NCBI GenBank assembly: GCA_010365215.1
Contig: JAAFGT010000034.1
Span: 1-40,379, forward strand
Direction: 5' to 3'
Length of the DNA stretch: 40,379 bases
From: Acidipila sp.
GTDB taxonomy: Bacteria > Acidobacteriota > Terriglobia > Acidiferrales > UBA7541
Below, piece by piece: positions 1 to 40,379 of the stretch. The position numbers and the translations under genes are program-made. The notes under the pieces are model-generated. The model saw nothing but the letters and a program-made list of their open reading frames with translations, was not told the DNA's origin and did no database searches. The stretch's first letter is position 1. Each line of letters starts with the position of its first letter.

Positions 1-87
1 CGACTGATCTGTCCCCGCCTGTCTTCCTACGAAGAGAAATTTCCCCAACGCTTCAAGACCAGCCCCGCCTTCCGCGGCGTGCGTTAA
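1..87 (+). CDS. Possible C-terminal end of an unidentified CDS, cut by the window edge
   Basis: The first 28 codons are open and end in TAA at 85-87. The translation ends in SSYEEKFPQRFKTSPAFRGVR without its first residue or two; it has a credible mix of charged and aromatic residues and codon use like the rest of the window. It would converge on the diguanylate cyclase gene, whose stop lies about 60 bases further on. I do not recognise the family, and 28 residues are too few to exclude a chance open frame. Bases 88-150 hold nothing I can name. Confidence 0.35.
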   Translation, partial: RLICPRLSSYEEKFPQRFKTSPAFRGVR

Positions 88-150
88 AATAGCAGTTCTG
101 GATTTGGCCGGAAGTTTGTCGCCGGGGTAGGATGGCCGGACAGGATGGCT

Positions 151-1347
151 TTACAGATCGCTGCTGCGCGCGGGAGCGCGCGACTCTTCCTCGGGAATTT
201 CCAGCCCCGGCAAGACTCCCATGCCCGCCGCGGCCACGCTGTCGCGCGTTGTATTCTTCACCAGGTACATCGCTTCATCCGCCAGGCTCAGCAGCTTGGA
301 CTTGTCGCGCGAATCCGAAGGATAGGACGCCACGCCCACGCTCGCCGTGATGCGCACGTTAATGCCCCCGTCCATCTGCCATGTGGATTCGCGAATTCGC
401 CGGTGCAGGCGCCGCGCAACCACAAAAGCATTCTCTTTCCCGGTCTGCGGCAGCAGCACCACAAATTCATCGCCGCCGTAACGAAAAGCAAAATCGATCA
501 GCCGGCAGCTGGCCTTGACCATGTTGCCGATTTCGGCCAGCAGCCGGGTGCCTGTCAAGTGGCCATACGTGTCATTGATATTTTTGAAATGGTCGAGATC
601 GATAAAAATCAGCGAAAATTCGTAGTTGTAGCGCTGCGACCGGTAGATCTCCGTTTCCAGCACGAAATTCAGGTGCCGCGCGTTGTAAAGAGTGGTGCAG
701 TCATCCGTGATGGTCAGTTCGTGAATGCGCTGCACGTGCCGCGCATTCTCCATGGCGATGGCCGCGAAATCCGCCAGCACTTCCAGCAGCGCCAGGTCGC
801 GCTCGCCGAATCCGTCCGGGCCCACGCAATTGATCAGCTCGATGACTCCCAGGGCGCGGTCCCGGAAGCGCACCGGCACCGCCACGATCGACCGCGTCTC
901 CATCTTCGTTTTTTCATCCACCTGGGAAAAGAAGCGCGAATCCTTGCTGGTGTCGGGAACGATCACCACTTCACCGGTCTGCGCCACCCATCCGGCGATT
1001 CCCTGCCCCAGCTTGATGCGGATATCTTTGAGCGCCGTGCTGGCCTCACCCGTGGCAATTTCAAAATATAATTCCTGCTTGGCTTCGTCCATCAGCAGCA
1101 GCGACCAGGTATCGGGATGCAGAAACTCTTCGACCTTCTGCATGATGGTGCGGAGGACTTGGTCCAACTGGAGAGAAGAGGTGAGGGCCTTGCCAAGCTC
1201 GTGGAAAACCGCCACCTCGCTCAGCCCGCGGGCATCGGGCTTCATGTGAGCGATGATGGGATTGCGCCGGCGTTCTATCCCGGCAAAATTTTTGTTTTCC
1301 TCCACCATTCGGCTGAATCCAAAAGCAGCTAGTCTGGACATCTCCAT
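151..1347 (-). CDS. GAF-GGDEF diguanylate cyclase
   Basis: Makes the second messenger cyclic di-GMP from two GTP in the cytoplasm, with a GAF sensory domain in front. With the start used here it has about 398 residues. A GAF domain covers roughly residues 45-200 (GQGIAGWVAQTG, then VPVRFRDRALGVIEL) and a GGDEF domain roughly 215-375, with IDLDHFKNINDTYGH and an intact GGDEF at about 291-295. RLID lies exactly five residues before GGDEF and matches the RxxD inhibitory site, so product feedback inhibition is likely. No membrane segment is seen. The open frame reaches back to a TTG at 1434, but a TATAAT box at 1405-1410 puts transcription start inside that extension. I chose the ATG at 1347; ATGs at 1341, 1308 or 1245 are also possible. 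The signal sensed by GAF is unknown. Confidence 0.9.
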   Translation of the reverse strand: MEMSRLAAFGFSRMVEENKNFAGIERRRNPIIAHMKPDARGLSEVAVFHELGKALTSSLQLDQVLRTIMQKVEEFLHPDTWSLLLMDEAKQELYFEIATGEASTALKDIRIKLGQGIAGWVAQTGEVVIVPDTSKDSRFFSQVDEKTKMETRSIVAVPVRFRDRALGVIELINCVGPDGFGERDLALLEVLADFAAIAMENARHVQRIHELTITDDCTTLYNARHLNFVLETEIYRSQRYNYEFSLIFIDLDHFKNINDTYGHLTGTRLLAEIGNMVKASCRLIDFAFRYGGDEFVVLLPQTGKENAFVVARRLHRRIRESTWQMDGGINVRITASVGVASYPSDSRDKSKLLSLADEAMYLVKNTTRDSVAAAGMGVLPGLEIPEEESRAPARSSDL

Positions 1348-1404
1348 AGCCGTCGCTGTCCGGGTTCCAACCGGCGGCGGGGAGCCGGTATCCTTCCCGC
1401 ATGG

Positions 1405-1434
1405 ATTATAGGGAAGGCTCTTCCCGATGTGCAA
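1405..1434 (-). promoter_or_regulatory. Probable sigma-70-type promoter of the diguanylate cyclase
   Basis: On the minus strand a perfect TATAAT (1410 down to 1405) is preceded by TTGCAC (1434-1429) with an 18-base spacer. The -35 box matches the consensus only in its TTG. The position fits translation starting at or after 1347. Confidence 0.45.
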
Positions 1435-1626
1435 CTTCCGTGTTGACGCCCTGTGCCCAGTGGGTTCCCCGGTGGAGCGGAGTGCCCATTCTACCAGCGG
1501 GCACTCTCCCAGACGCTCACGCCCGGCTCCAGCATGGATTGACAGCGCGAACGCGGCTGCCTATAGTGCATTTGGATTGGCTTTCTGCGCGTTGACCAGC
1601 GCATCCGCCTTCCACATTTTTCCGCC

Positions 1627-2553
1627 ATGCAAAAAACCAACTTCGGCGAGCATCTGCGGCGCGAACGCGAGATGCGCGGCGTCTCGCTGGAAGAAATCTC
1701 CACCGCCACGCGCATCGCCGTACGCTTCCTGGAAGCCATGGAAAATGAGCAGTGGGATCGCCTGCCCGGAGGCGTCTTCAATCGCGGCTTTATCCGCTCC
1801 GTAGCGCGCTTCCTGGGACTGGATGAAGACGGCTTGGTAGGCGAGTACGCTCTGCTCACGCACGACCAGCCGGAAAAAGCAGTTTGGGCCACTTCCACGC
1901 GTGCAGAGCGCTCTGCCGGCGCGCGAGAACCCGCACCACGCATTTGGAAGTGGGCCCTTCTGGCTTTGCTGGTCATCCTCATGGCCGGCGGTGCGTGGAT
2001 CTTGCGCGGTTCCAGCGCCACTTTGCGTTCTTGGAGGCATCCGGTCCCCGCGCCAGCACGCGCGCAGTCTCCCCCGCCTTCCGCCGCAGCCGTGTCGCAC
2101 GACGCCGCACTGAAGACTGAACCAACTGCCGCGCCGAATACCCTGGCGGGTACTGCGCCTGGCAACGTAGCTGCCCCCGTAACCACCTCCTCCACTGGCC
2201 CCGCAGCAAGTCCCGCAGCACGCCCGGCGGATGGGAGTACGTCAAACGCTACGCGCAACGACACAGAACGCACCACGCGCAGCTCCAACGCGAACCCAGC
2301 CATGCTCGAACTGAAAGTAGAAGCCACGCAGTCCACGGAGCTAACTGTAGTCTCCGATGGCAAAACCGTATTCGCAGGCCCCATGACTCCGGGCAGCGCC
2401 GAGCAGTTCAAAGCCAGGGAGCGCTTCGAGGTTGCCGCCTCGAATTCCACCGCTATCCTGATGGACCTCAACGGCCAGACTCTTGCGCCCCCCGGACTTC
2501 CCGGAGCGCCCGGCAAGATCACTCTCACCCGCAAAGATCTGAAGAAACCCTGA
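1627..2553 (+). CDS. rodZ: RodZ-like protein: HTH domain, one membrane helix, periplasmic DUF4115-like domain
   Basis: RodZ-family proteins link the MreB cytoskeleton to the cell-wall elongation machinery. The 308-residue product has the family order. An N-terminal HTH_25 domain spans residues 6-72 (GEHLRREREMRGVSLEEI, then FLEAMENEQWDRLPGGVFNRGF and further). One membrane helix lies at about 104-124 (WALLALLVILMAGGAWIL). A Pro/Ala/Thr-rich linker runs to about 220. The C-terminal beta domain (LELKVEATQSTELTVVSDGK) resembles the RodZ extracytoplasmic domain. No clear Shine-Dalgarno is seen before ATG 1627. The stop overlaps the ribosome-binding site of the next gene, suggesting coupled translation. 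No mreB is present here, so the shape role is inferred from the family. Confidence 0.85.
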   Translation: MQKTNFGEHLRREREMRGVSLEEISTATRIAVRFLEAMENEQWDRLPGGVFNRGFIRSVARFLGLDEDGLVGEYALLTHDQPEKAVWATSTRAERSAGAREPAPRIWKWALLALLVILMAGGAWILRGSSATLRSWRHPVPAPARAQSPPPSAAAVSHDAALKTEPTAAPNTLAGTAPGNVAAPVTTSSTGPAASPAARPADGSTSNATRNDTERTTRSSNANPAMLELKVEATQSTELTVVSDGKTVFAGPMTPGSAEQFKARERFEVAASNSTAILMDLNGQTLAPPGLPGAPGKITLTRKDLKKP

Positions 2554-2566
2554 GGAGCACGCCATC
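2552..2566 (+). promoter_or_regulatory. Ribosome-binding site followed by an apparent ATC start codon
   Basis: GAGGAG (2552-2557) overlaps the rodZ TGA. After a 6-base spacer comes ATC (2564-2566), in frame with the next gene. The first in-frame ATG is seven codons later (2585) and has no Shine-Dalgarno at a proper distance. The site decides the start in favour of ATC, unless the C is a base error for ATG. Confidence 0.5.
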
Positions 2567-3520
2567 AGCGCCGAAATTCGCGAAATGATTCTCTCCGGGA
2601 AAGCGCCGCGCGAGCGGAAACTGGCCGTCGCTTCCGGCGGGGCGGGGCTCGAGGCGCACGTTCGCGCCGAGCTGCTGACCATGCTGGCCAATGACGAGGA
2701 CGCGATGGTGAAGGAGAAAGCGCAAAACGCGCTGCTCTCCGTACCCTTTGAAACCTTCATGAGCGCGGTACGCCAGCAGAATATGGCGCGGTCACTTTAC
2801 GAATATGCTTCGGACCATCTCTCCGGCCAGCCCGGCATGGCAGACGCCATGGCCAATAATCCCACCTGCCCGCAGGATATCGTCGCACGTGTGGCCGCGC
2901 ATCTATCTTCCGACACCATTCAAGGACTGATCGACGAGCTCGATCGCCTGACTATGGAGCGAGTCCTGGTGGAAGCGCTGGGTTCCGCTGCGACGCTCAC
3001 GGTCGAACAGCGAAGAACCATCGAGGAATTGCAGCGGGAGACCGACGCCAAATCCATCGAAGCGGCCATGGGCGACGTGGAGCCCGACGTGCAAAAGCGC
3101 GTCACCCTGCTGCAGAAGCTCACCGGCATGCGCGTGGTGGAACGCTGCCAGCTGGCCCTCAAAGGAAACCGCGAAGAACGCATGGTGCTGATCCGCGACT
3201 CCAACAAAATGGTGCAGCGCGCCGTGCTGCAATCGCCTCGGCTCACGGATCAGGAAGTGGAAGGCTTTGCCTCCATGGCCATCCTCACTGACGAAGTCCT
3301 GCGCCTCATCGCCAAAAATCGCAAGTTCGCCAAGAATTACGTTGTGGCCAAGAACCTCTGCAACAACCCAAAATCCCCCATTGATATCTCGCTCCACCTG
3401 TTGCCCAGGCTCACTCCCCAGGATTTGAAGAATCTGGTCGGCAACAAAAACGTCCCCGAAACCCTGCGCATGACCGCCACCAAGCTCCAGCGCACCCGCA
3501 AAGAACTGAAAAGAGGCTAG
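2564..3520 (+). CDS. Conserved helical-repeat protein of unknown function (HEAT/DUF2336-like)
   Basis: I do not recognise a characterised family. The product (318 residues from the ATC start, 311 from ATG 2585) is almost wholly alpha-helical and soluble, without signal peptide or membrane segment. It has recurring units of about 35-45 residues, such as NNPTCPQDIVARVAAHL and NNPKSPIDISLHLLPRL, which look like degenerate HEAT or DUF2336-type repeats. The N-terminal ILSGKAPRERKLAVASG resembles the opening of a group of acidobacterial proteins of unknown role, which favours including the extra residues ISAEIRE. It directly follows rodZ with its Shine-Dalgarno on the rodZ stop, so the two are probably co-translated. 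A scaffolding role is only a guess. The C-terminus is very basic (LQRTRKELKRG). Confidence 0.75.
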   Translation: MSAEIREMILSGKAPRERKLAVASGGAGLEAHVRAELLTMLANDEDAMVKEKAQNALLSVPFETFMSAVRQQNMARSLYEYASDHLSGQPGMADAMANNPTCPQDIVARVAAHLSSDTIQGLIDELDRLTMERVLVEALGSAATLTVEQRRTIEELQRETDAKSIEAAMGDVEPDVQKRVTLLQKLTGMRVVERCQLALKGNREERMVLIRDSNKMVQRAVLQSPRLTDQEVEGFASMAILTDEVLRLIAKNRKFAKNYVVAKNLCNNPKSPIDISLHLLPRLTPQDLKNLVGNKNVPETLRMTATKLQRTRKELKRG

Positions 3521-3587
3521 ACTCCGTGAGATTCGCAGTTAGGCGTCATACGCTAAAGAGTTATGAATTCTAATCTGGCAGGCGATT

Positions 3588-6476
3588 TTACTGCAGTTTT
3601 GTGTATTCGGATTTGGCATCGACAAGAATGGGAATGTCGTGGTCGGCTTCCTTCCAGAGGGCGAGGAAGTCCTGATAGGCCATTCGGGCTTTGCCCCTGT
3701 CGCCGGCGAGAATATAGGCGCGAGCCAGCCCTAAACTGGCTAAGCTGTGGACTGGATGGCATGGTTTTAGTTCTCGATGGTCTAGGATTCTTCTAAACTC
3801 CCCGGCTGCTTCGTTCCCCGCTCCTTCTCCAAGGTAAGCCAGGCCTCGGATATAGATTGCGGTGATGGGTGGGTAGAACTGGTTGTCGGTGATTTCGTAA
3901 GGCCGGGCAGCATCGAGCAATGCAATAGCACGGGTATAATTCTTTTGTCTCACCTGGACAGCAGCATAGACTGACGGCAAATCCCTGCTGTTGAGCAACA
4001 CATCATCGGGAAAGCGGCTGGCCAGTTTCTTCCCCCAGACTTCAGCCTTAGCTCCATCGCCCGCCATTGCCATGGCCACTAGCGCCGCAATTGTTGTACG
4101 GCGTGGACCGCCGGCGAGGGCCACAGCCGCAAGTTGCCGTGCCTCGCCGTAATTCCCAAACTCCGCCTCGATAAGTGCTCCATCAGCGCGGACCAGGAGC
4201 GGGTCTTCGCGAAATGTCCCGCGCTCTGCGATCTCTAAAGCATGAGCACGAGTCTCGCGGGAGCTGTGCAGTCGTCCGTAAAAGGCCTCAGCTCCAGCCT
4301 TGAGCGTTAGGGCGCGTACTTCTCCCGGCTTGCCCTGCATGAAGTCTACCTCCCGGCGCATTTCTGCCTCGTCTCCACGAAGAAACGCCAGCGACGCTAG
4401 AATGATGTGCCTTGCAGACCAATCCAATTTGCGGCTGAGCGATGTCTCCAGCACCGCTTTAGCCTCGTCCGAACGGCCCAGCAAGAGATACGCCATGGCC
4501 AGATTCCTGTAAGCGAAAGGGCTGTCCGGATTGATACGAATGGCTTCGTGGGCGTCGGGAATGGCGCGGTCAAATTTGCCCACCTCGAGGTAGAGAAGCG
4601 CCAGATTGTTGTGAGCAGAGTAATCTCTGGGGTATTCCTCGACGATCAGTTGGAACTCCTGCCGGGCTTTCTCTTCATCTCCCAGGAGCCAGTAATAATG
4701 GCTGGAGATATAAAGCTTCTCCGGTTCGCTGGCGCGCTCGCGCCGCTCGAATGCCTTCTTGCTGTAATCGATGGAAAGCTCGTCCTGGCCCAGGTTGCTG
4801 TAAACCGTGGCCAATGTGGCGTACGCGATAGCGAAGTTCGGGTCAAGCTCCAAAGCACGCCTGAAAAATGGGATCGATTCGGCTTCCGTCCCCTTGTCGC
4901 GCTCCACCGTCCCCATGGTGAAGGCCTTCAAGGCTTCCAGGGACGGAGTGGTCGCTTCCTCGAGCGGCTTGTCGAATCTCTGAATCGAGCTGAGGGATTC
5001 GCCCAGCTTGCCGCGAAGACTTGCGGCTGCTTTGCCCAGCGCCGGCAGGATCTGCTCTTTGCTTCCGGCCTGGGCCTGCTCTGCGCCAAGGATATCGCCG
5101 GTGGTGACGTTGATCGCGTTCACGGTAATGACATACTGGCTGCCGAGGCTAGCAATCGACCCGCTCAGCATGGCCTTAATACCGTTACGCTGGCAAATTT
5201 CGCGCGCTACTTGGCTCGTGAGCCGCTCATCGGGTGATCGCCCCATAAACTGCAGCGCTTTGCGAATGCGATCTTCCGGTGTGATGTAAAGAAACGGCGA
5301 TTGCTGCAGCTGTATGGCTAATGCTTGTTTGAGGGTTCCGTCAAAAACAGAATCGCCGGTGGTATTGACGAAATCGGCTAGAAGAATGGAGTCTTTTTCG
5401 GTGAGCGCAGAGGCTTTAGTGGAGCGCCAGTAGAAAGCGCCTCCCACAAGAGCCGCTAAAAGCAGCATCGCTGGGACCAGCAGTTGCCACCGGCGCGCAA
5501 AGGGCGATCTTACTCGCGCGGATGCTACCGAAGAACCCGCCGCCGGTGCCGGTGCCGCCGCGGGTAACGCGACAGCCTCCACTGGCACACTATGCTGGGC
5601 GGTGCGGCCGGAATCACTATCCCGCTTCAGGCGCTGCAAGTCCGCGCGCATATCGGCGGCGTGCTGGTAGCGAAGATTACGGTCTTTCTCGAGCGACTTG
5701 TTGATGATGTCTTCCAGTTTAGCCGGCAGGTCCGGATTTAGACGCATCGGAGGCGTGGGGGCACGATCCAAAATCGCCTGGAAGATAAGAGCGGAAGTAT
5801 CGCCTCGGAACGGCAGCGTGCCGGTGGCCATCTCATACAGCACGGCGCCAAAAGAAAACAAGTCCGTGCGCGCGTCCAGCTCTTTTCCGCAGGCCTGCTC
5901 CGGCGACATGTAGGCGATGGTCCCCACGGCGGTGCCGGGACTGGTAAGGTGCTCGCCTTCTGAGTCCAGTGTGGCTTGCGTTGCCCCTTGTGCCGGCTGT
6001 AGTTTCTGGGCCAGTTTGGCCAGCCCGAAATCAAGAATCTTAGCCTGCCCGCGGGTGGTAACAAAAATATTAGCGGGCTTGATGTCGCGGTGGATGATGC
6101 CCTTGGCGTGCGCGGCGTCCAACGCATCGGCGATCTCAATGCCGAGCGAGAGCAGCGTTTCCAGCTCGACGGGCCGCCCGGCGATTTGACACTTCAGCGT
6201 CCCGCCCTCTAGAAATTCCATGGCGATGAACGCCTTACCGTCCTCTTCGCCGATGTCGTAAATGGTGCAGATGTTGGAATGGCTCAGGGCCGAAGCGGAC
6301 TGGGCCTCGCGCTGGAAGCGCGCCAGTGCTTGCGGATCCTGGGCGATATCGGGCGGCAGAAACTTGAGCGCGACGAAGCGATGCAGCCGCACGTCCTCCG
6401 CCTTGTAAACCACACCCATGCCCCCGCCGCCGAGCTTTTCAAGGACGCGATAATGAGAGATGGTTTGTCCAATCAT
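3588..6476 (-). CDS. Membrane Ser/Thr protein kinase with C-terminal TPR repeats
   Basis: A PknB-type eukaryotic-like kinase, expected to phosphorylate Ser/Thr on partner proteins. The 962-residue product starts [21 protein letters not shown]. The Gly-rich loop is followed by VALKFL (ATP-binding Lys about 38), HRDIKPANI (catalytic loop), DFGLAKL and YMSPEQACG. The kinase domain ends near residue 285. A membrane helix lies at about 330-350 ([19 protein letters not shown]). Next is a domain with the pattern [18 protein letters not shown] and further, seen in kinases and adenylate cyclases of this architecture. Several TPRs follow from about 540 to the C-terminus (for example [19 protein letters not shown]). 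An ATG nine codons upstream (6503) is possible, but neither has a good Shine-Dalgarno. The C-terminal half should be extracytoplasmic. Bases 6504-6728 show no gene. Confidence 0.92.
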
Positions 6477-6728
6477 GGCGATGGCTAAACTCTGGAGTGC
6501 CATGTTACGGGCACGCTAGAAATGGGTCAACGGATAGTGCCAATCAATGCGCGTCACTCAGCTGGCCGTATAACGAGGTACGTCGCAAAAGCGCCGTTCG
6601 CGCCCGCCACATACCGGGCGTGCCGTTGCCCGTTCGGAAACTTTCGTGGACATGCAAGCTGGCCGTGCGGGCATTTTCCCATGCGCGAGGAGTCGGCAAA
6701 CCCCAAACGCACCCACGGCCCGCGGCTT

Positions 6729-8228
6729 TCATTTCTTTTCCGGCCCCAGCGAGCGCTTCACTTTCTCCGCGTACTCGCGCGCCTTCGCCAAAATTTCATG
6801 CTCGTTTAGCGTGGACACGCGGCCGTTCAACATAACGATGCGTCCGCCGATAATCACCGTTTCCACATCGCTGGCCTTCAACGCGTAGGCCACCTGCGAG
6901 ACGACCTCGTATATGGGCACCGCGTGCGGCGCATCCGTGCGCAGCAGGATTAGATCCGCCTTTTTCCCCGCCTCGAGCGAGCCAATCTCCTTTTCCAGAT
7001 GCAGCGCCCGCGCGCCTCCGATTGTCGCCATCTCCAACGCCTGTTCGGCGGAGAGCGCGCGCGGATCGAGTCGCGTTACCTTCTGCAACTTAGCGGCCAG
7101 GTCGATCTCTTCCATCATGTTCAGGTCGTTGTTGCTGCCTGCGGGGCCATCCGTCCCCAGGCCCAATCGCATGCCCGCCCGCAGCATCTCCACTACCGGC
7201 GCTGTGCCGCTCGCCAGCATCATGTTGCTCGAGGGGTTATGCACGCAGCCCACGCCGCGCTGTACCGCCAGCTTGATGTCTTTGTCGTCGAACCACACGC
7301 AGTGCGCGGCAATGACATCCGGTCCCAGGAAACCTAGAGAATCGAGATAAGCGACCGGGGTGAGACTCTTCTTGGCGAGACTTTCGTCCCGCTCGCGCTT
7401 GGTTTCCGACACATGAATCAGAATCGGCGCCGAATACCGCCGCGCCAGCGCTGCAACTTTTTTCAGCGTTTCCGCCGAACAGGTATACGGTGAATGCGCC
7501 GCGATGCCGGCGTGAATGAGCGGGTCTCCCTTCCAGCGCTGCAGAAATTTCTCCGCATTGAGAAGCGCCTGGTCCGGCGTTTTGGCATCGGGAACCGGAA
7601 AATCAATCACGCTGCTTCCCAGGACGCCGCGCATTCCCGCCGCTTTGGTCTCGCGCGCCACGGCATCTTCAAAATAGTACATGTCCGCAAATGTGGTGGT
7701 ACCGCCGCGGATCATTTCCAGCGCCGCCAGCCGCGTGCCCCAGGTGACAAAATCTTCGGTTACGTTGCGCGCCTCCGCGGGGAAAATATATTTCTCCAGC
7801 CAGTCCTGCAGGTTCAAGTCATTGGCGATCCCGCGCATCAGCGTCATGGCCGCATGGGTGTGTCCGTTGATCAGCCCGGGGAGAATCACCCGCCCGCGCG
7901 CGTCAATGCGGCGTCCTGGCCGGTACGAAGCTTCCAGTTCGGCGCGCGTGCCCACCGCCACAATCTGGTCGCCGCGAATAGCGATGGCCCCGTCATCGAT
8001 CACCCGTCGCCCGGCATCCATGGTCACGATCGTCCCGCCGGTCACCAGCAGGTCGGCGTCCAGATGCGCCCCTGGTTGAGTCTGCTGCCCTGTCGTAAGG
8101 TGAGTTTGCGCCGGGTCTTGAGAGTGTTGCGGTGGTGCTTGCTGCGGCGGCCTCTGCGGTGCAGCGCCCGCCGCGATCAGTCCGCCTGCAAGCAGTAATT
8201 GAAGCAAGATCAAATAACGTCGATCCAC
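6729..8228 (-). CDS. Exported amidohydrolase, 5-methylthioadenosine/S-adenosylhomocysteine deaminase-like
   Basis: A metal-dependent hydrolase of the MtaD/SAH deaminase branch of the amidohydrolase superfamily, which removes the 6-amino group of adenosine-type nucleosides. Metal ligands are visible: HTH in LINGHTHAAMTLMRG (about 123-125), a His in HVSET, a His in AAHCVWFDD, and the Asp in GTDGPAGSNND. HNPSSNMMLASG is also typical. Unusually it opens with a signal peptide, MDRRYLILLQLLLAGGLIAAGAA, then a Pro/Gln-rich linker to about residue 56. This suggests a periplasmic enzyme, while most relatives are cytosolic. It is the last gene of a nucleoside salvage cluster on the same strand, 69 bases after cytidine deaminase. 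Substrate (adenosine, MTA, SAH or 5'-deoxyadenosine) cannot be told from sequence alone. Confidence 0.85.
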   Translation of the reverse strand: MDRRYLILLQLLLAGGLIAAGAAPQRPPQQAPPQHSQDPAQTHLTTGQQTQPGAHLDADLLVTGGTIVTMDAGRRVIDDGAIAIRGDQIVAVGTRAELEASYRPGRRIDARGRVILPGLINGHTHAAMTLMRGIANDLNLQDWLEKYIFPAEARNVTEDFVTWGTRLAALEMIRGGTTTFADMYYFEDAVARETKAAGMRGVLGSSVIDFPVPDAKTPDQALLNAEKFLQRWKGDPLIHAGIAAHSPYTCSAETLKKVAALARRYSAPILIHVSETKRERDESLAKKSLTPVAYLDSLGFLGPDVIAAHCVWFDDKDIKLAVQRGVGCVHNPSSNMMLASGTAPVVEMLRAGMRLGLGTDGPAGSNNDLNMMEEIDLAAKLQKVTRLDPRALSAEQALEMATIGGARALHLEKEIGSLEAGKKADLILLRTDAPHAVPIYEVVSQVAYALKASDVETVIIGGRIVMLNGRVSTLNEHEILAKAREYAEKVKRSLGPEKK

Positions 8229-8297
8229 AATTTCACCTCAAATTCTTGTTGAATCATAAAAGCACCGAGCTCACACGGTTCCACGCCGTGCCGGCGC

Positions 8298-8735
8298 TTA
8301 CAGAAATTTCCCGTCAAACGGCTTTGGAAAAAGCTCCGCCAGACGATAGCTTTCCGTCTTGCCCCGCAGATTCGCCAGAATAATTTCGATGTTGCCGCAG
8401 AACTCCCACAGAATCTGCCGGCACGCTCCGCACGGAGGCGTCAATCTATCTGTATCCGCCACAATGGCGATCGCTTCAAACTTTCGCGCACCCTCGGAGA
8501 CCGCTTTCCACACGGCCACGCGCTCGGCGCACACCGTCAATCCGTAGGTGGCGTTCTCCACGTTGCAGCCGCCGTAAATCTTTTTTGAGCTGGTCTTCAA
8601 GGCGGCGCCCACGCGAAATTTCGAGTAAGGCGCGCAGGCATTCGCGCGAGCTTCACGCGCGGCGGCAATCAACGCCTTACTCCGTCCTAAACCAGGCTTA
8701 CCTCGCGCGATGGCTTTGCTGGCCTTTGGGCTCAT
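8298..8735 (-). CDS. cdd: Cytidine deaminase
   Basis: Converts cytidine and deoxycytidine to uridine and deoxyuridine. The 145-residue product is the size of the homotetrameric cytidine deaminases and has the zinc site: VCAERVA (Cys ligand and catalytic Glu) and PPCGACRQ (two Cys ligands). FRVGAAL and GCNVENATYGLTVCAE are the usual substrate-pocket motifs. ATG 8735 has GGAG about ten bases upstream. About 97 bases separate it from the purine nucleoside phosphorylase gene and contain a loose inverted repeat (ACGGCGG/CCGCCGT). Uridine made here feeds the pyrimidine-nucleoside phosphorylase of the same cluster. Confidence 0.93.
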   Translation of the reverse strand: MSPKASKAIARGKPGLGRSKALIAAAREARANACAPYSKFRVGAALKTSSKKIYGGCNVENATYGLTVCAERVAVWKAVSEGARKFEAIAIVADTDRLTPPCGACRQILWEFCGNIEIILANLRGKTESYRLAELFPKPFDGKFL

Positions 8736-8832
8736 GGATAGAAAACTCCGCGGTCATGATCCTAGAGGGACCACGTCCAGATACGGCGGTATAAATTCCG
8801 GGAAAAAGGCCGCCGTCTCTACGCATTCTTTT

Positions 8833-9705
8833 TCAGGGCTCTTTTAGGGCGCGCGCCACGCGCGGAATCACCGCGCGCAATAGCGCCACAAACTGCGAGT
8901 TGACGCGCGCCGTCGTCTCGAAAACTTCCTCGGCGCTCAAGAGTTGGTCCAGCACTCCAGCCGCCATGTTCGTCGCGCAGGAAATTCCCAATACCCGCAC
9001 GCCCATGTGCCGCGCAACGATCACCTCCGGCACCGTGGACATGCCCACCAGGTCGGCGCCCGCCGTTCGGAAAAAACGAATCTCCGCAGGAGTCTCGTAA
9101 CTTGGCCCGGTCACCGCGGCGTATACGCCCTCAAACATACTCAAGCCGAGTTTCTTTCCCTCTTCGAGAGCGGCGGCGCGAAACTGGCGATCGTAAGCGC
9201 GGCTCATGTCCGGGAACATTACGCCCCAGCGCTCGTCATGTGCTCCGATCAAGGGATTGGTCCCCTGAAAATTAATGTGGTCGCGCAAAACCACCAGCGC
9301 TCCCTGCTGGAAATCGGTGTTGATCGCCCCGGCGGCGTTGGTCAGGATAACGGCCTTCACGCCCATCCGGGCGAGAACGCGCATGGGAAAGGTCACCTGC
9401 TGCATGGTGTAGCCTTCATAAAAATGCACGCGGCCTTGCATGGCCACCACGGGAATCCCTTCGACCATGCCGATCACCAGCCGTCCGGCATGCTGCAATG
9501 CAGTCGAACTCGGGAAGTCCGGGATTTTCTTGTAATCAATACGCGTGGCGCTGCCGAATTCATCCGCAAACGCGCCCAGGCCCGAGCCCAGCACCAGGGC
9601 GATCTGTGGCCGCAGCTTGGTTTTGGAACGAATAAACTTCGCCGCGCGTTCCGCCCGCGCAAAGATATCCGCGCCGCCGGTTTTCTCTTTTGCCGCGCGC
9701 TTCAC
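8833..9705 (-). CDS. punA: Purine nucleoside phosphorylase (trimeric PNP family)
   Basis: Splits purine nucleosides with phosphate into free base and ribose-1-phosphate. The 290-residue product matches the trimeric PNP type: LVLGSGLGAF (phosphate loop), MQGRVHFYEGY, LTNAAGAIN, GPSYETPAEIRFF, VGMSTVPEVIVARHMG, and an Asn in SCATNMAAG at the base-binding position. The start is a GTG at 9705 that overlaps the transporter stop in GTGA, so translation is coupled to the transporter. The first 25 residues are Lys/Ala-rich and probably flexible. Confidence 0.93.
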   Translation of the reverse strand: MKRAAKEKTGGADIFARAERAAKFIRSKTKLRPQIALVLGSGLGAFADEFGSATRIDYKKIPDFPSSTALQHAGRLVIGMVEGIPVVAMQGRVHFYEGYTMQQVTFPMRVLARMGVKAVILTNAAGAINTDFQQGALVVLRDHINFQGTNPLIGAHDERWGVMFPDMSRAYDRQFRAAALEEGKKLGLSMFEGVYAAVTGPSYETPAEIRFFRTAGADLVGMSTVPEVIVARHMGVRVLGISCATNMAAGVLDQLLSAEEVFETTARVNSQFVALLRAVIPRVARALKEP

Positions 9706-10946
9706 AGCAGCACGCTCACAATCGCTGCCGACATCAGATTGGCCATCGTTCCCGCAAGCATCGCCCGAAAACCAAGCCGAGCCAATTCATCGCGCTTGTT
9801 GGGCGCCAGCGCGCTGATCCCGCCGATCTGAATTACGATCGAACCGAAATTTGCGAACCCGCACAGCGCAAAAGTGGAAATCGTAAATGTTCGCGGATCG
9901 ATTTGCCCTTTCACCGCGCCAAGCTTTGTAAAGGCGACGAATTCGTTGATCACCATCCGCGTGCCCAGAAGATTTCCCACAAACGCCGAATCTTTCCACG
10001 GGATGCCGATCAGCCACGCCACCGGCCGGAAGACCACTCCAAAGACCGTCTCCAGGCTGTCCGGGAACCACCACATCACCGTGCCCGCCAGATGGTTGTG
10101 GATGCTGCCCATCACGCCGTTGATCATCGCCACAAAAGCCAAAAAAGCGATCAGCATCGCGGCAATGTTAAGGCATAAATAAAGGCCGTCCGTAGTCCCC
10201 TTGGCCAGCGCGCCCAGCACGTTTGCGGATCTCTCGGACTCGTCTTCGTGCATCTCCACGCGCCCGGCAGTCACCGGCACTTCGGTTTCGGGGACCAGCA
10301 TTTTCGCCACCAGAATCGTCCCCGGCGCGGTCATGATCACGGCCGTCAGCAGGTGGCGCGCGTCGATGCCATAAAGAATATAGGCGCCCATGATTCCGCC
10401 GGACACGTGCGCAAACCCGCAGGTCATCACCGTCATCAGCTCGGAGCGCGTCAGCAGCGGCAGGTACGGCCGTATGGTCAGAGGCGCTTCCGTCTGGCCC
10501 ATAAAAATACTTGCCGCTACATTCAACGATTCCGCGCCGCTGGTGCCCATCAACCGGGTCATCACTCGCGCCGCCTGGCGAATGATGAACTGCATAATTC
10601 CGAGGTGGTAGAGCACCGCAAAAAATCCCGCGATAAAAATAATCGTGGGCAGCACCTGAAACGCGAAGATCAAACCCAGCGGCGAATCCTTACGGCCCAG
10701 CGGACCAAACACAATCGTGGACCCCGCATACGAAAACTCCAGGAATTTTTTTACCGCATCGCCGGCCGCGGCCAGGATTCTCACGCCCAGCGGAAACTTC
10801 AGCACAAATAGCGCCAGCAGAATCTGCAGGCCCAGTCCCCAAGCCACCGTCTTCGCACGGATGGCCCGGCGGTTGGTGGAAAACACGTACGCCAGGCACA
10901 CCATCGTCAGCAGGCCCAGCACACCGGTGAAACGCCCCATGCGCAT
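9702..10946 (-). CDS. nupC: Concentrative nucleoside transporter (NupC/CNT family)
   Basis: An inner-membrane nucleoside symporter driven by protons or sodium. The 414-residue product is hydrophobic throughout, with about eight to ten helices. It has CNT hallmarks: LPTIIFIAGFFAVLYHLG, SLNVAASIFMGQTEAPL (substrate-binding hairpin region) and the C-terminal FVGNLLGTRMVINEFVAF (unwound helix with the conserved Asn/Glu). It sits between the pyrimidine phosphorylase and purine phosphorylase genes and overlaps the latter by four bases, so uptake and phosphorolysis are probably co-expressed. The gap to the upstream gene (10947-11143) contains a dispersed repeat fragment, and this is the one loose joint in the cluster. 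Confidence 0.93.
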   Translation of the reverse strand: MRMGRFTGVLGLLTMVCLAYVFSTNRRAIRAKTVAWGLGLQILLALFVLKFPLGVRILAAAGDAVKKFLEFSYAGSTIVFGPLGRKDSPLGLIFAFQVLPTIIFIAGFFAVLYHLGIMQFIIRQAARVMTRLMGTSGAESLNVAASIFMGQTEAPLTIRPYLPLLTRSELMTVMTCGFAHVSGGIMGAYILYGIDARHLLTAVIMTAPGTILVAKMLVPETEVPVTAGRVEMHEDESERSANVLGALAKGTTDGLYLCLNIAAMLIAFLAFVAMINGVMGSIHNHLAGTVMWWFPDSLETVFGVVFRPVAWLIGIPWKDSAFVGNLLGTRMVINEFVAFTKLGAVKGQIDPRTFTISTFALCGFANFGSIVIQIGGISALAPNKRDELARLGFRAMLAGTMANLMSAAIVSVLL

Positions 10947-11080
10947 CCCCCTGGAGATCAGACGCCCTTGCGGCGGGTTTATGCACCCATCCGAAAATCA
11001 ATCGCCGCAATCAAAGCCGCCGCGGCCCGGCCTGAAAGTGCCAGCGCAGTGTAATGCGGAATGCGCTTCAACTGCCACCT

Positions 11081-11130
11081 GTCATTCCGCCCGCCTCAGG
11101 CTCGTCGAAGGGAGCGTAGCGAGGAATCTG
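11081..11130. repeat. Dispersed repeat fragment (GTCATTCCG...GCGAGGAATCTG type)
   Basis: GTCATTCCG at one end and GTAGCGAGGAATCTG at the other match a non-coding repeat that recurs between genes in many bacterial genomes. A shorter, degraded copy is at 16240-16265. It lies between the pyrimidine phosphorylase stop and the transporter start. Confidence 0.5.
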
Positions 11131-11143
11131 TTTTATCCTGCCG

Positions 11144-12490
11144 TCACGACCCCTTCCCTTCCTCCGCCCCAATCACGCGCTGAATCAATTCGCGCCCAGC
11201 CACCGCGGCGGCGGAAGCATTCTCAATTCGGTAGCTCTTTTCAAGCAACGCCCGCGCCGCCTCAAGCCGCGCCTTCGAATTGTAGTGAATGGTGCACAGC
11301 GGCTCTCCCGCCTCCACGCTGTCACCTACTTTTTTGTGAAGCACCAGCCCAACGGCCGCATCGATCGCGTCGTCTTTTTTCTCGCGTCCGCCTCCCAGCA
11401 CGCAACTGGCGAGCCCAATCTGCTCGCAAGCCAACGCCGCGATCCGCCCTGCAGCCGGGCTCAGCACTTCGGCGCGATAGCGCGCCTGCGGCAATCGTTG
11501 CGGATCATCCACCACGTGCTCATCGCCGCCCTGCAATCGCACCATCTCGCGAAACTTGTCGAGCGCGCGGCCGCTAGCAATAATCTCCCCCGCAAGTTTG
11601 CGGCAATTCTCCAGCGCATTCGCGCCGCCACCTCCCAACCCGCCCAGGCGCAGCATCCACGCGGCAAGCTCCACGCACAAATCCTTCAAATCCTCCGCTC
11701 CCTCTCCGCGCATCACCGCGATGCATTCTTCCACTTCCAGCGCGTTACCCACGTTGCGCCCCAACGGCTGATCCATGTCCGTCAGCAAAGCAACCACGCG
11801 CTTGCCCATCAGCCGGCCCGTTTCCACCATCAGCTCGGCGAGAAACGCGGCATCCTCCTCGCGCTTCATAAAGGCCCCGCTGCCGGTCTTGACGTCCAGC
11901 ACCAGCGCGTCCAGGCCCTCGGCCAGTTTCTTGCTCATGATGGACGCGCAGATCAGGTAAGGGCTCTCCACCGTTCCGGTCACGTCGCGCAGCGCGTAGA
12001 GTTTTTTATCCGCAGGCGCGATCTCCGCGGTCTGGCCGATCATCGCGCAACCGCAAGCTTCCAGAACGCGGTGGAAATCTTGCAGCGAAAGCTGCGTCTT
12101 AAATCCTGGAATGGCCTCCAGCTTATCGAGCGTGCCGCCGGTGTGTCCAAGTCCGCGCCCGCTGATCATCGGCACGTACAGCCCGGCCGCGGCCGCCAGC
12201 GGCGCCAGCACCAGTGAAGTCTTGTCGCCAACGCCGCCCGTGGAATGCTTGTCCACCTTGGGCGCTAGCAGCGCGGAAAAATCCAGCCGCTCACCCGAAT
12301 CCAGCATCGCCGCAGTCAGCGCAGCAAGCTCCGCGCGCGTCATCCCGCGCAGCAACACGGCCATCAACCATGCCGAGATCTGATACTCTGGAATTTCGTC
12401 AGCCGTCGCGCCTGAAATCAAAAATCCGATTTCTTCGGCAGTCATTTCCCCGCCATCGCGTTTCTTGCGGATCAGGTCAACGGCTCGCAT
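11144..12490 (-). CDS. deoA: Pyrimidine-nucleoside / thymidine phosphorylase
   Basis: Cleaves thymidine or uridine with phosphate to base and (deoxy)ribose-1-phosphate. From the ATG at 12490 (MRAVDLIRKKRDGGEM) the product has 448 residues, normal for the dimeric family; an ATG 11 codons upstream adds an atypical tail. Signature regions: KVDKHSTGGVGDK (phosphate binding), SGRGLGHTGGTLDKLE (family pattern) and LDVKTGSGAFM. The C-terminal alpha/beta domain (KKVGDSVEAGEPLCTIHYN) is complete. From sequence I cannot separate strict thymidine phosphorylase (deoA) from broad-specificity Pdp. It is the promoter-proximal gene of the salvage cluster. About 300 bases upstream (12491-12793) hold no gene or clear promoter. 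Confidence 0.92.
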   Translation of the reverse strand: MRAVDLIRKKRDGGEMTAEEIGFLISGATADEIPEYQISAWLMAVLLRGMTRAELAALTAAMLDSGERLDFSALLAPKVDKHSTGGVGDKTSLVLAPLAAAAGLYVPMISGRGLGHTGGTLDKLEAIPGFKTQLSLQDFHRVLEACGCAMIGQTAEIAPADKKLYALRDVTGTVESPYLICASIMSKKLAEGLDALVLDVKTGSGAFMKREEDAAFLAELMVETGRLMGKRVVALLTDMDQPLGRNVGNALEVEECIAVMRGEGAEDLKDLCVELAAWMLRLGGLGGGGANALENCRKLAGEIIASGRALDKFREMVRLQGGDEHVVDDPQRLPQARYRAEVLSPAAGRIAALACEQIGLASCVLGGGREKKDDAIDAAVGLVLHKKVGDSVEAGEPLCTIHYNSKARLEAARALLEKSYRIENASAAAVAGRELIQRVIGAEEGKGS

Positions 12491-12793
12491 CGCGCCCGCG
12501 AGTCTACCGCAAAAACCATCCACCGCCGCACCCGCAAGGAGTACAAATCAGAACGCCTGCGCGCAACGCCACACCGCGAACCCAGCGAAGAAGCTGGATT
12601 CATCGGGGGGCCAAGATCGTGTCGTCCGCGGACGAATCGAAGCGAGCAGAGGGATCGGCTTGATCCTGCCAACGGCGCGTAGCCATTCCAGCATGCATTT
12701 GGGAATACACGGAGAGCGGGCGAAATAAAAATCAGGAAGAATGGGGGACGAACAATCGATAACAGCGGTCTAAATGACGAAACTAAGCCAGAA

Positions 12794-13510
12794 TCATGGG
12801 AACTTGAACGGGCTGATTAGATCCTGTTTATTCGAAGCACCGAATGCGCCAAGAGCAATCGCTAAACCTACGGCCAGCGTCGCGGCGCCCAGAATCACTG
12901 CCACGGTAACCCACTGACGATGCGAAAGGCCGGGAGCCGACGCGCCCGCCGCGCGGCGATCATGGTCACGGTCCTGACCTTGATCCGGGTCGGCAGTGTC
13001 CAGACGCATCTCTACGCTTTCGCCTTCTTTCAAAGATACGCTGCGCGAATCATGTGCCGTGCTAAGCAGCAGATGGCCCTTCTGCGCGGTAACCACCACC
13101 AGTTTAGGAGTCCGGAAACCGACCACGCCGATTGCGGCGAGTCCATCCGCCGAACGAAGACTCGCATCCGCTAGGCGCGCCTCGACGGGAAGTTGCTCGG
13201 AAGTTCGAAAGGCAACCCGCCCGCGCAGCAGCTCAAAAGCAATGCCGTTATTATTCTTCACCAGTTGCAGCGTGGTTTCTTCACCAAGGCGCGCCATCGA
13301 GCCGCGCCCGAAACTTAGCGCGGCATCACCGTGCGCGCCGACTTGCACGTAATCTCCGTTAAAAAGCGTAGCGCCAGAGGTAAGTACAACTCCATGTACG
13401 GAGGCTTCCTGGCTTGGCCCGGCGGTTGCCATTGCCGGATTGGTAGCCGGCCATGCAGGGGTAGCGATAAGCGCCACCAAGGCACTCGCGAGCAGTTGAC
13501 GTGCGAACAT
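12794..13510 (-). CDS. Secreted, membrane-anchored FecR-like protein
   Basis: Not a characterised gene. The 238-residue product starts MFARQLLASALVALIATPAWPA, a signal peptide. A beta-rich domain follows (GATLFNGDYVQVGAHGDAAL, GSMARLGEETTLQLV, ELLRGRVAFR) with the pattern of FecR/DUF4880-free FecR domains: Gly-Asp turns, then a stretch about the strength of surface display. Next come a charged spacer rich in Asp/Gln/Arg and a C-terminal membrane helix (VTVAVILGAATLAVGLAIALGAFG). GGAGGAG lies 9 bases before ATG 13510. A longer frame back to 13609 is excluded because it runs through the promoter. No sigma-factor gene is adjacent, so iron regulation is not implied. Monocistronic. Confidence 0.75.
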   Translation of the reverse strand: MFARQLLASALVALIATPAWPATNPAMATAGPSQEASVHGVVLTSGATLFNGDYVQVGAHGDAALSFGRGSMARLGEETTLQLVKNNNGIAFELLRGRVAFRTSEQLPVEARLADASLRSADGLAAIGVVGFRTPKLVVVTAQKGHLLLSTAHDSRSVSLKEGESVEMRLDTADPDQGQDRDHDRRAAGASAPGLSHRQWVTVAVILGAATLAVGLAIALGAFGASNKQDLISPFKFP

Positions 13511-13580
13511 TCCTGTTAGCTCCTCCAAACATCCCCGGGTGCCGGACAAGGCACTCAGGTCACTACTGCTTCCACTACAA

Positions 13581-13609
13581 ATCCTATTCGCTGCCCCGGT
13601 GATTGTCAA
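13581..13609 (-). promoter_or_regulatory. Sigma-70-type promoter of the FecR-like gene
   Basis: On the minus strand TTGACA (13609-13604), a 17-base spacer and TAGGAT (13586-13581) form a strong promoter. Transcription from about 13574 would give a leader of about 65 bases before ATG 13510. The leader has a small hairpin (GTGCC/GGCAC) and ends in GGAGGAG. Confidence 0.65.
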
Positions 13610-13689
13610 TACATCGCGACGCTAAATTTCGAGGCCGCCATGTTCTTTTCAGCACACCATCCGCTGGGTTTTCAAAGGAATACGCGCGC

Positions 13690-14592
13690 TTACTGCTTTT
13701 CGTGCAATACCGTGCGCAGCGCCCCCTCCAGCTCCGGCGCTAGAAAACGATAACCGCTCGCCTCCAGCCGCCGCGGCACCACTCGCTGGCTCGAAAGCAG
13801 CAGCGCGTCGGCCATTTCTCCGAATGCCGCACGCGCCACAAACGACGGCAGCGGCAGGATCGCCGGCCGGTGGAGAGCGTGGCCAAGCACGCGAGTGAAC
13901 TCAGAATTGCGCACGGGATTCGGAGTCACGGCATTCACCGGCCCGCGCAACCCGGCGTTCTCGATGCCGTGGCGAATGCAGCCCACCGCATCCTCTAACG
14001 TTAGCCAGGACATCCACTGCTTTCCCGATCCGATTTTCCCTCCGAGGCCGAACTTAAAGGGCGGGAGCATTTTTGCCAGCGCGCCGCCTTGTGCTGCCAG
14101 AATAATGCCGAAGCGCAGCATCACTGTGCGGATGTGCAATTTCTCCGCGCCCGCTGCCGCGCCTTCCCAGTCTCGCGCCAGCAGGGAGAGAAAGTCGCTG
14201 CCGGGCGGGCTTTCTTCTGTCAGCGATTCTTCGCCGCGATCGCCGTAATAGCCTATCGCCGACGCGCAGACCAACACCTTTGGCGGCGTCTTCAGGCGCG
14301 CGAGCCCGGCTACCAAATGCTCGGTTGCTTCCACGCGGCTGGAACGCAGCACCTGTTTGCGTTCCGCGTTCCATCGGCCGTCGGCGATACTGGCTCCGGC
14401 CAGATGCACCACGCAATCAGTGCCCTCCGCGCCTAGATCTAGCGCGCCCGCGCTGGGATCCCAATGCAGATCTCCCGAGCGCACCTCTCCCCCGGGCCGG
14501 ACCAGACGAGTGATCTCATGCCGGTCGCGCCGCAAACTTTCCGCAAGCGCCGTCCCCACCAGCCCAGTGGCGCCGGAAATCAGAAACTTCAT
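13690..14592 (-). CDS. TIGR01777-family NAD(P)-dependent epimerase/reductase (YfcH-like)
   Basis: A short-chain dehydrogenase of the extended type, also known as the YfcH or cell-division-inhibitor-like (SulA-annotated) family; true substrate unknown. The 300-residue product begins MKFLISGATGLVGTALAESL, the GxxGxxG dinucleotide fold. It continues with VVHLAGASIADGRW, the active-site region SAIGYYGDRGEESLTE (Ser and YxxxR variant), and WMSWLTLEDAVGCI. The C-terminal DUF1731 region is present (NAVTPNPVRNSEFTRVLG, PSFVARAAFGEMADALLLSSQRVVPRRL). GGAGG lies 9 bases before the ATG. Annotation as SulA in databases would be misleading. Stands alone. Confidence 0.92.
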   Translation of the reverse strand: MKFLISGATGLVGTALAESLRRDRHEITRLVRPGGEVRSGDLHWDPSAGALDLGAEGTDCVVHLAGASIADGRWNAERKQVLRSSRVEATEHLVAGLARLKTPPKVLVCASAIGYYGDRGEESLTEESPPGSDFLSLLARDWEGAAAGAEKLHIRTVMLRFGIILAAQGGALAKMLPPFKFGLGGKIGSGKQWMSWLTLEDAVGCIRHGIENAGLRGPVNAVTPNPVRNSEFTRVLGHALHRPAILPLPSFVARAAFGEMADALLLSSQRVVPRRLEASGYRFLAPELEGALRTVLHEKQ

Positions 14593-14904
14593 CTAATTAT
14601 TCCTCCGAGTCGATATCCATTCCGCCCATCGTTATCGATTCTCACGGCTCGGCGGATCGTACCTGGGCGCACTAAGCCGTTGCGCCGCACTTCACAGAAA
14701 ACCTTTCCTTCTGACGCTACCTCCGCTTCCTCCACCGGTCAACCTCGCACGAAACTCATCGGCAGGCCCCATCGCACAGCCGCGCGCTCGAGTGCGTCAG
14801 GGACATCGGCTTCAGCGGTTTTGAAGAATTCGCGATGTACATCTTACGCACAGGGCGCGCGACACGTGCGCTTCGCGCATTCCACGGCGGAAGAAATGAA
14901 TAGC

Positions 14905-16041
14905 CTACGTAGGAGCAGAAAGTATCTTTTCCAGAATTTCCGGTATCTCAAACACGGCGCGATTTTCGAGCCGGGCCTCATTCTCGCGGAAACGCGCTAG
15001 AACACCCGGGCGCAGACTTTCCTCCACTGCCGCGGCGATCCCGCGAAAATTCTTCAGGACAATGCCGATCTGCTGCTCGCGCACCCACGCGGCATTGAAA
15101 CGCTCCTGCACCAGCGTCCAGGCGTTGCACTCCACAATCACCGGCAATCGCATGGCGATCGCTTCGCTCAGGCTGCCCGGCCCGGGTTTGCCGATGAAAA
15201 AATCCGCCAGATGCATAAAGTAGGGAATCTCTTTCGTAAATCCTTCAACGAAGATCGGCATGCGAATCTTTTTCTCACGCAGCGTCCGGGCCAGCTTGGC
15301 ATTTCTTCCACAGATCAGGATGAGCTGCAGGTCGAGGCCCGAGCGGTCAAGTCTCTCGACAATCGTCTTCATGACTCGCGAGCCATGCCCCCCAAAGAGT
15401 ACCAGTGCGGTAGGGCGTTCGGCGCCAAGTCCCAGCCGCTGCCGCTCTACAGCGCGGTCTGCGATAACAGCCTCGTAAAACCGTGGGTGCAGAATCATCC
15501 CTGAAGTGCGAAAAACATGTCCTTGATCGTGTCCCAGCGCGTGGGCCTGTTCTACGGCGCGCTGCGTTCCGCAGATGAAATACTGCGGCTGCCGCTCCAT
15601 CCAGAAGTGCGGCGGATAGTCGGCCAGGTCGGTGAGTATGGTCACGTAGGGCCGCCCCGGATACGCACGCGCGAAACTCTCGCCTAGCACGCGATTCATG
15701 TTGGGCACCAGCGACACCACCATGTCTGGTTCGCGTGCGCGCCAGTATTTTTCCAGCAGGCCTACACCGGAGGAGTGCAGACCCCGCGTAATGGCATGCA
15801 GGATTTTCAACGCCGCCCCGCTGCCTAGCGTGGCGCCACTCTTCAGCATGCCATTGTAAAAATCTTCCGTAGGCACGCCGGTAAGCTTGCGTATCAGGTC
15901 GAGAGGCGCGAGAACGTCCTGAAGATTGACCGGGCGGATTTCCCACGGGCGTACCTGCTTTTCAATGACCATGGCCAGCGCCGTGGCTGCGGCGCGGTGC
16001 CCGCCGCCGGCGTCGAAGTAAACCAGATCGAGGCGCTTCAT
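14905..16041 (-). CDS. GT28-type glycosyltransferase (MGDG synthase / diacylglycerol glucosyltransferase-like)
   Basis: Related to MurG, MGDG synthases and processive diacylglycerol glucosyltransferases, which add sugars from UDP- or GDP-donors to lipids at the cytoplasmic membrane. The 378-residue product opens LDLVYFDAGGGHRAAATAL, the N-terminal acceptor-domain signature. The donor domain has TALVLFGGHGSRVM, LILICGRNAKLA, FVEGFTKEIPYFMHLADFFIGKPGPGS (the GKPGG-like loop) and LPVIVECNAW. No membrane helix; association would be peripheral. A glycolipid product is inferred from family only. The 312 bases downstream (14593-14904) up to the epimerase start hold nothing I can identify. Confidence 0.85.
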   Translation of the reverse strand: MKRLDLVYFDAGGGHRAAATALAMVIEKQVRPWEIRPVNLQDVLAPLDLIRKLTGVPTEDFYNGMLKSGATLGSGAALKILHAITRGLHSSGVGLLEKYWRAREPDMVVSLVPNMNRVLGESFARAYPGRPYVTILTDLADYPPHFWMERQPQYFICGTQRAVEQAHALGHDQGHVFRTSGMILHPRFYEAVIADRAVERQRLGLGAERPTALVLFGGHGSRVMKTIVERLDRSGLDLQLILICGRNAKLARTLREKKIRMPIFVEGFTKEIPYFMHLADFFIGKPGPGSLSEAIAMRLPVIVECNAWTLVQERFNAAWVREQQIGIVLKNFRGIAAAVEESLRPGVLARFRENEARLENRAVFEIPEILEKILSAPT

Positions 16042-16239
16042 TTCCGCGGATCCTTCCTGCTCGAAATCTCGGTCGGCGCAACCTCAGATTTGGGCTCACT
16101 CCGCAATTGCGCGGGCTGGTCATATTACTTCATCCGGCGGTAACGTCGCTCGTGCAACTGAGCCGAATTGACGGCGAGCATCCTGGCGGCGCTAGGAGAA
16201 GTCGCAGCGTCTGAGTCGCGAGAATGCGGCCATTTGTTC

Positions 16240-16265
16240 GTCATTCCGAGCGCTGCGAGAATCCC
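16240..16265. repeat. Short copy of the dispersed GTCATTCCG repeat
   Basis: GTCATTCCGAGCGCTGCGAG followed by AATC is a second, shorter relative of the repeat at 11081-11130. It lies between the glycosyltransferase start and the MoaD-MoaE gene. The rest of 16042-16306 shows no gene. Confidence 0.45.
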
Positions 16266-16342
16266 GCTTTCTATTTCCGTCCGGACTTGGGCCGCGCAAG
16301 CGCGCGGTGACAACCTGCCTCCGCAAAGCTAGAATGGCTGTC

Positions 16343-17062
16343 ATGCGTATAAGCGTGATGTTTTTCGGGAGGCTGAAAGAAATTGTCGGCCGTGCCGAGG
16401 ATCATGTCGAAATTCCGGATGGAGCTGTGGTCGAAGATATTTTCGCCCGCTTCGGCCAGCAGTATCCCGGCCTCATCGATTTTCGCAGCTCCGCAGTTGC
16501 TTCGGTGAACCAAGAATTTTCCGATTGGTCGGCAGTGCTCAAATCCGGCGATGAGGTGGCATTTCTTCCGCCGGTCAGCGGCGGTACCCATCCATCTGCA
16601 ATGGCCGGCGATCTTTTCGAATTGGTGCGCGCGGCCATTCGCTCCGAGCCGCTCGTCGCTCGAGTCAAGCAGGCGCACGATGGCGCCGTGGTCACCTTCG
16701 ATGGGATCGTGCGCAATCATTCCAGCGGCCGCCAAACGCTCTATCTCGACTACGAAGGCTATGAGCCGATGGCCTTAGAAAAAATGCGCGCCATAGGCGC
16801 GGCCATACGCGCGCGGTTTGCAATTGACCGCATAGCGATGGTCCATCGTTTGGGCCGCCTGGAAATCGGCGAAACGTCCGTGTTCATCGCCGTCAGCGCC
16901 GCGCACCGCGCCGTTGCTTTCGACGCCTGCCGGTTCGCCATCGACACGCTCAAGCGTTCCGTGCCCATCTGGAAAAAAGAGCATTTCGCCGATGGCGCCG
17001 TTTGGGCGGATGGCGAAACCGCCCAACCGATTCCGCGTCCCCCCGCATCAACTATGGAATGA
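16343..17062 (+). CDS. moaDE: MoaD-MoaE fusion: molybdopterin synthase
   Basis: Molybdopterin synthase converts cPMP to molybdopterin, with MoaD as thiocarboxylate sulfur donor and MoaE as catalytic subunit. Here both are one 239-residue chain. Residues 1-81 are MoaD (MRISVMFFGRLKEIVG, ending in FLPPVSGG). MoaE follows from about residue 89 (AGDLFELVRAAI, GAVVTFDGIVRNHSSGR, LDYEGYEPMALEKM, VHRLGRLEIGE) with the active-site lysines in VPIWKKEHFADG. The Gly-Gly at 80-81, which must be a free C-terminus for sulfur loading, is internal. By analogy with mycobacterial MoaX, proteolytic cleavage after Gly-Gly is expected. The start could be ATG 16334; no Shine-Dalgarno is obvious. The stop overlaps the next start (ATGA). 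No other mo-cofactor genes are in the window. Confidence 0.93.
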   Translation: MRISVMFFGRLKEIVGRAEDHVEIPDGAVVEDIFARFGQQYPGLIDFRSSAVASVNQEFSDWSAVLKSGDEVAFLPPVSGGTHPSAMAGDLFELVRAAIRSEPLVARVKQAHDGAVVTFDGIVRNHSSGRQTLYLDYEGYEPMALEKMRAIGAAIRARFAIDRIAMVHRLGRLEIGETSVFIAVSAAHRAVAFDACRFAIDTLKRSVPIWKKEHFADGAVWADGETAQPIPRPPASTME

Positions 17063-18030
17063 CTTTCACCAGAATCAATTTGCGCGTCTGCCTGGCAATT
17101 ATCTCGGCGGCCGCGGCGCTCGTTGCCGGATCTACGCTGCCGATGGCGGCGCAGGAGCCACAGGGTCGCCCGCGCCTTCGCGTGGAAGTGAATCTGGTAA
17201 GTCTGATCGTCAGCGTCACCGACTCTGGCGGCCGTCCGATTGCCGGCCTTCCCAGGGAATCCTTTTCCGTCACAGAAGATGGCCAACCGCAGAAGCTCGA
17301 GATCTTCGAATCGGAAACGCAAATTCCCCTGGATTTGGTGTTGATGATCGACACCAGCCTGAGTGCGCTGAAAGAACTCGAGTTCGAGAAGTCTGCGGCG
17401 AACCGTTTCATTCAACACGTCGTGCGTCCCGGCGACGGCCTTTCCGTCTTTGGTTTCGCCGATACGGTGCAGCAGTACACCGGCTTTACCTCAAACCCTG
17501 GGGAGCTTGAGTCCGGCGTTCGGCGCATTGCGCCCGGGGCGGGTACTTCGCTCTATGACGCGGTGTACCTGGGGGGCAATTCTTTGGCGCGACGCCCGGC
17601 TGGCCGGCGCCGGGTGATCGTGCTGGTCACCGACGCGGGTGAAACCACCAGCTCCGCGAGCTTTGAGGAGGCGCGGCGTTCCGCGCTGCTGTCGGAAGCG
17701 ATGATTTACACTGTGGTCACGCAGCCGGTGAAGTCCGATGCCGGCCGCAACCTGGCCGGTGAGCATGCGCTCTCCACCATCACGGACGCCACTGGCGGCG
17801 CCATGTTCACCTCTGACGATCTGCAGCACCTGGACTCCGTCTTTGAACAGATCAGTCGTGAGCTCCGCGCGGAATACCGGCTGGGCTATTATCCCAATCC
17901 TGCGCCGCCGCCCGGAAGCATGCGTAATATCGTGGTCAAAGTAACGGCCCTCGCGGCGGACCGGGGCGCTCCGGCCGGATATGCGGTGCGCCACCGCAAG
18001 GTGTATTTCACAGGGGGCAAAGCGGAATGA
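17059..18030 (+). CDS. Secreted VWFA-domain protein (acidobacterial VWFA-related family)
   Basis: A protein of the TIGR03436-type family, abundant in Acidobacteriota, of unknown function; VWA domains bind proteins through a metal ion. The 323-residue product has an N-terminal signal peptide (LRVCLAIISAAAALVAGSTLPMAAQ). A beta domain typical of the family follows (VNLVSLIVSVTDSGGRPIAGL). The VWA domain has a complete metal site: LMIDTSLSA (DxSxS), GAGTSLYDA (Thr) and VTDAGETTSS (Asp). The end, EYRLGYYPNPAPP, is also typical. ATG 17059 overlaps the MoaDE stop in ATGA, and the gene's own stop overlaps the next start in ATGA, so all three genes are probably translationally coupled. Confidence 0.9.
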   Translation: MTFTRINLRVCLAIISAAAALVAGSTLPMAAQEPQGRPRLRVEVNLVSLIVSVTDSGGRPIAGLPRESFSVTEDGQPQKLEIFESETQIPLDLVLMIDTSLSALKELEFEKSAANRFIQHVVRPGDGLSVFGFADTVQQYTGFTSNPGELESGVRRIAPGAGTSLYDAVYLGGNSLARRPAGRRRVIVLVTDAGETTSSASFEEARRSALLSEAMIYTVVTQPVKSDAGRNLAGEHALSTITDATGGAMFTSDDLQHLDSVFEQISRELRAEYRLGYYPNPAPPPGSMRNIVVKVTALAADRGAPAGYAVRHRKVYFTGGKAE

Positions 18031-18854
18031 GCTCTTACCTCGATGTTGCCGTCGCGGCGGCAAAAGAAGCCGGAGCGATCCTGCGCGACGAGCATTCCCG
18101 CCCGGTGAAAATCTCCTATAAGGGCGATGTGGACCTGGTGACGGAGGCGGACCGGCGGTCGGAAGCGGCGATCGTTGCGCATCTGAAGAGGGAGTTTCCG
18201 GCGCACGCCATTGTCGGCGAAGAGGGCGGCGGGCAAGAGAACTCCTCGGCGTTCCGATGGTATGTGGACCCGCTCGACGGTACGACCAACTTCGCGCACG
18301 GCTTTCCGTGGTTCGCCGTTTCCATCGGCTTGGCGGAAGGACCGGTGGGAAGCGAGAAGCTGCTCGCAGGCGTGGTGCTCAATCCGGCGAATGGAGAGAT
18401 GTTCACGGCGGCGCGCGGCGAGGGCGCATTCCTCAACGGCAAAGCGATTCACGTATCACAAATGGAGCGTATCGCGACGAGCCTGTTGGGAACGGGATTT
18501 CCCACGCACAAGCGCACGCAGAATCCGAACATCCATTTTTACTGGCAGTTCACGCTGGCTTCGCATGGGGTGCGGCGCATGGGCGCAGCGGCGCTGGATT
18601 TGTGCTCGGTGGCTTGCGGGCGCCTGGACGGCTTTTGGGAATTCGGACTGAAGCCGTGGGACACCGCGGCGGGAACGCTGATCGTGCGCGAAGCGGGCGG
18701 CGTGGTTACCGACTGGAAAGGGACGCTATTTCATCCCCATCTTATGCAGTGCGTTGCGTCGAACGGCCGCATCCACGAGGAGATGCTGCGCCTTTCCGGT
18801 GACATCGCCGCGGGCGGCCCAGCGCTGGCGCCACTTCCGGAACGCACCTTTTGA
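18027..18854 (+). CDS. suhB: Inositol-1-monophosphatase family phosphatase
   Basis: A magnesium-dependent sugar-phosphate phosphatase. The 275-residue product has the three-metal site: GEEGG (Glu), WYVDPLDGTTNFAHGFPWF (DPLDGT) and LKPWDTAAGTLIVREAGG (Asp). The N-terminal DLVTEADRRSE is also conserved. Cytosolic. Real substrate may be inositol-1-phosphate or another sugar phosphate such as NADP or fructose-1,6-bisphosphate; the sequence does not decide. ATG 18027 overlaps the VWFA stop (ATGA). Confidence 0.92.
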   Translation: MSSYLDVAVAAAKEAGAILRDEHSRPVKISYKGDVDLVTEADRRSEAAIVAHLKREFPAHAIVGEEGGGQENSSAFRWYVDPLDGTTNFAHGFPWFAVSIGLAEGPVGSEKLLAGVVLNPANGEMFTAARGEGAFLNGKAIHVSQMERIATSLLGTGFPTHKRTQNPNIHFYWQFTLASHGVRRMGAAALDLCSVACGRLDGFWEFGLKPWDTAAGTLIVREAGGVVTDWKGTLFHPHLMQCVASNGRIHEEMLRLSGDIAAGGPALAPLPERTF

Positions 18855-18984
18855 GAGATCGTCGCGTTCGTCGCGTTGCGGGTCGTTTGGCCTGAGTACG
18901 GCAGTAGTTGGTTTCATTGGAGCAATTCCCCCTTCGGCGCCGTTCAACTTTTGCGCCTATGGTTCTCCGACAAATTATCCCCGG

Positions 18985-20091
18985 CTAGAGTGTTCCCGCT
19001 TTGGCAGCATTATAAAACTGCGCGACAGCAGAATCAATGCAAAAAGACCAGGCGAAGATTCCCAGCTTGCTGAACTTTTCCGGCACGGTATAGCGCTTCT
19101 GGGCGTCTTCCACGGTAACGCCGGCTGCGGCCATTTTTTTGGCGTGCTCAGCCAGATCGTCAAAGATGGCGCGCTCGAGCGCCACACCTTCCTGGCCGCA
19201 CACCTGGCCGTGGCCGGGAACAAAGATGGTGTCTTTGTCGAAGGCGGCAAATTTCGAGGCGGTATCGCGGTAGCCCAACATATCGGCGTCGAAGGTGACG
19301 GGATAGCTGCCGTTGAAAAGCAGATCGCCGGTGAAGACGATATTCTGCGCGGGGACGCGCACGATGATGTCGCCGGGAGTGTGGCCGGGATAGGTCTCGA
19401 TTACCGCTTCGATGCCACCGAGGTCGACCTTCATAGGAAGTTTGGCCGGATCGAGCGAGTGGTTGGGCAAGGTTACAAGGGTCTGGTCCACGGACTGGAG
19501 CAGCATGTTCATGGCTTTTAAGTTGCCGTCGGCGCGCTGCTTCTCGACGTCATTTGCCGCCGAATCTATCTTTTTCTGGAGAGGACCAATCACCGCGCTT
19601 TTGTCCTTACCCTGGATGGTGGCGTAGCGCTGCACCATCAGCGGGGCGACCCGGGCGTGGGCCCAGAGCGGAAAGCCGTTGACGCCGTAGTACGCGTTGC
19701 CGAAGGAATGATCGAAGTGATAGTGGGTGTCGAGCGCGGCGCGCACCGGCGCCTGGGAAACCATGCGCAGAGCTTCGGTCTGGAACGCTGCGCCAGCGGG
19801 AGAGGCAAAACCCTCGATGAGCAGTGCGCCGTCTTTGCCGGCGATGAAGCCGCCGTTGCACAAGGTGGCGAGGCCTTTGGACGGGTCGGAGATGGTGGCG
19901 TAAACACCTTCGCCAATTTTGCGGACGCTGGCGAAGCCTTTGTCCACGAGGGGCGAGGCGGCTACGCGTGTGCCTTGCGCGAGAGAATCGGCCAAGGCGG
20001 GCAGCGGCAAATATTTCAGGAAGGCAGCGGCGGCGCCCATGCAGGAGGCTCCGGCAATGAAGCCGCGGCGTGTGATGTTTTCCATTTTCAT
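18985..20091 (-). CDS. Tat-exported metallo-beta-lactamase-fold hydrolase
   Basis: An MBL-fold enzyme with two metals. The 368-residue product carries a twin-arginine signal (NITRRGFIAGASCMGAAAAF), so it is probably folded in the cytoplasm and exported. Zinc ligands are complete: THYHFDHSFGN (HxHxDH), the His of YPGHTPGD, the Asp of FTGDLLF and the His of VPGHGQVCG. The layout resembles SoxH/quinoprotein-relay MBL proteins rather than class B antibiotic hydrolases. ATG 20091 has GGGGGAACGC in front; ATG 20103 and 20085 are alternatives. Substrate unknown. Not clearly in an operon; the next upstream gene is about 170 bases away. Confidence 0.88.
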   Translation of the reverse strand: MKMENITRRGFIAGASCMGAAAAFLKYLPLPALADSLAQGTRVAASPLVDKGFASVRKIGEGVYATISDPSKGLATLCNGGFIAGKDGALLIEGFASPAGAAFQTEALRMVSQAPVRAALDTHYHFDHSFGNAYYGVNGFPLWAHARVAPLMVQRYATIQGKDKSAVIGPLQKKIDSAANDVEKQRADGNLKAMNMLLQSVDQTLVTLPNHSLDPAKLPMKVDLGGIEAVIETYPGHTPGDIIVRVPAQNIVFTGDLLFNGSYPVTFDADMLGYRDTASKFAAFDKDTIFVPGHGQVCGQEGVALERAIFDDLAEHAKKMAAAGVTVEDAQKRYTVPEKFSKLGIFAWSFCIDSAVAQFYNAAKAGTL

Positions 20092-20264
20092 GCGTTCCCC
20101 CATTCGTTTGTTCCGGGCTGGCTCTACAAACTACGCTGTGACGGGGCGCAGGTCAAATCCGCCGCCAGTTCGTCCGTGGCGAGTTCGTTCGGGGCGGCCA
20201 GGGAGCGGTGGGAGTGGGCAGCTCATTTGACGGCTTCACCGGGCTCACCGGAAAAGCCGCCGGG

Positions 20265-20819
20265 CTAGTCATTTTGCAGGGGCGAGGTGGCACGGAGAAC
20301 CGAGCGGACTTCTTTTGTGATGTCGTCGGCGTCGCCGGTTAGCCAGATCTCCTTGTCAACCGCGGCAACGCTTTGGAGAAGGAGCTGGCAGGTATAAGCG
20401 AGAACGGCACCGCGACGAGGCGAGATGCGGTTACCGGCCCGCAGAATTAAAAGTTTTCCCAGTGCGTGATTGACGGCGGCGGCGGTGCGAAAATCTTCGA
20501 CGGGGCCGAGGAGGTAAGAGGAAACGTCCAGATCTGGAGAATCGAGATTGCCTTGGAGAGGTGGAACTGAGGATGGAGTAGCCGATCGGGCCTCCCGGTT
20601 CCGCTGACCCGCCAGAAGCTGACCCAGAGCAGGCGAGCGAGCGATCTTGAGGGCCAGGCGGGCATGGTCGGCGCAGAGGTGAGATTCCGGAGCGCGTCGC
20701 GCGCGGCAACGGCGGCCGTCGGCGTAGGCGTGGGTACAGCGGGGGGTGGGGGACTTGGACGCGTTAGAAATGGGAATGGAATCCGCGCGGATATTTCCGG
20801 TGCTAACTTCCGTAATCAT
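20265..20819 (-). CDS. Small Cys/His zinc-knuckle protein of unknown function
   Basis: Not a characterised family. The 184-residue product has CTHAYADGRRCRARRAPE followed by SHLCADH: three Cys and two His spaced like a zinc knuckle. The pattern (C-x-H, GxRC, C-x-x-H) recurs in many small acidobacterial proteins annotated only as hypothetical. The rest is Ser/Pro-rich then helical (SYLLGPVEDFRTAAAVNHAL). AGAGG lies six bases before ATG 20819. The gene opens the accessory stretch and is followed upstream by repeats rather than genes. DNA or RNA binding is possible but only inferred from the zinc pattern. Confidence 0.7.
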   Translation of the reverse strand: MITEVSTGNIRADSIPISNASKSPTPRCTHAYADGRRCRARRAPESHLCADHARLALKIARSPALGQLLAGQRNREARSATPSSVPPLQGNLDSPDLDVSSYLLGPVEDFRTAAAVNHALGKLLILRAGNRISPRRGAVLAYTCQLLLQSVAAVDKEIWLTGDADDITKEVRSVLRATSPLQND

Positions 20820-20862
20820 TGGCGACCTCTTTTTAGGCTGTGGTGATTGGATTCGGACAGGG

Positions 20863-20884
20863 GTACCCCCCCTCCCCGGGGTAC
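20863..20884. repeat. G/C-run palindrome upstream of the zinc-knuckle gene
   Basis: GTACCCC (20863-20869) and GGGGTAC (20878-20884) are a perfect inverted repeat around an 8-base C-rich loop. There is no T-run, so it does not look like an intrinsic terminator. With the neighbouring direct repeat it fills part of a 466-base gap (20820-21285) without a gene. Confidence 0.5.
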
Positions 20885-20936
20885 GTCTAAGTGTTCATTC
20901 GAGGGCACATAGAAAGAAGTGCGTGGTGGTTGCGGT

Positions 20937-20989
20937 GTAAGTGCGGAATCGAAACGGGGTTACGGGAGCGACTGTTGTAAGTGCAGAAT
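20937..20989. repeat. Short direct repeat GTAAGTGC(G/A)GAAT
   Basis: Two copies 40 bases apart (20937-20949 and 20977-20989) match at 12 of 13 positions. They lie in the same gene-free gap as the palindrome. Confidence 0.45.
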
Positions 20990-21210
20990 GCAAAGAGGAT
21001 AGGCCGGAGCGCTGGCGGCTTGTCTGGCGGTTCTGAACGTTCTGGGCGGCAAATTCCATTTCAGTATACTCATGGGTATAGTACCAAGTTGTTACGTAGA
21101 GTCAAGTTAGAATAGGCTAATAATTCGAGGCGGGAAGGTGGTGGGCCGGGGTGAGTGGGCGCAGTTGACGGTAGCTAGGCGAAGGATTGGAAAAGTCAAA
21201 ATCGAATCGT

Positions 21211-21241
21211 GCTCAGTCACTCGGGGTGCGCCACCCGCCTT
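21211..21241. repeat. 31-bp direct repeat, copy A
   Basis: Matches 21654-21684 at 29 of 31 positions; core GCGCCACCCGCCTT. The two copies flank the small membrane-protein gene in the same orientation, 443 bases apart. Confidence 0.7.
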
Positions 21242-21285
21242 TACGTCCGTGCCACCCGCCCGCTGGAACTGGTTTTTGAACGTAT

Positions 21286-21582
21286 TCATTCTGTTCGCAG
21301 GAAGAACCGATGATAAGAAATAGCCACTATGCCGCCAACTGCTCCATACACCAAGGCATTGACCAGAGCGGATTGTAGGAAGGCTAGAAGCTCGCCAGCA
21401 GCGCCACCACCTGCCTCGGCTGACATTATCAGTGGGAATGTAGGCCATGGAATCATGAGGATCCACGCCCAGCTGCCTCCAACCCTAATATCACCAATGA
21501 GAATCACTGAGAACAACAAGCACGGAAGGAAAAATCCCGCTAACATGAAATACCACACTATTTTCTGTCCAGGTCTTCGCAT
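21286..21582 (-). CDS. Small membrane protein of unknown function
   Basis: I do not recognise it. The 98-residue product has three hydrophobic segments: about 9-29 (VWYFMLAGFFLPCLLFSVILIG), 36-52 (GSWAWILMIPWPTFPLI) and 70-90 (SALVNALVYGAVGGIVAISY). It looks like an inner-membrane protein with a short basic N-terminus. GAGG stands six bases before ATG 21582 and is contributed by the end of the preceding broken ORF. It sits exactly between two copies of a 31-bp direct repeat, so it may have arrived or moved with them. GC is lower here than in the flanking housekeeping genes. Confidence 0.6.
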   Translation of the reverse strand: MRRPGQKIVWYFMLAGFFLPCLLFSVILIGDIRVGGSWAWILMIPWPTFPLIMSAEAGGGAAGELLAFLQSALVNALVYGAVGGIVAISYHRFFLRTE

Positions 21583-21610
21583 CTGTCACCTCGTTTCTAA
21601 GTCAAAACAC

Positions 21611-21639
21611 GCACCCTTTCCGCGGGCGGAAGGGGATGC
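21611..21639. repeat. Imperfect REP-like palindrome beside repeat copy B
   Basis: GCACCCTTTCCGC (21611-21623) can pair with GCGGAAGGGGATGC (21626-21639) apart from a bulge and wobble. It lies 15 bases from copy B of the direct repeat and shares the GCACCCTT core with the palindrome at 23474-23508. Confidence 0.5.
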
Positions 21640-21653
21640 GGCACCCAAGTTGG

Positions 21654-21684
21654 GCTCGGTCACTCGGGCTGCGCCACCCGCCTT
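21654..21684. repeat. 31-bp direct repeat, copy B
   Basis: Second copy of the 21211-21241 repeat (two mismatches). Its edge coincides with the point where the small basic protein ORF stops looking like a protein. Confidence 0.7.
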
Positions 21685-21901
21685 GCCAACCACTGCTGTT
21701 ATGGCCCGCTGATCCTCCTCTGGCAAACCATCTATGAGCCCGGGCGGGAGTACTTTCAGGACAACTTTCTGCCTCCGTTGATATTTCCTCTTTCGCTTCT
21801 TGCTGTTGCTTGTCATCGACCAGCGCCTGGTACCGAGACGAGTAATATCATGCCAAGGTCCAGAAAATGCGTCGCATGGTACCTCTCTCTGGCCACGACG
21901 A

Positions 21902-22387
21902 TCACCAGTAGGTTATCTCGCGTTCCTCAACGTGAATGTAGGCCGCCTTGTCCGAGGATAGCGTGGTCGTGGTAGTGTGCTTTATCCAGTTGCCTTTCGA
22001 ATCGAATTCGAACTCATGCTTGAAGCTGGCGACTAACCCCGTTCCTGCGACAGGCGCCGAATCAGGCCACGAAATGCGCTCACAATTTCGAACGGTCACG
22101 CTGAACGGCTTTTGCTTAATCGTCTCGATGACCTTTCCCTGTGCATCTCGTTCGGTGACGACGCACTCCTCGCCCTCGTAACGGTATTCCGAGATGGAGC
22201 TGAGGGCTGAATCTTCGAAGAACTTCCATTCCAGAGGTCGCCCTCGCTCGTCAAAGGTTCTCTCCCAAATCACTGAATAGTTCTCAAGCTCCAGGTTGTC
22301 TCTCTCGCGGTCGATTACCCTGCGAGGATTCCCCAGGAAAGTAAACTCCGCCGTGTGCTGGTTCTCGGGATGCAGTTTGTCGTTCAT
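21902..22387 (-). CDS. Hypothetical 161-residue protein, YD/RHS-like beta repeats
   Basis: Not a recognised family. ATG 22387 gives MNDKLHPENQ and further; a TTG one codon earlier is also open. The middle and end have alternating patterns such as RTFDERGRPLEWKFF, SISEYRYEGEECVVTERDAQGK and EFEFDSKGNWIKHTTT, which resemble short YD/RHS-type beta repeats (tyrosine, then D-x-x-G-x-x). No signal peptide or membrane segment. No good Shine-Dalgarno. Orphan in the accessory stretch, with AT-richer codon use than its surroundings. Confidence 0.6.
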   Translation of the reverse strand: MNDKLHPENQHTAEFTFLGNPRRVIDRERDNLELENYSVIWERTFDERGRPLEWKFFEDSALSSISEYRYEGEECVVTERDAQGKVIETIKQKPFSVTVRNCERISWPDSAPVAGTGLVASFKHEFEFDSKGNWIKHTTTTTLSSDKAAYIHVEEREITYW

Positions 22388-22533
22388 CAAAAGGCCGCCC
22401 GCCTACCAAGTTTACTAGGTCGAAGGAGCCGACACCGTTATCTAATAAGCCCTTTCGCATCCAGACTGGGGATGAGGACAGGCGCCCGTCGCTCTCACCT
22501 TCCCCGAACTACATAAGCAACGCGATGACAAAA

Positions 22534-23346
22534 TTACAGGCTCTTAGTGTGGCATTCAAGAAGATGGGCAGTTTTCTTGTGGCCCATCAGCTTGGCTCGG
22601 GAAAGCGCAGTGTTGCCGGTGTCATCTTTGAATAACGGATTGGCTCTAGCTCGAAGCAATAACTCGACTATTTTTATGTAATCGCCCTTGGTAGCCGCCC
22701 AGATCAATGCCGTTCGGCCGGAGTGATCAGATTGGTTTGGGTCAGCCTTCCGATCCAACAGCAATTTGACCGCTTCTCTCGCTCCAGATTGTGCCGCAAC
22801 CATCAGTGGGGTAAATCCTTCAGAATCTCTCGCTTGCATATGAGCGCCCTTGTCCAATAGTAGGCCGGCGATTTCGGCATTATTATTATTCGCCGCTTCG
22901 TGCAAGGCCGTTCGGCCTGTATGCGAATTCTTCACATTTGTATCAGCTCCCCGGGTGAGCAGGACATATGCCGCCTCTCGGCTGCCGTGCCGAGCTGCCT
23001 TGTGAAGTGCCGCGTCTCCGTCCTCAGTCAGAACACTTGCATCGGCCTTATGCTCCAGCAAGATGATCAGGACGGCGTGGAAATTCCGTTCTGCTGCCAG
23101 ATGCATTGCAGATTCTCCGTACTTGGATGGCACGTTGGCGTCCGCCCCGCTTTCAAGCAGAAGAGAGACGAGCAGAGGATTGTTTTTTTCGCACGCAGCG
23201 TGTAACAGGGGAAATCCTAGTGTAGATCTCCCGTTCGGGTCAGCTCCCTCAACCAGAGCCGATGCAAGCATCGGCACATTGCCATCCTGAACCGCCTTGG
23301 CCGCTTTCTTCTGCGTTGCCACATCTTTTTTTTTCATGTCCGACAT
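22534..23346 (-). CDS. Ankyrin-repeat protein
   Basis: A protein-protein interaction scaffold. From ATG 23346 (MSDMKKKDVATQKKAAKAV) the product has 270 residues and about seven ankyrin repeats from residue 25 to the end. Each has the usual G-x-T/A-x-L-H/M-x-A-A pattern, for example GESAMHLAAERNFHAVLIILLEHKAD, GRTALHEAANNNNAEIAGLLLDKGA and GFTPLMVAAQSGAREAVKLLLDRKAD (each in part). No signal peptide, so cytosolic. A longer frame to 23526 passes through a strong palindrome and is rejected as N-terminus. A run of nine A (23326-23334 on the other strand as T) follows the second ATG within the coding start. Partner unknown; no toxin or effector neighbour is seen. Confidence 0.82.
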   Translation of the reverse strand: MSDMKKKDVATQKKAAKAVQDGNVPMLASALVEGADPNGRSTLGFPLLHAACEKNNPLLVSLLLESGADANVPSKYGESAMHLAAERNFHAVLIILLEHKADASVLTEDGDAALHKAARHGSREAAYVLLTRGADTNVKNSHTGRTALHEAANNNNAEIAGLLLDKGAHMQARDSEGFTPLMVAAQSGAREAVKLLLDRKADPNQSDHSGRTALIWAATKGDYIKIVELLLRARANPLFKDDTGNTALSRAKLMGHKKTAHLLECHTKSL

Positions 23347-23473
23347 GGGGTTGCATCTCGGGGTCAAGGTGCCGGGGCGGGTGGCCCACTGAAATTCCTC
23401 TATTTTCTTTCTTGAGAAGGGCGCACGGGAAGAGTCTATCACCGCTAGACGTACCCTCCGAGTGATGAGGAGG

Positions 23474-23508
23474 GTGCCGCACCCTTTGGTTTTTAAAGGG
23501 TGCGGTGC
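23474..23508. repeat. Strong perfect palindrome (REP-like or bidirectional terminator)
   Basis: CCGCACCCTTT (23477-23487) pairs perfectly with AAAGGGTGCGG (23495-23505) around a 7-base T-rich loop. Three more outer pairs, two of them G-T, give 14 pairs. It lies between the ankyrin gene and the transposase remnant. The flanks have TTTCTCT on one side only, so termination is possible but REP-type function fits the neighbour better. Confidence 0.65.
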
Positions 23509-23558
23509 TTTCTCTGTGGTTCTCAATAGTTGCAGTTCTTTCTTTGAAGCGGAATAAG

Positions 23559-23627
23559 CTCAAGCGCTATTATCGGCGCGGCGAGCTCCACTTTATAACG
23601 TTCAGTTGTTTCAGGCGACTGCCGGGG
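23559..23627 (+). pseudogene. Remnant of a REP-associated tyrosine transposase (Y1_Tnp/RAYT)
   Basis: The 23 codons from LKRYYRRGELHFITFSC to RRLPG match the N-terminal signature of RAYT/Y1 transposases (ITFSCYRRLP-like). They sit in an open frame from 23505 to 23897, but after LPG the sequence no longer resembles the family: no HUH motif (EHxH) and no catalytic Tyr follow. This is therefore a stump of about 10-15 percent of the gene. RAYTs act on REP palindromes, and a 14-bp palindrome lies only 51 bases upstream. Confidence 0.55.
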
Positions 23628-23751
23628 GAGAGGCGGGGCTGGTGGATTGCCGGGATCTGCTGCACCGAATTGGGCTTCCGCAGTGACGGATTTTATGGTT
23701 TCGCCTCGCCTAATGGCGGCCGGACCTGTTTGCTGTTACCGGAGGCGCGAT

Positions 23752-23913
23752 TCATTTCCCTTCGATGGCTTCAATCGCAGAAAGCTTTCGGTCTCCGTGC
23801 GGCTCTGAACGCGGCGTTCCGGACAGCAGCTCACATCTCTTTCCGGCAGCTACGTGACAAACAGGACAGGGGACGGCAATTATCTGCTCGGGCGTGAGTT
23901 CATTCTTTTTCAT
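23752..23913 (-). CDS. Small zinc-ribbon-like protein, unknown function
   Basis: A 53-residue product, MKKNELTPEQIIAVPCPVCH continuing VAAGKRCELLSGTPRSEPHGDRK. CPVC plus a later Cys and His (C-E-L, EPH) suggest one zinc site. Small proteins with this ELTPEQ...CPxC...CEL pattern recur among acidobacterial hypotheticals in my memory. The frame is open to 23970, and the extra residues (VFEIELPRSGELLHSIR) could be real. No Shine-Dalgarno is clear at either start. It is antisense to the last third of the frame that contains the transposase remnant. Confidence 0.6.
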   Translation of the reverse strand: MKKNELTPEQIIAVPCPVCHVAAGKRCELLSGTPRSEPHGDRKLSAIEAIEGK

Positions 23914-24054
23914 GCGGATAGAATGCAATAACTCGCCGCTGCGAGGCAGTTCAATTTCGAACACGCCCACGCCGCCGTCAGGTGCACGGGCCGATGGCAG
24001 GGTTGGCCAGAATCTGCAGGGTCTTACAGGCAGGTTTCTTACTTTCCCGTAGCG

Positions 24055-24546
24055 TCACTCGGCGGTGTGAATTGGCGGCGGGATGCGCGGCTGGTAGGCG
24101 GCCCAGAGGGCGGCGGCAGCCAAAGCGAGGGTGGCGCCGGTGACGTCGATCATTACGTCGTAGATGGAGGCGGTTCGCGAAGGCACGAACGACTGGTGGA
24201 ACTCATCGAGCGAGGCGTAGGCGGCGACTACGGCGAGGGTGGCCAAGGCCCACGTCCAGCACCAGCCGGGGCGGCCGGCGCGGAAGCCGCGCAGCACCAG
24301 CAGGCTGAAGAGAAAATACTCGCTGAGATGGGCGGACTTGCGGACGTAGAAATGAGCCGCCGCGAGCGCAGCTTCGCCGGCGCGGGGAAAAAGCCACGAA
24401 AGAATTTCAAAGATGATCGGGCCAGTGTTGGCGGCGGAGAAAAGTCCGTTAGAAAAGACAAAGATGCTGGCGGCCCAGAGGATAGCGGGCCACCAATTAC
24501 GCAGCCAGTGGGTGGTGCACGGGGGGTGGTGGGCCGGCGGAATCAC
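24055..24546 (-). CDS. VanZ-family membrane protein
   Basis: A small inner-membrane protein of the VanZ-like family. The 163-residue product has four membrane segments and the family pattern: VRKSAHLSEYFLFSLL (Lys-Ser-x-His-x-x-Glu in a helix) and SLDEFHQSFVPSRTASIYDVMIDVTG (DExHQ...R...D). Start is GTG 24546 overlapping the PhzF stop in GTGA. VanZ itself confers low teicoplanin resistance, but most family members have no known function, so no resistance is implied. Last gene of the block. Confidence 0.88.
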   Translation of the reverse strand: MIPPAHHPPCTTHWLRNWWPAILWAASIFVFSNGLFSAANTGPIIFEILSWLFPRAGEAALAAAHFYVRKSAHLSEYFLFSLLVLRGFRAGRPGWCWTWALATLAVVAAYASLDEFHQSFVPSRTASIYDVMIDVTGATLALAAAALWAAYQPRIPPPIHTAE

Positions 24547-25424
24547 GCGTCAATTTCGCCCTCGAACATGCGCACGGCGGTGCCGCTTACTCGCGGGGTG
24601 AATTTGCCGGCGGCGGCGGTGACCTCGACGCGGATCTGGCTGGGGCGGTTCATCTCCACGCCCTGGAGGATTTCCAGGCGCTCGCCGACGGAAAGTTTTC
24701 CATGCTGCACCAGGTAGGCGCCGAGCGAACCCGCCGCGGAGCCGGTGGCAGGATCTTCGTGCAGCTCCCAGGGGATCATGCCGCGCGAAAAAACTTCGCC
24801 GCGCTTTCCCAGCGCGAAACAGTAGGCCAAAGTGCCCTTGCCGGACATCAACTGCGCGAGCGCGTGGATGTCGAGGTGGATGCGCTTCAACACGGCGCGG
24901 CTGGCCAGCGGAACCATCAGATTGAAAATTCCCGTGGAGACGTATTCCAGCGGCAGCTTGGGGTGCAGGTCTTTGACGCGCAGGCCCAGCGCGCCCATCA
25001 GCGCCTTGGAGGGCAAGCGCGCGGGGAAAAAGCGCGCGGGCTTCTGCAGCATGGTTACGCGGCCGGGGCGTCCCTGGTGAAATTCGATCTCCACGGGCAG
25101 CACGCCGGCGCCGGTTTCCTGGAGCACCTGCACGCTGCCTTCGCTGGCGGGAACGACGCCGAGCGTAGCCAGCAGAAACCACGTGCCGATGACCGGATGA
25201 CCGGCCAGCGGGAGCTCCTGGGTGGTGGTGAAAATTCGCAGGCGCGCGAGGGCGCGATCGCCGGTGGGGCGCTGCACGAAAACCGTTTCGGAGAGATTCA
25301 TTTCGCGGGCGATGGATTGCATGCGCTCGGTGGCCAGGCCGTCACCGTCAGTGACCACGGCGAGCGGATTACCGGCGTAAGGCTTATTGGTGAAGACGTC
25401 GAGCGTGTAGAGTCGCCGTTTCAA
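24543..25424 (-). CDS. PhzF-family isomerase-like protein
   Basis: A member of the PhzF/diaminopimelate-epimerase-fold family, 293 residues. PhzF itself isomerises a phenazine precursor, but most homologues have unknown substrates. Motifs: KRRLYTLDVFTNKPYAGNPL, NLSETVFVQRP (catalytic Glu), LPLAGHPVIGT, and HEDPATGSAAGSLGAYL. The start is a TTG at 25424 with GGAGAA six bases upstream; an ATG at 25502 would add 26 residues not shared with the family, and the open frame even runs on into the upstream gene. No other phenazine gene is present. The stop overlaps the VanZ start. Confidence 0.88.
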   Translation of the reverse strand: MKRRLYTLDVFTNKPYAGNPLAVVTDGDGLATERMQSIAREMNLSETVFVQRPTGDRALARLRIFTTTQELPLAGHPVIGTWFLLATLGVVPASEGSVQVLQETGAGVLPVEIEFHQGRPGRVTMLQKPARFFPARLPSKALMGALGLRVKDLHPKLPLEYVSTGIFNLMVPLASRAVLKRIHLDIHALAQLMSGKGTLAYCFALGKRGEVFSRGMIPWELHEDPATGSAAGSLGAYLVQHGKLSVGERLEILQGVEMNRPSQIRVEVTAAAGKFTPRVSGTAVRMFEGEIDA

Positions 25425-25512
25425 GATGATTTCTCCGGTGAGCCGGCCCAGGGCGATGACGCCGGGGGGCGGATGATTAATTTTCAATGGCGAATGCGCC
25501 ATTTGGATTTTC

Positions 25513-26982
25513 TTACAGCCTGCGCACAAATATCGCAGTTTCATCGAGAATGCGCCGTGTAGTTTCGGGCGATGCGGTTTCGGAATACAGCCGCAGCATG
25601 GGCTCGGTGCCGGAGCCGCGAACCATGAGCCAGCCCGCGTTACTTTGATCGACACTAGCTTGGCCCATACTAGCCTCGCCCACATCGCTTTGGCGCACAC
25701 CAAGATACACTTTGTGGCCGTCGATGTCTTCACGGCGGAGGATGGGGAAGCCGGCAAAAGTGGCGAGCTTGGGGTTGGCGAAGTAGCCGAGGGCCTTTTC
25801 CTTCTGCCCGGGCTTCAGCTCCAGATCCACGCGGCCGTAGTGATACTCGCCAAACTCGGCGTGCAGCTCGCGCAGAATTTCTCCCAATGATTTGCGGTGC
25901 CAGGCCATCACCTCGGCCAGCAGGAGAGCACAGACCGTGGCGTCGCGCTCGGGCAGGTGGAGCTTGGTGCCGATGCCGCCGCTCTCTTCGCCGCCCAGCA
26001 GAATGTCGCGCTCGAGCATCAGTTCGCAGATGTATTTGAATCCTACCGGCACCTCGAAGAGTTGGCGGCCGAATTTTGCAGCGATCTTGTCGACCATCTT
26101 GGTGACGGAAAAAGTTTTGGCGACGTCGCCGGGGATTTGACGCGTGCCGGCGAGGTGCCACAACAGGATGGCAAAAATCTGGTGGGGGGTTACGAAGGTG
26201 CCGTCGCGATCCATGGCGGCGATGCGATCGGCGTCGCCGTCGGCGGCGAAGGCCGCGTCGAAGGCACCGGCGCGCAAGGCCTGGCGCATGGGCTCGAGAT
26301 TCTGCTCGATGGGCTCGGGATTGGCGCCGCCGAATAAAGGATCGCGCGTGCCGCGAATCTCTTCGCAGGCGATGCCGTGGCGCGTGAAGAGCTCGCGGAG
26401 CAGACCACGCCCCGAACCGTGCATGGGATCGATGAGGAATGAAAATTTTGCCGCGCGCAGTTTTTCCCAGTCGACCAGCTTGTCGAGCGTATCGAGATAA
26501 GGAGTGCGGACGTCGAGCGATTGAATCAGATCAGGGCGCGGCGGGAGGGCGGGCACGCCGCCGCTAAGCACTGCGGCCAGCTCCTTTTCAATCTGGGCGA
26601 CGATGGCGGGCAGCGCGGAGCTGCCGTAGCTGGCTTTGTACTTGACGCCATTCCAGCGTGCGGGATTGTGGCTGGCGGTGATCATGACGCCGCCGGCGGC
26701 GCCGCGCTGCCTGACCAGCAGCGAAATGGCGGGAGTGGGCGAAGCCTGCGCGGCCAGCCAAACGGGAATGCCGCAGGCGGAGAGCGTTTCAGCGGCGGCG
26801 CGGGCAAAAAATTCGGAGCGGAAACGATTGTCGTAACCCACCAGCACGCCGCGACGGGGATCTTCCGCGCGCACCACGTAGCGCGCGATGGCGTGCACGA
26901 CTTTGCGCACGTTTTCAAAGGTGAAGTCGTCGGCGATAATGCCGCGCCAGCCGTCGGTGCCGAATTTAATTTGCGTGTCCAT
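25513..26982 (-). CDS. manB: Phosphomannomutase / phosphoglucomutase
   Basis: Alpha-D-phosphohexomutase that moves phosphate between C6 and C1 of mannose (or glucose). From ATG 26982 (MDTQIKFGTDGWRGII) it has 489 residues with all four domains: GVMITASHNPARWNG (phosphoserine), FAADGDADRIAAMD (Mg loop), LLGGEESGGIG (sugar loop) and MVRGSGTEPMLRLY (phosphate binding). Between LGVRQ and GWLMV sits a 20-residue insert made of four degenerate 5-residue units. It follows manC by 10 bases and manA is in the same run, so mannose-6-phosphate is the likely substrate; glucose activity cannot be excluded. Confidence 0.9.
   Translation of the reverse strand: MDTQIKFGTDGWRGIIADDFTFENVRKVVHAIARYVVRAEDPRRGVLVGYDNRFRSEFFARAAAETLSACGIPVWLAAQASPTPAISLLVRQRGAAGGVMITASHNPARWNGVKYKASYGSSALPAIVAQIEKELAAVLSGGVPALPPRPDLIQSLDVRTPYLDTLDKLVDWEKLRAAKFSFLIDPMHGSGRGLLRELFTRHGIACEEIRGTRDPLFGGANPEPIEQNLEPMRQALRAGAFDAAFAADGDADRIAAMDRDGTFVTPHQIFAILLWHLAGTRQIPGDVAKTFSVTKMVDKIAAKFGRQLFEVPVGFKYICELMLERDILLGGEESGGIGTKLHLPERDATVCALLLAEVMAWHRKSLGEILRELHAEFGEYHYGRVDLELKPGQKEKALGYFANPKLATFAGFPILRREDIDGHKVYLGVRQSDVGEASMGQASVDQSNAGWLMVRGSGTEPMLRLYSETASPETTRRILDETAIFVRRL
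25639..25698. repeat. In-frame 15-nt minisatellite inside the phosphohexomutase
   Basis: Four degenerate 15-base units on the minus strand encode VRQSD, VGEAS, MGQAS and VDQSN. The two middle units match at 12 of 15 bases. The position is in the linker between domains 3 and 4. Confidence 0.55.
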
Positions 26983-26992
26983 TTTTAGAAGG

Positions 26993-28150
26993 TTAGAGCA
27001 GCTTGTGATGCTTTTTTTCTTCGAGCCATTTGGCGATTTTGCCGACGTCCTGCGCACGTTCGCGCGAACAGATCAGCAAGGCATCAGGCGTTTCCACGAC
27101 GACGAGATTATTCACGCCAATGGCGGCTACGAATTTTGTGGGGCTGAAGATGTAGTTGCCCGCGGCGTCGAGCGCGTGCAGCGGACCCACGGAAACGTTA
27201 GCGCCTTCGGTGACGGCGCCCAGCTCGTAGACCGCGGCCCAGGATCCTATGTCCGTCCAGCCTACGTCGGCGGGCAGGACGTAAACCTTGGCGGCCTCGG
27301 TGTCAGTGCGCGTGGCCTGTTCGAGGATGGCGTAGTCGACCGAGATGTTTTCGAGCTTGGAGTAGATCCGGCGGAGAGCGCCCGAGTAGCGCGGAGTGCC
27401 CATGGCGCGCGAAAGTTTTTCCAGCGCGGCGTAGGTGGCCGGCAGGAAGCGCTTCAGGCAGTCGAGATAGGTGGAGACGCGCCAGAAGAACATGCCGGCA
27501 TTCCACAAATAATTTCCTGAGATCAGGAATTGCTGTGCGGTGGGCTCGTCGGGCTTCTCGGTAAAACGCTTGACCGCGAAAGCAGGGTCGGCGGATTTTT
27601 CGCCGCCGGGCGGATGGGGAATGGGGCCGGCGCGCTCGATGTAGCCGTAACCGGTTTCGGGCCGCGTGGGCGGGATGCCTAGAGTCACCAGATTCGGCCC
27701 GCGCGCCGCGAGCGCAATGGCCGACTGAACGACGGTGCGGTATCGCGCGGCGTCGGCGATGAAATGATCCGCGGGAAGGACCGCCATAACGGCGTCGCCG
27801 TGGCGGCGGGCCAGATGGAATGCCGCCAGGCCGATTGCCGCCGCGGTGTTGCGGCCCAGAGGCTCGGCGAGAATGTGATCCGGTTTCAATCGCGGCGCAA
27901 TGCGGCGGACGCCGCGGGCCTGCTCAGCGTTGGTGACGACCCAAAGCCGAGAATACGGAAACACCGGGAGCAGGCGCGCGACGGTTTGCTGGAACATGGT
28001 TTCGCGGCCGACGATATTCAGCAACTGCTTAGGCGTGCGCAGCCGGCTACGCGGCCAGAAACGCGTGCCGCGGCCTCCGGCGAGGATGACGGCGTGGGCC
28101 TCGAGGGGCTGCTCTTTATTTTGCGCGATGGTGGATTTCTTCATCAACAT
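26993..28150 (-). CDS. manC: Mannose-1-phosphate guanylyltransferase
   Basis: Makes GDP-mannose from GTP and mannose-1-phosphate. The 385-residue product has the nucleotidyltransferase fold: HAVILAGGRGTRFWPRSR (GGxGTRxWP), TPKQLLNIVG, ILAEPLGRNTAAAI, MAVLPADHFI, FTEKPDEPTA and GNYLWNAGMFFW, VDYAILE, GWTDIGSW. It lacks the C-terminal isomerase domain of fused ManC-type proteins, consistent with a separate manA next door. ATG 28150 and ATG 28144 are both possible, neither with a clear Shine-Dalgarno. A 17-nt tandem repeat lies directly upstream. Confidence 0.93.
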   Translation of the reverse strand: MLMKKSTIAQNKEQPLEAHAVILAGGRGTRFWPRSRLRTPKQLLNIVGRETMFQQTVARLLPVFPYSRLWVVTNAEQARGVRRIAPRLKPDHILAEPLGRNTAAAIGLAAFHLARRHGDAVMAVLPADHFIADAARYRTVVQSAIALAARGPNLVTLGIPPTRPETGYGYIERAGPIPHPPGGEKSADPAFAVKRFTEKPDEPTAQQFLISGNYLWNAGMFFWRVSTYLDCLKRFLPATYAALEKLSRAMGTPRYSGALRRIYSKLENISVDYAILEQATRTDTEAAKVYVLPADVGWTDIGSWAAVYELGAVTEGANVSVGPLHALDAAGNYIFSPTKFVAAIGVNNLVVVETPDALLICSRERAQDVGKIAKWLEEKKHHKLL

Positions 28151-28164
28151 TTCACGAGAGAACG

Positions 28165-28237
28165 GAAAACTGATTCGTCGAAAATCCGGGTTCGTATGAA
28201 AACCAGATTCACGCGAAAACCTGGCTCACCGGAAAAC
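28165..28237. repeat. 17-nt tandem repeat between manA and manC
   Basis: GAAAA(C/T) recurs at 28165, 28180, 28198, 28215 and 28232, with spacings of 15, 18, 17 and 17 bases. On the transcribed strand the unit is roughly GTTTTCnnnTGAnnCnG. It fills the 75-base manA-manC gap and reaches the last codons and stop of manA. Confidence 0.7.
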
Positions 28238-29275
28238 TATATCCGACATTCGATCGGGCGAAACCTTCCGAGTGCTTAACCGTTCTACGAACGAGTGGAG
28301 ATCAGGAACGTAGGTTCGCAGCAACGCCGTGGGCTCGCGCGGCTCCAGTTGATATGGCCCCAGCGAAGCGGGCAGAAACCAGGCCTGCGCGCGAGCGTAG
28401 TCGACGGATTCGCCGTTGTATTCAATGGCGCCGGCGCCGGAAAGAAAAATCAGCAGCTCGAAACTTTCGCGCGAGGTGACGCCGCCAATGCGCCGGTCGA
28501 ATTCCCATTTCTCGGTGGCGAAATAGGGGCATGCGGCGAGATAGCTTTCGGTGAGATGCGGCGTAGCGATGCGAACCGGCGTGGTTTTACCTCCCACCTG
28601 TTGCTCAAAACGGATGACGGCGAGAGCTTTATCGACGTGCAGGGGGCGCGCCTTACCGTCGGGGCCAAGACGATTGAAATCGAAAACGCGATAGGTGATG
28701 TCCGACTGCTGCTGGATCTCACAGAGCACGGTGCCGGCGCCGATGGTGTGGACCGTGCCGGCGGGAACAAAAACGGTGTCGCCCGCGGCAACGGGAAGAG
28801 CGGCGACGTGGCTTTCTACCGTGCCTTGGGCGATGGCGCGGCGAAAGGATTCCGCGGTGACATCTTTATGCAAGCCGTATAACAGCTCCGCGCCCGGACG
28901 AGCGGCGACGAAATGCCACATTTCGGTTTTTCCGCGACCGCCTGCGGCCACTTCGTGTTTGCCGGCGTAGGCGTCGTCGGGATGGACTTGAATCGAGGGG
29001 CGGTCGCCCGGGAAAAGAAATTTTACCAGCAGGGGAATCTGTTTTTCATCGCGGCAGCGCGCGCCTTTCCACTCGGGGGGCATGGCCGCCCACGCCTCGC
29101 CAAGCTTGTGTCCGGTAAAAGGGCCGGTGGCGACGGGACATTGATCTCCGGTCAACCAGGCTTCGGCGATGGGAGAGGCTTCTTTGTGGAACTGGGGAAA
29201 GAGCGGAGAGAGATCGGACATTCCCCACAGGCGGCGGTCAAAAACCGGTTCGAGTCGCGAGGGAACTGGAATCAT
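28226..29275 (-). CDS. manA: Mannose-6-phosphate isomerase (type I)
   Basis: Interconverts fructose-6-phosphate and mannose-6-phosphate, the entry to GDP-mannose. The 349-residue product has the cupin zinc site: SIQVHPDDAYAG (Gln and His), KTEMWH (Glu), and VPAGTVHTIGAG (His). ATG 29275 overlaps the aminotransferase stop in ATGA. The last codons (SDIVFR) lie within the tandem repeat that continues into the manC leader, so the C-terminus may have been altered by repeat growth. Confidence 0.92.
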   Translation of the reverse strand: MIPVPSRLEPVFDRRLWGMSDLSPLFPQFHKEASPIAEAWLTGDQCPVATGPFTGHKLGEAWAAMPPEWKGARCRDEKQIPLLVKFLFPGDRPSIQVHPDDAYAGKHEVAAGGRGKTEMWHFVAARPGAELLYGLHKDVTAESFRRAIAQGTVESHVAALPVAAGDTVFVPAGTVHTIGAGTVLCEIQQQSDITYRVFDFNRLGPDGKARPLHVDKALAVIRFEQQVGGKTTPVRIATPHLTESYLAACPYFATEKWEFDRRIGGVTSRESFELLIFLSGAGAIEYNGESVDYARAQAWFLPASLGPYQLEPREPTALLRTYVPDLHSFVERLSTRKVSPDRMSDIVFR

Positions 29276-30498
29276 GCGGCGGCCGCAGCGGAAAAAAACT
29301 GCGCGAGGCGGCGAAGTCCTTCATCGATGCGATCCATAGAGGTGGCGTAGGAGATGCGCAGATGGCCGGGCGCGCCGAAGGCCTCGCCAGGGACCACGGC
29401 GACGTGGACGCGCTCGAGAAGATCTTGCGCCACACCACCTTTCGCCACACCGGCGGCATTTCCCTTTTCGTTTGCGGCCGCGGGGATTGCTCCGCCCTGG
29501 CGCGCGGCACCAGAAACATTGGGGAAGGCGTAGAACGCGCCGGCCGGCTCGCTGCAGACGACTCCGGGAATCGCGCGAAGGCCGGCCATTACGCGGGCGC
29601 GACGGCGCGCGTATTCAGCGAGCATTACGGCTACGGTATCCATGGATCCGCGCATGGCTTCGAGGCCGGCATATTGCGCGATGGAAGTGGGATTGGAGGT
29701 GGACTGGCTTTGCAGCTTGATCATGGCCTTGACCAGCAGCTCGGGAGCGAGCGCGTAGCCCAGGCGCCAGCCGGTCATGGCAAAAGTTTTCGAAAAAGAG
29801 CCGATGACGATGAGCTTGTCTTTATTTTCTACGGGCACGCTGCCAATGGAAAACGGACGCGCGCCATCATAGAGAAAGTGTGAATAGCACTCGTCGCTGA
29901 GCAGCCAAACGCCGCGGCGCTGGCAGACGTCGAGAATGCGCGCGAACTCTTCATCGGGAACCACCGCGCCAGTGGGATTGGACGGCGAATTCACGATGAC
30001 CATACGGGTGCGGGGAGTGATGGCGGCCTCGACGGCCGAAGCGCGCAGAGCGAAATTTTCGCTGGCCAAGGTTTGCAGGGCCACCGGCTTGCCGCCGGCA
30101 TATTTCACGATGTCGGGAAAGCTGACCCAACAGGGCGAGGGGATGAGCACCTCGTCGCCGGAATTCACCAGAACGCTGACGGCGTTGAAGATGGCGTGCT
30201 TGCCGCCCACGCTGACCACGCATTCCTTAGCCTCGTAGTTAGTGCCGAGCTGCGCGCGGTGCCAGTCGCAGATGGCCTGGCGCAGCGGCATGATGCCTCC
30301 CGCAGCGGTGTATTTCGTCAGATTCTGCTCGAGCGCGTGGATGGCGCCGCGCTTGATGTGCTCGGGCGTGGGGAAATCCGGTTCTCCCACGCTGAAGTCC
30401 ACGACGTCGACGCCGCGGGATTTGTAGCGCTCGGCCTCGGCGGCCATGGCCATGGTCGGGGATTCGGCGATGCGGTCGATGCGTTGCGCGAGTTCCAC
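29272..30498 (-). CDS. aspC: Aspartate aminotransferase (class I, PLP)
   Basis: Transfers the amino group of aspartate to 2-oxoglutarate, giving oxaloacetate and glutamate. The 408-residue product has fold-type I motifs: SVGEPDFPTPEHI, TKYTAAGGIMPLR, NSPSNPTGAV, SDECYSHFLYDG, the PLP lysine in SFSKTFAMTGWRLGY, and a C-terminal Arg in HLRISYATS. This is the Ib subgroup found in Bacillus and Thermus, where some members also use prephenate. Start is GTG 30498 with AAGGGAG nine bases upstream. Residues about 335-360 carry a Gly/Ala-rich insert (SGAARQGGAIPAAANEKG) in the small domain, longer than usual. Overlaps manA in ATGA. Confidence 0.92.
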   Translation of the reverse strand: MELAQRIDRIAESPTMAMAAEAERYKSRGVDVVDFSVGEPDFPTPEHIKRGAIHALEQNLTKYTAAGGIMPLRQAICDWHRAQLGTNYEAKECVVSVGGKHAIFNAVSVLVNSGDEVLIPSPCWVSFPDIVKYAGGKPVALQTLASENFALRASAVEAAITPRTRMVIVNSPSNPTGAVVPDEEFARILDVCQRRGVWLLSDECYSHFLYDGARPFSIGSVPVENKDKLIVIGSFSKTFAMTGWRLGYALAPELLVKAMIKLQSQSTSNPTSIAQYAGLEAMRGSMDTVAVMLAEYARRRARVMAGLRAIPGVVCSEPAGAFYAFPNVSGAARQGGAIPAAANEKGNAAGVAKGGVAQDLLERVHVAVVPGEAFGAPGHLRISYATSMDRIDEGLRRLAQFFSAAAAA

Positions 30499-30577
30499 TG
30501 GTGCGGTCTCCCTTTTGCTGATGGCGGTTAACGATTTTAGATGCCGGCCGGCGGCGCATTTCTAACGCCGCGCGATT

Positions 30578-31060
30578 TCACGGCACTTTTGCGCGCAGAC
30601 GTTCCTCGACGACCGGAGGCACAAGGCCCTCGATACGCCCGCCGAACTGCGCGATTTCGCGCACCAGGCGCGAGCTCAGGTAGCTGTAGCGCGCGTCGGG
30701 CATCATGAAAATTGTTTCCACCTGCGGCTCGAGGCGGCGATTCATCAGCGCCATCTGCAACTCGTATTCGTAGTCGGAGACCGCGCGGATGCCGCGCACG
30801 ATTACGCGGGCCTGGCGGCGGCGCACGTATTCGACCAGCAGGCCGTCGAACACGTCCACCTCCACGGTGGGCCATTGCCGAGTGACTTCGCGAAGCATCT
30901 CCACACGCTCGGCGGCGGAAAAGAGCGGGGCCTTTTCGCGATTCTGGAGCACACCCACGATGAGATGATCGAAGATTTTGGCGCCCCGAGCGATGAGATC
31001 GAGATGCCCGTTGGTGACGGGATCAAACGAGCCGGGATAGACGGCTACAATTTCTGACAT
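30578..31060 (-). CDS. coaD: Phosphopantetheine adenylyltransferase
   Basis: Fourth step of coenzyme A synthesis: 4'-phosphopantetheine plus ATP to dephospho-CoA. The 160-residue product is the full length of the bacterial hexameric enzyme, with VYPGSFDPVTNGHLDLI (nucleotidyltransferase TxGH motif), VRGIRAVSDYEYELQMALMNR and YSYLSSRLVREIAQFGG. It is the first gene of the minus-strand block, about 80 bases before the aminotransferase. Confidence 0.96.
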   Translation of the reverse strand: MSEIVAVYPGSFDPVTNGHLDLIARGAKIFDHLIVGVLQNREKAPLFSAAERVEMLREVTRQWPTVEVDVFDGLLVEYVRRRQARVIVRGIRAVSDYEYELQMALMNRRLEPQVETIFMMPDARYSYLSSRLVREIAQFGGRIEGLVPPVVEERLRAKVP

Positions 31061-31176
31061 TTTTTTGCGGGCCTACGAAGGGATATTCTACCCCGAGTGG
31101 CGGGAAATGTCAGTGGTTTGCGGCGCGGGGTAGGGTCCTAATTTGCCTGCTCATGACCTGGCCCGCACGGTGGACA

Positions 31177-31416
31177 TCACGCAAGACGTTGACGATGTTG
31201 AGCGAGGTAGGTTTGGCCGGCGGCTGTCACCGATACGAAGGAGCCAACGCCCACTCGATCCTCCCGGACAATGAACCCCCTGGCATTGGCATCTTCCCAG
31301 ACGGGAAGACGAGGACAAGAAGTGCGCCACGCGTCGATGACCTCAGAGTAGGGTCGCGGGCGTGGGCCGATCCATTCCAGCAGGTCAAGTATCAACGCAT
31401 CGACGGGATCAGACAT
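31177..31416 (-). CDS. Small winged-helix-like protein, unknown function
   Basis: A 79-residue product, MSDPVDALILDLLEWIGPRP and on. It contains YSEVIDAWRTSCPRLPVWEDANARG and a C-terminal VSVTAAGQTYL, the pattern of a small winged-helix domain that is common among unannotated bacterial ORFs. No Shine-Dalgarno is obvious. It does not overlap its neighbours and is separated from coaD by about 115 bases. DNA binding is possible but not shown. Confidence 0.65.
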   Translation of the reverse strand: MSDPVDALILDLLEWIGPRPRPYSEVIDAWRTSCPRLPVWEDANARGFIVREDRVGVGSFVSVTAAGQTYLAQHRQRLA

Positions 31417-31543
31417 AGCAGCCGGCGCAGTTGCTCACTAAACGATTTTATACATCTGAGGTGCAAGAGATTCAAGATCGAAACGCGCGTTTTAGGCAGG
31501 ATTTGCAGTGGCGTGGTCTGGCGTAAAATCGTAAGGTGACGTG

Positions 31544-32062
31544 GTGATAGCGATTCGACAATTGGATGCGGCGGAAGGGCGCCAATACCTGGGCGCGCTG
31601 GCGGATGTGCTGCTGGATTGCGTGGCGGGGGGCGCCTCGGTGAGCTTTATGGCATCGCTTTCGAAGGCTGAGGCTGAAACATTTTTTGCAGGCGTGCTGG
31701 AAGGAGTGCGAAAGGGCGAGCGTATATTGCTGGCCGCGTTTATAGAATCGAAATTACTGGGGACGGTGCAGGTTTTATTGGCGACGCCTCCGAACCAGGC
31801 TCACCGGGCGGATGTGGCGAAGTTGCTGGTGGCGAGGGAGGCGCGCGGGCAGGGCGTGGGAAGCCGGTTGATGGAGCGCGCCGAACAGGCAAGCCGGGAG
31901 GCCGGAAGAAGTCTGCTGGTGCTGGATACGGTGACGGGAGATCAGGCGGAGAAGTTGTACTTGCGAATGGGATGGAGCAAGACGGGAGTGATCCCAAAGT
32001 ATGCGGTGTATCCGGATGGAAGGTGGTGCGATACGTCGGTTATGTGGAAGTGGATCGAGTAG
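31544..32062 (+). CDS. GNAT-family N-acetyltransferase
   Basis: Acetyl-CoA-dependent acetyltransferase; acceptor unknown. The 172-residue product has the GNAT core: LLGTVQVLL, then VAKLLVAREARGQGVGSRLMERAEQ (the R/Q-x-x-G-x-G acetyl-CoA motif) and LLVLDTVTGDQAEKLYLRMGW. The C-terminal DTSVMWKWIE is also typical of this type. Two GTG codons (31541, 31544) are possible; AAGGTG at 31533-31538 fits the second better. Monocistronic; a REP-like palindrome and the isc control region follow. Confidence 0.88.
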   Translation: MIAIRQLDAAEGRQYLGALADVLLDCVAGGASVSFMASLSKAEAETFFAGVLEGVRKGERILLAAFIESKLLGTVQVLLATPPNQAHRADVAKLLVAREARGQGVGSRLMERAEQASREAGRSLLVLDTVTGDQAEKLYLRMGWSKTGVIPKYAVYPDGRWCDTSVMWKWIE

Positions 32063-32133
32063 GGAGTGGATTTGCAGCATTGCGCAATTGGGGCCTGGGC
32101 GCCGCGTCCTGCGCAGGGGCCCTTGCCTCTCGA

Positions 32134-32153
32134 GGGCGGGGCAAGCCCCGCCC
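32134..32153. repeat. REP-like palindrome downstream of the acetyltransferase
   Basis: GGGCGGGGC and GCCCCGCCC are a perfect 9-bp inverted repeat with only AA between; a 6-base loop would leave seven pairs. It is followed by CCTAC. There is no T-run. This GC-rich type recurs between genes in many high-GC genomes. Confidence 0.6.
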
Positions 32154-32269
32154 CTACAATTGGCACAAGGGAGCTCACCCCGCCAGCCAAAGAGCGATCT
32201 CCGTTCAGACCTGCTATGGAACCACTCGGCTGATTACGGTGACCGTTCACTGGAGGAGCTTTGACCAAA

Positions 32270-32290
32270 TGGCGACTAGAATGGTCGTAT
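32270..32290 (+). promoter_or_regulatory. Upstream, weaker copy of the IscR-type site
   Basis: GTCGTAT (32284-32290) is identical to the right half of the main operator. Seven bases to its left CGAC (32273-32276) gives the left half in part. Spacing is the same (N7). It is centred about 98 bp upstream of the main site. Confidence 0.4.
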
Positions 32291-32333
32291 TGTAAGGCAT
32301 AGCGAGCAAAGGTCTTTGGGTGATTTCGAGAGC

Positions 32334-32362
32334 TTGACAGAAGCAACTTCGAGAGGTAGTAT
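32334..32362 (+). promoter_or_regulatory. Promoter of the isc operon
   Basis: TTGACA (32334-32339), a 17-base spacer and TAGTAT (32357-32362). A start near 32369 would lie inside the operator that follows. Confidence 0.7.
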
Positions 32363-32365
32363 TCA

Positions 32366-32388
32366 TATACGACTGAAAAGGTCGTATA
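32366..32388 (+). promoter_or_regulatory. Probable IscR operator (perfect inverted repeat)
   Basis: TATACGAC (32366-32373), TGAAAAG and GTCGTATA (32381-32388) form an 8-bp perfect inverted repeat with a 7-base centre. It begins 4 bases after the -10 box and covers the expected transcription start, ideal for repression by the first gene product. Confidence 0.7.
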
Positions 32389-32428
32389 CCCTACGTTCTC
32401 ATTTATTAGAACGGGCTGATTAACTGGA

Positions 32429-32866
32429 ATGTTCAAGCTATCTAAACGAGCGGATTACGGGCTTATTGCGCTGCGCCACCTGGCGATCAACAACAACCAG
32501 GTCGCGGCGAGCGCTGGTGACATTGCTGAGCTGTATGGAATTTCCGCGCCGCTGATGGCCAAGGTGCTGCAGAAGCTGGCGCGGCAGGGCTTGCTGCGGG
32601 CGCGGCACGGGTCGAGTGGCGGGTACACGCTGGCCAAGGACCCTTCCGACATTACCGCGCTCGACGCCATCAGCGCCATTGAAGGGCCATTGATGATCAC
32701 CTCGTGCCGCACGCATCGCGGCGAGTGCGACCACGCGACGCAGTGCACGGTGCGGGAGCCGTTGCAACGCTTGAACGAGAGTGTGCTGCAGGTTTTGGGG
32801 ATGGTAACAATTTTGCAGATGACCGAGGAGCGAGCGAGCTCGAGCCTGGTGGAACTGCGCGCATAG
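32429..32866 (+). CDS. iscR: Rrf2-family Fe-S cluster regulator IscR
   Basis: Senses iron-sulfur cluster supply and represses its own operon when loaded with a [2Fe-2S] cluster. The 145-residue product has the Rrf2 winged helix (KLSKRADYGLIALRHLA, ISAPLMAKVLQKLARQGLLRARHGSSGGYTL) and three cysteines, C93, C100, C106, in SCRTHRGECDHATQC. Spacing C-x6-C-x5-C differs by one from the x5-x5 of E. coli IscR, and the His used there as fourth ligand is not at the same place, so cluster ligation may differ. Promoter and a matching palindrome lie just upstream. Shine-Dalgarno is weak. Confidence 0.9.
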   Translation: MFKLSKRADYGLIALRHLAINNNQVAASAGDIAELYGISAPLMAKVLQKLARQGLLRARHGSSGGYTLAKDPSDITALDAISAIEGPLMITSCRTHRGECDHATQCTVREPLQRLNESVLQVLGMVTILQMTEERASSSLVELRA

Positions 32867-32878
32867 GGGGAATTACCG

Positions 32879-34099
32879 ATGGCCGTCAAGCTTCCCATTT
32901 ATCTGGACAATCACGCGACTACACCCTGCGATCCGCGGGTGGTGCAGGCCATGCTGCCGTACTTCACCGAAGTGTTCGGCAATGCGGCCAGCCGCAATCA
33001 CGCGTTCGGATGGCAGGCCGAAGAGGGCGTGGAAAATGCGCGCGCGGCCATCGCCAAGCTGATCGGCGCTACGCCCAAGGAAATTATTTTTACCAGCGGC
33101 GCGACGGAGTCGAACAACCTGGCCATCAAGGGCGTGGCGGAAATGTACCGCGAGAAGGGCAACCACATTATTACCGAGGCCACCGAGCACAAGGCGGTGC
33201 TGGACACTTGCAAGCGCCTCGAAAAGTACGGCTACGAAGTGACCTACCTGCCTGTGCAGAAGGACGGGCGCATCGACCTGGATGACCTGCGCAAGGCGAT
33301 TACGCCGAAGACGATCCTGATTTCGATCATGTATGCCAACAACGAGATCGGCGTGATCCAGCCGGTTTCGGAAATTGGCGCGATCGCGCGCGAGAAGGGC
33401 GTCTTCTTCCACACCGATGGGGTGCAGGCCGCGGGCAAGATTCCCGTGGACGTACAGAAAGACAACATCGACATGATTTCTCTGACCGCGCACAAGATGT
33501 ATGGACCGAAGGGCGTAGGCGCGTTGTATGTTCGCCGGCGCAATCCGCGCGTGCAGCTTTCGGCGATTCTGGACGGCGGCGGCCACGAGCGGGGAATGCG
33601 CTCGGGCACGCTCAACGTGACCGGGATTGTGGGCTTCGGGAAGGCCAGCGAAATCTGCATGAACGAAATGCCGGTGGAGTCGGCGCGGCTGATGAAGCTG
33701 CGCGACCGCTTGAAGGACAACATTCTGAGCCAGCTCGATGAGGTGTACATCAACGGGTCGATGACGCACCGCCTGCCGCACAACATGAACATGAGCTTTG
33801 CGTTCGTGGAAGGCGAATCGATGCTCATGGGCATCAACGACATCGCCGTGTCGAGCGGCTCGGCGTGCACTTCGGCTACGCTCGAACCCAGCTACGTGCT
33901 GAAGGCGCTGGGCGTGGGCGAGGATCTGGCGCACACCTCGATCCGCTTCGGCATCGGGCGGTTCAATACCGAAGAGGAAATCGATTATGTTACCGGGCGC
34001 GTGGTGGAGACGGTGGTCCGCCTGCGCGAGCTGTCGCCGCTTTACGAAATGGCAAAAGAAGGAATGGATTTGAGCAAGATGCAGTGGAACACGCACTAG
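32879..34099 (+). CDS. iscS: Cysteine desulfurase IscS
   Basis: PLP enzyme that takes sulfur from cysteine as an enzyme persulfide and gives it to IscU. The 406-residue product has the catalytic His in ATEHKAV (104), the PLP lysine in [12 protein letters not shown] (206), and the mobile-loop cysteine in [14 protein letters not shown] (330). The longer loop and the [13 protein letters not shown] sequence are of the IscS rather than SufS class. AGGGGG precedes ATG 32879. Starts 12 bases after iscR. In other species this enzyme also serves tRNA thiolation and molybdenum cofactor; a MoaD-MoaE gene is in this window. Confidence 0.95.
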
Positions 34100-34172
34100 A
34101 ACTGAATTTGCGGTGCAGAAGCTGGGCAGAAAAGCGATTTGACATTTTTAACGATTTAACACCGGAGGCAAC

Positions 34173-34601
34173 ATGGCGTACTCAGACAAAGTAGTGGAGC
34201 ACTACAACCACCCGCGCAACGTCGGCTCGCTCGACAAGAAAGATCCGAGCGTGGGCACCGGCCTGGTGGGCGCGCCGGAATGCGGCGACGTGATGAAGCT
34301 GCAGGTGAAGATCAACCCGCAGACCCAGGTGATCGAGGAAGCCAAGTTCAAGACGTTTGGCTGCGGATCGGCGATTGCCAGCTCATCGCTGGCCACCGAA
34401 TGGGTGAAGGGCAAGACCGTCGAGGAAGCGCTGAGCATCAAGAACACGGACATCGTGCGCGAGCTTTCGCTGCCGCCGGTGAAGATTCACTGCTCGGTGC
34501 TGGCGGAAGACGCCATCAAGGCGGCGATCAACGACTGGAAGAGCAAGCAGGCGGCGGGAGTTCCCGCGGCCGAGCCGACTACTGCGGCGGCCAAGCAGTA
34601 G
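34173..34601 (+). CDS. iscU: Fe-S cluster scaffold IscU
   Basis: Scaffold on which [2Fe-2S] clusters are built. The 142-residue product has PECGDV (C37, D39), FGCGSAIAS (C64), and VKIHCSV (H106, C107). LPPVK (100-104), the HscA recognition sequence, is intact and matches the chaperone genes downstream. GGAGG stands 4 bases before the ATG. The last 16 or so residues (AGVPAAEPTTAAAKQ) are an Ala/Pro/Thr tail beyond the E. coli protein length. Confidence 0.95.
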   Translation: MAYSDKVVEHYNHPRNVGSLDKKDPSVGTGLVGAPECGDVMKLQVKINPQTQVIEEAKFKTFGCGSAIASSSLATEWVKGKTVEEALSIKNTDIVRELSLPPVKIHCSVLAEDAIKAAINDWKSKQAAGVPAAEPTTAAAKQ

Positions 34602-34629
34602 GCTGGGCGGATTACGAGCGCAGGACGCT

Positions 34630-34959
34630 ATGATCCAGATCACTGAAAAGGCGGCACAGAAAATTCGCGACTTGCTGGTGAAGGACGGCGTCCCCGGCGA
34701 AACCGGGGGCCTGCGCGTGGGCGTGCAGGGCGGGGGATGCTCGGGACTTTCTTACGCCATGCGCCTGGAAATTAAGTCGCGCGAGCGGGACCAGGTCATC
34801 GAGGAAAATGGGGCGCGCTTGTTTGTTGATCCAAAAAGTTTTCTGTACTTGAACAACACCACCCTCGACTACCGCGAAGACCTGATGCGCCAGGGCTTTG
34901 TGTTCGAAAATCCCCTGGCCACGCGGTCTTGCGGCTGCGGCAGCTCTTTTACCGCGTAG
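34630..34959 (+). CDS. iscA: A-type Fe-S carrier IscA
   Basis: Carries Fe-S clusters or iron to target proteins. The 109-residue product has the three A-type cysteines: GGGCSGLSY (C37) and SCGCGSSF (C101, C103). Length and placement after iscU fit IscA; ErpA is very similar in sequence and cannot be ruled out. AGGA lies a few bases before the ATG. Confidence 0.93.
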   Translation: MIQITEKAAQKIRDLLVKDGVPGETGGLRVGVQGGGCSGLSYAMRLEIKSRERDQVIEENGARLFVDPKSFLYLNNTTLDYREDLMRQGFVFENPLATRSCGCGSSFTA

Positions 34960-35011
34960 CTTCCCTGCGGCTTCGCCGGCGGCACCCAGCAACCAATAAT
35001 TCCCTCTTGGA

Positions 35012-35719
35012 ATGAAAATGAATGTTACCCAGACTGCCGCCGGAACGTCTTGCTGGAGCTGTAATGCGGCCACCGGCGGCGGGCACTTCTGCGCGGCGTG
35101 CGGAAAAATCCAGCCGCTGCCGCGCGACGCGAATTATTTTCAGTTTTTTGGGCTACCGCGGAAGCTGGTGATCGAGGGCAGCGCGTTGGAGGCGAAATTT
35201 CACCAGCTCTCCTGGAAGCTGCACCCGGATAATTTTGTGCGCGCCGCGGAAGCCGAGAGGCAGCTATCGCTGGAGCGCTCGTCGCAATTGAACGATGCGT
35301 ACCGCGTGCTGCGCGACCCGGTGGCCTGCGTGGAATATCTTCTGGGGCTCGAGGGCATGCGCAAAGAGGGCGCGGCCAAGCAGCAGGCGCCGCCGGAGCT
35401 GCTGGAAGAGGTGTTCGAGCTGAATGAATCGCTGGATGAGCTGCGCGGCGCGCGGCAGTCAGCCGACCAGGTAGAGATCAACACCTTGCGGCCGCGGCTG
35501 CAGGAGGCGCAAAAGAATTTTGAGGGCAAGCTGCGCGAAGTGGACGCGGACCTGGCGGGCGCGGCGAGGGACTGGGACGCAGCCGTGGATCGCGGGACGA
35601 ATGGCAATGCCAGCAATGCGGAACGTGGCAAGCTGCTGGCGAGAATGAACGACATTCTGAATCGCCGGTCGTATATCCGGAATCTGGTCAGCAGCGTGGA
35701 ACAGGAATTGGCGGAATAG
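35012..35719 (+). CDS. hscB: HscB co-chaperone with N-terminal zinc site
   Basis: J-protein that brings IscU to HscA. The 235-residue product has a J-domain (NYFQFFGLPRKLVIEGSALE and on) with HPD at 71-73 (KLHPDNF) and the HscB C-terminal helical domain (LEEVFELNESLDEL). Ahead of the J-domain are CWSC (14-17) and CAAC (27-30), a tetracysteine zinc-ribbon absent from E. coli HscB but present in human HSC20. Shine-Dalgarno is weak; ATG 35018 is an alternative start. Longer than the 171 residues of E. coli HscB by the zinc domain and a C-terminal segment. Confidence 0.9.
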   Translation: MKMNVTQTAAGTSCWSCNAATGGGHFCAACGKIQPLPRDANYFQFFGLPRKLVIEGSALEAKFHQLSWKLHPDNFVRAAEAERQLSLERSSQLNDAYRVLRDPVACVEYLLGLEGMRKEGAAKQQAPPELLEEVFELNESLDELRGARQSADQVEINTLRPRLQEAQKNFEGKLREVDADLAGAARDWDAAVDRGTNGNASNAERGKLLARMNDILNRRSYIRNLVSSVEQELAE

Positions 35720-35803
35720 CGGCACTTGCATTAACGCGCCTGGTTTGGGGCAGCGCGTAATAGCTTCTGAAAAAAAATAGTTCAAGCGAGAAGAACGAGC
35801 GAT

Positions 35804-37645
35804 ATGGGACGCACAGTTGGAATCGACCTGGGCACGACCTACAGCCTGGTGGCTTACGTAGACCCGGCTACGCAGCAGCCGCAGTGCATTGTGGGGCCGC
35901 ATGGCAGCGCGCTGTGCCCTTCGGTGGTGAGCCTCGATGCGGACGGCAAAATCGTGGTGGGCGAGCCGGCGCGGCGGCGGCTGCTGACCCAGCCGGAGCG
36001 CACGATTTATTCCGTGAAGCGGCTGATGGGCCGCGGCGTGGAAGATGTGCAGGAGGAATTGCACTTCTTCCCATTCCGCATCGATTCGGGGAGTGAAAGC
36101 GTCATCCGCGTGCGGCTGGGCGAGCGCGTTTTTACTCCGCCGGAAATTTCGGCGTTCATCCTGCGCGAGCTACGCAGCTGGGCAGAGAATTTTTTTGGCG
36201 ATACGGTGGATCGCGCGGTGATTACCGTGCCGGCTTATTTCAACGACGCGCAGCGGCAAGCTACGCGCGACGCGGGGCGGCTGGCGGGGCTGGAAGTCTT
36301 GCGGCTGGTGAACGAGCCGACCGCCGCAGCACTGGCCTACGGGTTACACCGGCAGCAACGCGGGCTGGTGGCGGTCTACGACTTCGGCGGCGGCACGTTC
36401 GACATTTCCGTGTTGAAGCTGATCACCACGGGCGATGGCGATATTTACCAGGTGCTTTCCACCAACGGCGACACGCATTTGGGCGGCGACGACATTGATA
36501 ACGCGCTGGGCGAGCTGGCGCGGCGCGAAATTCGCGAGCGTCTGGGGCTGGAAATTGACGCGCACTCCGAATCCGCGCAGGAGCTGCGCAAGGCGCTAAT
36601 CGCCGTGAAGCACGAGCTCTCTTCCGCGGACTCCGCGCTGGTGCGCGTGCTGCTGCCCGGGGGCCAGGGATATCAGCGCGAGCTTACGCTTGCGGAATTT
36701 GAAGAGCTGGCGCGGCCGATCATCGAGCGCACTATGGGCCCGGTGAAGCAGGCGCTGGCGGAAGCGCACCAGAAACCCGAGGCCATCGAAGAGGTGGTGC
36801 TGGTGGGCGGGTCGACGCGCATCCCGCTGGTGCGGCGGCGCGTGCAGGAATTTTTCGGCCGCGTGCCGCACGCGGAGCTCAATCCGGATGAAGTGGTGGC
36901 GCTGGGCGCAGCGGTGCAGGCGGATATACTGGAGAGCGGCGTGCGCAACATGCTGCTGCTGGACGTGACGCCGCTTTCGCTGGGCATCGAGACCATGGGC
37001 GGCGTGGTGGCGCAGATCATTCCGCGCAACTCGACGATTCCGGCGAGCGCGCAGGAGCTTTTTACCACTGGCGTCGACAATCAGACGGCTATTGATTTGC
37101 ATGTGCTGCAAGGCGAACGCGAGATGGCCAAGGACTGCCGTTCGCTGGCACGGTTCCAGCTGCGCGTGCCGCCGGTGCCGGCGGGGATGGCGCGCGTGGA
37201 AGTGAAATTCCTGATCGACGCCAGCGGCATTCTGCAGGTTCATGCGCGCGACCTGCTTTCGGGCGACGAGCGCACCGTGGAGGTGCAGCCCAGCTACGGG
37301 CTGACCGACGCGGAAGTGGAAAAAATGCTCGAGGATTCCATTGAATATGCGGAGCAGGATTTCGCGCAGCGGCAATTGATTGAGGCGCGCAATGAGGGCG
37401 ATAGCATTTTGCTGGCCACGGGGAAGGCGCTTGCGGGGGCCGCTGCGGGGCAGCTCGAGGCTGGCGAGCGCAGCGCGCTGAATGCGGACATGGCGGCATT
37501 GCGCAAAGCGATGGATGGAGAAGATTACAAATTGATTCGCGAGCGCATCGATGCGCTCAACCAGAGTACGCAGCATCTGGCGGAGCTGGTGATGAATGAG
37601 GTGCTGCACGAAGCGGTGGAAGGAAAGCGCGTCAGCGAAGTGTAG
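35804..37645 (+). CDS. hscA: Hsp70-type chaperone HscA
   Basis: ATP-driven chaperone that helps release the cluster from IscU. The 613-residue product has the Hsp70 ATPase: [56 protein letters not shown] and [14 protein letters not shown]. The substrate domain follows ([17 protein letters not shown]). It is shorter than DnaK in the C-terminal lid and lacks the DnaK acidic tail, as HscA does. Place after hscB supports HscA over DnaK. Its last codons and stop are in a 13-nt tandem repeat. Confidence 0.94.
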
Positions 37646-37671
37646 TAGCGAGGTGTAGTAGCGAAGTGTAG
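37633..37671. repeat. 13-nt tandem repeat at the hscA stop
   Basis: Three units, CAGCGAAGTGTAG, TAGCGAGGTGTAG and TAGCGAAGTGTAG, at 37633, 37646 and 37659, each with TAG. The first holds the hscA stop. Confidence 0.75.
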
Positions 37672-37702
37672 TGTTTCAGGCAGTTCCAGAGAGGTAGCGA
37701 CG

Positions 37703-38116
37703 ATGGGCGGCAAGAATCCGTACATCCAGGAAACGCCGTACAAGCCGGCGACGAAGAAATATAAAGTTACGTTTCATGTGGATGGTGAGACCAAAGAAGT
37801 GGAAGTGGATCCGGCGCAGGTGCCTTACGGGCACGACGGGCTGCCCGGCAGCATTCTTGACGTGGCGCTGGGCGCGGGCATTGGACTGGATCACGCCTGC
37901 GGCGGCGTGAATGCGTGCTCGACCTGCCATGTGATTGTGGAGAAAGGCAGCGAATCGTGCAACGAAGCGACCGACGACGAGTTTGATGAGCTGGATGAGG
38001 CGCCGGGGATTACTCCGAAGTCGCGCCTGGGCTGCCAGTGCGTGCCGGATGGGACGGCGGACATTGTGATTGAAGTGCCGTCGTGGAATAAGAATTACGC
38101 GAAAGAGCATCATTAG
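37703..38116 (+). CDS. fdx: [2Fe-2S] ferredoxin of the ISC system
   Basis: Supplies electrons to cluster assembly on IscU. The 137-residue product has an adrenodoxin-type ligand set: HACGGVNACSTCHV (C66, C72, C75) and LGCQCVPDG (C111; C113 spare). It is acidic between ligands (DDEFDELDEAPG). Family Fdx is about 110 residues; an N-terminal segment (YIQETPYKPATKKYK) is extra. It lies 57 bases after hscA across the tandem repeat. Confidence 0.94.
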   Translation: MGGKNPYIQETPYKPATKKYKVTFHVDGETKEVEVDPAQVPYGHDGLPGSILDVALGAGIGLDHACGGVNACSTCHVIVEKGSESCNEATDDEFDELDEAPGITPKSRLGCQCVPDGTADIVIEVPSWNKNYAKEHH

Positions 38117-38125
38117 AAGGCCGGG

Positions 38126-38347
38126 GTGATCATGCCGGGAACATTTGATTGGGATAATGCGGAGGAGATTGGGATTCGGCTGGCGGAAAAATTTCCGGCG
38201 GTAAATCCGCTCGAGGTGCGCTTCACCGACCTGCACAAATGGGTAACCGAGCTGGAAGGTTTTTCCGGCGACGCCAAAGCCTCGAATGAAGGGAAACTGG
38301 AAGCGATCCAGATGGCCTGGCACGAGGAGTATCAGGACCAGCTTTAG
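38126..38347 (+). CDS. iscX: IscX (Fe-S assembly, IscS-binding protein)
   Basis: Small acidic protein that binds IscS and modulates its rate, probably in an iron-dependent manner. The 73-residue product has FDWDNAEEIGIRLAEKFP, the conserved IscX start, and LHKWVTELEGF. Start is GTG 38126 with AGAAGG five bases upstream; ATG 38132 also possible. Last gene of the operon. No intrinsic terminator is clear before the tRNA. Confidence 0.92.
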   Translation: MIMPGTFDWDNAEEIGIRLAEKFPAVNPLEVRFTDLHKWVTELEGFSGDAKASNEGKLEAIQMAWHEEYQDQL

Positions 38348-38426
38348 GATTTCCGCTTAGTTGTCAAAGCAGCAAAACTCTTCTACTCTACTCATCGTCC
38401 GCGTTTGACTGTGTTTCCTCAGGCGT

Positions 38427-38501
38427 GGCGCCATGGTGCAACGGTTAGCACATCGCCCTTTCAAGGCGGTAATGCGGGTTCGATTCCCGCTGGCGCTACC
38501 A
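38427..38501 (+). tRNA. tRNA-Glu (TTC)
   Basis: Acceptor GGCGCCA pairs with TGGCGCT; D-stem GTGC/GCAC; anticodon stem TCGCC/GGCGG with loop CTTTCAA (anticodon TTC); T-stem GCGGG/CCCGC with TTCGATT loop; encoded CCA. A 75-base, canonical structure. Confidence 0.96.
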
Positions 38502-38702
38502 AATCCTCTTTTCCCGCTTGCTTCGGATTTAAGAGATTGAAAAGCTTTCCTGCGTTTCAAGGCTAGCGTTACCCACGTGTCGGTCGGTGGAGACGCGTGT
38601 GTAGATGACCGCAGACAAATTTATAACTCATCAACTTACGAAACTTGTTCAACCATATAATCGGATTTGATTGCATAGACTACTGCCTGAGGGCCGGAGA
38701 GC

Positions 38703-39338
38703 ATGACGATGGAGAATCTCGCTCCTAGAGAAGTTTACGACGTTGATGAGAGCGGATACCGAGAGCGGCTCGGCTTGGTGACAGGCATCTTCTTTGGTCT
38801 CTTCATGGGAATCGCGTGTTACTTTCTTACGCCTTCATTAATTGTACTTGGCTGGCGCGTCTTGCTCAGCATCGGGGCAGGAGTTTTTGCTGGAATCGCC
38901 TTTGGGAAGGGCTTTCCCAATCGATTTCGCAAGAAAATGTCTTCAATAATTGACCGCCTGCATGCTGGTGACACCGATATAGACGTCCCACCGCCGCCAG
39001 AAAAGGAGCTGCAATTTCGTTTGCCTTGTAGCTGGAAGCGCAGCGAGAATTTTTCTGTTGGCGGAGTTCTCTATATCGGCCCACTGGGGCTCTTATTCGT
39101 GCCTCACAAGATGAATCTTCCGCGGGACCGTTCTGTTCTTGAGATGGGTCCCAACAAAAGTCTTGAATTGTCTCTGACGGCTCAGACATTGACTGGCTTT
39201 TTAAAGATGCTGGTTCCTCGTCCCACACCACTGCTTCAGGTTAGTTGGCCAGAAGGAAGCGCGCAGTTCATAGTCCCCGCCCCGAATCAGGTGTTCGAGC
39301 TCATACGTGGACGGGTGCGAGAATTAAGTCCTGATTAA
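38703..39338 (+). CDS. Hypothetical membrane protein with C-terminal GRAM/PH-like region
   Basis: I do not recognise the family. The 211-residue product has two adjacent membrane helices at about 22-43 and 47-67 (LGLVTGIFFGLFMGIACYFL, LLSIGAGVFAGIAFG) as a hairpin. A cytoplasmic domain follows, with LPCSWKRSENFSVGGVLYI and LGLLFVPHKMNLPRDRS, a pattern like a GRAM/PH fold. GGAGAG stands before ATG 38703. GC is lower than in the flanks, and it sits alone downstream of a tRNA gene, so acquisition is possible. Bases 38502-38702 hold nothing clear. Confidence 0.65.
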   Translation: MTMENLAPREVYDVDESGYRERLGLVTGIFFGLFMGIACYFLTPSLIVLGWRVLLSIGAGVFAGIAFGKGFPNRFRKKMSSIIDRLHAGDTDIDVPPPPEKELQFRLPCSWKRSENFSVGGVLYIGPLGLLFVPHKMNLPRDRSVLEMGPNKSLELSLTAQTLTGFLKMLVPRPTPLLQVSWPEGSAQFIVPAPNQVFELIRGRVRELSPD

Positions 39339-39454
39339 CGCTGCGGGCTTAACCGGTCGTTGCAACACCAAACCACAGGTCGTTCTTCTGCCCGGCCGAT
39401 AGCCCAAGCCGTTTCCCAGGTCTCGTAAACACCCAAGAAAATCCATATCAGCGA

Positions 39455-40379
39455 TCAGCGCGACGGTGGGGCGACGCGGAGATATTGATCGAACCAGCGG
39501 ACCATGTCGCCCAGGAAATCCGGGCCGTCTTTTACGAACATCTGGTAGTGCGTGCCGCCGGGGATGCGCACCAGCTTTTGCGGGACGCCGGCTTTTTGGA
39601 GCGCTGCGGCCAGGCGCTCGGCCTGATCGATTTCGACCAGCGTGTCAGCGGTGCCGTGAAAGAGCATTTCCGGGGCGCTTTTTTCGGTGACGTGAAAGAG
39701 CGGGGAAGCTTCGCGATATTTTTTGTAGGATTCGGTGGTGGGAAGGTCGTCGGCGAACGTCGGCATGCCCAGAAACGTGGAGGAATATTCCGCGCCCATG
39801 GGCGAGCGCGGATTGGTGAGGTCGGAGGGCGTGCCTCCGGCGACCAGGCACTGCAGCTTGGCGCTTTCGCGGTTTACCGGGTCGGGATCGTCGGGATCGC
39901 CTTTGCCATCGAGCGAGCCCAGCAGGGTGACCAGGTGCGCGCCGGAAGAATAGCCCACGCCGCCGAGACGAGCGGCGTCCGCGCCATAGATTCTGGAGTT
40001 GTGGCGAATGAAGCGCACGGCGCGCTGGGCATCTTCGACGGCGGCGGGATAGCGAAACCGCGGTGCGGCGCGGTGATTGATGACGAACACTACGTAGCCG
40101 GCCTTGAGCAGCGGCGGCACGAAAAGCAGCACCTGATGGGTCTCGTTTTTCAGAGGAACGGCGCTGTAGGTGGTGGGCGCGAGCCAGCCGGAGCCGGGAA
40201 TCAGAATTATGCCGTAGCCGTTGGGCTGTCGCGGATGATAGACGTCCATTAGCAGCGCCAGGCCGGAATACATGCCGTAGATCTGATTGGAATCAACGCG
40301 CGCGGGCGAGTCGGCGCCGGAAGCGGTGGTCTTTTCCTGCGCGGCGAGGGGCGGCGCGGCGAGGGGCGGTGCGGCGGGC
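39455..40379 (-). CDS. Alpha/beta hydrolase (BD-FAE/esterase-like), N-terminus beyond the window
   Basis: A secreted-type esterase or peptidase-fold hydrolase; substrate unknown. The frame is open from the stop at 39455 to the window edge: 35 codons precede the ATG at 40273 (ending TTASGADSPARVDSNQIYGM), so the true start lies outside. Motifs: GIILIPGSGW (oxyanion region), GGVGYSSGAH (nucleophile Ser in GxSxG), FHGTADTLVEIDQA (Asp) and IPGGTHYQMF (His). The N-terminal segment, rich in Ala-Pro-Pro-Leu-Ala repeats, suggests a signal peptide end or linker. Confidence 0.85.
   Translation of the reverse strand, partial: PAAPPLAAPPLAAQEKTTASGADSPARVDSNQIYGMYSGLALLMDVYHPRQPNGYGIILIPGSGWLAPTTYSAVPLKNETHQVLLFVPPLLKAGYVVFVINHRAAPRFRYPAAVEDAQRAVRFIRHNSRIYGADAARLGGVGYSSGAHLVTLLGSLDGKGDPDDPDPVNRESAKLQCLVAGGTPSDLTNPRSPMGAEYSSTFLGMPTFADDLPTTESYKKYREASPLFHVTEKSAPEMLFHGTADTLVEIDQAERLAAALQKAGVPQKLVRIPGGTHYQMFVKDGPDFLGDMVRWFDQYLRVAPPSR
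40341..40379. repeat. 15-nt tandem repeat at the hydrolase N-terminus
   Basis: Two 15-base units differing at one base (40341-40355, 40356-40370) and part of a third cut by the window end. On the minus strand they encode repeated APPLA. Confidence 0.6.

Follow-up and report, generated by a model that had tools for sequence, protein, structure and literature searches.

The window (the whole 40,379-nucleotide stretch of Acidipila sp. DNA analysed here) carries an isc operon, iscR-iscS-iscU-iscA-hscB-hscA-fdx, together with a promoter, two operators and several repeated elements upstream of it (Table 1). In a promoter scan of both strands of positions 32040-32460, P1 was the sole sigma-70-like site (10/12 matches), and it is the only such promoter upstream of the operon. 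Directly downstream of its -10 box, after a gap of 3 bases, begins the perfect inverted repeat OP1. A first-pass annotation had given this layout with the correct sequence and coordinates but with a gap of 4 bases. Taken alone, the repeat is unremarkable: the window has two perfect inverted repeats of this geometry (arms of 8 bp, spacer of 7 bp) versus 1.35 expected, which is not beyond chance. As 40 kb of DNA should contain such palindromes by chance alone, the significance of OP1 must come from comparison. The iscR leader in the window comprises ~60 bases, longer than in many relatives; in many of these (e.g. L005, L006 and L047), only ~6 bases separate the end of OP1 from the start codon, without a visible Shine-Dalgarno sequence.

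Table 1. Features of the isc locus, in window positions (scores in bits, with the cut-off of the respective model).
Feature	Position	Strand	Remarks
Three direct repeats, putative regulator sites	32201..32249	+	Exactly 21 bp apart; CCGTTCA 32201-32207, CCACTCG 32222-32228, CCGTTCA 32243-32249
OP2, second operator, TGGCGACTAGAATGGTCGTAT	32270..32290	.	Centre 97 bp upstream of OP1 centre
OP2 flank, TNTAAG / GGNTTG	32291..32316	+	From column profiles; TGTAAG 32291-32296, GGTCTT 32311-32316
P1 promoter, TTGACA-N17-TAGTAT	32334..32362	+	TTGACA 32334-32339, TAGTAT 32357-32362, spacer 17 bp; predicted start ~32369-32371
OP1, main operator, palindrome TATACGAC-N7-GTCGTATA	32366..32388	.	Overlaps predicted transcription start; TATACGAC 32366-32373, N7 = TGAAAAG, GTCGTATA 32381-32388
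iscR/risR-like Rrf2 regulator, 145 aa	32429..32866	+	Cys93-X6-Cys100-X5-Cys106, Asp9
iscS, cysteine desulfurase	32879..34099	+	NF010611 666, cut-off 548
iscU, scaffold	34173..34601	+	TIGR01999 214.8, cut-off 192.4
iscA/erpA-like carrier	34630..34959	+	TIGR00049 118.6, cut-off 58.8
hscB, co-chaperone	35012..35719	+	TIGR00714 56.0, cut-off 46.75
hscA, chaperone	35804..37645	+	NF003520 702, cut-off 620
isc-type [2Fe-2S] ferredoxin	37703..38116	+	TIGR02007 91.6, below cut-off 132.1

The regulator encoded with the operon

The first gene of the operon encodes a member of the Rrf2 superfamily (TIGR00738, 103.5 bits; cut-off 73.3). The name IscR, under which it had been annotated, is appropriate only in a loose sense, because the protein fails both IscR equivalog models (TIGR02010, 68.4 versus 207.55; NF008110, 49.3 versus 275) and just passes the SUF-regulator model TIGR02944 (111.0 versus 110.65; the operon itself is isc), and because the published list of phyla for the RisR subgroup IS6 includes Acidobacteria (PMC9973013). 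Cys93, Cys100, Cys106, Asp9, Ala44 and Lys45 are shared by every member of the family set. Aligned with E. coli IscR, the protein has Arg109 at the position of the ligand His107, and the gate residue Glu43, the switch of the E. coli protein, is absent (Ala44 here). E. coli IscR holds its [2Fe-2S] cluster by three cysteines (Cys92-X5-Cys98-X5-Cys104) in addition to this histidine (PMC3899308), whereas the window protein has the spacing CX6CX5C; that its cysteine spacing differs had been proposed before and was borne out. NsrR of S. coelicolor, to which the regulator could be matched with phmmer (residues 3-132 versus 2-131 of NsrR), also has three cysteines, and, assuming no gap in the first residues, Asp9 stands at the place of Asp8, the intersubunit ligand of the [4Fe-4S] cluster of NsrR. 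However, NsrR senses NO, controls hmp genes and recognises another operator (PMC5411485), unlike the regulator considered here.

The nearest described system is RisR of Myxococcus xanthus. This Rrf2 repressor, too, is encoded with an Fe-S assembly operon, contains three cysteines and lacks the specificity residues of E. coli IscR; its cluster resembles [4Fe-4S], and it represses isc by way of a GAC-N7-GTC site, which it protects over the -10 box and the start of the isc promoter and whose mutation raises isc expression 3- to 4-fold (PMC9973013). The same core lies over the isc promoter of the window. The two systems differ in cysteine spacing (Cys92/102/108 of RisR, CX9CX5C), in the outer bases of the site (TkGAC..GTCCw versus TGCGAC..GTCGYA here), in the number of sites (one per promoter described for RisR, two here) and in scope: RisR also controls suf, whereas the genome of the window is without suf genes and no SufB was found in it. 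By its sequence, the regulator is thus RisR-like rather than an IscR of the E. coli kind.

Conservation and placement of the main operator

The comparison comprised 70 distinct promoters of close orthologues from the same order, with at least 57% identity of the regulator. Within the family, 68 of 89 genomes have this regulator, as do 5 of the 6 genomes compared from elsewhere in the order. The first-pass annotation had placed an operator across the transcription start of isc and had named, beforehand, conservation upstream of orthologous iscR genes as the test of it. This conservation was found: GACY-N5-RGTC lies within 100 bp 5' of the iscR start in 68 of the 70 promoters (0.28 expected), as opposed to at most 3 promoters in any of 200 runs of Markov resampling, and to 2 of 67 in a control region from -500 to -257. 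The promoter is maintained with it; at the place of P1, 69 of 70 sequences match at 9/12 positions or better, with a spacer of 17 or 18, and the distance from the end of the -10 box to the GAC of OP1 is 8 bp in 52 of 69. In more distant families of the class, GAC-N7-GTC is mostly kept at the same place, usually as a single site. One member of the class (L096, family f7) carries three GAC-N7-GTC sites in series, 19 bp apart, directly 5' of the regulator gene.

The consensus of the operator reads TGCGACYRAWYYRGTCGYATAT, of which the window arm TATACGAC is a minority spelling. In a 25-bp frame, the 59 promoters with both operators give AWN-TGC-GACY-RAWYY-RGTC-GYA-TAT for OP1, some positions being mixed; position -8 is G in 53 of the 59 sites and A in only 4. 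The previously suggested consensus, ATACGAC-N7-GTCGTAT, is thus a minority spelling, and scanning the organism's own genome with this spelling and 3 mismatches yielded 52 places versus 80 for the control, i.e., no excess. Nor does the operator have a different centre from the E. coli IscR type-1 site, as had been stated, because GAC-N7-GTC is the core of that site as well as of the footprinted Myxococcus RisR site. Compared with the 25-bp type-1 consensus ATASYYGACTRWWWYAGTCRRSTAT (quoted in PMC3899308), OP1 of the window agrees at 18 of 25 positions, 11 of them among the central 13. The 25-bp frame, the GACY-N5-RGTC centre, the outer AT/TAT and the autorepression of isc are features of the IscR type-1 systems of E. 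coli and P. aeruginosa (PMC3899308, PMC6599224); the triplet outside GAC differs, being mostly TGC here and SYY (RRS on the other side) in the E. coli site.

These findings make it very probable that OP1 is the autorepression operator of the isc operon. As transcription is predicted to begin at the palindrome's left edge, most of OP1 would be transcribed; it might instead act as an RNA hairpin at the isc mRNA 5' end, which would suit its closeness to the start codon in many relatives. The conserved AT outside the arms, however, fits the 25-bp type-1 frame on both sides, the second operator shares the core yet lies outside the transcript, RisR footprints on such sites (PMC9973013), and no Rfam match was obtained for the element; action as RNA is, thus, highly improbable.

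Equally improbable is that the palindrome is bound by a regulator other than the co-encoded protein. GAC-N7-GTC is common to several Rrf2 regulators, which would allow for such a factor, but the sites are nearly confined to one place: among the matches listed for the exact sequence TGCGACY-N5-RGTCGYAT in the 89 family genomes, 33 of 34 are at the iscR promoter. Moreover, operators are present in genomes in which a single Rrf2 gene was detected at E ≤ 1e-3 (e.g. G006, G008 and G012), and the SUF-bearing species of the family have a different Rrf2 paralogue and mostly a different half-site. In the organism's own genome, no exact match to the family consensus occurs outside the isc promoter. A wider regulon was considered and dismissed, as counts elsewhere at no more than 1 mismatch to TGCGACY-N5-RGTCGYAT were near those of the control. 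A near-perfect extra operator, TACGACCAAATTAGTCGTAT, coincides with the beginning of a large ORF whose N-terminal region is TonB-receptor-like (L249, ~4078, in genome G104), and a further site lies beside unrelated genes (L250); recurrence of either in other species was not seen.

A second operator and its neighbouring elements

Absent from the first-pass annotation is a second operator, OP2. Of the 70 promoters, 59 have a further GAC-N7-GTC 80-125 bp upstream of OP1, and the strict core is present in the interval -200..-101 in 55 of the 70 (0.17 expected). Core identity amounts to 0.73 for OP1 and 0.71 for OP2, whereas part of the DNA between the two is at background (0.27). As it is missing or degenerate in 11 of the 70 promoters, OP2 is not indispensable. 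It has no promoter of its own: across 59 promoters, its surroundings gave only 3 sigma-70-like matches, with none recurring consistently on the opposite strand. P. aeruginosa also has two sites, but these adjoin each other (A, -67 to -43; B, -42 to -18) and lie upstream of the start (PMC3899308, PMC6599224), whereas here the centres are 97 bp apart and one operator covers the start. For such a widely spaced pair, with the second copy ~nine helical turns upstream, no counterpart was found in the open-licence literature, as far as it was searched.

The spacing of OP1 and OP2 clusters at 95-98 or 104-109 bp. Mapped onto a tree of IscR plus IscS, the shorter spacing occurs in ten genera (g1-g5, g7, g9, g13, g11 with a relaxed core, and basal g6) and the longer one in the bulk of g6; singletons are 117 bp in L066 (106 in its sister L117) and 87 bp in L056. 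Only clade g12, with 101 and 102 bp, is off-phase; its OP1 has the altered sequence CGGAGACC, and three of its five members are without a recognisable OP2. This amounts to about four independent changes (+11, +11, -9 and +4/5), three of which are near a whole helical turn and which together suggest a demand for helical phase, the evidence being weak because the events are few. A Rayleigh-type phase statistic did not single out 10.5 bp; across all periods between 9.5 and 11.5, R stayed at 0.69-0.75.

Two dimers, one at OP1 and one at OP2, could bridge the sites so that the promoter lies within a DNA loop of ~97 bp. Such an arrangement is familiar from lac O1-O3 and similar systems, where one operator lies over the start and another ~90 bp upstream; the lac repressor is unrelated to Rrf2 proteins, and the likeness is one of operator layout alone. 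A loop would account for the kept spacing, for its change by about one turn both in g6 and in the singletons of 87 and 117 bp, for an OP2 without its own promoter, and for the altered OP1 and lost OP2 of the sole off-phase clade. On the other hand, neither a tetramer of an Rrf2 protein nor a loop formed by one was found in the open-licence literature, and the evidence for phase comes from few events. Bridging is, at present, a tentative reading.

The phase argument is further complicated by the surroundings of OP2. TNTAAG follows OP2 directly on its 3' side, and GGNTTG, weak in the window, begins 20 bp after it; identity in this flank is 0.47 versus 0.27 farther on. Upstream of OP2, CCRTTYR was matched 61 times in 56 promoters (3.4 expected), clustering near -66, -45 and -24 relative to OP2. 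Both the repeats and TNTAAG/GGNTTG keep their distance to OP2, while their distance to P1 shifts by ~10 bp. As OP2 shifts together with its neighbours, the whole module, and not OP2 alone, may need phase. CCRTTYR arrays with a 21-bp period also occur away from isc (G000:C89:1819-1867, C21:5365-5434 and C84:15600-15627, i.e. L244, L245 and L248; also L251 and L252). In the organism's own genome, 5 array matches compare with 0 for the reversed pattern. Some arrays hold a stretch such as CCCCCAATTTCGA between copies, and at two sites in the organism's own genome TTTATCAT comes next. The arrays are possibly sites of some further regulator.

Repressor at OP2 might, in place of a loop, block a putative activator that is bound at the CCRTTYR repeats and stimulates P1 from upstream. 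The fixed distance of repeats and flank to OP2 speaks for this, as does the existence of similar arrays elsewhere in these genomes; no factor is known for CCRTTYR, however, and several promoters with OP2 have no recognisable repeats. This interference is likewise a tentative reading; we rate it and bridging about equally, and what is left falls to simple additive occupancy or a raised local concentration of repressor. The full combination, an Rrf2 Fe-S sensor that bridges two operators some nine or ten turns apart, with spacing steps of whole turns, coupled to a 21-bp array for a putative activator, is rather unlikely. The role of OP2 is, thus, much less certain than that of OP1.

Proposed control of isc and its exchange for SUF

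From the observed sequences, their conservation and geometry, and the near-exclusive placement at iscR among the matches listed, we infer that both operators would be bound by the co-encoded regulator. The holo-repressor would carry an Fe-S cluster, probably [4Fe-4S]; its ligands would be Cys93, Cys100 and Cys106 together with Asp9 from the other subunit, the last on the model of NsrR. As a dimer, it would bind TGCGACY-N5-RGTCGYA at OP1, cover the stretch between the -10 box edge and ~+17 and so block initiation. Upon shortage of clusters, its own would be lost, the DNA released and the isc operon expressed; that the holo-form represses and the apo-form releases is carried over from RisR. A second dimer at OP2, ~97 bp upstream, would strengthen repression, whether by looping to OP1, by contacting it cooperatively or by interfering with an activator at the 21-bp repeats.

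Within the family, 17 genomes have SufB matches, and nearly all of these are without the isc regulator (G004 and G109 have both). The SUF operons of the family (L163-L176) begin with a different Rrf2 gene. Where their upstream regions could be read, most contain ATACTGTACTGGATTAGTGCTGTAT or a variant of it in the corresponding position after the -10 box, and a few keep GACY-N5-RGTC; the half-site differs at two bases, being CGACY at isc and GYACY in most SUF promoters. Since SufB-bearing genomes nearly all lack the isc regulator and SUF operons start with another Rrf2 gene, members of the family have exchanged ISC and SUF, the half-site being altered in most SUF promoters. An orthologue in f9, a further family of the class, lies immediately upstream of a gene identified as sufB-like by visual inspection of its translation; the site there reads GGACC-N5-GGTCC.

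Both the repressor type and the core motif were known previously. The consensus for these mostly uncultivated bacteria, and the repeat array attached to the operator pair, are new as far as could be found in the open-licence literature, in which the well-kept two-operator layout is also without a description for the Rrf2 family. The RisR-type GAC-N7-GTC switch is, thereby, extended to Acidobacteriota, a phylum with little regulatory data, for whose Fe-S homeostasis an operator consensus is now available for testing. In this one family, ISC and SUF nearly exclude each other, and each is accompanied by an Rrf2 gene of its own; most SUF promoters also have a half-site that differs at two bases (GYACY, versus CGACY at isc). 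This provides a natural system for studying how regulator and operator change together.
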